This document shows positions 1 to 53,243 of a stretch of DNA of 53,243 bases, piece by piece. Every line of letters starts with the position of its first letter. Position 1 is the first letter of the stretch. Both the position numbers and the translations under genes were made by a program. The DNA is taken from positions 1 through 53,243 of the forward strand of contig JAIXUI010000014.1 of NCBI GenBank assembly GCA_027484125.1, given 5' to 3'. The notes under the pieces were generated by a model that was given only the letters and a program-made list of their open reading frames with translations, had not been told where the DNA came from and made no database searches. This stretch comes from Bacteroidota bacterium (GTDB taxonomy: Bacteria > Bacteroidota > Bacteroidia > UBA7662 > JAIXUI01).

Positions 1-84
1 GGGGGACTGTCAGAGGATGGCCATTAATCTATCAACAGATAGAGATTATATTTGGGGATAGGATAAAAAACAAACCATAAAAAA

Positions 85-120
85 TTCTACAAAGCCGCCC
101 CTAGGGGCGGCTTTGTAGAA
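85..120. terminator. 36-bp perfect palindrome, probable minus-strand terminator
   Basis: The sequence is a perfect inverted repeat of 17 bases on each side of TA, with a GC-rich core CCGCCCCTAGGGGCGG. A run of A on its left side means that the minus-strand RNA ends in a U-rich tail, as in an intrinsic terminator. It could also act as a cruciform. The gene it would terminate was not identified. Confidence 0.55.
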
Positions 121-297
121 GGGGTGACACAGTTTAAATTACACTCCCTCAAAGGGTGACTTAATTGAATATTACCTAGGACCTCATTTTTCAGGTGGAC
201 CTCAGTATATAAACAAACAAGGACAATCAATAATACCAACAGAGTGAAAAAAACTGCCCATAACATTCATCCGAGTAGGCGAAAGTCCCACTAACCC

Positions 298-333
298 AAA
301 GTCCCAGAACAAGCATGCTTGACTGGGACTTTT
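298..333 (+). terminator. hairpin with T tail, probable terminator
   Basis: AAAGTCCCAG at 298-307 pairs with CTGGGACTTT at 323-332. The loop contains the self-complementary CAAGCATGCTTG. A short T run follows on the plus strand. A likely terminator of a gene lying left of the window. Confidence 0.5.
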
Positions 334-589
334 GCATGACACAGGGTTGAATTATGAATTATATATTGAAAGATTGACAAAATATCTCCTCATCCTATCG
401 GTTCTCCTTCAATGTTTATAGGGTCAGATTACTTATCAATTCTAACCCAAACCAAAAGGAGCAAGTTTAGCCTTTGGGCTTGATGTCGCATAGTGCGCCC
501 AAAAAACTGCCCACCAAAAGGCTAACAACTCGCCCATTTAGAACCAATGAGGCGATTTTTCCATTCAGGCTTTTATCTTGCACCTTGTG

Positions 590-1486
590 ATGTGGGATAT
601 TGTTTTGCTAACGGACGCGCGTTTTCTAACTCCCGTACCTGGGAATGGCTACATTGACAATGTGATTCTGGAGGATCGCTTGTTGGCAGAGGCGCTGGAA
701 AACTTAGGACTACGCGTGGGTCGTACTTCCTGGGATGACCCCAAGATGGATTGGTCGCTTACCAAAGCGGTAGTTTTTCGGGCTACTTGGGATTATTTCG
801 ACCGATTTGAAGAATTTATGGAGCGCATCGCGCTGATGAAGGAGAGAACCCAGTTGATAAACCCTCATCTGATCCTGGAATGGACCCTCGACAAGCACTA
901 CCTCCGCGATTTGCATAAACAAGGCATCCGCATTCCTCCTACCCTATTCATCCAAGCTGGTGACACAAAATCGCTCGCAGAATGGGTGAGCGCATCTGGC
1001 TGGAAGGAATGTGTCCTGAAGCCGACCATGGGCGCCACTGCCCGCCATACTTTTCGCTTTAAGGCTGAAGAAGCAGCTCAACTGGAGGACACGTTCCAGA
1101 CGTTGATTCAGCAAGAAGCTTTCATGCTACAAGAGTTCATGGAAAGTGTGCTCACTGAAGGAGAAATTTCGTTGGTGGTGCTTGGCGGCAAGGTAACCCA
1201 TGCCGTCTTGAAGCGCGCTAAACCCGGCGATTTCAGGGTTCAGGACGACTTTGGCGGCAGTGTACATCACCATATTCCCAACCAAGCCGCCATCGACATT
1301 GCGGAAGCTGCGCTCCGGGCATGTCCTGCAATTGGATATTACGCCCGCGTCGATTTACTCCTCGATAGAAAAGGAAGGTATTGTTTGTCGGAACTAGAGA
1401 TGATAGAACCGGAGCTTTTCTTCCGATTTAAGGATGAGTCTGCCGCGGTGCTGGCAGAAGCCATACGAGCAGCCGTAGCCCCTTGA
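590..1486 (+). CDS. ATP-grasp domain ligase (RimK/glutathione synthetase-like)
   Basis: The 298-residue product has the layout of a single ATP-grasp ligase, a family that couples ATP hydrolysis to joining a carboxylate to an amine or thiol through an acyl phosphate. Visible signs are the VLKPTMGATARHTFRF nucleotide-binding strand and loop around residue 145, LQEFMESVLTEGEISLVVLGGK near 190-205, and the C-terminal metal-binding stretch LSELEMIEPELFFR near 265-280. In that last stretch the usual Asn is replaced by Glu, as in a RimK-like subgroup resembling DcsG. The ATG at 590 is preferred over a TTG four codons upstream. It stands alone, with no partner gene to suggest the substrate. The fold assignment is firm and the substrate is unknown. 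Confidence 0.8.
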   Translation: MWDIVLLTDARFLTPVPGNGYIDNVILEDRLLAEALENLGLRVGRTSWDDPKMDWSLTKAVVFRATWDYFDRFEEFMERIALMKERTQLINPHLILEWTLDKHYLRDLHKQGIRIPPTLFIQAGDTKSLAEWVSASGWKECVLKPTMGATARHTFRFKAEEAAQLEDTFQTLIQQEAFMLQEFMESVLTEGEISLVVLGGKVTHAVLKRAKPGDFRVQDDFGGSVHHHIPNQAAIDIAEAALRACPAIGYYARVDLLLDRKGRYCLSELEMIEPELFFRFKDESAAVLAEAIRAAVAP

Positions 1487-1599
1487 AGTGCTTGCGGGGG
1501 TTATCACAAGGTTCTCTAAGGGTTCACAAGGAGCTCTAAGTTTTTTTTAAAGACATTCAATAAAACCTCGTGTGCTTTGTTATACCTAGCGAACGGGGT

Positions 1600-1731
1600 T
1601 CTCGCAAAGACGCGAAGACGCAAAGTATTATTAAAAAACTTGCGCCCTCAGCGTAAACTTTGCACCCTCAGCGTGAAAACTGAGCCATCCGCGTGAAAAA
1701 ACTCAGCGTTCTTTTTATGATAACAAAAGCG
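1600..1731. repeat. intergenic repeat of the CGCAAAGACGC type, copy 1
   Basis: The stretch contains CTCGCAAAGACGCGAAGACGC, then several short blocks of the form GCGT-AAACTTTGC-ACC-CTCAGCGTG, and ends with GATAAC before the gene stop. A diverged relative lies at 22349-22453. Both copies sit immediately downstream of the last gene of a minus-strand unit and in the same orientation, so they may be a dispersed 3'-end element. No protein is encoded. Confidence 0.5.
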
Positions 1732-4700
1732 CTAGCGGACGAGCGTCACCATCCCTTGCCATTCGTAAGGCAAACCATTTCTCCCTATCGCTTTTACGAA
1801 GTAGAGGTAGTTTTCAGGCGGCGCCGGGCGACCTTTATGCCGACCGTCCCAGCCTAAATCCAGCCGGTCTGTTTCAAACACCAGCTCTCCCCAACGAGAA
1901 TAAATCGTCATCGTAGCCGACTGCATATTCAAGCCTAACAAAGAGAACACATCATTTAGACCATCATTGTTGGGGGTGAACACATTGGGTAAAATACCTG
2001 CAACCGGTTGAACAGGCACGTATCGCCAGGCGGAAGTATCTCGGCATCCGGTAACAGGATTCACCAAAACGAGCCTAGCCGGAAACAATCCCGGATTTTC
2101 GTAAAACCTACGAGCCGTATCACCAGGAAGGCGGAAACCAGTGGAATCCAAGTCCCAAAAAGCCGTATAAATACCATTTCCTTGAGGAAGAAAGCGAGCC
2201 GTACCAGGTGCGAACACCGTATCCGGCACCCAGGTAAAGTCTGCTTTTATGGTATCTAATTCGAAGTTTACCGTATCAGGCAACGACCTACAAGCACCAT
2301 TGTAAGCCACCACCCAAGCGAACCCAGAAGAGGTTACATTAACGTTTATACTGGAAGTGGTAGCACCCGTGGACCATAAATACCGGCTCCCGCCGGAAGC
2401 ATTGAGCACCAGAGGCGTTTGTTTACAGGCCAGCTTGTCAGCACCGGCAGAGGCAGTAACCGTTACTTTCACCTTGACAGAAACCGTATCATAAATCACA
2501 CAGCCTGTGGTGGCTTGCAAACGCAGGATATAGTCTCGATCTCGTTCACCAGACAAAACGATGGTAGATGCGGAGGTATCCGCTAAACCGGAACCGGAAA
2601 GCCAGCCCCAGGTGCTAAAAGCCTGAGGATTAGGATTAATCGTTAGTAAAAGACTATCACCCAGGCATAAAGTGGTATCGCGAAAGGGAATAATATCTGG
2701 AAATTGATTTACCGGCACCAAAACACTCGCAGTATCAGAACAGCCAATAGTGTTGGTACCAATGACTTGATACACCGTATTCTGCAAGGGTGTTACCGTA
2801 ACTGCACCACCAGTGGCACCAGGAAAACTACCGTTAGGCAACCACCGGTATGTATTAGCACCTTGCACTTGCAAAGTCAGTGACTCACCTCGGCAAACCG
2901 GAATCACCGGATCGAAAGTGAGCGTCGGAGCATCAGCCACCACAATCTGTTGGCTTACCGAATCTATGTTAAGACAATGAAGCGTATCACGAACGCTTAG
3001 CGTAACCGTATAAGTGCCCGCAGCTGTATAAGTGTGCACCGGATTTCTGACAGAAGAGGTTTGACCATCACCAAAACGCCAGAAATACACACAACTATCG
3101 GTGCTGAGGTTTTGGAAAGTCACTTGCAGGGGCGTACAGCCTTTTCCAGAACGCGGGAACTTATCAAAATCGGCAACGGCTCCTGATTGGAGGAAATCGA
3201 TTTTGAAGAGCGCCATATTGCAATTGAAGCTGTTGTTTCGGGTTGAATCGGCGTTGAACATCGGAAAGTCGCTATGACTTCTACCCGTTCTGCTATCAAA
3301 GCATCCTGCACATACACTCTGATAAATCACGCCTTTCTTATCAAAGCGGCTGGTGCCCCCGTCCACGTGTTCTCGACTAAATCTACCACCGAAATACGAG
3401 CCAAACAACAAGCTGGCAGCATTAGATTCTAGAACAGCCAGGTAAAAATCAGAAGAGTCAGTGGTTGTTTGAAATGCATTAGGGGTGAGTGGCAAGCCCA
3501 TAGAAAAACCGGTTTCGTTATTCCCAAGTTGGTTGGTCCACCCACCCCAACCGGAAACAAAAATTCGATTACATACATCCACTAAAAAAGCAGTAGGCGA
3601 AAGGTCCGGACCGGGCTTACCGTCGAGCATTCCATTCCCTAAAACAGTGGACAAGGTTAGGTTTGAAAGCGTGCTATCCAATCTGAGGACAAAAAGCTTT
3701 CCGTTGGTATTGTGGTAAGCAGAAGCCGTAATCGGCATATTTCCCATAGATTGACCAAAGGCATAAAGTTGGCCGTTGCGGTCGGCTTGGATAAAAAAAC
3801 TTTGATCATAAAGCGGTGTACCCACATAAGTAGTTCTCAATCGTTGCCCTGAATAACTAAATTCTGCAATAAAGCCATCACTTTCTCCCGCAAAATTGGA
3901 TTGATAAACCGTGTTAGGGAAACCCAAACCAGCAGTAGTAGTACCACCGGTGATGTATAAGTTTCCATCATCAGTGAAGGCAAAACCATAGCCCGCATCG
4001 TGGCCACCACCCCCGTAAAAAGTACTCATTTCCAGTTGACTAAGGGTAGAATCCATTCGAAAAAGTACAACGTCTTGATTGCCTGCATAAAAACCTTGGA
4101 AAGCACCTGAGGTTATTGGAAAGTCAGCCGATTGGCTACTGGCAACTACCCAAACTTTGCCCAAACGATCGAGTTGAATTTCGCCACGGGCACTGTCTGG
4201 GAAGTTGTAGCAAAGTCGATAAGGAAGGGTTCGGGAGCTGTTGTTATGCCCATCGGCTCCGGCTCCACCCACATAGGTTCCTGAGAGTAGGCTATCGCCA
4301 TTCTTACTTAAGCGGATAAGCGCAATATCGTAGAAACCATTCCAACTGGTGTCATAGCCGGTAAGGCTAACCGGAAAATCAGGAGAAGTGGTTTTCAATA
4401 AAACATACAGTTCTTGGTCTCTATTCACCACCATACTCAGAGGATTGTCGAGGCCGGAACCTCCCACATAGGTGCTATAAAGCAGTTGGCTGGGAGTTCC
4501 CGTGCTATAAACAGAGAAAACGGCGTCTTGTACGTCATTGAATGAGGTTTGGTAAGCTCCTGGCGTTAACGGATATCCGGGACCAAAGACATTTCCACCG
4601 CCATAAAGATTGCCGAGATGGTCATACGTAGCGGTAAAACCAAAATTATCGGCGAGAGAACCGGTAAAGGTAGAAAACACCAAAACCGGATCAAGAATGA

Positions 4701-5397
4701 GGCGCTCTTGAGGGTTTCGTCCTTCACATTTGAAGGAAACGGTGTGCTGATTGAGATGGAATCGCGCCTTCAACTCTCTGTTTTGCTCTCCTGCAAAAGC
4801 TACAGGGCGTTCCTCTGCGAAAACATTCACTGAAGTGCGTACCAACAAGCGTCCATCGTCCGAAATGGCAAGACCATTTTTATCTAAACCAACATATTGA
4901 AGTTGAACAGTGGACAAGGGAACACCTGGTGCAAGGATAAACTCATACTTCGGCCCATCATTTCCTACGTGAAATACAAAATCAACCCCGGGCCAAAGCT
5001 GTTTCAACGTTACAGAACGAAACTTTTGTAAGCCGGAAGCCTGGCGATTTCGGCCTAAGAAATAGTTGATACGGTCGGCAGAAGGGCCTTCCATAGCTAA
5101 AATTGATTGCGAAGAAGCACCTACAAAATTGACATAAAGCGCATGTGCCTTCAAGGGAGCGTCACCACCAATTCCGGATTCATGCGCATTTCGAAGGCTT
5201 TCTTCATCCAAAAAATGATAAACCAACCGATCTTTCTCCAGAAAAACCCGCGCTGCGGGCCAATCGAGCGAAGCCAGCACTTGACTTGGCCACTGCCCGG
5301 CGTTGCGTACCCACCCTGGCCCTGCCTGAACTCCTGCTCCCCCCGCTAAAAATAGCAGCAACACTAGAAGTCTTTGGAAGAGCGGTGTCAATTTCAT
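1732..5397 (-). CDS. giant secreted SBBP/PKD protein with gliding-motility C-terminal domain
   Basis: This 1221-residue protein starts with a signal peptide (hydrophobic LLVLLLFLAGGAGVQA). A DUF7948-like N-terminal region occupies about 25-250, followed by many SBBP-type beta-propeller repeats (STYVGGSG, STFYGGGGHDAGYG) to about 750. A PKD domain near 755-825 is marked by FWRFGDGQTSSVRNPVHTY, then Ig-like modules. The last about 85 residues form a CHU_C domain (ILPNVFTPNNDGLNDVF and YSRWGELVFET), a type B sorting signal of the type IX secretion system, so it should be exported to the cell surface. Its start overlaps the stop of the upstream barrel gene (TGATG), making it the last gene of the cobalamin-linked unit. 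A specific role is not evident. Confidence 0.88.
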   Translation of the reverse strand: MKLTPLFQRLLVLLLFLAGGAGVQAGPGWVRNAGQWPSQVLASLDWPAARVFLEKDRLVYHFLDEESLRNAHESGIGGDAPLKAHALYVNFVGASSQSILAMEGPSADRINYFLGRNRQASGLQKFRSVTLKQLWPGVDFVFHVGNDGPKYEFILAPGVPLSTVQLQYVGLDKNGLAISDDGRLLVRTSVNVFAEERPVAFAGEQNRELKARFHLNQHTVSFKCEGRNPQERLILDPVLVFSTFTGSLADNFGFTATYDHLGNLYGGGNVFGPGYPLTPGAYQTSFNDVQDAVFSVYSTGTPSQLLYSTYVGGSGLDNPLSMVVNRDQELYVLLKTTSPDFPVSLTGYDTSWNGFYDIALIRLSKNGDSLLSGTYVGGAGADGHNNSSRTLPYRLCYNFPDSARGEIQLDRLGKVWVVASSQSADFPITSGAFQGFYAGNQDVVLFRMDSTLSQLEMSTFYGGGGHDAGYGFAFTDDGNLYITGGTTTAGLGFPNTVYQSNFAGESDGFIAEFSYSGQRLRTTYVGTPLYDQSFFIQADRNGQLYAFGQSMGNMPITASAYHNTNGKLFVLRLDSTLSNLTLSTVLGNGMLDGKPGPDLSPTAFLVDVCNRIFVSGWGGWTNQLGNNETGFSMGLPLTPNAFQTTTDSSDFYLAVLESNAASLLFGSYFGGRFSREHVDGGTSRFDKKGVIYQSVCAGCFDSRTGRSHSDFPMFNADSTRNNSFNCNMALFKIDFLQSGAVADFDKFPRSGKGCTPLQVTFQNLSTDSCVYFWRFGDGQTSSVRNPVHTYTAAGTYTVTLSVRDTLHCLNIDSVSQQIVVADAPTLTFDPVIPVCRGESLTLQVQGANTYRWLPNGSFPGATGGAVTVTPLQNTVYQVIGTNTIGCSDTASVLVPVNQFPDIIPFRDTTLCLGDSLLLTINPNPQAFSTWGWLSGSGLADTSASTIVLSGERDRDYILRLQATTGCVIYDTVSVKVKVTVTASAGADKLACKQTPLVLNASGGSRYLWSTGATTSSINVNVTSSGFAWVVAYNGACRSLPDTVNFELDTIKADFTWVPDTVFAPGTARFLPQGNGIYTAFWDLDSTGFRLPGDTARRFYENPGLFPARLVLVNPVTGCRDTSAWRYVPVQPVAGILPNVFTPNNDGLNDVFSLLGLNMQSATMTIYSRWGELVFETDRLDLGWDGRHKGRPAPPENYLYFVKAIGRNGLPYEWQGMVTLVR

Positions 5398-6191
5398 CAG
5401 AAGGTTAACAAAAGGCGGTTACCGAGGAAGAAGTAAAAATAGTCAATTGGAACGATGGGGGCACTGTCGTAGATACCATCATAACTAACGCGAAATTCGA
5501 GCCTTCGGTTGAGTGGAACCGCAATTTCTAACGTTCCGGCTAATCGAAAATCGCGAAAGAAGTATTCTGGACGAGCTTGATAGTAAAACACGCTGTTTAA
5601 ACTAACCTGAGAGCCAAGTCGCTGACTGATTCGAAAGTAAGTATTGAACTTAAACACTTCTGACTTTCGAATATCGGTAGCTTTTACCCCATCCGGACGC
5701 ACCCCTACCGCTGCAAACGACCAAGCTTCATTTTCATAAAAGCCTCCAAAGCCCACACTGGCAACTGTTAAGCTATCGCGAAGGAAGTTAAACCTCAGAT
5801 TGGAACCTGCAATGAAACGGCTTTCTAACCCCCTTACCCCATCCCATTGAAACTGAGTATAGTGCTCAGCAACCCACTCTTTAACCCGGTAATCTCGTAA
5901 TCGAAAGTGAATGAATCCGCCGTTTAGCAAAGCTTGCTGGCTGGTTCCGGTAACCCGAATTCGGGAAGCCATCAACAGCGATTGATTGCCACGAAATCGA
6001 TAACTCAAATCGGTTTCACTGAATAGCGAATAAACCAATTCACGCTGTTTATCGAGGTTAAAACCGAAGGTAGTTTGGCCACCCCAACGGGAATTTCCTT
6101 TCACTTGTGCACGAAAAGATTCAGCATTTAACACTTGAGCGTCAGCTGAATAGCCTAGCAAAATGCCAAGCAAAAAAAGTCTAATTCTCAC
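5397..6191 (-). CDS. outer-membrane beta-barrel protein (DUF2490/DUF481-like)
   Basis: The 264-residue product begins with a short signal peptide (LFLLGILLGYSADAQ) and is rich in alternating aromatic and polar strands such as FRLRDYRVKEWVAEHYTQFQWDG and RFNFLRDSLTVASVGFGGFYENEAW. It ends in LLLTF, an aromatic C-terminal residue typical of outer-membrane barrels. This is how DUF481/DUF2490 proteins look, but the exact family cannot be fixed by eye. The start is GTG at 6189-6191, lying 11 bases inside the upstream gene. Its stop overlaps the start of the giant secreted protein, so these two envelope proteins are probably translationally coupled. Confidence 0.65.
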   Translation of the reverse strand: MRIRLFLLGILLGYSADAQVLNAESFRAQVKGNSRWGGQTTFGFNLDKQRELVYSLFSETDLSYRFRGNQSLLMASRIRVTGTSQQALLNGGFIHFRLRDYRVKEWVAEHYTQFQWDGVRGLESRFIAGSNLRFNFLRDSLTVASVGFGGFYENEAWSFAAVGVRPDGVKATDIRKSEVFKFNTYFRISQRLGSQVSLNSVFYYQARPEYFFRDFRLAGTLEIAVPLNRRLEFRVSYDGIYDSAPIVPIDYFYFFLGNRLLLTF

Positions 6192-6894
6192 CTTTTAAGA
6201 CGCGGTAACGTGGAGTGTTATTGAAGACAAGCCAGCTGTAGCCATGAGCGGGCTGATGAACCATGATGAGCCACCTCCGATATGGATTACGAAAAACCAA
6301 TTCGTTGACTTGCTTTTGAAAACTGCGGCTGAAGTATAACTGCCGAGTATAGACATCCATCTTCCCGAGTGGTCTTAATAGCTTGATGAAGTTGAGACCT
6401 GGAGTTGCTGTTGTGGAATCCATGAACAACTTTTCAGTAGGTGCATATGACTTCCAATAAGCGCGAATAGCGTCTGAGGTTAAATAGGGATGGTAATCGA
6501 AATCCTTCTGATAGAAAACCTCTGGTGTCAACATTTTCCAGCCATATTTTATCTCTAAAGTATCCGGGTTGAAAGCATAGACCGGAACTTGAGCGGCCAA
6601 AGCGGCTTGATTAAGCATGCGAAAGTTATCGTCAGGAAAGTTTCCCTTTTGATAAGCTTGCTGATTCAAATCGAAAATAACGCCGTCAATTTGGTGAATC
6701 TTGAGTAAACTGTCGAACTGGGATTGGTTAAGAGAATTTTGCCACAGCGGAACACTGTCGCAGACTGGAAACATGAACATCAGCTCGCCCACAACTTCCC
6801 GGTCTTTTTTGTCACGCTCACGTTGTATCAACCAAGCTAACACCAGCCAAAGACTAGTAAGTATGATGACTTTAACCCACCAACTCAGCTTCAT
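6181..6894 (-). CDS. unknown membrane-anchored protein, 237 residues
   Basis: I do not recognise this protein. Its N-terminus MKLSWWVKVIILTSLWLVLAWL is a single membrane anchor followed by a charged stretch (QRERDKKDREV). The remainder looks like a soluble periplasmic alpha/beta domain with no motif known to me. The ATG at 6894 overlaps the cobS stop (TGATG), which decides the start. A start 14 codons further upstream would lie inside cobS. It is placed between cobS and an outer-membrane barrel gene, with overlaps on both sides. Its position suggests an envelope role linked to cobalamin salvage, but that is inference from context only. Confidence 0.7.
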   Translation of the reverse strand: MKLSWWVKVIILTSLWLVLAWLIQRERDKKDREVVGELMFMFPVCDSVPLWQNSLNQSQFDSLLKIHQIDGVIFDLNQQAYQKGNFPDDNFRMLNQAALAAQVPVYAFNPDTLEIKYGWKMLTPEVFYQKDFDYHPYLTSDAIRAYWKSYAPTEKLFMDSTTATPGLNFIKLLRPLGKMDVYTRQLYFSRSFQKQVNELVFRNPYRRWLIMVHQPAHGYSWLVFNNTPRYRVLKGEN

Positions 6895-7676
6895 CAACCT
6901 ATTTTTTGAAGTAGATAAAAGAAGAGGAAACACCAAGCAGTGAGCTGTTGACTGGCGCCTAATACATCACCAGTATAGCCACCCAGCCATTTTTTACTTA
7001 ACCTGTAGAGATAAAATGTGGGAATAACTCCGGAAAACACCACCGCTACCGGCCAATTCGGAATAATGGTTAGTGCCGCTATCAAAGGTATTGAAGCTGT
7101 AAACAAGGCCAAGAAAGTATCGCTGTTGTAATGGATTTGAGCGATAGGTTTGGCTTTCGACTCGCTGTCTTCACGGGCATAAGGCAATAATCGCATGAAG
7201 ACAACCGGCGTAAGCCGGCTCCACATCTGCCAGGACACCAACATCAAAGCCAGGCTTGACCAGTTTCCAATGGATTGAATAAGAAATTCCAGCATCAACG
7301 CTTGGGTTACCAGTAGGATGAGCAGGCCAATGGTTCCAAAAGTGCCCAATCGGCTGTCCTTCATGATTCTCAGGATATCGGCTTTATTCCAACCACCTCC
7401 AAACGCATCACAAACATCGGCAAATCCATCTTCGTGAAACGCGCCGGTGAGCCAGATTCCCAATGCCAACAGCAGCCAAGAAGTAAGCATGGGCTGATTG
7501 AGTGGCAACAAAAGCCCAAGCAGCAAGGCTTGGCTCATGCCGATGATGCCGCCAATTAGGGGAAAATATCGGGTAGCACGATTCAGGACTGCCGCATCGT
7601 GATTAGCCCAAGACGGACAAGGAATTCGGCTGTAAAACATCAAAGCCGCAAAAAATCGATGGATTTCCTGCTTCAT
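6894..7676 (-). CDS. cobS: adenosylcobinamide-GDP ribazoletransferase (cobalamin synthase)
   Basis: CobS joins adenosylcobinamide-GDP to alpha-ribazole or its phosphate, the last assembly step of cobalamin, in the inner membrane. The 260-residue product shows the family hallmark FHEDGFADVCDAFGGGWNK followed by ILRIMKDSRLGTFG near residues 80-115. It has several hydrophobic helices and the usual N-terminus (IHRFFAALMFYSRIPCP). The start overlaps the cobT stop in an ATGA arrangement. The partner kinase/guanylyltransferase gene cobU is not in the window, so the pathway is incomplete here. Confidence 0.95.
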   Translation of the reverse strand: MKQEIHRFFAALMFYSRIPCPSWANHDAAVLNRATRYFPLIGGIIGMSQALLLGLLLPLNQPMLTSWLLLALGIWLTGAFHEDGFADVCDAFGGGWNKADILRIMKDSRLGTFGTIGLLILLVTQALMLEFLIQSIGNWSSLALMLVSWQMWSRLTPVVFMRLLPYAREDSESKAKPIAQIHYNSDTFLALFTASIPLIAALTIIPNWPVAVVFSGVIPTFYLYRLSKKWLGGYTGDVLGASQQLTAWCFLFFYLLQKIG

Positions 7677-8719
7677 GACGATTGACTTACTCCTGCTGAT
7701 TCAAAAGAAGCCATTTCTCTTAAAAACAAACACGCTGACTCCAAGATGGGATAGGCTAAAGCGCAGCCTGTTCCCTCGCCGAGACGCAATTTCAAATTAA
7801 GTAATGGTTCGGATTGAAGAAACTCAATCAATTTGGCATGCCCTTGTTCTTCGGAAAGATGCGTAAAGACTGCATATTCCCTTACAAGTGGATTCATCAC
7901 ATAAGCACATGCAAATACTGCCGTAGCAATAAATCCATCAACCATGATTACTTTACCCAAAGATGCCGTTTGCAACATGGCTCCTGCCATCATCACCATT
8001 TCAAAACCGGCAAAGTAAGGAATGGCTTGATTCAAATCCATCCAATCGGGCACATTGGCTTTGTATCGTTCCAAGGCTCGTTGTAACACCAAAAATTTGT
8101 GCATGAGCTGAGCATTGCTCAAGCCGGTGCCTTTGCCAATGCATTCCTCCAAAGGAAGTTTACAGATGAGAGACATTAACACACTGGAAGCCGAAGTATT
8201 GCCGATGCCCATTTCCCCAAACCCTATGATGTTAGAGCCCTGAGCATGGAGGTTCACCACTTCAGCACCCTTTTGAAGCGCCTGTTGAAATTCCTCGTGT
8301 GTCATGGCAGGGCCATGCAAAAAGTTTCTCGTTCCACGATTCACTTTCGCATCTATAATACCGGTTTTGTCTTCAAAGTCGAAGTCCACACCAGCATCTA
8401 CCACATGGAGTTTAATGCGATGCTGGCGGCAAAATACATTAATAGCAGCTCCCCCTCTGCGAAAGTTTTCTACCATTTGCCGCGTCACTGCTGACGGGTA
8501 AGCACTAACACCTTCAGCTGCAATTCCATGATCACCGGCGAAAACAAAAATCACGGGATGCTCTAATACAGGTTGAGAATTATTCAGAATCAAAGCAATT
8601 CGTTTGGCTTTGGTTTCTAATCTCCCTAAAGAACCTAAGGGCTTGGTTTTATTATCTATTATCTCCTGTATTTGATTGTCCATCAAACGATTGACAGGAC
8701 GTATATTGAAACTCTTCAT
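7673..8719 (-). CDS. cobT: nicotinate-nucleotide--dimethylbenzimidazole phosphoribosyltransferase
   Basis: CobT transfers phosphoribose from nicotinate mononucleotide to a lower-ligand base, giving alpha-ribazole phosphate for CobS. The 348-residue protein has the family start (KTKPLGSLGRLE), FVFAGDHGIAAEGVSAYP, GEMGIGNTSASS, and near the C-terminus LRLGEGTGCALAYPIL, whose Glu is the expected catalytic base. The ATG at 8719 is one base after the stop of the small DUF5522 gene and matches the usual family N-terminus. An in-frame extension further upstream is unlikely. It sits in order receptor, DUF5522, cobT, cobS, consistent with cobamide salvage. Confidence 0.95.
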   Translation of the reverse strand: MKSFNIRPVNRLMDNQIQEIIDNKTKPLGSLGRLETKAKRIALILNNSQPVLEHPVIFVFAGDHGIAAEGVSAYPSAVTRQMVENFRRGGAAINVFCRQHRIKLHVVDAGVDFDFEDKTGIIDAKVNRGTRNFLHGPAMTHEEFQQALQKGAEVVNLHAQGSNIIGFGEMGIGNTSASSVLMSLICKLPLEECIGKGTGLSNAQLMHKFLVLQRALERYKANVPDWMDLNQAIPYFAGFEMVMMAGAMLQTASLGKVIMVDGFIATAVFACAYVMNPLVREYAVFTHLSEEQGHAKLIEFLQSEPLLNLKLRLGEGTGCALAYPILESACLFLREMASFESAGVSQSS

Positions 8720-8720
8720 G

Positions 8721-8882
8721 TCATTTTTTAAACCCATAAGGACAATGGCGACAGCCGCTCTTACAACACCAACCACGCTTGAGGTGATATTGACTGGTAA
8801 GTACCATCAATCCATTTTCCAGGTAGTAATCTCCCTTCTCTAAGGGGGGAATTGGTTTCTTGGTATTAGAATGTTGACTCAC
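8721..8882 (-). CDS. small DUF5522-like cysteine protein
   Basis: This is a small 53-residue protein with YLENGLMVLTSQYHLKRGWCC followed by KSGCRHCPYGFKK, the compact Cys-rich pattern of the DUF5522 family, which may bind a metal. I choose the GTG at 8882, which forms a GTGA overlap with the stop of the upstream receptor. A longer version starting at 8927 would overlap the receptor by 49 bases. It ends one base before cobT. Its function is unknown, but it is clearly part of the cobalamin gene series. Confidence 0.75.
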   Translation of the reverse strand: MSQHSNTKKPIPPLEKGDYYLENGLMVLTSQYHLKRGWCCKSGCRHCPYGFKK

Positions 8883-10717
8883 TGTTGACTGATTTGGTGG
8901 AGGCTCCATTGGAGTGCCAGCCCCCAATTGATTCCGGGCATGGCGCGCCAGGCCACCACTTGATATTCTTCGTTGGTGAAATTGCGAATCATTGCCGAAA
9001 ATGCCAATGATTGTTTTCCGATTAAAAAACCGCGTTTTAGGAAAAAATCTGCAATAACAAACCCCGGAAGGCGTCCGTTGATCCCTTCAGGATCTTCAAC
9101 ACTGCTTCTGTATTGAACGCTCAATGCCAAGTGCCACAAACCCAAGCGTTGCTCGAGCCATTGAGTTGCCGTGAAGGTAGGGATGTATGGCATCTTTTCC
9201 TTTCCTTCGTTGCGGGTAAATCGGCCCCATTGCCCGGAAGTGGTAGCCTCGAATTGCCGCCATCTCAACTTTATACGCGCCTCTATTCCAACTGCTAACG
9301 CATCGGATAGATTGACCGGGCTCCAAATACCGGCATTCAAAGGACGCCAAAAAATGAGCTGTTGGGTGCTTCTCCAATAGGTACTCAAATTGAATTTCAC
9401 TATTCCTTTTTGGCCTGCTAAACCAGTCTCCCCACCCCATCCTTGTTCAGGCTTTAACTCCCGATTTCCACCCGGAATCCAAAACAAATCGTTCAGAGTA
9501 GGGTGTCTGAAATGTCCGGAAACCTGAGCGGTCCATCGAATAGCAGAATCCCCTAAACTCATACCCAAGTAGGGTTGAAGGCCAGAAAATTGGGTTCCGG
9601 CTTGCTCTACACGAACTGAACCCGTAAACTGAAAATTATTCCTAAGTGATTGATAATTAGCTTGCAATTGCCCTGAAATCCTATTCAAACCTGCCTCGTA
9701 AACTGTACTGTAAACTTGCTGGCGCTGTAAACTTGATTGAGCACTCAATTCCCATTGTTTGTTGATCGAACGACTCCAAAACACTTCCATTCCCCAATCT
9801 TGAATGTGGCTATCGCTGAAGATTTGGGTGGCATCATCTTGATAATTCAACCGCTCCCACTGGTGAAACATACGCCCCCTTAGCCGATTGCGCGATGCCG
9901 TCCGGTCGAATTGAATAACCTGCCTCACCGCATGATCCTGCTGGCGGGCCGAAGAATTTTGTTGGGTTAATGTAGGTGGAATCTGCCGATCGGCACTGGT
10001 GTACAACAAATGATAACGATACTTAAATCCTGCTGCTAAATCACCTGCTAACGACAGCCGGGCTGCCTGTAAATCTTGCCGGGCGTTGGTTTGTCTTTTG
10101 AAACCAGGTGTAAAAGAAAAGTAATCCCGTACCTGAAAATCATTGAAGGATTGTTGTTTGAATGCAGCAATTTTCAACCTCTGGTTTTGAATTGCCCCTT
10201 CCAAAGCAGCAAGTACTGCCGTTTGCCCCCAACTACCGGTCTGCAAGGTCACAGTTGGTGTCCATAGGGAGTTGGACAGAAAGGACTGAGTAAAATGAAG
10301 GCTTCCGGCTATTGCTTGATTGCCTAATGTTCCACCTTGGCTTCCCGGAGTCAATCGTATTTCACCCAAAAGCGCTGCCGGTAACAAGGCGAGATCCTGC
10401 TGTCCAAGCATGGCATTTCCGATGGGAATGCCTTCCCAAAATACCGCAGTTTGAGACGCCTGTCCCCCTCTAAACTGGCTAGTCGCCAATAGGCCGGGCC
10501 CTTGTAACCGCAGTACCACTCCCCCATCCTGATTGGCAATTTCCGCGGCACTCATCCCTGGAAAACCTGAAGTAATTCTTCTGTTTAAGGGTATGGAACT
10601 GCTGCCTGCCGGTTGGTCAGAAAGCCGATAATCACGAACAGAAACCGAAGGGAGCGTTTTCGTACTGTCAGGCTTCGCTGCCATTGAAGCCGCCACTACC
10701 GCCATCCAATACCACAT
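8879..10717 (-). CDS. TonB-dependent receptor, probable cobamide (BtuB-like) transporter
   Basis: The 612-residue protein has a short signal peptide (WYWMAVVAASMAA), a plug domain with SVSVRDYR, LRLQGPGLLATSQFRGGQASQTAVFWEG and IRLTPGSQGGTLGNQAIAGSLHF, then a long beta barrel ending near EEYQVVAWRAMPGINWGL. It is of the short BtuB-like receptor class and is first in an overlapping gene series containing cobT and cobS, so vitamin B12 or cobinamide uptake is the best guess. The ATG at 10717 is chosen because a TATTTTTG promoter box ends four bases before it. No cobalamin riboswitch is present: only 81 bases separate it from the divergent gene. Confidence 0.8.
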   Translation of the reverse strand: MWYWMAVVAASMAAKPDSTKTLPSVSVRDYRLSDQPAGSSSIPLNRRITSGFPGMSAAEIANQDGGVVLRLQGPGLLATSQFRGGQASQTAVFWEGIPIGNAMLGQQDLALLPAALLGEIRLTPGSQGGTLGNQAIAGSLHFTQSFLSNSLWTPTVTLQTGSWGQTAVLAALEGAIQNQRLKIAAFKQQSFNDFQVRDYFSFTPGFKRQTNARQDLQAARLSLAGDLAAGFKYRYHLLYTSADRQIPPTLTQQNSSARQQDHAVRQVIQFDRTASRNRLRGRMFHQWERLNYQDDATQIFSDSHIQDWGMEVFWSRSINKQWELSAQSSLQRQQVYSTVYEAGLNRISGQLQANYQSLRNNFQFTGSVRVEQAGTQFSGLQPYLGMSLGDSAIRWTAQVSGHFRHPTLNDLFWIPGGNRELKPEQGWGGETGLAGQKGIVKFNLSTYWRSTQQLIFWRPLNAGIWSPVNLSDALAVGIEARIKLRWRQFEATTSGQWGRFTRNEGKEKMPYIPTFTATQWLEQRLGLWHLALSVQYRSSVEDPEGINGRLPGFVIADFFLKRGFLIGKQSLAFSAMIRNFTNEEYQVVAWRAMPGINWGLALQWSLHQISQQ

Positions 10718-10721
10718 GGCG

Positions 10722-10729
10722 CAAAAATA
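10722..10729 (-). promoter_or_regulatory. TAnnTTTG promoter box for the minus receptor operon
   Basis: Read on the minus strand this is TATTTTTG, a perfect match to the Bacteroidota -7 consensus TAnnTTTG, followed by CGCC and then the ATG at 10717. The four-base spacer implies transcription starting at or very near the start codon. Confidence 0.6.
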
Positions 10730-10752
10730 GAAGCATTGCAAGTGAAATAATT

Positions 10753-10768
10753 TTTAGACAAGTCTAAA
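10753..10768. promoter_or_regulatory. palindromic operator between divergent TonB receptors
   Basis: TTTAGAC-AA-GTCTAAA has seven-base perfect arms. It sits where the -33 elements of both divergent promoters should lie, so one bound regulator could control both receptors. The layout resembles boxes of DtxR/MntR-type metal regulators (TTTAGG...CCTAAA), but the regulator is not in the window. A further TTAGACC half-site follows at 10776-10782. Confidence 0.5.
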
Positions 10769-10786
10769 TTTATTATTAGACCACCT

Positions 10787-10794
10787 TACTTTTG
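10787..10794 (+). promoter_or_regulatory. TAnnTTTG promoter box for the plus receptor
   Basis: TACTTTTG is a perfect -7 consensus, followed by CAAC and the ATG at 10799. It mirrors the minus-strand box at 10722-10729, including the four-base spacing. Confidence 0.6.
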
Positions 10795-10798
10795 CAAC

Positions 10799-13171
10799 AT
10801 GAAAAGCCTTAAGTATTTGCTATTCTTAGTCTTAATCCCTTGGATATGCCGAAGCCAGTCCATCAGCGGACAAGTAAAATCTGGCAAAAAAGAGCTGGAA
10901 GGCGTGCTGGTAGTATTGAACGAAGGGCAGGAAGTTAGCAGAACCGATGAGCAAGGAAAGTTCAAGCTCACTTCGGTAAGTTTTCCGGCACGACTTAAAT
11001 TTAAATTCACCGGATTTTTAACCTTAGATACCATCCTTAAACAAGATCCGGGTTCCCCATTAAACTTAAGCTTACAAGGAGATCCACTGTTGTTGAATGA
11101 AGTGGTGGTTACCGGAACCCGCAGTGAGATGAATCGGCAATTAGCACCGGTAATGGTTCAGCGAATTGATGCCAGGTTGTTAGAACGGGCACAAGCGGCC
11201 AACGTTGCGGAGGGACTCGCCTTCACACCGGGGTTGCGGGTAGAAAACAACTGTCAAAATTGCGGCTTCACCCAAATCCGCTTGAACGGATTAAGCGGTC
11301 CCTACACCCAAATATTGCTGAATGGAAGACCTGTTTTTTCAGCATTAGCAGGCGTTTACGGATTAGAGCAGTTTCCAGCCTCCATGATTGACCGGGTTGA
11401 AGTGGTACGTGGAGGAGGTTCAGCCTTGTATGGCGGAAATGCCATAGCCGGCACGGTGAACATCATTACCCGCGAACCCTTAGATGACCGCATGGAGATA
11501 ACCGCCGGCATCATGGTGCTTCCGGGTGGAAGGTTGGACCATCGTCAAAATGTTTTTGCATCTGCACGCTTTGGCAGAACCAACCTCTCGGTTTATGCCG
11601 GAAATCGAGAAAGGCAATGGTGGGACGCCAACGGTGATGGATTTTCAGAACTCACCCAATTGAGCCTACAAAACATTGGATTGAGTTTGAATCATGACCT
11701 CACTAGAAACCAGAAGCTTACCCTCGATGTAAGCCTAACGAGAGAAAACCGCCGGGGCGGCAGTGATTTCGATTTAGCCCCCCACCAATCGAGGATTGCC
11801 GAAGCCTTAGGCCACCTCAATTCCGGCATTAGCCTCGCATGGGAGTACCGCAATCCTAATCAAAAAGAACGATTTTCGATTTATTCCAGCCTAAGACATA
11901 TTGATAGAGCCAGTTACTACGGCGCGGGAGGCCGTGTTCTATCTCCGACTGACAGCCTTACCCCAACCGACCTTTTGGCCATCAATGCTTATGGAAACAC
12001 CCGCGATTGGGCCTTGGCGCAAGGATTCCAATGGAATAGAAGCCTAACAGCAACCCTGAGACTTGTAGCCGGAGCTGAATGGCAGTGGATGAAAGTGAAG
12101 GATGAAATGCCAGGTTATGATAGAATTATTGACCAACAAAGCAGCAATCTTGGTCAATATGCCCAGTTGCAATGGGATCCCAACAGCCGCTGGACATTCC
12201 TTCTGGGAGGACGCCTCGACGCTGTAAACTTCAGTGGCGTAAGCCAACTAGGTACATTCACCAGTTTTCCTTCCGACAAACAGTGGATTGCCGTTCCACG
12301 CTTGAGCGTGATGTACAAACATCATCAAAACTGGAAATTTCGGGCTGGATATGCAGAGGGCTATCGGACTTCTCAGGTCTTCGATGAAGATTTGCATATA
12401 GAGTCGGTTGGAGGAGCAGCACGGTTTGTAAAATTTAGCCCAGACCTTAAGCCTGAGTACGCCCGTAGTTTTACCGCAAGTGCCGACTGGACCCGCACTC
12501 GTATCAATCAGCAATGGAATTGGCAAAGTGAATTTTTCGTCACCAGATTGGAAAATCCATTTCTTTATACAGGCGCCATAGAAGAAAACGGCTTTGCTAT
12601 TCAATGGAAAAGAAATGGAAGCGGCGCTACCGTGATGGGCCTCCACCAAGAATGGCGTTGGGCCTACCGCAACGACTTGCAGGTACAGGCAGGATTTACC
12701 GTACAAAGTGCGCGTTATCAACAGGATGAAACCATTTGGGAAGACACCGACCTGTTTGAAATTCCGGCTGTAACCACCCGTGATATTCTTCGCAATCCGG
12801 AATTATACGGGTTTGGAACCGTAGAATGGAAGCCTAACTATTGGAATTTCAGCTTAAATCTACAATATACCGGTTCAATGAAAGTACCCCATGTAGTGGG
12901 AATGACAGGGATAAATGAAGACCCCTCAGGAGCACGAGCGCAATATACCCGTTTGGTACAAACGCCTGATTTCATGGATGTTGGGATTCGTGCAGGCAGA
13001 AGTTGGCAGGCAGGTGGTCATTACCGCTTGACCTTAATGCTACAGGTAGGCAACCTATTCAACTCCTTTCAAAGAAACTTTGACGTAGGCCCTGAGCGAG
13101 ACGCCGCATTTGTATATGGACCATTACGCCCAAGAAACTGGGGATTCACCCTTCAGCTTGCACATCGCTAG
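10799..13171 (+). CDS. TonB-dependent receptor with carboxypeptidase-regulatory-like domain
   Basis: The 790-residue outer-membrane receptor starts with a signal peptide (KYLLFLVLIPWICRSQ), then a carboxypeptidase-D-regulatory-like domain (SGQVKSGKKELEGVLVVLNEG). The plug domain includes NEVVVTGTRSEMNRQ, NNCQNCGFTQIRLNGLSGPY and DRVEVVRGGGSALYGGNAIAGTVNII, and a barrel ends NWGFTLQLAHR. The CxxC pair in the plug (NNCQNCGF) is a recognisable feature of a Bacteroidota receptor subgroup. The ligand is unknown. A shared operator with the B12-linked operon suggests co-regulation with metal or corrin supply. Confidence 0.88.
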   Translation: MKSLKYLLFLVLIPWICRSQSISGQVKSGKKELEGVLVVLNEGQEVSRTDEQGKFKLTSVSFPARLKFKFTGFLTLDTILKQDPGSPLNLSLQGDPLLLNEVVVTGTRSEMNRQLAPVMVQRIDARLLERAQAANVAEGLAFTPGLRVENNCQNCGFTQIRLNGLSGPYTQILLNGRPVFSALAGVYGLEQFPASMIDRVEVVRGGGSALYGGNAIAGTVNIITREPLDDRMEITAGIMVLPGGRLDHRQNVFASARFGRTNLSVYAGNRERQWWDANGDGFSELTQLSLQNIGLSLNHDLTRNQKLTLDVSLTRENRRGGSDFDLAPHQSRIAEALGHLNSGISLAWEYRNPNQKERFSIYSSLRHIDRASYYGAGGRVLSPTDSLTPTDLLAINAYGNTRDWALAQGFQWNRSLTATLRLVAGAEWQWMKVKDEMPGYDRIIDQQSSNLGQYAQLQWDPNSRWTFLLGGRLDAVNFSGVSQLGTFTSFPSDKQWIAVPRLSVMYKHHQNWKFRAGYAEGYRTSQVFDEDLHIESVGGAARFVKFSPDLKPEYARSFTASADWTRTRINQQWNWQSEFFVTRLENPFLYTGAIEENGFAIQWKRNGSGATVMGLHQEWRWAYRNDLQVQAGFTVQSARYQQDETIWEDTDLFEIPAVTTRDILRNPELYGFGTVEWKPNYWNFSLNLQYTGSMKVPHVVGMTGINEDPSGARAQYTRLVQTPDFMDVGIRAGRSWQAGGHYRLTLMLQVGNLFNSFQRNFDVGPERDAAFVYGPLRPRNWGFTLQLAHR

Positions 13172-13192
13172 GACTTAGAAGACTAAGAGCCA

Positions 13193-13696
13193 TTAATCTT
13201 GATTGAACAGTAATTTTTTCTGCTTGATACGGTTCAACGCTTCATGGCCAAGTTCTACCAACTTGGAATCAAACTGATGGAGGATAAAGTCTTTAAAAGC
13301 AGCCTCCGCTTGATCCCATAAACCCAGGGCCTCGTACATCAATCCATATTCGTTGTAGATTGACCCTTTGTTGATACCCGGAACTTTCAAAGCACGATTT
13401 AATAGTAAATCCAGTTCTTCATACTTTTTGTAAGTACTAAGTAGAATGGCATAGTTGTAATAACTAGGGGCGTAATTAGGGGAAAATTTGATGGCCAGTT
13501 GATAGTGCATTTCGGCCTTTTCAATGTCTTGAAGCTTGGTTTCGTAAACCCACCCTAAATGATTATAGGCTTTACCAAACGATGGATTTTCCGCTATGAT
13601 CGCCTCAAGCAAGTTGACTGCATCCGTTAAACGACCTTCCTTAATCAATCCATCCGCTTCTGCGAACATCTCCTCTAATCTAAACTCCGAGTACAT
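13193..13696 (-). CDS. TPR-repeat protein
   Basis: The 167-residue protein is made of tetratricopeptide helices, with repeat signatures NPSFGKAYNHLGWVYETK, AEMHYQLAIKFSPNYAPSYYNYAILL and GSIYNEYGLMYEALGLWDQAEAAF. It lacks a signal peptide and is probably a cytoplasmic scaffold with unknown partners. A TAATTTTG box lies five bases before the ATG at 13696, supporting this start. It converges with the receptor gene, only 21 bases away. Confidence 0.8.
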   Translation of the reverse strand: MYSEFRLEEMFAEADGLIKEGRLTDAVNLLEAIIAENPSFGKAYNHLGWVYETKLQDIEKAEMHYQLAIKFSPNYAPSYYNYAILLSTYKKYEELDLLLNRALKVPGINKGSIYNEYGLMYEALGLWDQAEAAFKDFILHQFDSKLVELGHEALNRIKQKKLLFNQD

Positions 13697-13701
13697 TGAA
13701 A

Positions 13702-13709
13702 CAAAATTA
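13702..13709 (-). promoter_or_regulatory. TAnnTTTG promoter box of the TPR gene
   Basis: On the minus strand this is TAATTTTG, then TTTCA, then the ATG at 13696. Perfect consensus and very short leader. Confidence 0.5.
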
Positions 13710-13941
13710 AAAGTTAATCCTTCTCCCTTGTGTTTTATGCAAGATTACTAGGTTGTAAAATTTATAAAATCCTAATTCCTCACCAGGCAATTGAAGATCT
13801 CAGCACATCAACCAATGCTGTTTTCGAAGATAAATTCATTAGTGTTAACACCATTTGTAGGGGACTTTTGTCGATTTACTAGGTTTTTGTAATTAACTGA
13901 CTTCAATAATCCAAATGCCTCGTATAATTGCAAGACAATTG

Positions 13942-14442
13942 ATGAATATGAAACTCAGACCGTTGTTTTTTAGCCTTTTAGCAGGAGCCGTCATGTTTGC
14001 TTCTTGTAACAAAGATGAAGACACTACTCCTACGCCTGACCCAACCCCAACGCTTCCAAGCTTGGTAGGCAACTGGCGTATCGACAGCTTGTCCACTAAC
14101 GTTTCTGTTAATGGCGTATCCGATCCACTTCAGTCTATCACTGCCCCAAGTTTGCTTTTTCAGCTTACCGGCAATGCAGATTTCAAAGCGGACAATACAG
14201 GAACGATGAACATTCGTATTTCAAATGCTATTCTTGGTCCTATCATCGACTCTGTTATCACAGTTAACAAATGGTGGAGAGTAGGCTCAACCGATACCTT
14301 GCGAGTAGTTTCTGGTCCTGACACTTTGAACTTCAAACTGTTAACCAACACCGCAAGTAAAAACGTAATTGAACTTCGCGAAACTGACATTGACGCAGGA
14401 GACACTACTCGCGTTCAAATGAGAATGGTACTAAGCAAGTAA
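13942..14442 (+). CDS. lipocalin-like lipoprotein
   Basis: The product has a lipoprotein signal (MNMKLRPLFFSLLAGAVMFASC) with Cys as the acylation site, a Thr/Pro-rich linker (TTPTPDPTPTLPS), and then LVGNWRIDSLST, the opening of lipocalin-like Bacteroidota lipoproteins. An ATG at 13915 would add nine residues before a normal signal, so 13942 or 13948 is preferred. A near-perfect terminator follows 11 bases after the stop, so the gene is probably monocistronic. Function is unknown; it should be a cell-envelope lipoprotein. Confidence 0.75.
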   Translation: MNMKLRPLFFSLLAGAVMFASCNKDEDTTPTPDPTPTLPSLVGNWRIDSLSTNVSVNGVSDPLQSITAPSLLFQLTGNADFKADNTGTMNIRISNAILGPIIDSVITVNKWWRVGSTDTLRVVSGPDTLNFKLLTNTASKNVIELRETDIDAGDTTRVQMRMVLSK

Positions 14443-14453
14443 CCATCTTCAAC

Positions 14454-14489
14454 GCAAAAAAAAGACCGGACATCCGGTCTTTTTTTTGC
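14454..14489. terminator. strong bidirectional intrinsic terminator
   Basis: GCAAAAAAAAGACCGG and CCGGTCTTTTTTTTGC form a perfect 16-base stem around ACAT. A/T tracts on both sides allow termination in either direction. It follows the lipoprotein gene. The remaining 14490-14738 shows nothing recognisable. Confidence 0.9.
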
Positions 14490-14738
14490 CTAAATGGACG
14501 CAGGCCATTACAAAAAGCTACTCCATAGTAAATATCATAGCTTTCAGAATGTCACTTTTCGCTAAGATTTGCTTAACCAACTTCACGGTTGGCGCTTAAA
14601 AATATTCTCCCTTTGGTGGAAACAAGGTTACACAATAGCTTGATACTCCATCAAATCCGCTTCACAATACCTTTTGAATCTTTCTAACGAACATGCCCAT
14701 CCTGACTAAAAATTTTGAGATGGAGATTGTAACAAGCC

Positions 14739-15761
14739 CTATTGAGCAGTAGGTAAACGGAAGTATAAATATCCGGAAGCACCCAGCACATAGGCATTCC
14801 TACCGGTTGCATACAATCCACGAATTCGATTGGCAGAAAAAGCTGCCCGATGCTCCTCATTCAATGGAACATAAAAAACCTGACGTGTTTGATTTTTGTA
14901 GGAAACCACATAGAGATTACTAGGACTTACTGTGGCCGTTTGTTCCCAAATCATGAACCAGTAATTCCCATATTCATCCTCAAAAGCAGGTGGTTTTCGA
15001 AAAGAGGCTCTAACTAAAAAGTCCTGAAAACCGGGAATGGTATCGTTCCATTGGGAACCCAAGGAATCGAGCACCACCAACTCGTCGTTAACCAAAGAGT
15101 TGAGTGCTTGATAACGCCATTTAGTAATCGGTAGCGGCATGAGCACCCGCTGCGCATCCTGACTCGATGGCATTCTTCGAATAGAAGGTAACACTATCAA
15201 TTGGTCATCGGGGCAGAACCTAAGTTCTTTCAATTGGGCTTCCCTCAGAATGGCATAAGCCTCCCCGGCCTCGGTAAGGTAAAGTTTGCGACCTCGTTTT
15301 CTATCCGGTAGCTTCAGTAAAACCTCCAAACTATCCGAAGCAGGACCGCTCCATAATGCTTCAAGATTTTCCGGCCATGGTCGATAGGAATACGAGCCTA
15401 CTTCTTCCATCAATCTTTGCCTCTCCCAATAAGCACTTACACTTTCCGTAACCTTCCATCCCATCAACAAGACTAAAGGAAGATAAGGCAGGAATAATAG
15501 GATGGTAGCGAGTCGCTGATACAGCTTGTCTTTTTCACTTTTAAGAATATCCTCCAGGACATAAGATGTCCAAATCAGCAACATCACCAAATGAAGGATA
15601 ACGGCCCAAACCACCACTTTGAAAGCTCTAGTTTCAGGCTTAGGCTCGAGATTGAGCCAATCGTACAACTGAGCAATTCCCCAACTGAGGAGCAAGGCCA
15701 ACAGTGTCCCTACCATCAAGGTATAACTATGCCAGCGCAATCGCTTCTTCCGCTCAACCAT
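14739..15761 (-). CDS. unknown membrane protein with large soluble domain
   Basis: I do not recognise the family. The 340-residue protein has three hydrophobic segments near residues 12-33, 45-66 and 85-103 (YTLMVGTLLALLLSWGIAQLY, VVVWAVILHLVMLLIWTSYVL, LATILLFLPYLPLVLLMGW). A soluble region of about 230 residues follows, with short beta-rich stretches such as NLYVVSYKNQTRQVFYVPLN. The tail may form propeller-like strands. The gene is separate from its neighbours, with a holin-like gene 39 bases upstream on the same strand, and the two could be co-transcribed. Confidence 0.7.
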   Translation of the reverse strand: MVERKKRLRWHSYTLMVGTLLALLLSWGIAQLYDWLNLEPKPETRAFKVVVWAVILHLVMLLIWTSYVLEDILKSEKDKLYQRLATILLFLPYLPLVLLMGWKVTESVSAYWERQRLMEEVGSYSYRPWPENLEALWSGPASDSLEVLLKLPDRKRGRKLYLTEAGEAYAILREAQLKELRFCPDDQLIVLPSIRRMPSSQDAQRVLMPLPITKWRYQALNSLVNDELVVLDSLGSQWNDTIPGFQDFLVRASFRKPPAFEDEYGNYWFMIWEQTATVSPSNLYVVSYKNQTRQVFYVPLNEEHRAAFSANRIRGLYATGRNAYVLGASGYLYFRLPTAQ

Positions 15762-15800
15762 CTCTCCCCTAATTTACCCGGTTTTCACCGGAACCTGCTA

Positions 15801-16169
15801 TTAACGGGAATTCTTGTCGGGATTGTCTTCCTTCAACAAAAGGTTTTCTAACCCTGCATTGAGGATGTAATACAAGATGCTAAACCAGAGCGCAGGCCAA
15901 AATCCGGACACCACAAAACCCTTTACAAAAAAGGGCACCAGCAAGATTAATCCAGCATTGATAACGAGCAAAAACAAACCCAGACTTAAGACGGTAACTG
16001 GTAGTGTAAGAACCTGAATTACAGGCTTCACCAACAAATTCAACAGGCCAATTACTACACCGGCGAGGAGCGCATCAAGCAGTGATGCTACTTGAATGCC
16101 ATCCAAAATCTGATCAATTAAATAAACGGATATGCCGCCGATTATCGGCTTCATCAGCACTTTTAACAT
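15801..16169 (-). CDS. phage holin family / DUF360-type membrane protein
   Basis: The 122-residue product contains four hydrophobic helices (ISVYLIDQILDGI, LLAGVVIGLLNLLVKPVIQVL, LPVTVLSLGLFLLVINAGLILLVPFFV, FWPALWFSILYYILNAGLENLL). The sequence NLLVKPVIQVLTLPVTVLSLGLF is typical of the small Phage_holin_4_2 membrane family, which is widespread in bacteria and is not evidence of a prophage here. I take the ATG at 16169 because the 16 residues upstream are not hydrophobic and look non-native. Confidence 0.75.
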   Translation of the reverse strand: MLKVLMKPIIGGISVYLIDQILDGIQVASLLDALLAGVVIGLLNLLVKPVIQVLTLPVTVLSLGLFLLVINAGLILLVPFFVKGFVVSGFWPALWFSILYYILNAGLENLLLKEDNPDKNSR

Positions 16170-16315
16170 ATCACAAAATAACAGAGGGTTTCCACCATTC
16201 CAACCTCTATTTAGCAATTTGGGGAGTATTTGACCCTCCTATAGACTTATTCATTTGTTGAAAATTTGATTCGAAAAGATTAAACAAACCTTGTGGGCAT
16301 TCGTTTCTCTATGGT

Positions 16316-16726
16316 ATGCGAATGACTGTATGCCGAAAAGGCCACTTCAATGCAGCTCACCGGCTTCACAACCCGGCATTGTCTGACCAAGAAAATGAAG
16401 CCTTATTCGGGAAATGCAACTACCCTCACTATCACGGCCACAATTACGACCTCATTGTGAAGGTCACTGGTGAAGTAGATCCAAAAACCGGCTATGTCAT
16501 AGACATGAAGGTTTTGTCGGACCTCATTGAAAAACTAGTGGTAGAAGATTTTGACCACAAAAACCTGAACCTTGACGTAGAGGAATTCAAAACTTTGATC
16601 CCTTCTGCTGAGCACATTGCGTATGTAATCTGGCATCGGTTAAAACCACATTTGCCGGAAACTTTTGAACTTTTGATTGTTTTATATGAAACACCACGAA
16701 ACTTTGTGGAATATGCCGGAAACTAA
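16316..16726 (+). CDS. 6-pyruvoyl-tetrahydropterin synthase (animal-type PTPS)
   Basis: The 136-residue enzyme should convert dihydroneopterin triphosphate to 6-pyruvoyl-tetrahydropterin. Zn-binding histidines are visible in HFNAAHRLHN and HYHGHNYDL, the catalytic Cys in LFGKCNYPHYHGHNY, and the Asp-His pair in FDHKNLNLDV. The wording LSDQENEALFGKCNYP, DHKNLNLDV and VLYETPRNFVEYAG is much closer to mammalian PTPS than to the bacterial queuosine enzyme QueD. The gene overlaps folE by 14 bases. The family is firm; the choice of BH4-type over QueD-type activity is inference from sequence wording and the neighbours. Confidence 0.85.
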   Translation: MRMTVCRKGHFNAAHRLHNPALSDQENEALFGKCNYPHYHGHNYDLIVKVTGEVDPKTGYVIDMKVLSDLIEKLVVEDFDHKNLNLDVEEFKTLIPSAEHIAYVIWHRLKPHLPETFELLIVLYETPRNFVEYAGN

Positions 16727-17384
16727 GAAACTGACGGCCGAAGAAATCGGAGACGAACACCTCAGCACCAGCGATGAAACGCCCCTGCGTGAGGATGCAT
16801 TTGAAATGGACGATGCCCTGAAAATCGAGCTTATCGAGAAAAATTTCAGGGAAATCATGCACATCCTTGGCCTAGACCTTACCGACGATAGTCTGCAAGG
16901 GACGCCCCGCAGGGTAGCCAAGATGTATGTGCAGGAAATCTTTTCAGGATTGAATCCTGCTAACAAGCCTAAAGTGGCGCTGTTCGAGAACAAGTACCAG
17001 TACAACCAAATGCTGGTCGAGAAAGACATTACCGTCTTCTCCAATTGCGAACACCACTTTGTGCCTATTTACGGAAAAGCACATGTGGCCTACATCTCCA
17101 ATGGCCATGTGATAGGTTTGTCTAAAATCAACCGCATCGTTCAATACTTTGCTAAGCGTCCCCAAGTGCAGGAGCGCTTAACCAAGCAAATCGCAAATGA
17201 GTTGAAGCGTGTACTGCAAACGGAGGACGTGGCCATCGTCATCGATGCCCGCCACATGTGTGTATCTACTCGCGGCGTAGAAGACAGCCAAAGCAGCACC
17301 GTAACGGCGGAATACAGTGGACAATTCCTGAATCCGGAAACCCGCAAGGAATTCCTCGCTTACCTTAATCTTTCAGCCGACTAA
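16713..17384 (+). CDS. folE: GTP cyclohydrolase I
   Basis: FolE converts GTP to 7,8-dihydroneopterin triphosphate, feeding folate or pterin cofactors. The 223-residue protein has the Zn and substrate motifs NCEHHFVPIYGKAHVAYIS, VIGLSKINRIVQYFAKRPQVQERLT and ARHMCVSTRGVED with its Cys. The start is the ATG at 16713 (MPETKKLTAEE), 14 bases inside the upstream pterin synthase gene. The N-terminal acidic extension before the core (HLSTSDETPLREDAFEMDD) is normal for the family. It is coupled with the PTPS gene upstream and an SDR gene two bases downstream. Confidence 0.95.
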   Translation: MPETKKLTAEEIGDEHLSTSDETPLREDAFEMDDALKIELIEKNFREIMHILGLDLTDDSLQGTPRRVAKMYVQEIFSGLNPANKPKVALFENKYQYNQMLVEKDITVFSNCEHHFVPIYGKAHVAYISNGHVIGLSKINRIVQYFAKRPQVQERLTKQIANELKRVLQTEDVAIVIDARHMCVSTRGVEDSQSSTVTAEYSGQFLNPETRKEFLAYLNLSAD

Positions 17385-17386
17385 GG

Positions 17387-18085
17387 ATGAGACTTGCAGG
17401 AAAAAACATCCTGATTGTTGGCGCCAGCTCCGGCATCGGTGCAGAACTGGCCGCCTTAGCGCAAGCGGAAGGTGCTACTGTTTATACAGCAGGCCGACGA
17501 GCCACTTCCTTCTACCACCTCACCTTCAATGCCGTACAGCCGGATGCTACCGATTGGAGCGGTTTTCTCCCGGAAACCCTTCATGGCGTAGTTTATTGCC
17601 CGGGCACCATTCAGCTGAAACCCTTTCAACGCATCAGTCAAGCCGATTTTCTGCAAGAACTGCAAGTCAATTTGTTGGGCTATGCAGCAGTGGTTCAAGC
17701 TTGTCTCAAATCGCTAAAAGCAGCGCAAGGCGCTTCAGTGGTGAGCTTCAGCACGGTTGCAGCGAAAACAGGGATGAGTTTTCATGCCGGAATTGCCGCG
17801 GCTAAAGCCGGATTAGAAGGACTCAACAGAAGCCTTGCGGCTGAGTTAGCCTCTGCCAACATCCGCTTCAACTGCATTGCGCCCTCCCTCACCGACACAC
17901 CATTAGCAGGAAACCTGCTTTCCACTCCGGAAAAACGCACGGCTGCCGGCCAACGTCATCCACTTGGAAGCATTGGACTGCCGGAAGACCATGCTCATGC
18001 CGCGCTTTTCCTTCTTTCAGGAGAAAGCCGCTGGATTACCGGGCAAACCCTCGCCATAGATGGCGGCATGTCGGTTTTGCGTTAA
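17387..18085 (+). CDS. SDR family protein lacking the usual catalytic Tyr
   Basis: A 232-residue short-chain dehydrogenase/reductase, with NAD(P)-binding GASSGIGAELAALAQ near the N-terminus and the C-terminal RWITGQTLAIDGGMSVLR. The active-site Ser is present in VVSFSTVAAKTG, but the YxxxK motif reads IAAAK inside FHAGIAAAKAGLEGLNRSL, so the Tyr is replaced by Ile while the Lys remains. It starts two bases after folE, so it may act on pterins (a sepiapterin-reductase-like step) or may have lost classic activity. The fold is certain and the reaction is not. Confidence 0.85.
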   Translation: MRLAGKNILIVGASSGIGAELAALAQAEGATVYTAGRRATSFYHLTFNAVQPDATDWSGFLPETLHGVVYCPGTIQLKPFQRISQADFLQELQVNLLGYAAVVQACLKSLKAAQGASVVSFSTVAAKTGMSFHAGIAAAKAGLEGLNRSLAAELASANIRFNCIAPSLTDTPLAGNLLSTPEKRTAAGQRHPLGSIGLPEDHAHAALFLLSGESRWITGQTLAIDGGMSVLR

Positions 18086-18097
18086 ACTTTTTCCATC

Positions 18098-19423
18098 ATG
18101 CAAGAAATCGTCGTTTGTTGGTTTCGTCGCGATTTACGACTACACGATCATAGACCACTCTGGGAGGCCTGTCAATCAGGCCTTCCTGTTTTACCCCTGT
18201 TCATCTTCGACACCAACATCCTGGACAAACTCGAAGACCAAGACGACCGCAGGGTTACCTTTATTCACCAAACCATCGCAGCTCTTGATAATCAATTGAG
18301 AGCCGAAGGAAGCGGATTTAGAACTTTTTACGGAACTCCCGAAGAAGCATTCGAGCATCTAACTAAAGAGTTTCGTATAAAAGCAGTTTACACTGGCCAA
18401 GATTACGAACCCTACGCCCGTCAACGCGACACCTCGATTGAAACTTTGCTTTCTGCCAAAGAAACCAGCTTTTATCCTCTGAAAGATCATGTTTTCTTCG
18501 AGAAGGCAGAAGTGGTAAAAGACGATGGACTTCCCTACACCGTTTTTACGCCCTTCTCTAAAAAATGGAAAGCACGTTTTAGTGCAACGGGCGTTGCACA
18601 GTATCCTTCAGAGAAGAACTGGGAAAGAAGCTTACTCAAAACTGCCATACCTGCAATCCATTCATTAGAAGAGATGGGCTTTAAAGCCTACAAAGGCTCA
18701 TTTCCGGAAGCGGAAGTAAAAGAGCATCAAATCAATCGGTATGGTGAGACAAGAAATACCCCAGCCATTAGAGGCACCAGCCGATTAGGCATTCACCTTC
18801 GCTTTGGCACCATCAGCATCCGAGAGTTGGTGGCACGCGCTGCGGCAGCAACCGATTCCACCTTTCTAAACGAACTCATCTGGCGCGATTTCTACCATGC
18901 CATCCTTTGGCATTTTCCACACGTAAGTGAACGGGCATTCAAACCAGCTTATGATGCCATAGAATGGAGGCAAAGCCCTGAAGATTTTGAGAAATGGTGC
19001 GAAGGCAAAACCGGCTATCCGATGGTGGACGCTGGCATGCGCGAACTGAAAGCCACCGGTTTCATGCACAACCGCGTGCGAATGATTGTAGCCAGCTTCC
19101 TCACCAAACATTTACTCCTAGACTGGCGCTTGGGTGAGGCATGGTTTGCACGCCATCTCCTCGACTTCGACCTCGCCGCCAACAACGGTGGCTGGCAGTG
19201 GGCCGCAGGCACCGGATGCGATGCTGCACCTTATTTCAGGGTCTTTAACCCAACCGAACAAGGCCGAAAATTTGACCCTAATGGCCAATATTTGAAGCAA
19301 TGGGTTCCTGAGCTCTTCAATGGAAATTACCCCTCGCCCATGGTGGATCATAAGTTCGCTAGAGAAAGAGCCTTAGCGCATTACAAGAAATTCCTGGGAG
19401 GAAACTCCGAGACTGAGCAATAG
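18098..19423 (+). CDS. phrB: deoxyribodipyrimidine photolyase (cryptochrome/photolyase family)
   Basis: This flavoprotein repairs pyrimidine dimers with blue light. The 441-residue protein has the N-terminal antenna domain (VVCWFRRDLRLHDHRPLW) and the FAD-binding helical domain with GTSRLGIHLRFGTISIREL, ELIWRDFYHAILWHFP, GYPMVDAGMRELKATGFMHNRVRM and NNGGWQWAAGTGCDAAPYFRVFNP. The length is slightly below the 470-residue CPD enzymes. It follows the SDR gene by 12 bases, in line with pterin or folate genes supplying its antenna. The CPD specificity is inferred from family similarity, not proven. Confidence 0.92.
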   Translation: MQEIVVCWFRRDLRLHDHRPLWEACQSGLPVLPLFIFDTNILDKLEDQDDRRVTFIHQTIAALDNQLRAEGSGFRTFYGTPEEAFEHLTKEFRIKAVYTGQDYEPYARQRDTSIETLLSAKETSFYPLKDHVFFEKAEVVKDDGLPYTVFTPFSKKWKARFSATGVAQYPSEKNWERSLLKTAIPAIHSLEEMGFKAYKGSFPEAEVKEHQINRYGETRNTPAIRGTSRLGIHLRFGTISIRELVARAAAATDSTFLNELIWRDFYHAILWHFPHVSERAFKPAYDAIEWRQSPEDFEKWCEGKTGYPMVDAGMRELKATGFMHNRVRMIVASFLTKHLLLDWRLGEAWFARHLLDFDLAANNGGWQWAAGTGCDAAPYFRVFNPTEQGRKFDPNGQYLKQWVPELFNGNYPSPMVDHKFARERALAHYKKFLGGNSETEQ

Positions 19424-19477
19424 TTTATTCATAAGAACTGAAACATTTTCTAATCTTGCGGGCGTATCTTGGTCAGG

Positions 19478-20449
19478 ATGCAAAAACTGATCGATACGCT
19501 CGTTTTTCTATTAACGCGGCCGCCACTGCTTGCTAAAGAAGCCAGTTTGTCTGCTTATGGGAAGGCAAGAATTTGGTATGCAAGAAAGGTGTCCTTCAAG
19601 AGTGGGCTTCAAGATGTTTTTCTTATCGTACTTGGAATTCTGTCTGCCGGACTTGGATTGAAAGGCTTCTTACTTCCGAATCATTTTTTAGACGGAGGCG
19701 CTACCGGTATCGCACTTTTAACTGCCCGATTCTCTGAGATACCATTCGCGGTTCTTTTGGTAGCAGTCAACTTGCCCTTTATCATCATCGGTCACCAGCT
19801 GATTTCTAGTCAGTTTGCATATCGGACAGTTTTAGCCATCATTGGTTTGGCTTTAGCCACCACCTTCATTCCTTATCCGGTAATTACCCAAGACAAACTG
19901 CTGGTGGCAGTATTCGGAGGCTTTTTCCTCGGCGCTGGGATTGGCTTTTCAGTGAGAGGAGGTGCCGTAATCGATGGAACAGAAGTACTCGCCATTGCTT
20001 TAAGCCGAAAAACAGGTTTAACCATTGGTGATGTTATCTTGATTTTTAACATTCTTATTTTTTCAGTGGCCGCCTACCTCATCAACATGGAGACGGCCCT
20101 GTACGCAGTACTTACCTATATGGCAGCTTCAAAAGCAGTAGATTTCTTCATTGAAGGCATTGAAGAATACACCGGCGTAAGCATTGTTTCGGTACACTGC
20201 GATGAAATCCGTGACTTTATCATCTATGAAATGGGCCGAGGCGTTACCGTTTATTCCGGAAAGCGTGGATATGGAAAACGAGGACTCACCGTTGCAGATG
20301 TTGAGGTAGTATATACGGTAGTCACTCGACTGGAAGTCAACAGATTGAAAACAGAAATCGCTAAAATTGACCCTCATGCTTTTGTGGTGATGTCAGGGGT
20401 TAAGGATGTTGTTGGCGGCGTAGTGAAAAAGAGAAGGCTCAGTCATTAA
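19478..20449 (+). CDS. YitT family membrane protein (DUF161/DUF2179)
   Basis: A 323-residue inner-membrane protein with five or six hydrophobic helices, including GLQDVFLIVLGILSAGLGLKGFLLPNHFLDGGATGIALL and GGFFLGAGIGFSVRGGAVIDGTEVLA, which define the family. The C-terminal DUF2179 domain shows SIVSVHCDEIRDFIIYEMGRGVT and AFVVMSGVKDVVGG. Function is unknown. I select the ATG at 19478. The box TATCTTGG before it is a one-mismatch -7 element. The ClC gene begins immediately after the stop, indicating one transcription unit. Confidence 0.88.
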   Translation: MQKLIDTLVFLLTRPPLLAKEASLSAYGKARIWYARKVSFKSGLQDVFLIVLGILSAGLGLKGFLLPNHFLDGGATGIALLTARFSEIPFAVLLVAVNLPFIIIGHQLISSQFAYRTVLAIIGLALATTFIPYPVITQDKLLVAVFGGFFLGAGIGFSVRGGAVIDGTEVLAIALSRKTGLTIGDVILIFNILIFSVAAYLINMETALYAVLTYMAASKAVDFFIEGIEEYTGVSIVSVHCDEIRDFIIYEMGRGVTVYSGKRGYGKRGLTVADVEVVYTVVTRLEVNRLKTEIAKIDPHAFVVMSGVKDVVGGVVKKRRLSH

Positions 20450-22258
20450 TTGCGCGTGAAATTACCAGAACCTCCTCCTTTTGAAGAAGCTGGTCGCAGA
20501 AGCCGTCACCAGCTCAAGAAGTGGCTGCTTCCACTTCGCAGAAGACTTTCGAACGACCAGTTTCTGCTGCTGTGCGCCGTTAGCATAGGAGTTATCGCCG
20601 GTCTTGCAGCCTTGGTCCTCAAGCTGTATGTGTTTCAAGTTCAGAAGCTGGTACTCCGATTAGCAGGCGGCTCGCCTTCCATCATACTTAGATTTCTGAT
20701 TCCGGTAATTGGTCTTTTGGCTTGTACTTGGATTATCCGCAGGTTCTTTAAAAATCAGTTTCTAAAAGGCAGTGATCAAATTGTGTTGGCCATTGCACAA
20801 CGCAGGAGCTTTCTCCCATTCTCCCAAACCTATTCACACCTTATCACCAGTGGAATAACCATTGGCTGTGGAGGTTCCACCGGGGTGGAGTCGCCCTTAG
20901 TAAGCACAGGCGCAGCCATTGGCAGTAATGTTGCCGGATTCTTCAATCTGCCTTATCGAGACCGAACTTTGTTGTTAGGTTGCGGCGTTTCGGCGGTGAT
21001 TGCCGCAGCCTTTAGTGCGCCGGTAGCAGGGGTTCTTTTTGTGTTGGAAGTGCTCTTACCTGCTGCTTCGCTGAGTAGAATCATGCCTTTGATTCTTTCC
21101 GCGGCGGCAGGCGCTTTATTTTCTACTGTTTTTCTTGGCAGGGAAATCCTACTCAATTTTCCCAACTTGGGCGAGTTTGCGGTTCGAAATCTGCCCTTTT
21201 ATATCGGCTTAGGATTAATGACCGGCTTAATGGCTCGTTGGTATTCCATCAGTTTTCGTCTCACCAATCGATTGTTTGAACATGTACCCGGCCCCTATCA
21301 AAAGGCCATCTTAGGCGGGTTAATGCTGGGGTTCATCACCCTCATTTTGCCGCCTCTTTATGGCGAAGGATACGAAACCCTCAAAGCACTTACGTCTTGG
21401 TCACCTGACAGGATGTTGAGGGGTTCCGTATTCGGGAATATTTTGCGTCAACCGATCTGGTTTCCTGCTGTAGTTGCGCTCATTTTGTTAATGAAGGGCT
21501 TTCTAACCGCCATCACCCTTGCAGGTGGCGGCGTTGGAGGCAACTTCGCTCCCAGTTTATTCATAGGTGGACTCACGGGTTACTTAGCCACGATACTTGC
21601 GTCCGCCTTCGGATTTCAGTTACCTGTCACACACTTTGTGTTGGCTGGAATGGCAGGAAGTCTTAGCGGTGTATTTTATGCGCCGCTTACGGCGCTCTTC
21701 CTTATTGCAGAAATCACAGGGGGGTATGAGCTGATGATTCCGTTGATGGTGGTTTCCTCTATCAGCTTTTTTACCGCCAGAAGCTTCGACCCTTTGTCGA
21801 TGGAAATGAGAAAACTAGCGCGACAAGAAAAACTGCTGACCCACACCCCCGACACCTTTGTAAGCAGCAGAATAAGCGCACAAGAACTCTTATATCAACA
21901 GCCGCTTATTTTTCCGGAACATCTTACGCTGACAGAAGCAGTAATGCAAAGCTTGAAAAACGACGTGGACTGGATGATGGTGGTAGATGGTTCAGGCAAG
22001 TGGCTCGGATTATTATCGAAAGTAAGCCTGCTGCAAAGCAGACTCAATCCCGATTTAGCGGAACTTTCCATCGGGAGGTTACCGCTGCTGCGAATACCTG
22101 CCGTTCAATTGGAGACTCGTGGTAACGAATTGCTGAAATACTTTGACCTGCACGAAAGTCAAGTATTGCCGGTGGTAGATAAGGACCAAAAACCAGTAGG
22201 ACTGGTATTCGAACAAGATTTATTAAGACGCTACAGAGAGGTCACCTTGGAAGTTTAG
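20450..22258 (+). CDS. ClC family chloride channel/transporter with CBS-like tail
   Basis: A 602-residue ClC protein with about 10-12 hydrophobic helices. The filter region reads GCGGSTGVESPLVSTGAAIGSN, so the common GKEGP motif is altered but the gating Glu is retained. GGGVGGNFAPSLFIGGLTGY is the GxFxP motif, and a weak pair of CBS-like segments occupies the last 130 residues. The TTG at 20450 directly follows the yitT stop. A GTG two codons later is an alternative. Anion transport across the inner membrane is expected, with the retained Glu hinting at proton-coupled exchange. Confidence 0.9.
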   Translation: MRVKLPEPPPFEEAGRRSRHQLKKWLLPLRRRLSNDQFLLLCAVSIGVIAGLAALVLKLYVFQVQKLVLRLAGGSPSIILRFLIPVIGLLACTWIIRRFFKNQFLKGSDQIVLAIAQRRSFLPFSQTYSHLITSGITIGCGGSTGVESPLVSTGAAIGSNVAGFFNLPYRDRTLLLGCGVSAVIAAAFSAPVAGVLFVLEVLLPAASLSRIMPLILSAAAGALFSTVFLGREILLNFPNLGEFAVRNLPFYIGLGLMTGLMARWYSISFRLTNRLFEHVPGPYQKAILGGLMLGFITLILPPLYGEGYETLKALTSWSPDRMLRGSVFGNILRQPIWFPAVVALILLMKGFLTAITLAGGGVGGNFAPSLFIGGLTGYLATILASAFGFQLPVTHFVLAGMAGSLSGVFYAPLTALFLIAEITGGYELMIPLMVVSSISFFTARSFDPLSMEMRKLARQEKLLTHTPDTFVSSRISAQELLYQQPLIFPEHLTLTEAVMQSLKNDVDWMMVVDGSGKWLGLLSKVSLLQSRLNPDLAELSIGRLPLLRIPAVQLETRGNELLKYFDLHESQVLPVVDKDQKPVGLVFEQDLLRRYREVTLEV

Positions 22259-22348
22259 GTAATTAGCTTGTAGATAGCCTCGTGCACGGGTTTTTCTCAA
22301 AGTTGTACAAACAACTATGCGACTTAGCGGCTCCGCTTGAAAAACCAT

Positions 22349-22453
22349 CTCGCCAAGACGCAAAGTGAAACAAAAAAAATTCAGCGAACCCTGCGTAAAC
22401 CCTGCACCCTTCGCGTGAAAAAACACTTCATGCCCTTGGTGATAACGAGCGCG
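22349..22453. repeat. intergenic repeat of the CGCAAAGACGC type, copy 2
   Basis: A diverged copy of the element at 1600-1731. It begins CTCGCCAAGACGCAAAG, includes CTGCGTAAACCCTGCACC and CGCGTGAAAAAAC, and ends with GATAACGAGCGCG just before the polyketide synthase stop. It occupies the same position, immediately after the last gene of a minus-strand unit. Non-coding. Confidence 0.5.
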
Positions 22454-22469
22454 TGATCTTCAATCTGCG

Positions 22470-23558
22470 CTACCCGATCTCCAACAGCAAGCATTCGCTT
22501 ACTAATCCGGGACCGAAGGCTAAGCCGAATAGATAACCTGGAGCAGGATTTTGGCTGAGGAGATGCTGGAGTACAAACAGTATAGTTGCCGACGACATAT
22601 TGCCGCATTGTCCTAAAATATGGCGGGAAGAAACCAGCGCTTCCGGCTCCAGCGACAATCCTTTCTCTACCACTTCTAAAATGCGCTTCCCACCCGGATG
22701 CACCGCCCAATGCCGAATTTGTTTTGCCTCAACGTTCCAGTGTTTTAGCGCTCCGGCAAACAAGGCGTCTAAGTCCTGAGCGAGGTGGTCCGGAACCTGG
22801 CTGCTTAGGTGCATACGAAAACCAACATCGCTTAAATCCCACGACATGGCGTGTGCAGTTTGGGGCGCTAACCTCGAATAAAAGTTCCTCAATCTAAACC
22901 GAGGCGGTGTGTCAGCTTCATAGCCGCCCAATAAAACTGCTGCTGCTCCGTCGGCAAAGAGTAAACCCGCCGTTATAGCATCTTCACTCCACTCCGGACG
23001 AATGTGCAAGCTGCACAGCTCTACGGAAACTATCAACACCCTGCTTTTCGGTTGATTCCTACAGAAAGCCTCCCCCATTCTTAAAGCATGAACCGCCGCA
23101 TAACAGCCCATGAAATTCACCGAAGTGCGAAAGGTGTCGGGAGCTAGCCCTAAGCGCTCTAATAGCAACAAATCCAGCCCGGGCGTCATCATGCCGGTGC
23201 AGCTCACGGTAATCAGGTGAGTGATTGGCAACGAATCGGGCGCCTGATGAAGGCAATGGCGGGCCGCTTGTTCCGCCAAAGGCAACGCTTCTTGCCTGTA
23301 AAATGCCATTCGCACTTCCATATTCGGCCACGGTCCTTCCCCGGGATGTGGCGGAAGAAACGATTGATCTTCCGGCAACCCGCTGTAATCCGGTACTACC
23401 ATGTGTCGCTGCTGAATGTTACTCTGCCGATAGAGAAAGCCCAGTTTACGCGCCTCTACCGGATTTAATTGGTAGAAACTCGACATAAACAACTGAATCT
23501 GAGATTGGTCGAGTTTACGTTCTGGCAGCGCACTGCCCATTGCAAGGATTTCAGCCAT
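22470..23558 (-). CDS. type III polyketide synthase (chalcone/stilbene synthase family)
   Basis: This homodimeric condensing enzyme extends an acyl-CoA with malonyl-CoA and cyclises the product. The 362-residue protein keeps the Cys-His-Asn triad: Cys in FMGCYAAVHALRMG, His in WAVHPGGKRILEVV, Asn in GQCGNMSSATILF. LADGAAAVLLGGYE is also typical. Its start overlaps the end of the UbiA gene by 8 bases, so the pair forms a small biosynthetic operon. The product (alkylpyrone, resorcinol or quinone precursor) cannot be told from the sequence. Confidence 0.93.
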   Translation of the reverse strand: MAEILAMGSALPERKLDQSQIQLFMSSFYQLNPVEARKLGFLYRQSNIQQRHMVVPDYSGLPEDQSFLPPHPGEGPWPNMEVRMAFYRQEALPLAEQAARHCLHQAPDSLPITHLITVSCTGMMTPGLDLLLLERLGLAPDTFRTSVNFMGCYAAVHALRMGEAFCRNQPKSRVLIVSVELCSLHIRPEWSEDAITAGLLFADGAAAVLLGGYEADTPPRFRLRNFYSRLAPQTAHAMSWDLSDVGFRMHLSSQVPDHLAQDLDALFAGALKHWNVEAKQIRHWAVHPGGKRILEVVEKGLSLEPEALVSSRHILGQCGNMSSATILFVLQHLLSQNPAPGYLFGLAFGPGLVSECLLLEIG

Positions 23559-24411
23559 GGTGTCGGAAATATACGAGTGCCATTAAACTAACGTTGGTGA
23601 TGGTAGAAGCCAACCAGTTGAGCGACATCAACGCTTTAAAACTGGCATGTTGAGCATCAAGCCGAACTTGCTTCTGCCAACGTATCAATCGGGGTAAAAT
23701 GGGCAGGCTAAGAAGTAGAAAAAAGAAAAAATGGGCTGGTCGTTCTGCTTGATAGAAGAAAACGGCTAAGCCGGAAAAGGCCAGAAGATTCACTACCGAA
23801 CAGAAAACGAATGTTCCGTTGAGGCCCAGCTTCATTGAAATAGTCGTTACGCCGTCGGCACGGTCGGCTTCATGTTGGTAAATCTGCGTCAACGGATAAA
23901 AGCCTCCAATCAGCAAGGAGGAAGTAATCATGCCAACCCCATCGGGGGCTTGGGTACCGTGACTGGCTGCCCAACAGGTGATGGCGTAAACTAGTGCACC
24001 TTGATTCAGGATAACCGTGAGATACCCTACAACCGGATACTTCTTCAGCCTAATCTTTCGATAGCTGTAAAGCCTGGAGAAGAGTACATAAACGGCGTAG
24101 CCCACTGCCGCCTTCCAATGGAGGAAGCTAACTAACACGAGGCCGAGGATATCCATCCAAACGCTCAACTGAAAGACCTCCCGACCTGCCATCGGCGGCT
24201 TTTCCAAGCCTCCTATCGGTCCGGTGTCACGGTCTTGGTGGCTGTTGTAAGCATTGCTCGCCGGATAGAGCAGCAGGTGCAACACCACACCTATAACCAG
24301 CACGGCAACCCAATCCAGATTTTCCACCCGATACACTGATAGCCAAAAAATGGGCATCAGCATCCAGGAAAAGGGAATGCGGAGCAATAGCAGGGTGTCG
24401 CGGTGAAACAT
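23551..24411 (-). CDS. UbiA-type prenyltransferase
   Basis: A 286-residue integral membrane enzyme that attaches a prenyl chain to an aromatic acceptor. The two Asp-rich motifs are present: NAYNSHQDRDTG near residue 60 and QIYQHEADRADG near 180. Seven or more hydrophobic helices are visible. The ATG at 24411 (MFHRDTLLLLRIPFSWML) is preferred over an upstream TTG. Coupled to the type III polyketide synthase, it may prenylate that enzyme's aromatic product, a pairing that is inferred from overlap and not established. A terminator lies just upstream. Confidence 0.85.
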   Translation of the reverse strand: MFHRDTLLLLRIPFSWMLMPIFWLSVYRVENLDWVAVLVIGVVLHLLLYPASNAYNSHQDRDTGPIGGLEKPPMAGREVFQLSVWMDILGLVLVSFLHWKAAVGYAVYVLFSRLYSYRKIRLKKYPVVGYLTVILNQGALVYAITCWAASHGTQAPDGVGMITSSLLIGGFYPLTQIYQHEADRADGVTTISMKLGLNGTFVFCSVVNLLAFSGLAVFFYQAERPAHFFFFLLLSLPILPRLIRWQKQVRLDAQHASFKALMSLNWLASTITNVSLMALVYFRHHG

Positions 24412-24434
24412 TACAATACTTATGTGCAATAAAA

Positions 24435-24452
24435 AACCGCCCGAAGGCGGTT
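24435..24452 (-). terminator. intrinsic terminator after the solute-binding protein gene
   Basis: On the minus strand AACCGCC-TTCG-GGCGGTT is a tight tetraloop stem followed by a T run. It begins right after the stop of the solute-binding gene and separates it from the UbiA/polyketide operon. Confidence 0.85.
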
Positions 24453-24456
24453 AAGT

Positions 24457-25299
24457 TTAGTTGAGCTCTACACTTTTGATGACTTCGTAGCCCAAGTGAC
24501 GCTCCAAGATTTCTTTGTAAAGAATATTGGCAGTAAAACCAAAGCCGCCTTCGAAGAACTCTGCTAAAATGGGTTGCCAATCGGAGGAAGTAGGAAGAAT
24601 AAAACCGAACTTCTCATTTTCACGGCTGGCATTGCGGTGCATTTTCAAACGTCCGCCGTTGGTTTTGGTGTACAGCCAGTAGGAAATCAAGTCAGAATAC
24701 CCAAAAAACTTCTTCGGATCTCTTGCCACATGTTCGGTGATGTCTTCCGGCTTCTGAACGTATTTCACCACCATGGCAGGGAAGTGAAATTTCTTGATTT
24801 CCAATAATTCCTTCTCCGCTACCGAGCCTTTAATGACACAGGCCGTCATGCCGTCCAATTTGGTGTGGATGTCAGAGAAACCGACTAAAGAAGGAATATT
24901 AAGCCCAGAAATGAGCACGCTGATGTTACGCAGATAAGGTGGAGTGAACTTAATTTCCTTGCTCCTTTCGCGGGTAATGGTCACTGAACCAGCACCTAAC
25001 AAGCCATTTCCACCGGTTTTGATGCTGTTATAAAACTCATTGAAATCCTTGTAGCCTTTAAAATCAAGTTTCAGGTCAATTTTTCTGGTTTCCTTGAGCC
25101 ATTTGGTGAAAGCCATCAGAATATCAGCTTCCAAGCCGGTAAGTTGACCGTCTTCACCTTGAAACACAAAGGGTCGATTTTCGAAATAATGTACCGTAAG
25201 GGTTCCGCTTCCGGTGGAGGACACTTTTTGCCAAGTATCCTGAGCCTTCAGGGTAGTAAAAGCTAAGAAGGCAAGCAGGGACGTCAGTAAAAATTTCAT
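24457..25299 (-). CDS. extracellular solute-binding protein, family 3
   Basis: A 280-residue secreted protein with signal peptide (KFLLTSLLAFLAFTTLKAQ) and SBP family 3 features: VHYFENRPFVFQ, GLEADILMAFTKWLKE, and GSVTITRERSKEIKFTPPYL. Such proteins bind amino acids or other small polar ligands in the periplasm. No permease or ATPase gene is nearby, so it may work alone or with distant partners. The ATG at 25299 gives a normal signal peptide. An upstream start at 25350 would add an unlikely hydrophobic extension. Confidence 0.85.
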   Translation of the reverse strand: MKFLLTSLLAFLAFTTLKAQDTWQKVSSTGSGTLTVHYFENRPFVFQGEDGQLTGLEADILMAFTKWLKETRKIDLKLDFKGYKDFNEFYNSIKTGGNGLLGAGSVTITRERSKEIKFTPPYLRNISVLISGLNIPSLVGFSDIHTKLDGMTACVIKGSVAEKELLEIKKFHFPAMVVKYVQKPEDITEHVARDPKKFFGYSDLISYWLYTKTNGGRLKMHRNASRENEKFGFILPTSSDWQPILAEFFEGGFGFTANILYKEILERHLGYEVIKSVELN

Positions 25300-25392
25300 G
25301 GGTGGAGGTTTTGAAAGTGCTAAGAAAAAGAATGCAGCGGTGGTTAACAAATGGAAATGAAGAAGGAAAACTGAAAGCAGTATTTTCGCCCT

Positions 25393-25974
25393 ATGCTTGG
25401 ATTGAAGTTAGCCACCGAGCCCGCTTGGGCGAATGTAGCGGAAAAGAGCTTACACGATATTCTCAACGATCATGCTTACTGCGAGCAGAAAGCAGCCACC
25501 ACTTGCATTTCCCTGATTGTGCAATACGCAGATAAGGAAGAACTTGTAGATCAGCTCACGCCTGTTGTGGCAGAAGAGTGGGGTCATTTCCGCAAGGTTC
25601 TGAAGGAAATGAAGAAACGTGGAATCAAGCTGGAGCGTCAACGTCGAGATGAGTATGTCAACCAGCTTTTGGGGCTCATGCGCAAAGGTGGCACCTACGA
25701 AGACCAACTCACCGAGCGATTGCTGGTCTGTGCCATGATTGAAGCCCGCTCCTGCGAGCGATTCCGTGCGCTGTCTTTGCATTGTGCGGAAGCCGACTTA
25801 CGCACTTTCTACCATGAGTTTATGGTGAGTGAAGCCGGACATTACCGCATGTTTATGGATTTGGCCGAATTGTACGCGCCAAGAGAAAAAGTGCGTACTC
25901 GCTGGCAACAACTGCTGGTTGAAGAAGCTGCTATCATCGAATCGTTAGGCTACCGAGCAGACCGTGTACACTAA
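25393..25974 (+). CDS. miaE: tRNA-(ms2io6A37) hydroxylase MiaE
   Basis: MiaE is a diiron monooxygenase that hydroxylates the isopentenyl group of 2-methylthio-N6-isopentenyladenosine in tRNA. The 193-residue protein is a ferritin-like helical bundle with the diiron ligand patterns AYCEQKAATT, VAEEWGHFRKVLKEM, IEARSCERF and HEFMVSEAGHYRMF. It starts four bases after the box TATTTTCG. The stop overlaps the next start (TAATG). Confidence 0.92.
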   Translation: MLGLKLATEPAWANVAEKSLHDILNDHAYCEQKAATTCISLIVQYADKEELVDQLTPVVAEEWGHFRKVLKEMKKRGIKLERQRRDEYVNQLLGLMRKGGTYEDQLTERLLVCAMIEARSCERFRALSLHCAEADLRTFYHEFMVSEAGHYRMFMDLAELYAPREKVRTRWQQLLVEEAAIIESLGYRADRVH

Positions 25975-26456
25975 TGGCAGAAACGCTCCACATTGACCCA
26001 TCGGCAGGGCGTGCCGAACGTTGCGAAGCGCTAATCCCGCAATTATTGGCTTTAACTGAAGGAGAGCCCAACTTCACCGCGAACCAAGCCAATGTAGTGG
26101 CGGCCTTGCGTGAGGCATTAGGCTGGTTTTGGATTGGCTTTTACCTGGTTGAAGGCGAAGAACTTGTGCTTGGTCCGTTTCAAGGACCGATTGCATGTAC
26201 CCGAATCAAGAAAGGAAAAGGCGTTTGCGGAAGTGCTTGGGCGCAAAACCAAGTGCTGCTGGTTCCCGATGTTGAGCAGTTTCCCGGACACATTGCCTGT
26301 TCGAGTTTGTCGAAATCGGAAGTGGTACTCCCCTTCTACCGCGAAGACGTAGTTGCCGGCGTCCTCGATATCGACAGCGAACACCTCAACGACATCAGCG
26401 AAGCAGAAGCGCAAGCCCTTCAGAAAATGCTTCAAGCCCTGGAAGGCCGCATCTAA
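25974..26456 (+). CDS. free methionine-(R)-sulfoxide reductase (GAF domain)
   Basis: The 160-residue GAF protein reduces free methionine-R-sulfoxide with catalytic cysteines. The motif GPIACTRIKKGKGVCGSAW and HIACSSLSKSEVVLPFYRED supply the conserved Cys residues (about 65, 75 and 109). It has no attached signalling domain, as expected for fRMsr. Coupled to miaE by one-base overlap (TAATG), it probably serves redox maintenance. Confidence 0.9.
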   Translation: MAETLHIDPSAGRAERCEALIPQLLALTEGEPNFTANQANVVAALREALGWFWIGFYLVEGEELVLGPFQGPIACTRIKKGKGVCGSAWAQNQVLLVPDVEQFPGHIACSSLSKSEVVLPFYREDVVAGVLDIDSEHLNDISEAEAQALQKMLQALEGRI

Positions 26457-26512
26457 AAAGTGCTTTCTGCCTTTCACGGATTTTTCTTCAGAATAAAACC
26501 TGAGAAAGGGCC

Positions 26513-26577
26513 AATTCACCAATTTCATATACTTTTTGGTGAATCAATTCACCAATTTATATACTAAACTGGTGTAT
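26513..26577. repeat. two tandem palindrome-containing 32-bp repeats before the AAA gene
   Basis: Two adjacent units of the form CAATTCACCAATTT-ATATACT-TGGTGAAT lie in 26513-26577. The junction contains the perfect 9-base inverted repeat TTGGTGAAT-CA-ATTCACCAA at 26536-26555. The element is upstream of the AAA/DUF4143 gene and has the look of an operator. It could alternatively be a mobile-element end. Confidence 0.55.
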
Positions 26578-26609
26578 CATGGCTTTGCCTTATGTAGAAT
26601 TTAATTGAG

Positions 26610-27746
26610 ATGATTAGAAGACTGCTTGAAACTACCATTATGAAGCGGTTACAATCAGGTAAAATCCTGATTGTTTTAGGACCTCGCCAAGTGGGGAAAA
26701 TCACCTTGTTAAAAGCTTGCTTGAAGGACTACGACTATCTTTTTTTGGATGGAGATGATTCCTTCGTGCGTCAACAACTGGATGGAATAAGTTTCTCGCA
26801 GTTAAAATTATTGATTGGAGAGAAGCGATGGATCTTGATTGATGAGGCACAACGCATCAAGGACGTTGGACTCATCGCGAAAATGATTCATGACCAAATG
26901 CCGGAAGTAAGGGTACTGTTAAGTGGCTCTTCTGCATTAGAACTGAATCAAGCCATTCAAGAACCGCTAACGGGCAGGAAATTGTCCTATCAATTATACC
27001 CCGTGAGCTGGGAAGAATTGGAAAACCAGCTTGGTTATTTAAAGGCAAACGCTCAACTGGAAGAACGGTTAGTTTTTGGCATGTATCCCGAAATCATCAA
27101 CTACCGGGAAGAAGCCAAGGAGCTATTAACAGAACTCGCCAACAGTTATCTATACAAAGATATTCTTGCAGTAACTGGCATTAAAAAGCCCGATTTATTG
27201 CAAAAACTGCTTCAAGCTTTAGCCTTTCAAATTGGGCAAGAAGTTTCCTACAACGAATTAGCACAACTTTTAGGCATCGACAAAAACACCGTTTCTAAAT
27301 ACCTGGATTTATTAGAAAAGGCATTTATTGTTTTCAGACTACCCAGTTTCAGCAGAAACGAACGCAATGAAATCAAGAACAATAGGAAAATATATTTCTA
27401 CGACAATGGAATAAGAAATTCCATTATCCAGAACTTAAATCCGTTGCCATTAAGAAATGACCAAGGTGCTTTATGGGAAAACTTCCTCGTTGCCGAACGA
27501 GTTAAAAGCAATAGCTACCGACGTAACTTTAGAAACTATTACTTCTGGAGAACCTTACAAAAACAAGAAATTGACTTTATAGAAGAAGGCGACGGAATCA
27601 TCAAGGCTTTTGAATTCAAGTGGAAAGCTACCCATCGGGATAAAGTTCCTCTGGCATTCACCCAAGCCTATCAAGCGGAAGCCTACGTCATCGATTCACA
27701 AAACTTCAACGCCTTTATCCGTTGCGAAGAAGTTTCCGGAAAGTAA
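26610..27746 (+). CDS. AAA_14/DUF4143 ATPase with altered P-loop
   Basis: A 378-residue member of the AAA_14 plus DUF4143 family of widespread ATP-binding proteins of unknown role. The P-loop reads GPRQVGKITLL, where the family normally has GKTTLL, so the Thr that helps bind Mg is replaced by Ile (codon ATC). Walker B is intact (WILIDEAQRIKD). Residues 220-240 (YNELAQLLGIDKNTVSKYLDLL) form a winged-helix-like region, and the C-terminal DUF4143 is nuclease-like (FWRTLQKQEIDFIEEGDGIIKAFEFKW). ATPase activity is doubtful unless the Ile is tolerated. A strong hairpin terminates it. Confidence 0.85.
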   Translation: MIRRLLETTIMKRLQSGKILIVLGPRQVGKITLLKACLKDYDYLFLDGDDSFVRQQLDGISFSQLKLLIGEKRWILIDEAQRIKDVGLIAKMIHDQMPEVRVLLSGSSALELNQAIQEPLTGRKLSYQLYPVSWEELENQLGYLKANAQLEERLVFGMYPEIINYREEAKELLTELANSYLYKDILAVTGIKKPDLLQKLLQALAFQIGQEVSYNELAQLLGIDKNTVSKYLDLLEKAFIVFRLPSFSRNERNEIKNNRKIYFYDNGIRNSIIQNLNPLPLRNDQGALWENFLVAERVKSNSYRRNFRNYYFWRTLQKQEIDFIEEGDGIIKAFEFKWKATHRDKVPLAFTQAYQAEAYVIDSQNFNAFIRCEEVSGK

Positions 27747-27756
27747 ATTAAACGTC

Positions 27757-27794
27757 AAAGAGAAAGGGCGACCAGTTGGTCGCCCTTTCTCTTT
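27757..27794. terminator. perfect 18-bp stem terminator
   Basis: AAAGAGAAAGGGCGACCA and its reverse complement flank GT, with T-rich sequence following. It terminates the AAA gene on the plus strand, and its A-rich left side may serve the convergent coiled-coil gene. Confidence 0.9.
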
Positions 27795-27815
27795 TAAAAA
27801 TAAATACTCAGAAGC

Positions 27816-28724
27816 TTAGCGCAGATTAAAAGTTGATTTACCAATGAGGTAACCATCGGCATACACTTCCACTTGGTAGTCGCCTTTGGCATACTCAGTG
27901 CCTTTGGTGAAATATACACAAGCATTGGTATCCTGATTCTGGTAGTCCACCTTGCCAGAGGTGGTGTAAAGGGTTTCTTTTCCTTCACTGGTGAATTTGC
28001 CAGAACCCGCCTCTTCGATATACAACGTACTGCCTTCCGGACTCACAATTCTAACCATCACGTCTTTGTTCCCGGCTTCGGCTACTCTGTTTTCAAGAAG
28101 CGTAAAACACACCTTGATTTTCTCTGTCTGACGGGCACGTGTTACGCTTACTTCACGGCCGGAACTCTTTACTTTAATTCCTTCCGCAACAATGTTGGAA
28201 GCCTTGAGAATAGCACCAACTGAAAGCTTGTTGAAAAGCTTCACATTTTCATCCGTCAGCTTTTCAGTTTTACTTTTTTCTTCTTGAATATCGGCTTTCA
28301 GCACCTGATTTTCTTCAGTGAGCAACTTATTGGCTGTAAGCAAAGAGTCGATTTGCCCCATGTACTTTTGCTTCATTGCCAGCAAATTTGATTTCTCCCT
28401 TTTCAGCCTGGCAATGAGTTTCTTAGAATCCTTGCCTGACTTCATCAATTTGGCAATCTCATCGTTTTTAGCGTCAAGTTCGCTTTGAGCCACATCAATG
28501 AGGCTGTCGAGCTGGGAATTTTTACCCCGATAAGTTTCGAGTTCATCCTTTAGCTCTTGGATTTCGAGGTTTTGATCCTGAACCATCTGTTCTTTTTCAG
28601 TGATGACGATGGTTTTTTGGCCGTCGCTGCTGAGCCAGAAATAGGCCGTCAGGACGTTGGTGATGAGCAGAAGTACTACTAAAATCAGCAGTCTGCGTTC
28701 GCGAGAGGATTTTTCCTGTGTCAT
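27816..28724 (-). CDS. membrane-anchored coiled-coil protein
   Basis: A 302-residue protein with one N-terminal helix (RLLILVVLLLITNVLTAYFWL), a long coiled coil of about 140 residues (MVQDQNLEIQELKDELETY, DEIAKLMKSGKDSKKLIARL), then a globular C-terminal domain of about 120 residues with beta strands (SVTRARQTEKIKVCFTLLEN and KGDYQVEVYADGYLIGKSTF). This layout recurs in Bacteroidota hypothetical proteins. Its function is unknown. A TACCTTTG box lies 18 bases upstream at 28743-28750 on the minus strand. Confidence 0.8.
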   Translation of the reverse strand: MTQEKSSRERRLLILVVLLLITNVLTAYFWLSSDGQKTIVITEKEQMVQDQNLEIQELKDELETYRGKNSQLDSLIDVAQSELDAKNDEIAKLMKSGKDSKKLIARLKREKSNLLAMKQKYMGQIDSLLTANKLLTEENQVLKADIQEEKSKTEKLTDENVKLFNKLSVGAILKASNIVAEGIKVKSSGREVSVTRARQTEKIKVCFTLLENRVAEAGNKDVMVRIVSPEGSTLYIEEAGSGKFTSEGKETLYTTSGKVDYQNQDTNACVYFTKGTEYAKGDYQVEVYADGYLIGKSTFNLR

Positions 28725-28742
28725 GAATTGGGATAACTAAAG

Positions 28743-28750
28743 CAAAGGTA
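28743..28750 (-). promoter_or_regulatory. TAnnTTTG promoter box of the coiled-coil gene
   Basis: On the minus strand TACCTTTG, preceded 19 bases upstream by TTTC, a one-mismatch -33 box. The start codon lies 18 bases downstream, so the leader is short but not absent. Confidence 0.5.
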
Positions 28751-28801
28751 GGGTCTAAGTGCTTGATTTGAAATTCGTAGCTTCGGGCAATCAATAAAAC
28801 G

Positions 28802-29518
28802 ATGAACATGTTTCCTTACGACAACCTATTTCTTATTGACATTGAAACTGTGCCCCAGTATCCGTTACTCATAGATGCTCCAGAAGAAACGCAGCAACTA
28901 TGGGCCGACAAGGCACGGTTGCTGAAAGATGGTGACCGCCTTACTGCGGAAGAATTGTACGAGCGCGCCGGTATTTATGCCGAATTCGGACGCATTATCT
29001 GCATTAGCTTGGGCTATTTCCACCAAAGTGGAGGTAATCTCAAACTTCGTATTAAGTCGCTTTATGGCGATGATGAAGCTACCTTACTCAACGATTTCGC
29101 ACGATTGGTTAACAGTGGTGAGCGCCAGCGTTGGGGATTTGCGGGTCATAACATCAAAGAATTCGATATTCCATACCTCTGTCGCAGAATGCTCATCAAT
29201 GGCATTGCATTACCTAAATCATTGGATGTAGCCGGATTGAAACCCTGGGAAGTCAACTTCATTGACACACTTCAACTGTGGCGATTCGGCGATAATAAAA
29301 ACTATACTTCACTCAAATTGCTCGCGCATTGCTTCGGCATTCCAAGCCCTAAACAAGATATCGACGGCAGCCAAGTGGCCGAAGTTTATTACGCCGATGG
29401 AGATTTAGAGCGAATCGCGGCTTATTGCCAACGCGACGTGCTCACCGTAGCACAATTGCTATTGCGCATGAAGAGCATGCCGATGTTAACCGAAGATCAA
29501 GTGGAGGTTGCAGGATAA
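28802..29518 (+). CDS. predicted 3'-5' exonuclease (DEDD, PolB-like)
   Basis: A 238-residue RNase H-fold exonuclease. The DEDD acidic residues are visible in LIDIETVPQYP, GHNIKEFDIPYLCRRM, DTLQLWRF and YCQRDVLTVAQLL. It resembles the stand-alone predicted 3'-5' exonuclease related to PolB. Its stop overlaps the RNase R start (TAATG), so both nucleases are probably made together, suggesting a joint role in nucleic-acid turnover. An ATG two codons downstream is an alternative start. Confidence 0.85.
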   Translation: MNMFPYDNLFLIDIETVPQYPLLIDAPEETQQLWADKARLLKDGDRLTAEELYERAGIYAEFGRIICISLGYFHQSGGNLKLRIKSLYGDDEATLLNDFARLVNSGERQRWGFAGHNIKEFDIPYLCRRMLINGIALPKSLDVAGLKPWEVNFIDTLQLWRFGDNKNYTSLKLLAHCFGIPSPKQDIDGSQVAEVYYADGDLERIAAYCQRDVLTVAQLLLRMKSMPMLTEDQVEVAG

Positions 29519-31716
29519 TGAAACGTAAAACCAAATCAAACAAGCCAAAGCAGGATTTACGCCAGGATATCCGGGCCTTATTCAGAAACTTTAGAAACAA
29601 AAAATTCAACCATAAGGAAGTTGCTGCACGTGTTGGAGTATCTGACCCAAGAGGTCGTGAAATAGTGCTTCAACTGTTGAATGAATACACCAGAGATGGC
29701 TTTCTGAAATCTGAAACCATCGGCAGCTTCCAGCTTAATCAGCAAGAAGTGTTGGTTGAAGGCTTCCTCGACATTACTAGCAAAGGCTTCGGCTATGTGC
29801 GTTCAGAAGAAACCGATGGCGATATCTTCATTCCAGAAAACCAACTTGGCACCGCCTTTCATGGCGATAAAGTGAAAGTAAGCCTCGTGGTATCGCGTGG
29901 AAGTCGGCGCTTGGAAGGTAAAATAACCGAAGTAGTTGAGCGCGCTAAGCAAGATTTCGTAGGAATTGCTCATCGCATCTCAGGGAAATGGTGGTTTCGC
30001 TCCGACGACCCTTCACTGCCGCCCAATGTGGAAGTATTGAACCCTGAGTTTCCCGGCCTTACTCATGGTCAGAAAGTAATCATCAGACTATCAGACTGGA
30101 ACGATGAGCGAATTCAGCCGGAAGGCCATATCACCGAAGTCTTGGGGTTGCCCGGCGACCATGACACCGAAATGTGGGCCATTTTGGCAGAATTTGGCTT
30201 CCCGCTTAAATTTCCTGACGATGTCATCAAGGAAGCAGAAGCCCTCGATGGGCGAATTCGTAAAGAAGATGTGGCTGATCGACGCGATATGCGAGATGTC
30301 CTCACCTTTACCATTGACCCTGTTGACGCCAAAGACTTCGACGACGCCATCTCCTTCCGTGATTTAGGCCAAGGCGAATACGAAATCGGCATTCACATTG
30401 CCGATGTCAGTCATTTTCTGAAAGAAGGCAGCGCGCTTGACCGGGAAGCGGCTCGCCGCGCAACTTCCGTCTATCTCATCGACCGGGTGCTGCCCATGCT
30501 GCCGGAAAACCTGTCGAACTTGTTGTGCTCATTGCGTCCGAAAGAGGATAAGTTCACCTTTTCCACGGTAGTGGTGATGGATGATACCGGAAACATCCGA
30601 GATCAGTGGTTTGGAAGAACATTAATCCACTCTGACCGCAGGTTTTCATACGAAGAAGCCCAGGAAATCCTGGAAGGAAAAGCTGACCCGATCTACGAAA
30701 AGCCGTTGCATACGTTGAATAAGCTGGCTGAAATCATGCGTGAAGCGCGTTTTAATCAGGGAGCGATAAAATTTGAAAGCAGGGAGCTGAAATTCACCCT
30801 CGACGAACAACGCAGACCAATAGCAGCCATCGCCAAAGAGCGTAAAGCGGCACATATGCTCATTGAAGATTTTATGCTTTTGGCCAACAAACTGGTGACC
30901 ATTTTCGTGGCCGAAAAGCAGGAAGGAAAGTATGCCCGCTCCTTCGTTTATCGGATTCACGACGCACCAGATCCGGAAAAGTTGAGGCAATTGGCTGACT
31001 TTGTAGCACTGTTCGGCTACGACATCAACACCCGCAGCAGAATGGGATTAGCCGCATCCATGAATAAACTGGTGGAAGAAGTACAAGGCAAGGACGAGCA
31101 AGAAGTCATCGAGTCGATGGCCATTCGAACCATGGCAAAAGCCGTTTATAGCACCGAAAACATCGGACATTACGGCTTGGCCTTTCCTTTTTACACCCAC
31201 TTCACCTCACCCATTCGCCGGTATCCGGATGTGATGGTGCATAGGATATTACAAGAAGTGCTGAAAGACCAAAAGCCCAGAGATTCCGGGGCACTTACAT
31301 TAGAATGCAGAAGAAGCTCGGAACGAGAAAAAGCCGCGGCTATGGCCGAACGCGCATCGGTGAAGTACAAGCAAATTGAAATGCTGCTGCAAAATCCACC
31401 TGAAACCGTTTACCAAGGTATCATCACCGATTTCAGGGAAACTGGCATGTACATAGAAATTGCCTACAACTATGCCGAAGGATTTGTACGCTACAGCGAT
31501 ATGAAAGACGACCAGTACAGCTTTGAAAAGCGGGATTACGAAGTCGTCGGAAAACGTTGGGGAACCATTTATCGTTTGGGGCAACATGTTCAAGTATTGA
31601 TTAAAAAAGGCGATTTAAGAACTCGGCAAATCGATTGGATGCTAATCAACCACGAGGATCAGGAGAAAAATCCGAGTCGTCCGGTCTGGAAAGCGGATCG
31701 CAGGAAACGGCGCTAA
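29518..31716 (+). CDS. rnr: ribonuclease R
   Basis: RNase R is a processive 3'-5' exoribonuclease that can unwind structured RNA. The 732-residue protein has a winged-helix N-terminus (NHKEVAARVGVSDPRGREIV), cold-shock-like domains (GFGYVRSEETDGDIFIPENQLG), the RNB catalytic core with IDPVDAKDFDDAISFRDL carrying the metal-binding Asp residues, HFTSPIRRYPDVMVHRIL, and a C-terminal S1 domain (YQGIITDFRETGMYIEIAYN). The ATG at 29518 is used because it overlaps the exonuclease stop and gives a lysine-rich N-terminus. A start about 90 bases earlier would lie inside the exonuclease gene. Confidence 0.96.
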   Translation: MKRKTKSNKPKQDLRQDIRALFRNFRNKKFNHKEVAARVGVSDPRGREIVLQLLNEYTRDGFLKSETIGSFQLNQQEVLVEGFLDITSKGFGYVRSEETDGDIFIPENQLGTAFHGDKVKVSLVVSRGSRRLEGKITEVVERAKQDFVGIAHRISGKWWFRSDDPSLPPNVEVLNPEFPGLTHGQKVIIRLSDWNDERIQPEGHITEVLGLPGDHDTEMWAILAEFGFPLKFPDDVIKEAEALDGRIRKEDVADRRDMRDVLTFTIDPVDAKDFDDAISFRDLGQGEYEIGIHIADVSHFLKEGSALDREAARRATSVYLIDRVLPMLPENLSNLLCSLRPKEDKFTFSTVVVMDDTGNIRDQWFGRTLIHSDRRFSYEEAQEILEGKADPIYEKPLHTLNKLAEIMREARFNQGAIKFESRELKFTLDEQRRPIAAIAKERKAAHMLIEDFMLLANKLVTIFVAEKQEGKYARSFVYRIHDAPDPEKLRQLADFVALFGYDINTRSRMGLAASMNKLVEEVQGKDEQEVIESMAIRTMAKAVYSTENIGHYGLAFPFYTHFTSPIRRYPDVMVHRILQEVLKDQKPRDSGALTLECRRSSEREKAAAMAERASVKYKQIEMLLQNPPETVYQGIITDFRETGMYIEIAYNYAEGFVRYSDMKDDQYSFEKRDYEVVGKRWGTIYRLGQHVQVLIKKGDLRTRQIDWMLINHEDQEKNPSRPVWKADRRKRR

Positions 31717-31726
31717 CTTTCTATAG

Positions 31727-32386
31727 ATGGAGCAGCCATTGCTAAATCTACATACCCACCGAAACGGACCATTCAACCTAAGGTCTTGCGATCCAAAAGA
31801 GTTGGAAACAATGCCTTTAGTGGAAAACCAGTGGTTCTCAACGGGCCTACATCCATGGTGGTTGAATGAAGCCACCCATCAAGAACAATGGAAAAAAGTG
31901 GAATTGCTGGCTGACCGTCCTGGTTTGCTCGCTTTGGGAGAAGTAGGTTTAGATCGAAGGAGTCCTGTTTCGTTGGCGCTTCAAACCCAAGTATTGATTC
32001 AACACATTGAGTTAGCCCTTGATTTGGACGTTCCATTAATCCTACACTTGACCGATTATTTGGACACCATGATGCAATTGCGGAAAAAGTATCCAAAAGG
32101 CAAGTGGATTTGGCATGGCTTCAACGGTCATGAAACACTCTATCGGCAACTGCTTTCAACCAATACTGACTTTTCGGTTGGACGAAGAATTCTGCTTCCA
32201 CCCTCCTCTCTGCATAAGTTGGTAGAAAAAATTCCAGAAAATCGAATTTGGATGGAGTCAGACCAGGAAGACGACCAAATCTTAAGAAATATTTATCAAA
32301 AAGTATCAGAAATACGAAATACCGAAACAGATATACTTTCACTACATATATTTGTTAGGTTTCAGAAAGAGCTATTAAACGCCTAG
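31727..32386 (+). CDS. TatD family hydrolase
   Basis: A 219-residue TIM-barrel metal hydrolase of the TatD family, usually 3'-5' DNA exonucleases. Expected metal ligands are visible: HTH in LLNLHTHRNG, Glu in LALGEVGLDRR, His in LILHLTDYLD and IWHGFNGH, and Asp in IWMESDQEDD. The C-terminal tail is short and lacks part of the last helices. The box TAACTTTC lies five bases before the ATG. It is 10 bases from rnr, likely co-transcribed or with its own promoter. Confidence 0.83.
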   Translation: MEQPLLNLHTHRNGPFNLRSCDPKELETMPLVENQWFSTGLHPWWLNEATHQEQWKKVELLADRPGLLALGEVGLDRRSPVSLALQTQVLIQHIELALDLDVPLILHLTDYLDTMMQLRKKYPKGKWIWHGFNGHETLYRQLLSTNTDFSVGRRILLPPSSLHKLVEKIPENRIWMESDQEDDQILRNIYQKVSEIRNTETDILSLHIFVRFQKELLNA

Positions 32387-32405
32387 CAAAATCTCCTAAA
32401 ACGCA

Positions 32406-32431
32406 AATCCCCGACCTCACGGTCAGGGATT
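32406..32431 (-). terminator. hairpin terminator downstream of the small RNA
   Basis: On the minus strand AATCCC-T-GACC-GTGA-GGTC-G-GGGATT pairs fully if one T-G wobble is allowed, and is followed by TGCGTTTTAGG. On the plus strand the same position is a C-A mismatch, which favours the minus-strand transcript as the intended user. Confidence 0.6.
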
Positions 32432-32468
32432 CACTCAGGCAATCAAATCAGAACCACAAATCGGGTTG

Positions 32469-32590
32469 CTGTAGGAGAAGGATTCGAACCTTCTGAATAA
32501 CAACCGATGCGGGGTAACCTGTAACAATTGCGTCGGTGGTTTATTCTTCCCGGTGGATCCGGCCTGCCGGAACCTCCTACAGAGTTTCAA
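32469..32590 (-). ncRNA. tRNA-like small RNA, no anticodon
   Basis: The minus-strand transcript folds into a cloverleaf: an 8-bp acceptor-like stem (CTGTAGGA with TCCTACAG), a D-like hairpin UCCGG-CAGG-CCGGA with a 4-nt loop, a long hairpin replacing the anticodon arm (GAATAA with TTATTC, then ACCGACGC with GCATCGGU), and a T arm GAAGG-TTCGAAT-CCTTC with a canonical T-loop. No anticodon loop or encoded CCA is visible; the 3' side after the stem is CAA. The 8+5 stem and 4-nt D loop recall tRNA-Sec. A perfect promoter is upstream, and a hairpin terminator ends it about 40 bases beyond the stem. I cannot match it to SRP RNA, tmRNA or 6S RNA. Confidence 0.7.
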
Positions 32591-32595
32591 CACGA

Positions 32596-32627
32596 CAAAA
32601 GTAATCACACCACCCATTTCATACAAA
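32596..32627 (-). promoter_or_regulatory. promoter of the tRNA-like RNA (TTTG-N20-TAnnTTTG)
   Basis: On the minus strand TTTG (32627-32624) and TACTTTTG (32603-32596) are separated by 20 bases, the exact Bacteroidota consensus of -33 and -7 elements. A start point is expected a few bases before the CTGTAGGA stem. Confidence 0.75.
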
Positions 32628-32647
32628 TCTCTTAATAATTTAAGAGA
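32628..32647. promoter_or_regulatory. palindrome TCTCTTAA-TAAT-TTAAGAGA
   Basis: A perfect inverted repeat with 8-base arms that abuts the -33 box of the small-RNA promoter and lies 69 bases before the Lrp gene start. Lrp/AsnC proteins often bind such sites in their own upstream region, so it is a likely operator acting on one or both divergent genes. Confidence 0.55.
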
Positions 32648-32715
32648 ATATTTTGTTGTTTCGAAATTATCAATCATATTTGTATCGAAACCCTAAATGA
32701 AGAACCTTTTTTAAG

Positions 32716-33174
32716 ATGAGTGTTTTAGAAATTGACAATGTAGATCGTCAGATTATCTCCATTTTGACCGCAGATGCCAAAATGCCCTACTCCAGAGTAG
32801 CGGAAAAAGTCTATGTATCAGACGGCACCGTCCATGTTAGGATGAAAAAGATGGAGCAAATGGGCATAATCAAAGGCGCAACATTAATTATTGACCACCG
32901 CAAGCTCGGCTACGACTTAACCGCCTTTGTAGGCATTTACTTAGAAAAAGCTTCGGTTTATAAAGATGTCATCAGCCGATTAGAAGACATTCCGGAAGTA
33001 GTGGAAGCCTCTTACACCACCGGTAACTACTCCATTTTTGCAAAAATCATCTGCCAGAATACGGATCATCTTTTGAACGTATTGAACCACAAAGTGCAAA
33101 TGATTGAAGGAATCCGCAGAACTGAGACCTTCATCTCATTGGAAACAGCCATTCGCCGACAAGTTGCGCTCTAA
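32716..33174 (+). CDS. Lrp/AsnC family transcription regulator
   Basis: A 152-residue regulator: N-terminal helix-turn-helix (MPYSRVAEKVYVSDGTVHVRMKKMEQMGII), then the RAM ligand-binding domain (FVGIYLEKASVYKDVISRLE and ASYTTGNYSIFAKIIC). Such proteins form octamers or dimers that respond to amino acids. It is transcribed away from the tRNA-like RNA, with a palindrome between them, which suggests that it controls that RNA. The ligand is unknown. Confidence 0.92.
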   Translation: MSVLEIDNVDRQIISILTADAKMPYSRVAEKVYVSDGTVHVRMKKMEQMGIIKGATLIIDHRKLGYDLTAFVGIYLEKASVYKDVISRLEDIPEVVEASYTTGNYSIFAKIICQNTDHLLNVLNHKVQMIEGIRRTETFISLETAIRRQVAL

Positions 33175-33210
33175 GCAGAAATAGGATAAACATCCCGCCG
33201 CGGTCGTTGT

Positions 33211-33218
33211 TACTTTTG
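33211..33218 (+). promoter_or_regulatory. TAnnTTTG promoter box of ispH
   Basis: TACTTTTG is a perfect -7 box, then TATTC, then the ATG at 33224. It implies a nearly leaderless message. Confidence 0.55.
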
Positions 33219-33223
33219 TATTC

Positions 33224-34090
33224 ATGACCTATCAGCAACTTCAAGTAGAAATTGACAAGAACTCAGGCTTCTGTTTTGGGGTGGTGTATGCCATCTCGAT
33301 GGCTGAAGACATTCTGGATTCCGAAGGGCAGCTTTATTGCCTCGGCGACATTGTTCATAATGATGTAGAAGTAGCCAGGCTTAAAGCTAAAGGACTTCAG
33401 ATTATCCATCATGAAGACCTGACCAACTTGCGGGATGCCAAAGTGTTGATTAGGGCACATGGCGAACCGCCTTCCACCTATGAACTGGCGCTGAAAAACA
33501 ACTTGGAGCTGATCGACGCTTCTTGCCCGGTGGTGCTTAAGCTGCAAAACCGTGTGCGTGATTCTTACGATGAAGGCCTGCCCATTCTTATTTATGGCAA
33601 GCATGGCCACGCTGAAGTGATTGGGCTGCAAGGCCAAACCCAAGGAGAAGCCACCGTATTCATGAACCCCGACGAACTAGATTACGATGCGCTTCCCAAA
33701 AAAGTGAGTTTGTTTTCTCAAACCACTAAATCGATGGACACTTACTACGCCATTGCCGACAAACTAAGAGCCAAGGGCATAGAAGTTGATTTCAATGATA
33801 CCATTTGCAGACAAGTTTCCAACCGGGAACCGGAATTATCCCGGTTTGCTCCAAGATTCAATAAAATCATCTTCGTTGCCGGAAAAAAATCTTCCAATGG
33901 CAAAGTACTGTTTGAAGTATGTAAAGCGCATAATCCCAATACCTGGTTCATCTCATCGGTAGAAGAATTGGATATGAGTTGGATTGAAGAAGGCGACACC
34001 ATCGGAATTTGCGGGGCAACTTCAACCCCCTTATGGCAAATGGAAGAAGTGCGAGACAAAATTTTATCGCATGTTTCGGAATCGGTCTAA
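33224..34090 (+). CDS. ispH: 4-hydroxy-3-methylbut-2-enyl diphosphate reductase
   Basis: IspH is the iron-sulfur enzyme that produces IPP and DMAPP in the last step of the MEP isoprenoid pathway. Three conserved cysteines are visible: in NSGFCFGVVYA (Cys17), DASCPVVLKL (near 103), and TICRQVSNREPEL (near 195). HGEPPSTY and GICGATSTPLWQMEEV are also typical. Length 288 is normal. The next gene overlaps its end by 20 bases. The window also carries a carotenoid ketolase and a polyprenyl synthase, so isoprenoid supply genes are spread nearby. Confidence 0.95.
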   Translation: MTYQQLQVEIDKNSGFCFGVVYAISMAEDILDSEGQLYCLGDIVHNDVEVARLKAKGLQIIHHEDLTNLRDAKVLIRAHGEPPSTYELALKNNLELIDASCPVVLKLQNRVRDSYDEGLPILIYGKHGHAEVIGLQGQTQGEATVFMNPDELDYDALPKKVSLFSQTTKSMDTYYAIADKLRAKGIEVDFNDTICRQVSNREPELSRFAPRFNKIIFVAGKKSSNGKVLFEVCKAHNPNTWFISSVEELDMSWIEEGDTIGICGATSTPLWQMEEVRDKILSHVSESV

Positions 34091-34667
34091 ATCATTTTAC
34101 ATGCTATGCCTGTTCCTATTAACGGGGGCAGGCATTTTCATTTTTACCCGCTGTGCCTCTAACCAACCTATGTCAGAGAACAAAGACTTTTACCAATTAT
34201 CCTTGAAAAGCATCGACGGCAAACCGCTGTCGTTTAGTGAGTTTAAAGGCAAGAAAGTGCTTTTGGTGAATACGGCCAGCCAGTGCGGCTTCACCCCGCA
34301 ATATGCCGATTTGGAAAAATTACATCAGCAGTACGGCGACAAGCTGGTCATCGTAGGCCTTCCATGCAACGATTTCCTAAGCCAGGAACCGGGCAAGGAA
34401 TCTGAAATTGCCGGATTCTGCCAGCGCAACTATGGAGTCACTTTCAAACTAACGGAGAAAATACGGGTAAAAGGACGGTACAAACATCCGGTTTACCAGT
34501 GGCTTACCAGCAAATCACTGAATGGAAAAAGCTCCAGCACGGTGGTTTGGAATTTCCAGAAATACCTCATCGACGAACAAGGCCGCTTAATAGATTGGTT
34601 TGCTCCAACCACTTCCCCACTCAGTGAGAAAATCACCCGCCATCTTACCACCGGCCCCACCCCATAA
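34071..34667 (+). CDS. glutathione peroxidase-like thiol peroxidase
   Basis: A 198-residue thioredoxin-fold peroxidase of the GPx family, using Cys rather than selenocysteine: the active site is VNTASQCGFTPQYADLEKL, with partners LPCNDFLSQEPG and STVVWNFQKYLID. The N-terminus has a hydrophobic helix (LCLFLLTGAGIFIFTRCAS), so it is probably exported or lipid-anchored at Cys. The ATG at 34071 lies inside ispH; another at 34101 follows its stop. Organic or hydrogen peroxide is the likely substrate. Confidence 0.9.
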   Translation: MFRNRSKSFYMLCLFLLTGAGIFIFTRCASNQPMSENKDFYQLSLKSIDGKPLSFSEFKGKKVLLVNTASQCGFTPQYADLEKLHQQYGDKLVIVGLPCNDFLSQEPGKESEIAGFCQRNYGVTFKLTEKIRVKGRYKHPVYQWLTSKSLNGKSSSTVVWNFQKYLIDEQGRLIDWFAPTTSPLSEKITRHLTTGPTP

Positions 34668-35361
34668 GTGGAAAGGCACGTTGGTGGCGCTCACCATCAT
34701 GCTTCTTTGGACTTTGGTGATGTTTGCAGCCTTGCGGGTAGGCGATGGATTTCATTGGTCCTTGTTTTTACTGCTTCCGGTAGCCATTCATCTGTACACC
34801 GGCCTGTTCATTACCGCTCATGATGGGATGCATGGTTTAATTCATCCCAGTAAGCGCGTTAACCGACTTATCGCCACCGTTTGTTTGTGGCTATTTGCCT
34901 TCAACCGGTTTAGTGTGCTTTATCCCAAGCATCACTTGCATCACGCGCATCCAGCCCAGGAGGAAGATCCCGATTTCGCCCCTTTTGGATTTTGGCGCTG
35001 GTACCTTAAATTCCTTATGGAGTATGTGAGTTGGAGCCAAGTGGTATTGGTGGCCTTGGTCTTCAATCTGGGCCTTTACTTAGGAATTTCGGAAATACGA
35101 TTGCTGCTTTTTTACGCGGTTGCTCCTATCCTTTCCACCCTACAGCTCTTCTATTTCGGCACTTATTTGCCCCACCGTGGAGAGCACGACGAGCAGGATG
35201 AACATCGGGCAAGGTCTCAATCACTAAACCATTGGAAAGCCTTTTTCACCTGCTACTTCTTCGGCTACCATCATGAGCACCACGCAGCGCCTTGGCTGGC
35301 TTGGTGGCAGTTGCCGCAGTTGCGGGAGATAAACAAATCGACTTCTGTTGATACGCTTTAA
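34624..35361 (+). CDS. crtW: beta-carotene ketolase (CrtW type)
   Basis: CrtW adds 4-keto groups to beta-ionone rings of carotenoids in the membrane. The three His motifs of the fatty-acid-hydroxylase fold are present: FITAHDGMHGLIHP, YPKHHLHHAHPAQEEDPDF, and FGYHHEHHAAPWLAWWQLPQLR. The stretch APILSTLQLFYFGTYLPHRGEHD also closely mirrors known CrtW sequences. The start may be the GTG at 34624 or a TTG at 34600, both inside the upstream gene. Its 3' end overlaps the convergent HAD gene by 116 bases. A ketocarotenoid pigment is likely made in this organism. Confidence 0.88.
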   Translation: MRKSPAILPPAPPHKWKGTLVALTIMLLWTLVMFAALRVGDGFHWSLFLLLPVAIHLYTGLFITAHDGMHGLIHPSKRVNRLIATVCLWLFAFNRFSVLYPKHHLHHAHPAQEEDPDFAPFGFWRWYLKFLMEYVSWSQVVLVALVFNLGLYLGISEIRLLLFYAVAPILSTLQLFYFGTYLPHRGEHDEQDEHRARSQSLNHWKAFFTCYFFGYHHEHHAAPWLAWWQLPQLREINKSTSVDTL

Positions 35362-35803
35362 CGATTGCTTCAATTGCCGGTATATGCTCTTGTCTAAGCC
35401 CAATCATAGTGTTGGTTTGAACCAAGAATTGTTTGAATTCAGGCTGTAAATCGTTTAATGACCGATCATCGTCAAGAATTAAAATGCCATCGTCAATGGA
35501 AGTTTGTGTTAGATAATCGAGAATTTCTTCTTTACGGCTTTTAGCAGGCACTTTAAGCCGGTTCAATTTCGAAACTTTACGAACCGGAAGTCCTCTTCGA
35601 TTTAAAATAGAAATCCACTCCTTAGTTCTGAATCTTGATTTATGGGAAGTAGTCAAAACTATATGTGTCTCTCGAGTAATAAACAGTCTTAAGGTTTCAA
35701 TCGCATTAGGACTAAACATGAAAAATTTATCTTCGTCCAATTGAGCAGGCTTCCAATTTTTCACTGGAACCATTACACCATCCAAGTCTAGTAAAATTTT
35801 CAT
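35246..35803 (-). CDS. HAD-like phosphatase (HAD_SAK-type)
   Basis: A 185-residue protein with the HAD active-site motif LLDLDGVMVPVKNWKPAQLD at the N-terminus, a Thr motif in HIVLTTSHKSR, and a later acidic pair GILILDDDRSLND. It may belong to the HAD domains of RNA-repair proteins, which I cannot confirm. The last about 35 residues (from SICLSPATAATATK) lie in the antisense of crtW and look unstructured, so the native end may be earlier. A decayed copy of its first about 48 codons lies at 36285-36430. The ParB-like gene precedes it by 14 bases. Confidence 0.75.
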   Translation of the reverse strand: MKILLDLDGVMVPVKNWKPAQLDEDKFFMFSPNAIETLRLFITRETHIVLTTSHKSRFRTKEWISILNRRGLPVRKVSKLNRLKVPAKSRKEEILDYLTQTSIDDGILILDDDRSLNDLQPEFKQFLVQTNTMIGLRQEHIPAIEAIVKAYQQKSICLSPATAATATKPAKALRGAHDGSRRSSR

Positions 35804-35817
35804 TTTTAAAAGTATTT

Positions 35818-36204
35818 CTAAAATTGGAGTCTTTTTATGAATTCGTCTAGTTTTTGGTTATTAAAATTTGCGTAATACCTATAAGTTTCCTTCAACAGAG
35901 TGTTATTGTACCAGTCATCAGTAACTATAACAATCTCGCTCCAATTACATCCCATAACTGAGTCAGCCTTAGTCCACCTTCTATATTCGATAGAAGTACC
36001 TGCTATTTTGGAAGCTAAATATCGGTGATGCCCATCTACAATTAGTTGCTCATCAACTTTTATTGGCGGAATGATAATTTTAGCTTCTTGCATGTGAAGT
36101 ATTCTATTAAGATGAGGTAAGCAAATTTTCTTTTGAGACGGAAAAAGTGAAAAAGGAGTAACCTTGATAAAGTTGTCTACCTCTTCTTTACTAAGCTTGT
36201 TCAT
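35818..36204 (-). CDS. ParB-like nuclease-fold protein
   Basis: A 128-residue protein with the ParB/Srx-type motif VDEQLIVDGHHRYLASKIAG, preceded by KIIIPPIKV. It lacks the helix-turn-helix of true chromosome-partition ParB, so it is a stand-alone ParB N-domain-like protein, with CTPase or nucleotide-binding activity possible. It precedes the HAD gene by 14 bases, suggesting a two-gene cassette. Role unknown. The text has an AT-rich look unlike flanking metabolic genes. Confidence 0.65.
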   Translation of the reverse strand: MNKLSKEEVDNFIKVTPFSLFPSQKKICLPHLNRILHMQEAKIIIPPIKVDEQLIVDGHHRYLASKIAGTSIEYRRWTKADSVMGCNWSEIVIVTDDWYNNTLLKETYRYYANFNNQKLDEFIKRLQF

Positions 36205-36284
36205 AATCCAATAAATAATGATGCGAAATTACAAATAAATCGAACCATGATAGTTAGAACTGAGCGAAACTTTAGTACTAAACG

Positions 36285-36430
36285 AATTGCTGGTTTCAGC
36301 AGCAATGAATGGGCGAAGCGTTGACACTGCCTGCTCACTAAAGACAAAAAAATGGTCCAAGTCTAACTCTGCAGGCTTCCAGTTTTTAACCGGCACCATT
36401 ACGCCATCAAGGTCAAGTAGGATTTTGATA
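36285..36430 (-). pseudogene. decayed 5' copy of the HAD gene
   Basis: On the minus strand the frame reads IKILLDLDGVMVPVKNWKPAELDLD-HFFVFSEQAVSTLRPFIAAET, clearly homologous to the first about 45 residues of the HAD protein at 35246-35803. The start codon is lost (ATC in place of ATG) and the homology stops abruptly. It is adjacent to a decayed photolyase fragment, so a divergent HAD-photolyase unit was once duplicated. Confidence 0.8.
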
Positions 36431-36554
36431 CCAAACAGTAGTTTAAAATTACCTCCTCAGATGAATAGCTGATTATTTCCTTCGTCATCTCCATTTACGA
36501 ATAAAATTAAACCTCCATTCAAACCAAACTCCTATAACTCACATTCCATGATAG

Positions 36555-36762
36555 ATGAAAAAGCAAACCCTGAGACTCCTCTTAGGCGACCAACTCAATG
36601 TTAAACATCCTTGGTTTTAGGACGTTATCTCACAGGTGGTGTATGTGATGTTGAAAATCCGGCAGGTAGCCACTTAGTTGAAGCATCCTATTTAGAAGCT
36701 ACTCGGTTATTTCGGAACGATGCTGCGTTTTGCTGACCACCTAACGCAAGACGGCCGGAGGA
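36555..36762 (+). pseudogene. decayed 5' copy of the iron-sulfur photolyase gene
   Basis: From the ATG at 36555 the frame gives MKKQTLRLLLGDQLNVKHPWF, then a stop, followed by DVISQVVYVMLKIRQVAT and another stop. This matches the start of the photolyase at 39489 (RLILGDQLNASHPWFSDVDSQVVYVMLEIRQEAT). Several indels and stops make it non-functional. Similarity fades before 36780. The sequence between it and the HAD fragment shows nothing recognisable. Confidence 0.85.
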
Positions 36763-36818
36763 ACGAAAAAATGCTGTGACAGTCACGCTTATCTAACCAT
36801 CACAGCTTAATCTCGTTG

Positions 36819-37709
36819 CTACTTTCTACTGAAAAGCACCTCAGAAAACACTTTGCCCCCTTCGTCATTCAAGTGATCTTGATTTTCGAAAAGGTGATGT
36901 TGGTCTTGATAGTTTGCCTTGTAGTCTAAAACAGGGATTTGGTTTTCCTTGAAGACTTGCTCAGCACCGTAAGAATTGTTTCCAATAACCTGTAAATAGG
37001 TACTAGTTAATGGGAACTTGATGCCTACGAGTGTAAATCCATTTTCTTTCGATAACGCAATCAAGTTCTTAAGTGTATTCTTAAGTTTTTCACTGGATGC
37101 ATCCGTCGGGAACTGGTCTTTTTTCCTCTTTTCTGATTGAGCTATTTTTTCTTCTTGATTCAACTTTGACCAGTCTTTTTCAGCTGCAACCTCTTCAGCC
37201 GACTTCTTTTTAGGTCGAATAATTTCCATGATTTTGGTTTTAACAAAAGCCAAAAAGATGGACTCAATCTTGGGCTGAAACAAAGGAACATAATATCGAA
37301 TAACTGATTCTTTCCAATAGTGGTAAGGTGTAGAGAAATCTGAAGAGGAAGTATATGGGATACTTCGTTCCATATTGTTAGAAGTCTCTCGGTAAGGACT
37401 TAAGGTATGGTCATCAACCGTTATGAAAACGGTATCAACCTTGTAACCATTTTTAAGCAAGAAATTGATTTTTCGCTCCATATCGAAATAGGAATCACTC
37501 GCATAAGAAAAGTTATAGACCCCATAATTGCCGGAAAATTTCTGCAAGGGAAGGCCATGAGAATCGGCAAAAAGGAAAGATTTGAATTGTTTGTCAGGAA
37601 TAGCCGCGTAGTCTTTGTAATAATTAACCTTACCAAAGACAAATAGGATTGCATTAAAAGCAATGAGGAACAGCAGAAAAACAGAACCGCCTAAAAGAAA
37701 TTTTTTCAT
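36819..37709 (-). CDS. SGNH-like acyltransfer partner of the MBOAT gene
   Basis: A 296-residue protein with one N-terminal membrane helix (FLLFLIAFNAILFVFGKV) and an SGNH-hydrolase-like core: block I is LFADSHGLPLQ (Ser in ADSHG), and the C-terminal DxxH region is ENQDHLNDEGGKVF. A long Lys/Glu-rich insert (KKKSAEEVAAEKDWSKLNQEEK) lies in the middle. It follows the MBOAT acyltransferase gene by 15 bases. By analogy with AlgI/AlgX-type pairs it may move an acyl group to a surface polymer. The substrate is unknown. Confidence 0.72.
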   Translation of the reverse strand: MKKFLLGGSVFLLFLIAFNAILFVFGKVNYYKDYAAIPDKQFKSFLFADSHGLPLQKFSGNYGVYNFSYASDSYFDMERKINFLLKNGYKVDTVFITVDDHTLSPYRETSNNMERSIPYTSSSDFSTPYHYWKESVIRYYVPLFQPKIESIFLAFVKTKIMEIIRPKKKSAEEVAAEKDWSKLNQEEKIAQSEKRKKDQFPTDASSEKLKNTLKNLIALSKENGFTLVGIKFPLTSTYLQVIGNNSYGAEQVFKENQIPVLDYKANYQDQHHLFENQDHLNDEGGKVFSEVLFSRK

Positions 37710-37724
37710 ATCAGAATCTGCCGA

Positions 37725-39179
37725 TTAGAATTGGAAATAGATAAACTCAACACTTTCACCATGATTGCCATAGAAGTAAATGGTCAGTAAAATGAGGAAG
37801 TAAATACCCCATCGAACTGCTTTGCTTCGAACCTTACTCAGGTTGGCAATGCCATAATTGCCTTCGCGACCAATCCATTCTACCAGGAGAAAAATCAAAG
37901 TAAGATTAACCGTTGCGAAAGCCTCTTTCATACCCTCAAAACTAGGCATAGACAACAAGCTTGGCGAGAAGATTCCTCCGATGTAAGCAATGGCATGTTG
38001 AAGGTCCACCGCCCTGAAAAAAATCCAGGCAAAAACGGTCAGTGCGAAGGTGGTAAGAATCTGAAAAAATTCTCTAAGGCTTGGAAGAAACCTGCCTTGT
38101 GCAACTATCTCCAGATTGGTACGGTTGCTATTGGTAAGCAGTAATGGCATAAAGTAAAGAGCATTCAATCCACCCCAAACTAAGAAAGTCCAGTTAGCAC
38201 CGTGCCAAAAACCACTCACTAAGAAGATGATAAAGGTATTTCTCACCTTCATCCATGTGCCCCCTTTGCTACCACCCAAGGGAATATACAGGTAATCGCG
38301 GAACCATGAGGAGAGTGAAATATGCCAGCGTCGCCAAAACTCTGCAATGTCTCGAGAGAAGTATGGAAATGCGAAATTTCTAAGCAACTCGATACCCATC
38401 AATCGGGCGGTGCCTAATGCGATGTCGGAGTAGCCAGAAAAGTCTCCATAAATCTGGAAAGTGAAGAAGATTGCGCCCAAAACGAGCGTACTTCCTGACA
38501 TTTGATCAGCATTTTGAAAAATTTCGTTAGCAAACTTGGCGCAGTTGTCTGCGATGACCACTTTCTTAAACAATCCCCAAAGGATTTGCCTCATGCCATC
38601 GATGGCTTTGTTGTAATCGAATGTTCGCTGCTTTTTGATTTGGGGTAAAAGGTGGGTCGCTCGTTCGATAGGACCTGCCACCAACAAGGGGAAGAAACTT
38701 ACGAAAACCGCATAATCCACAAAGTTCTTCTCTGCTTCAATACGGCTTTTGTAGATGTCGATCACATACGAAAGTCCATGAAACGTGTAGAAAGAAATTC
38801 CAACAGGCAGGATAATACTCAAGGTCCATGGATTAACCTGAACCCCCACTAAAGCCAGAGCGTCTGCAAAGGAATCTGCAAAGAAGTTGTAGTATTTGAA
38901 AACGCCTAGAAAGCCAAGATTAACGCCTACACTCAACCAAAACCAAAAGGTTTTCTCCTTTTTACTCCCGGCATCTTGCATTTTGATTCCGGTAAAGTAA
39001 TCCAAGAAGATGGAGAACATGAGTAGGAAAAGAAACCGCCAATCCCAGCAAGCATAGAAGAAAAAGCTTGAAAGCAGTAAAAGTAGGTTTTGCAGTTTCA
39101 GACTTTTCTGGGTCACAAACCAGTAAAGTATGAAAATCAGCGGAAAGAAAACCGCAAAGTCAAGTGAGTTAAAAAGCAC
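37725..39179 (-). CDS. MBOAT family O-acyltransferase
   Basis: A 484-residue membrane protein with about ten helices. It has the family hallmarks WRRWHISLSSWFRDYLYIPLGGS and FLVSGFWHGANWTFLVWGGLNALYF, including the catalytic His. It resembles AlgI-type enzymes that pass acyl groups across the membrane for polysaccharide acetylation. The start is a GTG at 39179. The partner SGNH-like gene lies directly downstream, completing a two-gene acyl-transfer module. Confidence 0.92.
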   Translation of the reverse strand: MLFNSLDFAVFFPLIFILYWFVTQKSLKLQNLLLLLSSFFFYACWDWRFLFLLMFSIFLDYFTGIKMQDAGSKKEKTFWFWLSVGVNLGFLGVFKYYNFFADSFADALALVGVQVNPWTLSIILPVGISFYTFHGLSYVIDIYKSRIEAEKNFVDYAVFVSFFPLLVAGPIERATHLLPQIKKQRTFDYNKAIDGMRQILWGLFKKVVIADNCAKFANEIFQNADQMSGSTLVLGAIFFTFQIYGDFSGYSDIALGTARLMGIELLRNFAFPYFSRDIAEFWRRWHISLSSWFRDYLYIPLGGSKGGTWMKVRNTFIIFLVSGFWHGANWTFLVWGGLNALYFMPLLLTNSNRTNLEIVAQGRFLPSLREFFQILTTFALTVFAWIFFRAVDLQHAIAYIGGIFSPSLLSMPSFEGMKEAFATVNLTLIFLLVEWIGREGNYGIANLSKVRSKAVRWGIYFLILLTIYFYGNHGESVEFIYFQF

Positions 39180-39264
39180 GGCTAGGTGGTTGTTGGGTGT
39201 ATTTCCTGCTTAAACTGGCAGGAGGTTGACAGAAAACGTTATTATCTTTTTGATAAATCTTGGA

Positions 39265-39340
39265 AATGAGTAATGAAGTGGATGAAAAGAAGCTTGTTTC
39301 GGTTAGTAAAACTGTTAACCCAGCTTCATACCTACTCATT
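39265..39340. other. long-loop hairpin in an otherwise empty 310-bp gap
   Basis: AATGAGTAATGAAG at 39265-39278 pairs with CTTCAT-ACC-TACTCATT at 39324-39340 around a 45-base loop. The rest of 39180-39488 shows no gene I would defend. The feature may be regulatory or a remnant. Confidence 0.35.
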
Positions 39341-39488
39341 ACTTGTTGCTCTTTCTCCATTTTTTCCCCCATTTAGCCACGAAATTAGAAAAAAAATATG
39401 CTCTAACCTGACAGATTGTATGGTTTGAATTGCCACATGAAGAAATTATTCTATTCTGAAAACCAAATGAAAGCTGAAACCTTATAAA

Positions 39489-41036
39489 GTGGTGAGTAGC
39501 ATTGCATCAATTAAAGAAGTCCGGCTCATTTTAGGCGACCAACTCAACGCCTCCCATCCATGGTTTTCGGATGTTGACTCTCAGGTGGTGTATGTGATGT
39601 TGGAAATCCGGCAGGAAGCCACTTATGTGAAGCATCATATTCAGAAGTTGCTCGGTTTTTTTGGAGCGATGCGGCGTTTTGCTGACCACCTTGCACAAGC
39701 CGGTCACCGGGTGTATTATCAGAAAATCGGTGATGAGGCTTCAAACATTCCATTGCCGGAACGTTTAGTTGCACTCGCGGAAGAATTCAGTGCGCAGCAC
39801 CTGAGCTGGCAACAACCGGATGAATACCGCTTGGCTCACCAACTGGCTGATTTCCCGTGGCCTTCCAACCTTCACGTTACCATTGCTGATTCAGCTCACT
39901 TTTTAAGCACACCAGCCACCTTTACCGACTGCTTCCCCAAAGGCCGCTACTTGATGGAAACGTTCTACCGAAAGCTAAGAAAGCAGTATGGAGTATTGAT
40001 GGAAGGCAACCAACCTGCCAGAGGGAAGTGGAATTTCGACCATGATAACCGACAGCCGTATAAACAAGAAGTCCCTCTTCCGCCACCTCCCAGAAGGTTT
40101 CATGACCTTCGAGCTTTAGAAAAAGAAATACTGGCGGCGGAGCTGCCTCATTTTGGCGAAAGTCAATCAGAGCGTTTTCTCTGGCCGCTGAATCGGGATG
40201 AAGCACTGGCAGACCTTCAAGATTTTATCCTGCATCGGCTGCCCTATTTCGGCAGATTTCAGGATTCACTTTCTGAAGCAGATGAATTTCTCTTCCATTC
40301 CCGACTTTCCTTTGCCCTCAACGTCAAATTACTACATCCATTAGAAGTGATCCAGGCCGTTGAGCTGGCTTATCATTCAGACCCGGAACGCTATCCACTT
40401 TCAGGTGTTGAAGGGTTTATTCGGCAGATTTTAGGCTGGCGCGAATATGTGCGCGGGTTGTACTGGGCCAATATGCCGGAATATGCAAGCAAAAACTACT
40501 TCGACCATCAGACCACCCTACCCAGCTGGTTCTGGACCGGGGAAACCAAGATGCGTTGTTTATCAAAAGCCATCAAACAAAGCCTGAAACACGCCTATGC
40601 CCACCACATTCAGCGATTGATGGTTACCGGAAACTTTATGTTGCTGGCTGGCATCCACCCTGACGAAGCCGATGCCTGGTATTTGGGCATATACATCGAC
40701 GCCTTGGAATGGGTGGAGATGCCCAACACCCGCGGCATGAGTCAATTTGCTGATGGTGGCCTTATGGCGACTAAACCTTACGTTTCTTCAGCCCAATACC
40801 TGAAGAAAATGGGCGACCACTGCAAAGCTTGTTTCTACAAACCCGAGGTAAAAACGGGTAATAGGGCTTGTCCATTTAATAGCCTTTACTGGCATTTCTT
40901 CCATCGCCACGACGCGCTATTGCGGAAAAACCCTCGGCTTATGGCCTACAGGCTGTGGGATAAGATGAATCCTACCGACAAGGAAGCGCTTCTTCAACAA
41001 GCAGACTTCTACCTCAATCAGCTTGAGGTTTTATAA
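39489..41036 (+). CDS. iron-sulfur photolyase/cryptochrome, (6-4) type
   Basis: A 515-residue protein of the FeS-BCP group, typified by Agrobacterium PhrB, which repairs (6-4) photoproducts with FAD, a lumazine antenna and a 4Fe-4S cluster. Three cluster ligands follow the family spacing Cys445-x2-Cys448-x12-Cys461 in HCKACFYKPEVKTGNRACPF. The fourth is expected in KMRCLSKAI near residue 357. FAD-binding regions are GVEGFIRQILGWREYVRGLYW and NTRGMSQFADGGLMATKPYVSS. It starts at a GTG. It is the second photolyase in the window, and a decayed partial copy lies 2.9 kb upstream. Confidence 0.92.
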   Translation: MVSSIASIKEVRLILGDQLNASHPWFSDVDSQVVYVMLEIRQEATYVKHHIQKLLGFFGAMRRFADHLAQAGHRVYYQKIGDEASNIPLPERLVALAEEFSAQHLSWQQPDEYRLAHQLADFPWPSNLHVTIADSAHFLSTPATFTDCFPKGRYLMETFYRKLRKQYGVLMEGNQPARGKWNFDHDNRQPYKQEVPLPPPPRRFHDLRALEKEILAAELPHFGESQSERFLWPLNRDEALADLQDFILHRLPYFGRFQDSLSEADEFLFHSRLSFALNVKLLHPLEVIQAVELAYHSDPERYPLSGVEGFIRQILGWREYVRGLYWANMPEYASKNYFDHQTTLPSWFWTGETKMRCLSKAIKQSLKHAYAHHIQRLMVTGNFMLLAGIHPDEADAWYLGIYIDALEWVEMPNTRGMSQFADGGLMATKPYVSSAQYLKKMGDHCKACFYKPEVKTGNRACPFNSLYWHFFHRHDALLRKNPRLMAYRLWDKMNPTDKEALLQQADFYLNQLEVL

Positions 41037-41681
41037 GCCGTAATTGGCAAGATGCTCCCGACTATTGACCACCTTAACTGAGTAGAATTCGGCACCCGGC
41101 GATGCGGTCAAGACATAAAGAGAAGTATTGTCGTGCTCAAACTCATCCATGCGGGAAGCCGGGGTTCCGGTGAGGGTACACAACAAGAGCCGCATCGCTC
41201 TTCCGTGCATACAAATGAGCAACGGACCCTTTCGGGGTTCTGCAAAAATCTGTTCCAAAGCTTCTGCCTGCCTCACCGCTACTTGGTTGGGGCTTTCTCC
41301 TTGAGGAGAAGCAAAATCCAAGTCGCCGGAAGCCCAGGCTTTCAGCATTTCCTGATAAAAGCCTTGAGGTCCGTAGCTAAAACTACGTCCTTCAAAATCT
41401 CCCCAGCTAAACTCATCGAGTCCACTTAATGCGAGGTAGGGCAATCCTTTTTCCAACAATGGAGCGATGGTTTGCTTGCTTCTTACCAAAGAAGAAACAA
41501 ACGCATGCTCGAAAGGGACTTCCGCATAATGGCGACAAAAAGCTTCGCCTTGACTTCTACCGTGGGCATTGAGCGGGGCATCTATTCCCCTTCCTTGGAC
41601 CAACTTATTCAGGTTGAAGTCGGTTTGTCCGTGGCGGAGGATATACAAATCAGGCTTTGAGGTCAAGTGGCGGAATTTCAT
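41031..41681 (-). CDS. histidine phosphatase family protein
   Basis: A 216-residue phosphoglycerate-mutase-like protein with the catalytic LRHGQTDFNLNKLVQGR motif and the second His in LICMHGRAMRLLL. The family includes phosphoglycerate mutases, sugar phosphatases and CobC-type alpha-ribazole phosphatase. The last would complement cobT/cobS in this window, but the gene is 31 kb away from them and no specific residue decides. It overlaps the photolyase end by 6 bases and the methyltransferase gene by 32. Confidence 0.85.
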   Translation of the reverse strand: MKFRHLTSKPDLYILRHGQTDFNLNKLVQGRGIDAPLNAHGRSQGEAFCRHYAEVPFEHAFVSSLVRSKQTIAPLLEKGLPYLALSGLDEFSWGDFEGRSFSYGPQGFYQEMLKAWASGDLDFASPQGESPNQVAVRQAEALEQIFAEPRKGPLLICMHGRAMRLLLCTLTGTPASRMDEFEHDNTSLYVLTASPGAEFYSVKVVNSREHLANYGL

Positions 41682-42831
41682 CAGGATGTCGGAGGGAATA
41701 ATGATACAGCCAGGTATCGAATCTGGCGTGTTTAAAATGTTGTTTAGCGTCGGCTTTCAGCTTCATAGGCCCAATTAAGCCCGGACTGGACGTTAGCAAA
41801 TGGGCTTTCCATCCCGGCACTGCGGCTTTCAACCATTGACCAATGGAGGCATAAAGCGTACGCAATTCCTCTTCATCGCCAAGTCGTTCGCCGTAAGGCG
41901 GATTGAGGTAAACATGACCGGGGCCATTATCCGGGATAGAAGAAGCGGAGAAATCTGCCACTTCGAATTGAATCAACCGATCTACGCCGGCACGTTGTGC
42001 ATTTTGACGAGCAAAGTCCACCATTTGTTCGTCATTATCTGAAGCCACAATGCGAACCGCTTTTGAATCATCGATTTCACTGATGAGTTTGTCCATTTCA
42101 TCGCGGTACACTTCTTCTTGGTACCCAAGAATGAACATGAACCCATATTGCGCCCTGTTCATTCCGGGAAAGCGATTAGTTGCCAACCATTGCGCTTCAA
42201 TGGCGAGCGTACCTGAGCCACAAAAGGGCACTAAGAGCGGCTGTTTCAAGTCCCATTGCCCGGCTAGCAACATGGCAACGGCCAGTGTTTCCAGCATAGG
42301 CGCTTTGCCTGGTAACCTGCGGTAACCATGGTGGGCCAAAGTTCCGCCGCTGGTGTTGATGAAGATTTCTGCCTGATCGCCGTACCAATGTAAATGAAGA
42401 CAAGCTTCTTCCGGCTCGGGACCGCTATCCGGACGACGGCCGGTCATGGCCCGCAACCGATCTACTACGGCATCTTTCACCTTTTGATTGACAAAAAGCG
42501 TATTTACTGCTCGGTCTAACTTGACAAAAGAGGAAATGTGAAGCCTGGCTCCTGGGATGAAGACCTGTTCCCAAGGGAGCATACGCAGTGTTTGATACAG
42601 CTCCTGCTCGTCACGAGCGGTGAAATAATCAAGACTAAAATGGATTTGACTGGCTAAGCGTAATCTTAAATTAAGACGAAGGCAGTCTAACAAGCTGGCA
42701 TAGAGCTCCACGCCGCGGGGCATGGTACGCTCAACCGTATAACCCAAGCCTTCTACCTCAGACGCTAAATAGGGCGCTAAAGTCTCAAAGCAAGTGATGA
42801 TTACACGGGCGGGGCGGTTAAAATCGAGCAC
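41650..42831 (-). CDS. THUMP domain RNA methyltransferase (RlmL-like)
   Basis: A 393-residue class I SAM methyltransferase with a THUMP-like RNA-binding N-terminal part (CFETLAPYLASEVEGLGYTVE), SAM motif I VPFCGSGTLAIEAQWLATN, and catalytic motif IV HVYLNPPYGERLGDEEEL. The family N2-methylates guanine in 23S rRNA. Length fits the Bacteroidota single-domain version. I choose the GTG at 42831 because a perfect TACATTTG box ends six bases before it, while an upstream extension looks non-native. Confidence 0.88.
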   Translation of the reverse strand: MLDFNRPARVIITCFETLAPYLASEVEGLGYTVERTMPRGVELYASLLDCLRLNLRLRLASQIHFSLDYFTARDEQELYQTLRMLPWEQVFIPGARLHISSFVKLDRAVNTLFVNQKVKDAVVDRLRAMTGRRPDSGPEPEEACLHLHWYGDQAEIFINTSGGTLAHHGYRRLPGKAPMLETLAVAMLLAGQWDLKQPLLVPFCGSGTLAIEAQWLATNRFPGMNRAQYGFMFILGYQEEVYRDEMDKLISEIDDSKAVRIVASDNDEQMVDFARQNAQRAGVDRLIQFEVADFSASSIPDNGPGHVYLNPPYGERLGDEEELRTLYASIGQWLKAAVPGWKAHLLTSSPGLIGPMKLKADAKQHFKHARFDTWLYHYSLRHPDEIPPLDLKA

Positions 42832-42837
42832 GGTGCA

Positions 42838-42845
42838 CAAATGTA
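42838..42845 (-). promoter_or_regulatory. TAnnTTTG promoter box of the RlmL-like gene
   Basis: On the minus strand TACATTTG, then TGCACC, then GTG at 42831. It supports the chosen start. Confidence 0.5.
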
Positions 42846-42899
42846 GATAAAGCCGCCCGGAAAGGATGTACAGCAAAGGCTTTTCCTCACCTTTGCAAG

Positions 42900-43886
42900 G
42901 TGCAAACAGCCTTGAATCTTCAGGCGCATATCGCGCTCGTCCAAGCCGAACTCGATCGGCTCGCTCTTCCCTCCTCGCCTGCTCTGCTTTACGAACCCAT
43001 TCGCTACTTCCTGAACTTAGGAGGCAAACGCTTGCGTCCTGCGTTGTTGATGGAGTCTTGCGTACTCATGGGAGGCAATCTGCAAGAGGCTATTGGCCCT
43101 GCCCTAGCGGTGGAACTGTTTCACAATTTCACCCTCCTCCATGACGATATCATGGACGAGGCGCCGCTGAGAAGAAATCAGGCTACGGTTCACACCCGCT
43201 ACAATTCCTCTATCGCCATCCTTAGCGGAGACGCGCTTTTTGTGTTGGCCTACCAGCAACTCCTGCATACACGCCCGCAAGCGCTACCGGAACTGCTGAC
43301 GTTGTTTAACCAAACGGCGCTAGAAGTTTGCGAAGGACAACAACTCGACATGGACTTGGCAAGTATGGAAGAAGTGAAGATTGACGATTACTTGAAGATG
43401 ATTGCCCTCAAAACTTCGGTTTTGCTAGCTGCAAGTCTGAAGATGGGTGCGCTCATCGCCGGCGCTAACCACGCCGATGCCGATTTGCTTTATCGCTTTG
43501 GGAAGTCCTTGGGCATTGCTTTTCAGATTCAAGACGACATTCTGGACATCTTCGGCGATCCGGAGAAATTTGGCAAGCAGCCTGGAGGCGATATTCTTTC
43601 CAACAAAAACACCTTCCTGAAACTCAAAGCATTCGAATTGGCGGATGAAGCCCAGAAAAACGAGTTGAAAGCAGCTTATGCGCTAAATTCTAGCAGTCAA
43701 GCCCAGGAGAAAGTGGAACAAGTGACCCGATTATTCGAGAAATTGGGAGTAAAAGCCCTCACCGAAGCCGAGAAAGAGCGCCATCTAACCGATGCCTTAC
43801 AGGCGTTAGATGCGGTTAACATGCCAGAATCCGGCAAGAGCGGCCTTCGACAATACGCACGCTTCTTAGTTGACCGGGAGCATTAG
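42900..43886 (+). CDS. polyprenyl synthetase (trans-isoprenyl diphosphate synthase)
   Basis: A 328-residue enzyme that elongates prenyl diphosphates. The first Asp-rich motif is LLHDDIMDEAPLRR and the second FQIQDDILDIFGD; GGKRLRPALLMESC and GQQLDMDLAS are also typical. The Phe five residues before the first motif, with no insertion, would suit a short or C20 product, which would serve the carotenoid and UbiA genes here. Product length is not certain. The start is a GTG at 42900, four bases after CACCTTTG. Confidence 0.9.
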   Translation: MQTALNLQAHIALVQAELDRLALPSSPALLYEPIRYFLNLGGKRLRPALLMESCVLMGGNLQEAIGPALAVELFHNFTLLHDDIMDEAPLRRNQATVHTRYNSSIAILSGDALFVLAYQQLLHTRPQALPELLTLFNQTALEVCEGQQLDMDLASMEEVKIDDYLKMIALKTSVLLAASLKMGALIAGANHADADLLYRFGKSLGIAFQIQDDILDIFGDPEKFGKQPGGDILSNKNTFLKLKAFELADEAQKNELKAAYALNSSSQAQEKVEQVTRLFEKLGVKALTEAEKERHLTDALQALDAVNMPESGKSGLRQYARFLVDREH

Positions 43887-44150
43887 CAGTGAGAGGCTTG
43901 CTCGATTGATATTATTTATTGAAGTATATGAAGGGGTGATGAATTAGCCTTTGAACCAGTAATTCGAATCGATAACCATTCAATTAAAGATAAACCAAAG
44001 ACACATTCGCACTCAAGAACCCTAGTTACAAACGCTTCAGTCAAGGTAACTTGAAATAGTGCTTTTGGGATGGTGGGGTAGTCGCACTTTTTAAAATGTT
44101 TGATTGGTTCGGTCGGATTGTGAGGCTTGGAAAAAAGTGTGTCGATGTTA
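43887..44150. other. intergenic gap at island edge
   Basis: No gene is supported. A minus-strand frame beginning at 44161 gives 81 residues without a recognisable motif and overlaps the helicase end, so it is left as non-coding. It may mark the right boundary of the defence island. Confidence 0.4.
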
Positions 44151-46682
44151 TTATGGTTCATTTATAAACGATGCATCATAGTCTTTTCTGCTCAATATCG
44201 TGTCGTAAAGACCGATGTTTTGTCCTTGGTGTTTGTTGATGCCAATGTACTCCAAGCTGGCATCTTCATAGCGTTTGAATTTGTAAACTGCATCGTTCAT
44301 TAAAGCAGAGTTGAACACTCCAAGACTAACCAGTAATTCAAAGTCTTTTACAGAAAGTCCGGTTACCTTTTTAAAAAGTCCAGGTTCTAACTTCGTAATC
44401 ACTTCTTTTAAACTTCTCTCACGAAAATCTGTGAGATACATAAAAACAGGAATTCGTGTAGCAAACTTGATAAGCTTCTCTTGAATTTGTTTCCTAAGGT
44501 TCTTGTATTCTTTTTCTTCCTCTGATAGTTCTTGCTTTTCTTTTTTGGTCAATTCCCGGTCGTTGGCCTCCTTCTTCGCTTTCTTAACACTCTCTGACTT
44601 GTTGATGATGGTTTCAATGTCCTGATTTAAGTTTCTGAATCCTTCAATGTTCATCAAGGCTTTCATCGCTTCTTCATTAGCCATCAATCGGGCAAGGGTG
44701 TTATTGTCCACATTTACGAGCAAAGCACTTTCCCATCGTCTAGCCAATAAAGTTGCAGTTGTGCCACTCATTGCAATGTCCAAAATACCAGCAGCATCAA
44801 CTTGTTTCATCGAACTTCCGTCATAAGCTAAAACGGGAAGGAAATTGATGAAATCTTCAACGTTCTTTTCGGGGTTTGACTCGTTTACGTTTAGTCGGCA
44901 GGCGTAATCAGCAATTTGGCGTAAGGCTCTATTTGGGGCAAAGTCAAACACATAGCATTCTTCTTTCAGAATTTCTTCTTTATTGGGCGATTTGCTGTCA
45001 GGGTTTTTAATTACCCAAGGTGTTTGCACACGGAAGGCTGCCTGAAAATAGGTTTCTGGACTGGATGAATTACGTAACATAAAAATGCCTGTCCATGGCT
45101 TGACCGAAACGCCTGTGGTAAGCTTTCCACACGAAAGTGTTATGGTTTTTGACTCCAATGGATTATCGGTCATGGCCTCTAAAACAGGCGGTAAAGCGTG
45201 AACTCCAATACCTGCTTGTATGCCTGCGGCAACTACTACGGTGTAATCGTGGTAAAATTTGTTTTGCCTTTGCTTTAAGAGATTTGCCATTGCGTGACAA
45301 GCGGCAACCGTAGGTAAAAACCAGAAAGTATGATTCAAAACATTGAGCAATGGAGCGTGTGAAAATGGAAGTGGTGGTTTTTTAGCACCCATTTTCAAGT
45401 TGTCAACGGTGGTTTCGCTGAATGAGCCACGAATCAAGTCCAACCATTTTTGTACTTCATCTTCGTATTTGAAGCGTGCTTTTGAACCTTCACCTTCTGC
45501 TGAAAAAAACACATTCAAATCAAAGCCATCAAACTCTCCTAATTCTGCAATTTGGCTAATGGAATCGGGTAACTGATACGTCATCATCACCATTCGAGGC
45601 AAGGAAGCATAAGGATTGTTGCCTTTACTTTCGTCCCAATCCGCTTTGGCTTTTTGTTCGTCTGAATAAGTCCAGTTAAAAATCTGCTCTTCTATAAATT
45701 CTCCTGAAGCAATGGCTCGAAAGGGTGTGCCGGATAAATACAAATAGTGATTTGTAGTGATAGGCATGGCGCCTTCATCAAAATATTCGATGCCTTCGCC
45801 TTCGCCAAATTCCAATTCTTTTTTGCCTTCTGCTTCAAAGAGTTCTTTGGCATTCTCACGCCAAGCTCCGTAATGGTATTCGTCAAAAATTACACAATCC
45901 CAATTGGTAGCGTGTACCCATTCGTTTTTGGTTTTGATACCGCCTGTACTGGTGTTTTTGCCCAAATAGTCCTGAAACGATCCAAAACAAACAATGGGCT
46001 TTTTGGGGTTGGCTTCTTCAAAGGTTAATCCATTTCGGGAAATGAATTGCCAACCTTCAAAATCTACGTGGGTCAATAAATCTTCTTCCCAAGCACTTTG
46101 TACGGCTGGTTTGAACGTAAGTACCAAAATTTTTGTCCAACCCATTTTTTTAGCCAATTGATAACTAGCAAAGGTTTTACCGAAACGCATTTTAGCGTTC
46201 CAAAGGAAATGAGGCACTTCGGCTGCGCTCAGTGCACCGCGTTTTTTCTCTTCATAGAAGCTCTTGTAATAGTTGATGGTTTTATTCACGGCTGCCGACT
46301 GTTCAGGACGCATTCCGAAACTAAGCGTTCGGCTGGCTTCAGTGCGTTCGCCTGTTTTGATTTCCCAAATGGCTTTGCGTAAATCGTTTATGGTGCATTT
46401 GAACCATTCGCCTTCGGGATTGGCAAAACCTTGCTTACGTAAATGACGATGTAGGTCGTGGTCGGTAAAACTACTACCGTCCTTTTTCATGGCTGATTCT
46501 TCAAATACAATTTTGTATTGAATGGCTGCTGTGCCTACCTGCTCTTTGATACGTGTTTGTGCATCACGGTCGGTATAACCAATTTTGAGCAAACCCTGAT
46601 GAGTAGCTACACCGACCAACTCATAAGCATAAATGGTTGGGCTAGCCAACGGACGGGGCGGGAAGAATTCTTTTTTACTCAT
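44151..46682 (-). CDS. GIY-YIG nuclease/DEAD-box helicase fusion (restriction-type)
   Basis: An 843-residue protein. The N-terminal 100 residues look like a T5orf172/GIY-YIG nuclease: IYAYELVG, LLKIGYTDRDAQTRIKEQ. An SF2 helicase follows, with motif I NAKMRFGKTFASYQL, motif II CVIFDEYHYG, motif III LYLSGTPFRA, and ETYFQAAFRVQTPW as motif VI-like. A coiled charged segment (KKAKKEANDRELTKKEKQEL) lies near 690. It should be the translocating/cutting subunit of the restriction-modification system whose methylases lie upstream. It overlaps RhuM by ATGA. Its first codons resemble the start of the DUF1016 gene. Confidence 0.85.
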   Translation of the reverse strand: MSKKEFFPPRPLASPTIYAYELVGVATHQGLLKIGYTDRDAQTRIKEQVGTAAIQYKIVFEESAMKKDGSSFTDHDLHRHLRKQGFANPEGEWFKCTINDLRKAIWEIKTGERTEASRTLSFGMRPEQSAAVNKTINYYKSFYEEKKRGALSAAEVPHFLWNAKMRFGKTFASYQLAKKMGWTKILVLTFKPAVQSAWEEDLLTHVDFEGWQFISRNGLTFEEANPKKPIVCFGSFQDYLGKNTSTGGIKTKNEWVHATNWDCVIFDEYHYGAWRENAKELFEAEGKKELEFGEGEGIEYFDEGAMPITTNHYLYLSGTPFRAIASGEFIEEQIFNWTYSDEQKAKADWDESKGNNPYASLPRMVMMTYQLPDSISQIAELGEFDGFDLNVFFSAEGEGSKARFKYEDEVQKWLDLIRGSFSETTVDNLKMGAKKPPLPFSHAPLLNVLNHTFWFLPTVAACHAMANLLKQRQNKFYHDYTVVVAAGIQAGIGVHALPPVLEAMTDNPLESKTITLSCGKLTTGVSVKPWTGIFMLRNSSSPETYFQAAFRVQTPWVIKNPDSKSPNKEEILKEECYVFDFAPNRALRQIADYACRLNVNESNPEKNVEDFINFLPVLAYDGSSMKQVDAAGILDIAMSGTTATLLARRWESALLVNVDNNTLARLMANEEAMKALMNIEGFRNLNQDIETIINKSESVKKAKKEANDRELTKKEKQELSEEEKEYKNLRKQIQEKLIKFATRIPVFMYLTDFRERSLKEVITKLEPGLFKKVTGLSVKDFELLVSLGVFNSALMNDAVYKFKRYEDASLEYIGINKHQGQNIGLYDTILSRKDYDASFINEP

Positions 46683-47677
46683 TTATTTTTCAATTTGTTA
46701 ACCTGCATTTCGGCTTGCTGAATGCTGGCAATGAACTGTTTTTCCACTTCCGATAACTCATCGGATGACTTATTCTTATAGGTTTCGTATTCTGCCAATG
46801 CTTTTTGTTGGGCTAATTCTGCGGAGATGGTACCTGCATGAGTCAGTACGTCTTGCCGGCTCATCTTGATGAAACCATCCAGCACCTCTATCCAGTCTTT
46901 CATATGCATGGGTTTGCGTTGCATGGCATTGACTTCTGCAATATCCAAATAGGCAGAAACCAACCGATTCAGCACCCGCAATTCCTCTTCCGACAAATAG
47001 TTTTTGGCTACCCCTATTTCCTTCTTGGAAGGTTTTTTACCTTTAAATGCTGTAAGGCCCATAAAAGGCGACTGGGCGTTGGCACGATGAAAGATAAGCT
47101 CGGCTGCGGTGTGGCCGTGTGCTGCCCAGTGCAACTTATTTTGAACCGTTTGAAAGAATTGTTGAGTAACACTCGCCCGTGCATCATAATCTACACTGGT
47201 GGCATAGATTTCAAGCACCTTACGGTAAAAGACCTTTTCTGACGAACGGATATCCCTAATACGGTCGAGTAGTTCGTCAAAATATCCCCCGCCCTGCTTC
47301 AGCAGATCATCATTCATGGTGAAGCCCTTGATCAGATACTCCCGCAGGCGCTCTGTTGCCCATATTCTGAACTGTGTGCCGCGCAAGGATTTTACCCGGT
47401 AACCGACAGAGATGATGACATCTAAGTTGTAATAATTAACCGTATAGCTTTTTCCATCTGCCGCAGTTGTTCGGAATTTCCGAACAACTGACTCTTCACT
47501 CAACTCTCCTTCCTCGAAGATGTGTCTGATATGCTCACTAATGTTAGACTTTGAGGATTGAAACAGCTCTACCATATCGGCCTGGGTGAGCCAAACGGTT
47601 TGATCAGAGAGCTGCACCTCTATTTTGGTAACACCGTCTTGTGTTTGGTAAATCAATAAGTTGGAAGATTCGGTCAT
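46679..47677 (-). CDS. RhuM family protein
   Basis: A 332-residue RhuM-type protein, named from Salmonella SPI-3 and often found within Bacteroidota restriction loci. Visible elements: QTVWLTQADMVELFQSSKSNISEHIRHIFEEGEL, NYYNLDVIISVGYRVKSLRGTQFRIWATERLREYLIKGF, and a Fic/Doc-like C-terminal part with AELIFHRANAQSPFMGL. The ATG at 47677 fits; another at 47695 lies in a fragment resembling the helicase gene start. Function in the locus is unknown. Overlap with the helicase gene suggests coupled expression. Confidence 0.85.
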   Translation of the reverse strand: MTESSNLLIYQTQDGVTKIEVQLSDQTVWLTQADMVELFQSSKSNISEHIRHIFEEGELSEESVVRKFRTTAADGKSYTVNYYNLDVIISVGYRVKSLRGTQFRIWATERLREYLIKGFTMNDDLLKQGGGYFDELLDRIRDIRSSEKVFYRKVLEIYATSVDYDARASVTQQFFQTVQNKLHWAAHGHTAAELIFHRANAQSPFMGLTAFKGKKPSKKEIGVAKNYLSEEELRVLNRLVSAYLDIAEVNAMQRKPMHMKDWIEVLDGFIKMSRQDVLTHAGTISAELAQQKALAEYETYKNKSSDELSEVEKQFIASIQQAEMQVNKLKNK

Positions 47678-47694
47678 TGTGATATTTTGTAACA

Positions 47695-47760
47695 TTTTGA
47701 GCCCCTCTCATAAGTAGCCACACCTAGCAACTCATAAGCTTAAATGGTTGGGCTGGCCTA
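47695..47760 (-). pseudogene. remnant of the helicase gene 5' end (codons 13-34)
   Basis: The minus strand reads GCCAGCCCAACCATTTAAGC and continues with clear similarity to codons 13-34 of the helicase gene (about 46580-46645), roughly 80 percent identical by eye, with a stop created at the Tyr18 codon. It lies directly upstream of RhuM. It indicates that RhuM was inserted at, or duplicated around, the start of a helicase gene. Confidence 0.7.
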
Positions 47761-47764
47761 CTAT

Positions 47765-48471
47765 TTTAATTTCCTCAAAATCTTTTGGGTTAATTGCCGC
47801 CGAAATATCTTCAGTAGATGCCTCAGCGATCATATTTAAAATGAGTTCTGTATTGGTCATATTGTCTCTCGCAGGTTTTCCTTCTTTAAACCTTTAAAGA
47901 CTTTGTATTCTTGGGTGGTTTTACCTGCCCAGGCTTTTGTGATAATATCTGTTAGCGTAGCAAATTGTTGCCCTTCTTTCAGTCCTTTACTTTTCCACTC
48001 GACTGTAAGTTCTTTGCGAATTTCAATGCTCTTAAGCCTTTGGTTCATCCAACTTTCAGAATAGCCAAGTATTAAATACTGTTCGAGGGCCCCGTCAATA
48101 CTTAGTTCAGGGTCTTGCATTTCATCCAAACTTTCTGCAGCAATTTTTGCCAACCAAAGTTTAAATGGCTCTGCTTTGGGCGAAGGAATAGCTTGTATAA
48201 GCCTAAACAATTGTTCTGTATCGGCTACATCTGTCAAACGCATTTTGCCATCAGGAGCTAGAATTTTCAACCCGTGACAATTCGTCAAGGTTTCATTTCC
48301 TTCAGCTTTTAGGCGTTGCTTCAGCTTGCGCCAATAAGCATTGGCATCTACACTTTCGGTTAATATCGCTATTACATCAATAATAGAAATATACCACTTC
48401 ACTTGCTCGGCATCCCAGATGGTTCGTACCTGATTATCCTCAAAGATTTGTATAGACTCTTTTTTACTCAT
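47765..48471 (-). pseudogene. BRO-N domain gene, frameshifted and truncated
   Basis: The open part (47857-48471, 204 residues) encodes a BRO-N/antirepressor-like protein: IRTIWDAEQVKWYISIIDVIAILTES, LKILAPDGKMRLTDVADTEQLFRLIQ and EWKSKGLKEGQQFATLTDII. A two-base surplus (GAGA near 47866-47870) then shifts the frame. The continuation in the other frame, DNMTNTELILNMIAEASTEDIS, is the expected family tail and runs on to about 47765. The start overlaps the nuclease stop by 8 bases. Confidence 0.75.
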
Positions 48472-49516
48472 CTAAATTGGTTTTATTTCGGGCTATTTCT
48501 ATCGCCTGATGTAGTTTCTGTTCTATTAATTTCAAATCTGGGAGTTTAGTTAAGTATTCTGCTACTTTTATATTGCTGTTTTCTAATTTCAGCAATTCAA
48601 CATGTTCTTCATTCTTTGTTGCACATAATATCAAACCTATGGGTGGGTTTTCGCCTTCTACACTTTCAAATTTTTCTAACCATCGTAAGTACAATTCCAT
48701 TTGTCCTTTGTGGGCCGCTTCAAATTTGCCAAGTTTTAATTCAATAGCCACCAAACACTTCAACCGCCTGTGGTAGAAAAGCAAGTCCAAATAATAATCT
48801 TCGTTGTCAATGCTGATTCTTTTTTGCCGAGCCATAAAAGCGAAATCAGAGCCTAATTCAACAATAAATTTTTGAAGCTCTATCAATATGGCAGTTTCCA
48901 AATCTTTTTCTGAGTATGCATCTTTTAGACCTAAAAAATCAAGAAAATACGGATCTCGAAACACCAAATCGGGCGATAGTTGACGCTCATTTTTCAGCAA
49001 TTCCAATTCGTTTTGGATGGTAAGTTCTGGTTTTTTACTGATGGCAGTTCGTTCATACAGCATAGAATTAATCCGCTCCTGAAATGTGCGTACACTCCAT
49101 TTTTCGAGTTTGCACATTTCTATGTAGAAGTCTCGTTTGAGTGGCTCATCTATCGGTATAAGTAATTTAATGTGCGACCAACTCAATTGTCTCCACAGTG
49201 CGGAGACAATCTCAAAATCAGGAAAAGCCTTTGCAAACTGCATCATTCTGCGTAGATTTTTCTCTGAAAATGCTGCCCCGTATTCATCACTTAATTGTCG
49301 ACACAGTGTAGCGACAATCTCTTTCCCATACATTTCGGAGCGGTCTTTGCCGTCAACTTCTTCATTTATCCGCCTACCTATTTGCCAATACAGCATACTT
49401 ATAGCCGAGTTTACCGCTACCGCTACTTGCTGTCGGCTCTGTGCAATTAACTCCTTTATATCTGTTGCCAGTGGGCTGGCAGTCGGTCGGGGCGGGAAGA
49501 AGTCTTTTTTATTCAT
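48464..49516 (-). CDS. PDDEXK nuclease (DUF1016/YhcG family)
   Basis: A 350-residue nuclease of the DUF1016 family. The N-terminal part (ISMLYWQIGRRINEEV, FAKAFPDFEIVSALWRQLSWSHIKLLI) and PD-(D/E)XK core (DEDYYLDLLFYHRRLKCLVAIELKLGKF) are clear. The nuclease is expected to cut DNA in the restriction locus. It begins with KKDFFPPRPTASP, a leader nearly identical to the start of the helicase protein and foreign to DUF1016, so its 5' end was acquired. It overlaps the methylase stop by 8 bases. Confidence 0.87.
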   Translation of the reverse strand: MNKKDFFPPRPTASPLATDIKELIAQSRQQVAVAVNSAISMLYWQIGRRINEEVDGKDRSEMYGKEIVATLCRQLSDEYGAAFSEKNLRRMMQFAKAFPDFEIVSALWRQLSWSHIKLLIPIDEPLKRDFYIEMCKLEKWSVRTFQERINSMLYERTAISKKPELTIQNELELLKNERQLSPDLVFRDPYFLDFLGLKDAYSEKDLETAILIELQKFIVELGSDFAFMARQKRISIDNEDYYLDLLFYHRRLKCLVAIELKLGKFEAAHKGQMELYLRWLEKFESVEGENPPIGLILCATKNEEHVELLKLENSNIKVAEYLTKLPDLKLIEQKLHQAIEIARNKTNLDE

Positions 49517-51062
49517 CTCCATCGCCTGCTTCGTTTGCACCTATATTCTTTATTTTAGAATCAATAAAATTCCATTCATCTTCAGTAATACCCCATCTTT
49601 TACATAGCATTTCATCAGTGTATTCCTCTTCGTATTTGCCAAGGTCAGGGATAAATTGGAAATTATTTCTTGTTACATCTTGTGAAACAACAGTTTGTAG
49701 CAGGAGAAATCTAAAAGTCTTGGTGAATAAATATGATTTAAATGAAACAACTTCATTCAAATCTTTTGAAGCAAATGCAACTATCCACGACTCGGTACAG
49801 GCTTCACCTGGTTTAGCAATTCTTACATTTCCTTCATAATAGAAGCCAACCGGTTTAGAAAAGTCTGTTTGACCTGCTATTGGTGCTCTTGGTATAAGTA
49901 ATTTGTACTTGTATAAAAACTTATAGTTATCTGTTATTTCTTCTGGATTGACAAATAATACCCCTTGTCTTTGCGTGAAATAACAAGGAATTCCAGACTT
50001 TGAAGGCTTATGGTGCCCCCTAATACCAAATGGTTTAGAAGAAGAAACAACAACATTCAGGAAATGCTTTGTCTTTTCTGTTGCTTTAACTTTTCTAATT
50101 ATCGGAACAGCTCTACTGTGACGAATAAAAATTGAAAATTCATTTAATGGCCGTTTTGACTTGATAATTTCACCATTTATAAAATTTGTCACTTCACAAG
50201 GACCCTTATTATCTCTGTCTCGTAAAAAATAGCAAATGCCACCTGCTACATCAACACCAGGAAAGACATCATTAGAATTTTCAAAATCAACAAGTTTTCT
50301 AATATGCTCGTCTTCCAACATTTCTTTTCTGAATTCATCCAGACCCTTTCCGCCAGCATACCAACGAGCTGGAATAATCATTGTTAAATATCGTGGGTTA
50401 AGTTTCTTTGCTTGCTCAACAAATTTGTGATAAATAGGACTTGCACTCCTTCCATGTCCCCCATCACTTAACTGATAAGGCGGATTTCCGACGATAACGT
50501 CAAATTTCATATTGAAAATTTTTTCAGGTTGGTCTGTGTGAATGAAATTGTAAGCGTAGGTTTCCAAAGCATCTTCACGGTCGTACACTTCCTTGCTTGC
50601 ACCGCAATAGGTGCACTTGGCTCCTGAGCCTGTTGAAGGATGCCAAGTATGTTGCATTCGTTCAAAAAAGATGTTGCCTTGTTCATGGGTAAAGGTTTCG
50701 CAAAAACTGTACTTGCCGTTAGCGAATTTAGAACCGTACACGCTTCTGCGACTCATTAAACTGGTGAGTTCCGTAATGGCTATGCCATAGAGTTGTTGAC
50801 TAAAAATGTGGTTAATGCGCGCTTGCTTGTCGGGTATTTGCGTTTCTAAGCCTTTCATAAGGCGTTTCGCCATTTCCCGCAAAAACACACCACTTTTAGA
50901 AACAGGGTCCAAAAACTTGGCGTTTGGGTTGCTCCAAAGTTCTTTTGGCAGCATGTCCAATATATCATTCACCAAATTGGGAGGTGTAAATACTTCGTCA
51001 TTGCTTAGGTTAGCAAGGCAGGTGAGTACATCGGGGTTATAATTGTCTGAACGGTGATTCAT
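49509..51062 (-). CDS. Eco57I-type N6-adenine DNA methyltransferase with specificity region
   Basis: A 517-residue DNA methyltransferase. Motif X-like EVFTPPNLVNDILDML is followed by a diverged SAM motif I (KFLDPVSKSGVFLREMAKRL) and catalytic motif IV DVIVGNPPYQLSDGGHG. A Cys-rich insert CTYCGASKEVYDRED may bind Zn, and the C-terminal 200 residues probably contain the target-recognition domain (SGIPCYFTQRQGVLFVN). It is the modification and recognition subunit of the island. Its ATG overlaps the stop of the frameshifted GxxExxY gene. Confidence 0.88.
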   Translation of the reverse strand: MNHRSDNYNPDVLTCLANLSNDEVFTPPNLVNDILDMLPKELWSNPNAKFLDPVSKSGVFLREMAKRLMKGLETQIPDKQARINHIFSQQLYGIAITELTSLMSRRSVYGSKFANGKYSFCETFTHEQGNIFFERMQHTWHPSTGSGAKCTYCGASKEVYDREDALETYAYNFIHTDQPEKIFNMKFDVIVGNPPYQLSDGGHGRSASPIYHKFVEQAKKLNPRYLTMIIPARWYAGGKGLDEFRKEMLEDEHIRKLVDFENSNDVFPGVDVAGGICYFLRDRDNKGPCEVTNFINGEIIKSKRPLNEFSIFIRHSRAVPIIRKVKATEKTKHFLNVVVSSSKPFGIRGHHKPSKSGIPCYFTQRQGVLFVNPEEITDNYKFLYKYKLLIPRAPIAGQTDFSKPVGFYYEGNVRIAKPGEACTESWIVAFASKDLNEVVSFKSYLFTKTFRFLLLQTVVSQDVTRNNFQFIPDLGKYEEEYTDEMLCKRWGITEDEWNFIDSKIKNIGANEAGDGDE

Positions 51063-51486
51063 TTGATGTGTGGATTACCTTGATTTTTTTGCTTGAATGA
51101 TTGATTAGTGAGCCTTTTGAATTGCAAGGACTTTGCACCAAAATTAAAATGTAATCTTACTTCCATTTCATAGGCCTCCAAGTTGTTGATGGCTTGGGCC
51201 AAATGCACATCTTGTAGGCTACAAGTGCTTTTAGTTCAACAGCTATAACCCCTTCCACCAAGAAATCAACCCTGCGAGTTCCAATTTGCCGGTTTTTATC
51301 ATGCACTGGCATTTCCTGTTCTCTCGCAAACGAAATGTTTTGCAGATTCATTTCGATTTCAAGGGCTCTTTGGTAGATAACTTCCTGAAAACCATTCCCT
51401 AATTCGGAATGTACCGTCATTGCACAGCCTTTAATTTTTGAAGTAAGCTCAGAATATTTGTATTGCTCGTTTATCATATCAATCAT
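51059..51486 (-). pseudogene. GxxExxY protein gene with a one-base frameshift
   Basis: The N-terminal frame (51157-51486, 109 residues) encodes GxxExxY protein signatures GCAMTVHSELGNGFQEVIYQRAL and RRVDFLVEGVIAVELKAL. After ELKAL the frame is lost: the expected tail LQDVHLAQAINNLEAYEMEV and LHFNFGAKSLQFKRL continues in another frame, ending at an ATGA overlap with the methylase start. The break is at a perfect inverted repeat, CTTGTAG-C-CTACAAG (51212-51226). The family is a small putative nuclease. Confidence 0.8.
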
Positions 51487-51499
51487 TCAATCATAAAAA

Positions 51500-52159
51500 T
51501 CACTGTTCCGACAATTTTAAGTAATGAATCGGTGGATAATCTTTTACGGGTTCTTCGAGAACAGCAGGTTGTCCTTCATCGTTGAATAAAGAAGTTTGTA
51601 TTTGTTTTACAACTAAAAGTTTAAATAAAAAGTCCCTTCGTTTCAGCATTGAGCCATTAACTGCACTCCATTCTGAAAATATAATGGGTTGTTTGGTTAC
51701 GGGATTGGTAAAGTCCAAGGCATCACCCCAAAGAATATTTCTTCCCAATAAAAACTTGATGCTGCTTTGGCACTCATCCTTGCATTTATCTTTGAATAGG
51801 GCAGTGTAACGCTCGTCAAATATTTTAAACAGACGTTCTCGACATTCTTCGGCGTTGTCTTCCAAAATGTCCACACCATAAATGCTTGAAACGGCAATCA
51901 CTGCGTTGCGTTCCCATTCCACTTGGCTTTTACTGTATCGGGCATCTACTTTGGCTAATTTACGTCTTAGTACTTCAGCTAAAAAGTTGCCATTTCCACA
52001 AGCGGGTTCTAAGAAACGTGATTCAATACGTTCCGTTTCGTCTTTAACCAAGTCGAGCATAGCGTTGACTTCCCGTTGGTTCGTAAACACTTCCCCATGG
52101 TCTGCTACCCGTTTTTTAGATTTTACTTGTTTGCCTGTCTGCTCCACAATTTCATCCAT
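51500..52159 (-). CDS. truncated N6-adenine methylase-like protein
   Basis: A 219-residue protein with motif X (ADHGEVFTNQREVNAMLDL) and SAM motif I (FLEPACGNGNFLAEVLRRKL), but no catalytic NPPY motif. It is therefore a partial methyltransferase fold, probably a structural or SAM-binding partner of the full methylase downstream. The ATG at 52159 avoids overlap with the 5'-nucleotidase fragment. Such split or short M subunits are seen at the head of related loci in Bacteroidota. Confidence 0.7.
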   Translation of the reverse strand: MDEIVEQTGKQVKSKKRVADHGEVFTNQREVNAMLDLVKDETERIESRFLEPACGNGNFLAEVLRRKLAKVDARYSKSQVEWERNAVIAVSSIYGVDILEDNAEECRERLFKIFDERYTALFKDKCKDECQSSIKFLLGRNILWGDALDFTNPVTKQPIIFSEWSAVNGSMLKRRDFLFKLLVVKQIQTSLFNDEGQPAVLEEPVKDYPPIHYLKLSEQ

Positions 52160-52181
52160 TGTCTTCTTTCTTTTTTCGTAT

Positions 52182-52448
52182 TTATTCAATGGAGAATCCG
52201 TATTGTAGAGAACCTTTCGAGGCAACCACTTCAATAATTTGCTTACTTGCTTGGTTGTTAAGTTGCAACAAACTTTGAATTAGGGGAAAAGCGGTCCCCG
52301 GGTTTAGTGGTTCATTTTCGTGTTCAAGCTGGTATGCCCTAAATCCCTTTATTCCTTTGGTGGCAAACACCTTGTTTTCTATCTCCAAGTCAAACAACGC
52401 TCTCGAAGAAACTCCCACTACTAATATTTCTGAAAAGTTTGTTGGCAT
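52182..52448 (-). pseudogene. truncated 5'-nucleotidase (N-terminal fragment)
   Basis: An 88-residue fragment whose start EILVVGVSSRALFDLEIENKVF and YQLEHENEPLNPGTAFPLIQSLLQLN match the N-terminus of cytosolic 5'-nucleotidases. These have about 300 residues, so three quarters are missing. The last about 25 residues probably derive from neighbouring DNA. The gene is cut where the methylase series begins, so it may mark the left insertion boundary of the island. No C-terminal half was found elsewhere. Confidence 0.7.
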
Positions 52449-52798
52449 CTATTGTGTTTTCTGTTCACAAATTTAATTTTTAATGTTCTACTGTCTGCGC
52501 TTTGTTAAAAAGGGTTCTTTTTTCAAGGGTTGTCTTTTGTGTAGGTGTATCCCAATGTGCCATATACAGGTCGAACAATTTATTCTAACACACCCTTTCC
52601 GGGTAACTCTTCCAAACTTGTGGATAGATCCGTCTTCCAGGTGGTACTTGTGGTAAGCCAATTTATTGGACGATTTTCTCTTGCAAGGTTTAGCCTTTGT
52701 CACACTGGTGCTTTACCCCAAACTGCAAAGTCAGCATAGCTTACGCTTCGCTTAGGACTTTGGGGCTTCTTCTGCTTTAGTGATTGGGGCAACTGGTG
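52449..52798. other. intergenic region before the repeat ORF
   Basis: No gene is supported. A short minus-strand frame of 71 residues (52488-52703) shows only basic and Cys residues and has no recognisable fold. The stretch contains several C/T-rich segments and similar short phrases (ACTGGTG, TTTGGGG) but nothing definable. Confidence 0.35.
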
Positions 52799-53243
52799 AT
52801 GCGTGTTGGGGTTTTTCTCTTTTGTATTTCGGTTGCTGGCTTGTTGGGGAGATTCTATGGTGTGAACAAAGCCTTCCTCAGTCCGAATGAGGAGTTTTCA
52901 AGCCCGAATTATGGACTTGCGCATCCGAATATTGTGTTTTCAAGTGCAAGTGACGCCTTCCCCAGCCCGAATGACGCGTTTTCAAGCCCGAATTATGGAC
53001 TTACGCGTCCGAATATTGTGTTTCCAAGTACGAGTGAAACCTTCACCAGCCCGAATAACGGAGTTTTAAACCCGAATTATGGACTTGTGCGTCCGAATAT
53101 TGCGTTTTCAAGTACGAGTGATGCTTTCACTAGCTCGAATGACGGAGTTTTAAGCCCGAATTATGGACTTGCGCGTCCGAATATTGCGTTTTCAAGTACG
53201 AGTGATGCTTTCACTAGCTCGAATGACGGAGTTTTAAGCCCGA
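52799..53243 (+). CDS. partial ORF: hydrophobic start plus heptapeptide repeats
   Basis: The ATG at 52799 opens a frame that runs off the window: a hydrophobic start MRVGVFLFCISVAGLLGRFYG, then repeats of a heptapeptide (S/R)PN-x-x-(F/L/V)-S, for example SPNYGLA, RPNIAFS, STSDAFT, SSNDGVL. The 84-base DNA unit keeps this frame open in all copies, while the other two plus frames and all minus frames acquire stops. It could be a secreted repetitive protein or a DNA minisatellite with a chance frame. The repeat family looks familiar from Bacteroidota hypothetical proteins. Confidence 0.45.
   Translation, partial: MRVGVFLFCISVAGLLGRFYGVNKAFLSPNEEFSSPNYGLAHPNIVFSSASDAFPSPNDAFSSPNYGLTRPNIVFPSTSETFTSPNNGVLNPNYGLVRPNIAFSSTSDAFTSSNDGVLSPNYGLARPNIAFSSTSDAFTSSNDGVLSP
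52883..53243. repeat. 21/84-bp tandem repeat array
   Basis: The motif CCCGAATTATGGACTT recurs at 52903, 52987 and 53071 and again at 53155, and the array is cut at 53239, giving an exact 84-base period. Each 84-base unit is itself four 21-base subunits, mostly of the form CCGAAT-nnnG-nnTTnnAAG. The last two copies are almost identical, suggesting recent amplification. The array continues beyond the window. Confidence 0.95.

What the first reader, a model, noticed from the sequence alone, without database searches (positions are those of the whole stretch)
32406..32647. tRNA-like small RNA gene with its own promoter, terminator and an adjacent Lrp palindrome
The minus strand has a perfect TTTG-N20-TAnnTTTG promoter, a cloverleaf-like RNA with a canonical TTCGAAT T-loop and an 8+5 acceptor/T stem, and a terminator hairpin, but the anticodon arm is replaced by a long hairpin. 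A perfect 20-bp palindrome touches the -33 box, and the divergent gene is an Lrp/AsnC regulator. This could be a regulatory tRNA mimic controlled by amino acid state. The structural match is seen directly; the function is inference.
Basis: partly seen in the sequence, partly recalled or inferred. Interest (0 to 1): 0.85.

Follow-up and report, generated by a model that had tools for sequence, protein, structure and literature searches.

The report
tRNA-like carrier RNA for making asparagine
Next to an asparagine-type regulator gene sits a worn member of a previously undescribed family of tRNA-like RNAs, which many Bacteroidota bacteria probably use as a dedicated carrier on which aspartate is turned into asparagine, instead of the usual asparagine-making enzyme.

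Summary
The minus-strand RNA at 32469-32582 is real and belongs to an undescribed tRNA-like RNA family. I collected about 200 copies, almost all in Bacteroidota. ARAGORN and Rfam do not recognise them.

The canonical member is a cloverleaf with strong covariation, a giant variable arm and its own promoter, usually divergent from an AsnC-type regulator (77 of 101 loci). It combines the AspRS determinants (G73, G34, U35, C36, C38) with U1-A72, the pair GatCAB recognises. Its anticodon loop looks unfit for decoding.

In relatives lacking the RNA, an asparagine synthetase can occupy the slot beside AsnC. Dedicated synthetases occur in 1 of 40 RNA+ genomes against 10 of 17 AsnC+ RNA- genomes. Among genomes with GlnRS and AsnRS, gatB is kept in 25/25 with the RNA and 0/7 without.

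Best explanation: a dedicated, non-decoding carrier RNA on which AspRS and GatCAB make asparagine, under AsnC control. This is inferred, not shown biochemically. The window's own copy has lost its anticodon arm and its genome has AsnB, so it is a relic or repurposed. The '8-bp acceptor' and 'perfect palindrome' are not confirmed.

The parts
32469..32582 (-). tRNA-like RNA body (114 nt), divergent member of the family
   Evidence: Model R1 hit, 30.3 bits, E 6.3e-7; fold z -3.17
32575..32581 (-). acceptor stem 5' strand UGUAGGA (U1..A7); pairs with 32470-32476
   Evidence: sequence; U1-A72 in 194/195 relatives and 22/22 copies not selected by the search pattern
32470..32476 (-). acceptor stem 3' strand UCCUACA (A72 at 32470); discriminator G73 at 32469
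32477..32493 (-). T arm GAAGG-UUCGAAU-CCUUC
32555..32574 (-). hairpin GGUUCCGG-CAGG-CCGGAUCC standing where relatives have D arm plus anticodon arm; contains no GUC
32495..32546 (-). long hairpin in the place of the variable arm; keeps the AAUAAACC motif
32596..32627 (-). promoter TTTG-N20-TAcTTTTG (Bacteroidota -33/-7 type)
   Evidence: same promoter found upstream of 69 of 195 relatives, 0.24 expected in shuffles
32628..32647 (.). inverted repeat TCTCTTAA-TAAT-TTAAGAGA touching the -33 box; possible AsnC site (inference)
32398..32432 (-). intrinsic terminator GAATCCCTGACC-GTGA-GGTCGGGGATTTGCGTTTT
32716..33174 (+). divergent AsnC-type transcription regulator (152 aa)
   Evidence: NCBIfam AsnC NF008384 177.5 bits (curated cut-off 227, so below it); Pfam AsnC_trans_reg and HTH

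Best explanation
The family to which the window RNA belongs is a dedicated, non-decoding carrier RNA for RNA-dependent asparagine synthesis. Proposed steps: (1) AsnC senses low asparagine and switches on the divergent RNA promoter (inferred from the arrangement). (2) The tRNA-like RNA, after end processing and CCA addition, is charged with aspartate by the ordinary AspRS, because it carries G73, G34, U35, C36 and C38 (inferred from identity elements). (3) GatCAB amidates the bound aspartate to asparagine, because the RNA has U1-A72 instead of the G1-C72 of true tRNA-Asp (inferred from identity elements and from strict co-retention of gatB). (4) The Asn-RNA cannot decode (U33 not conserved, pyrimidine mostly at 37, giant variable arm), so asparagine is released by an unknown step and supplies AsnRS and metabolism. 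The RNA thus stands in for AsnA, AsnB or archaeal-type asparagine synthetase. The window's own copy is a derived member that lost the D and anticodon arms in a genome that has AsnB. It probably no longer does this job and is either decaying or repurposed.
For: New structured RNA: 17 pairs with compensatory changes, 97% of cells paired against about 52% when slid, 0/500 shuffles; repeated on 48 distinct model-found copies; RNAalifold recovers the cloverleaf unaided. Identity elements: U35 and C36 in 195/195, C38 in 194/195, G34 in 185/195, none of these fixed by the search pattern; U1-A72 and G73 in 22/22 copies outside the pattern. AspRS determinants, and U1-A72 as the GatCAB determinant blocked in tRNA-Asp by G1-C72, are from PMC9976931. 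Control: in RNA+ genome G054, true tRNA-Asp is G1-C72 while tRNA-Asn and tRNA-Gln are U1-A72. AsnC divergent in 77/101 loci, never in another position or orientation. In RNA- relatives the same AsnC slot holds AsnB (G117, G267, G290) or archaeal-type asparagine synthetase (G188, G233). Dedicated synthetase in 1/40 RNA+ against 10/17 AsnC+ RNA- genomes, Fisher p 4e-6. AsnRS in 68/68. gatB in 40/40 RNA+. Among GlnRS+ genomes, gatB kept in 25/25 RNA+ and 0/7 RNA-, p 3e-7; by family 8 against 4, p 0.002. Own promoter. Window genome has AsnB.
Against: No transcript, charging or amidation data exist. The release step is unknown. 37 of 40 RNA+ genomes still have long AsnB-like proteins above the TIGR01536 cut-off, so they may make asparagine otherwise; only G021, G255 and G301 lack every candidate. 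One RNA+ genome (G203) has AsnA. Seven AsnC+ RNA- genomes have none of the three dedicated enzymes. G10 (an Asp determinant in bacteria) is not conserved, and G1-C72, important for bacterial AspRS, is absent. The genomes are related, so the p-values are optimistic. In some Cytophagales (notably Cyclobacteriaceae and Pontibacter) and some Saprospiria the RNA is not next to AsnC.
Confidence: 0.66

Rival explanations
1. Regulatory RNA: the tRNA-like RNA reports Asp/Asn charging or titrates AspRS, GatCAB or AsnC, and so controls amino acid genes rather than making asparagine.
For: AsnC neighbour and divergent promoter; tRNA-like pseudo-tRNAs with regulatory roles are known (B. cereus tRNAOther, PMC3399842).
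Against: A regulator need not keep both the AspRS set and U1-A72, nor track gatB so strictly in GlnRS+ genomes; tandem copies (2-4 in 42 of 115 loci) suit a bulk substrate better.
Confidence: 0.15
2. Donor tRNA for a non-ribosomal acceptor: Asp- or Asn-RNA feeds a transferase that modifies a lipid, cell wall or peptide, as non-proteinogenic tRNA-Gly does in staphylococci (own knowledge).
For: Non-decoding tRNA-like RNA with conserved charging elements.
Against: No transferase gene is conserved next to it; AsnC is the only widespread neighbour. It trades places with asparagine synthetases, which a donor role does not predict.
Confidence: 0.09
3. An unusual but decoding tRNA (extra tRNA-Asp) missed by gene finders.
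For: GUC at the anticodon position, G73, intact T and acceptor arms.
Against: A normal tRNA-Asp is present; U33 only 152/195, position 37 never A and mostly U; variable region up to about 100 nt or more; ARAGORN and Rfam tRNA do not call it.
Confidence: 0.04
4. For the window copy only: a repurposed, still selected small RNA rather than a decaying relic.
For: Promoter, terminator and 12-bp acceptor/T stack are intact; fold z -3.2.
Against: Anticodon arm and AspRS anticodon determinants are gone and the genome has AsnB; G006 shows the RNA decaying beside a broken AsnC gene. No close relatives were available to measure selection.
Confidence: 0.4

Closest known systems
tRNA-dependent asparagine synthesis (ND-AspRS + GatCAB on tRNA-Asn; Deinococcus, Thermus, Bdellovibrio)
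   Same: AspRS charging followed by GatCAB amidation, guided by U1-A72, in organisms that also have AsnRS and often no Asn synthetase (PMC4206432)
   Different: Carrier is a separate non-decoding RNA with an Asp (GUC) anticodon, so no non-discriminating AspRS is needed; it is linked to AsnC
AsnC-asnA divergent pair of E. coli (own knowledge)
   Same: AsnC-type regulator divergent from an asparagine-making gene
   Different: The regulated gene is an RNA, not a protein; here the regulator is below NCBI's AsnC cut-off
B. cereus tRNAOther (pseudo-tRNA)
   Same: tRNA-like RNA not used in translation
   Different: No sequence relation shown; described as an element of a larger regulatory RNA (PMC3399842)
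tRNA-Sec / allo-tRNAs (8/4, 9/3, 8/5 structures with long variable arm)
   Same: Class II-like, odd anticodon use, long variable arm
   Different: 7/5 acceptor/T stack; Asp plus GatCAB determinants; loop unfit for decoding; not found by tRNA finders
Staphylococcal non-proteinogenic tRNA-Gly (own knowledge)
   Same: A tRNA dedicated to a non-translational pathway
   Different: Ordinary cloverleaf, used for cell wall bridges; different amino acid and enzymes

Membership tests
This new RNA family (window copy) | 7-bp acceptor with U1-A72, G73, and T arm GRAGG-UUCGANY-CCUYC | tested here: met
This new RNA family (window copy) | 3-bp D arm and 5-bp anticodon arm with loop NNGUCNC | tested here: not met
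   arms absent; no GUC in the 114 nt
This new RNA family (window copy) | divergent AsnC gene and -33/-7 promoter | tested here: met
Decoding tRNA (canonical relatives) | recognised by tRNA gene finder / Rfam RF00005 | tested here: not met
   positive control
Decoding tRNA (canonical relatives) | U33 and purine at 37 | tested here: not met
   U33 152/195; position 37 U160 C18 G17 A0
tRNA-Asp | G73, G34, U35, C36, C38 | tested here: met
   determinants from PMC9976931
tRNA-Asp | G1-C72 and G10 | tested here: not met
   U1-A72 194/195, position 10 varies
GatCAB substrate | U1-A72 first pair | tested here: met
   rule from PMC9976931 and PMC4206432
GatCAB substrate | amidation of the Asp-charged RNA | not testable with these tools
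   needs enzymes in vitro
RNA-dependent asparagine synthesis | gatB co-occurs with the RNA when GlnRS and AsnRS make it otherwise unneeded | tested here: met
   25/25 against 0/7
RNA-dependent asparagine synthesis | absence of any other asparagine synthetase in RNA+ genomes | tested here: inconclusive
   E. coli-type AsnB 0/40, AsnA 1/40, archaeal type 0/40, but long AsnB-like proteins above cut-off in 37/40
AsnC regulator | NCBIfam AsnC score above curated cut-off | tested here: not met
   177.5 bits against 227; still the best family
tRNA-Sec / allo-tRNA | 13-bp or 8/4, 9/3 acceptor/T stack | tested here: not met
   7+5; -1:73 pair in only 165/195
tmRNA | tmRNA gene with tag | tested here: not met
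   ARAGORN tRNA/tmRNA search empty

The most novel reading that the evidence does not exclude
Many Bacteroidota make asparagine on a dedicated non-decoding tRNA-like RNA: AspRS charges it with Asp, GatCAB converts it to Asn, the amino acid is released, and AsnC controls RNA transcription. This would be an RNA cofactor that replaces a metabolic enzyme.
Probability: 0.6. Interest if true: 0.97.

Novelty: categorically new. Interest (0 to 1): 0.92.

Why it matters
PMC4206432 notes that some bacteria, including Bacteroidetes, have AsnRS, GlnRS and GatCAB but no asparagine synthetase, and proposes synthesis on tRNA-Asn by a relaxed AspRS. A dedicated carrier RNA would answer that question for Bacteroidota without misreading codons. 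It would also be a present-day case of an RNA used as a carrier for making a free amino acid, and it explains why GatCAB is kept or lost. It is directly testable with standard tRNA biochemistry.

Tried and rejected
Known RNA family: rejected. No Rfam hit at gathering in the window or in 15 relatives, and nothing but a weak plastid 3'-UTR match and other chance matches at relaxed thresholds.

8-bp acceptor like tRNA-Sec: rejected, because the extra pair is not kept.

Pairing of the GUC loop with the GAYAAA motif of the variable arm: L015 suggested covariation, but L146, L011 and others break it (read).

TatD-like neighbour as the deacylase: rejected as a conserved partner, found only in the window.

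Hidden canonical RNA upstream of AsnC in RNA- genomes: not found. G006 gave only a decayed copy; the G004 locus included in the same scan as a positive control gave the expected intact copy.

Literature searches for an earlier description found none; the library has few subscription papers and no preprint collection, so prior description cannot be excluded.

Full report
Observation. The minus strand at 32469-32582 encodes a 114-nt RNA with a 7-bp acceptor stem, a T arm with loop UUCGAAU, a TTTG-N20-TAcTTTTG promoter and a terminator. ARAGORN and Rfam find nothing.

Relatives. A 26-bp identity in two other genomes led to RNAs that ARAGORN also misses and that also lie divergent to an Lrp/AsnC gene. 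A pattern search hit 36 of 295 class members, with no hits of the reversed control pattern. A scan of named genomes gave 120 stretches, in Chitinophagales, Sphingobacteriales, Cytophagales, Saprospirales, some Flavobacteriales and Ignavibacteria. 195 distinct copies were parsed.

Structure. A 26-sequence alignment supports a cloverleaf plus a large variable arm: 30 pairs, 97.2% of cells paired, 17 pairs with double changes, 0/500 shuffles, slid controls near 52-59%. A model-found set of 48 distinct copies repeats it, and RNAalifold finds it unaided. The anticodon-position loop is (U/C)NGUC(U/G/C)C: U35 and C36 in 195/195, C38 in 194/195, G34 in 185/195, but U33 only 152/195 and position 37 never A. 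In a covariance search of 295 class genomes, family copies in about 49 genomes score 75 bits or more and are clearly separated from hits of about 80-90 nt at 67 bits or less. I read the latter as ordinary class II tRNAs; this was not checked one by one.

Identity logic. A review lists G73, G34, U35, C36 and C38 as the strong aspartate determinants, states that U1-A72 confers amidation by GatCAB, and that G1-C72 with U20a prevents it in tRNA-Asp (PMC9976931). The RNAs combine the Asp set with U1-A72. In copies that the search pattern did not select, U1-A72 and G73 are 22/22. As a control I scanned 2.4 Mb of RNA+ genome G054: ordinary tRNA-Asp is G1-C72, while tRNA-Asn and tRNA-Gln are U1-A72. 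One tRNA-Leu call also shows U-A, but its ends look out of register.

Genomic logic. Of 101 named loci with enough flank, 77 have the AsnC gene divergent and upstream, and no AsnC homologue lies in any other position or orientation; it is the only widely conserved neighbour. In relatives with AsnC but no RNA, the divergent gene can be AsnB (G117, G267, G290) or archaeal-type asparagine synthetase (G188, G233). Over 68 genomes, E. coli-type AsnB, AsnA or archaeal-type synthetase occurs in 1 of 40 RNA+ genomes (G203, AsnA) and in 10 of 17 AsnC+ RNA- genomes (p 4e-6). AsnRS is in all 68, so free asparagine or another route is needed. gatB is in all 40 RNA+ genomes. In genomes that also have GlnRS, where GatCAB is not needed for Gln-tRNA, gatB is kept in 25/25 with the RNA and 0/7 without. 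Within one family (f42), six genomes have RNA and gatB without AsnB, and three have AsnB without RNA or gatB. Three large RNA+ genomes (G021, G255, G301) have no asparagine synthetase candidate above cut-off at all.

Expression. 69 of 195 upstream regions hold TTTG-N18-22-TAnnTTTG against 0.24 expected, with spacer mostly 20. A boxA-like GTTCTT lies close upstream in 54 of 194 against 2 expected. Tandem copies are common: 42 of 115 loci have 2-4. Transcription itself is not shown here.

Window copy. It matches the family model at E 6e-7 only through acceptor, T arm and parts of the variable arm. Alignment to G002 and G004 shows that the anticodon-arm region is missing and no GUC remains. The window genome has E. 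coli-type AsnB elsewhere. In G006, same order, the RNA is decayed next to an AsnC reading frame with five stops. So the window copy is best read as a relic or a repurposed RNA in a lineage that switched to AsnB.

What is shown and what is inferred. Shown: a new conserved, structured, promoter-bearing tRNA-like RNA family; its linkage to AsnC; its combined Asp and GatCAB identity elements; its anticorrelation with dedicated asparagine synthetases; its coupling to gatB. Inferred: charging, amidation, asparagine release, and control by AsnC. Main weakness: long AsnB-like proteins remain in 37 of 40 RNA+ genomes, and no experiment has been done.

Known context. tRNA-dependent asparagine synthesis on tRNA-Asn is known, and 18 genera including Bacteroidetes were noted to have AsnRS, GlnRS and GatCAB but no asparagine synthetase (PMC4206432). 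No earlier description of this RNA was found in the searchable library. The RNA fails the tests for a decoding tRNA and for tRNA-Asp, so I do not file it as either; it works like the carrier in tRNA-dependent asparagine synthesis. I rate it categorically new because no described RNA family serves only as a non-decoding carrier for making a free amino acid; if the mechanism proves wrong it would still be a new tRNA-like RNA family.

Noticed in passing
L183-L185 (G161, G268, G059), the ~460 nt upstream of the AsnC gene: In RNA- AsnB+ genomes of one family the AsnC slot holds another short element with a terminator; AAAATAACATAGGTTTATAATTGGTTAG is shared by two of them and in part by the third, possibly a different small RNA.
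   Followed up: no
L193 (G181) and L191 (G077), upstream of AsnC: Odd tRNA-like stretches beside AsnC in genomes with AsnB or AsnA; perhaps other degenerate copies.
   Followed up: partly
L201 (G006:C24:4100-5600): RNA with broken pairs and lost GUC next to an AsnC frame with five stops, preceded by a tandem ATTATAAAAAAT repeat; co-decay of the pair.
   Followed up: partly
L032-L034, L036, L118 and other Sphingobacteriaceae copies: A U-U mismatch in the middle of the anticodon stem, present in 50 of 195 copies.
   Followed up: partly
Chitinophagaceae loci such as L132: A gene resembling trmB (tRNA m7G methyltransferase) lies just downstream of the RNA in 13 of 115 loci; the name is from the sequence, not a family search.
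   Followed up: no
Variable arm of canonical copies, e.g. L026:1501-1652: Conserved GAYAAA/CUAA internal loop and, in Chitinophagales and some others, an extra GGGTTGACCAC subdomain; role unknown.
   Followed up: no
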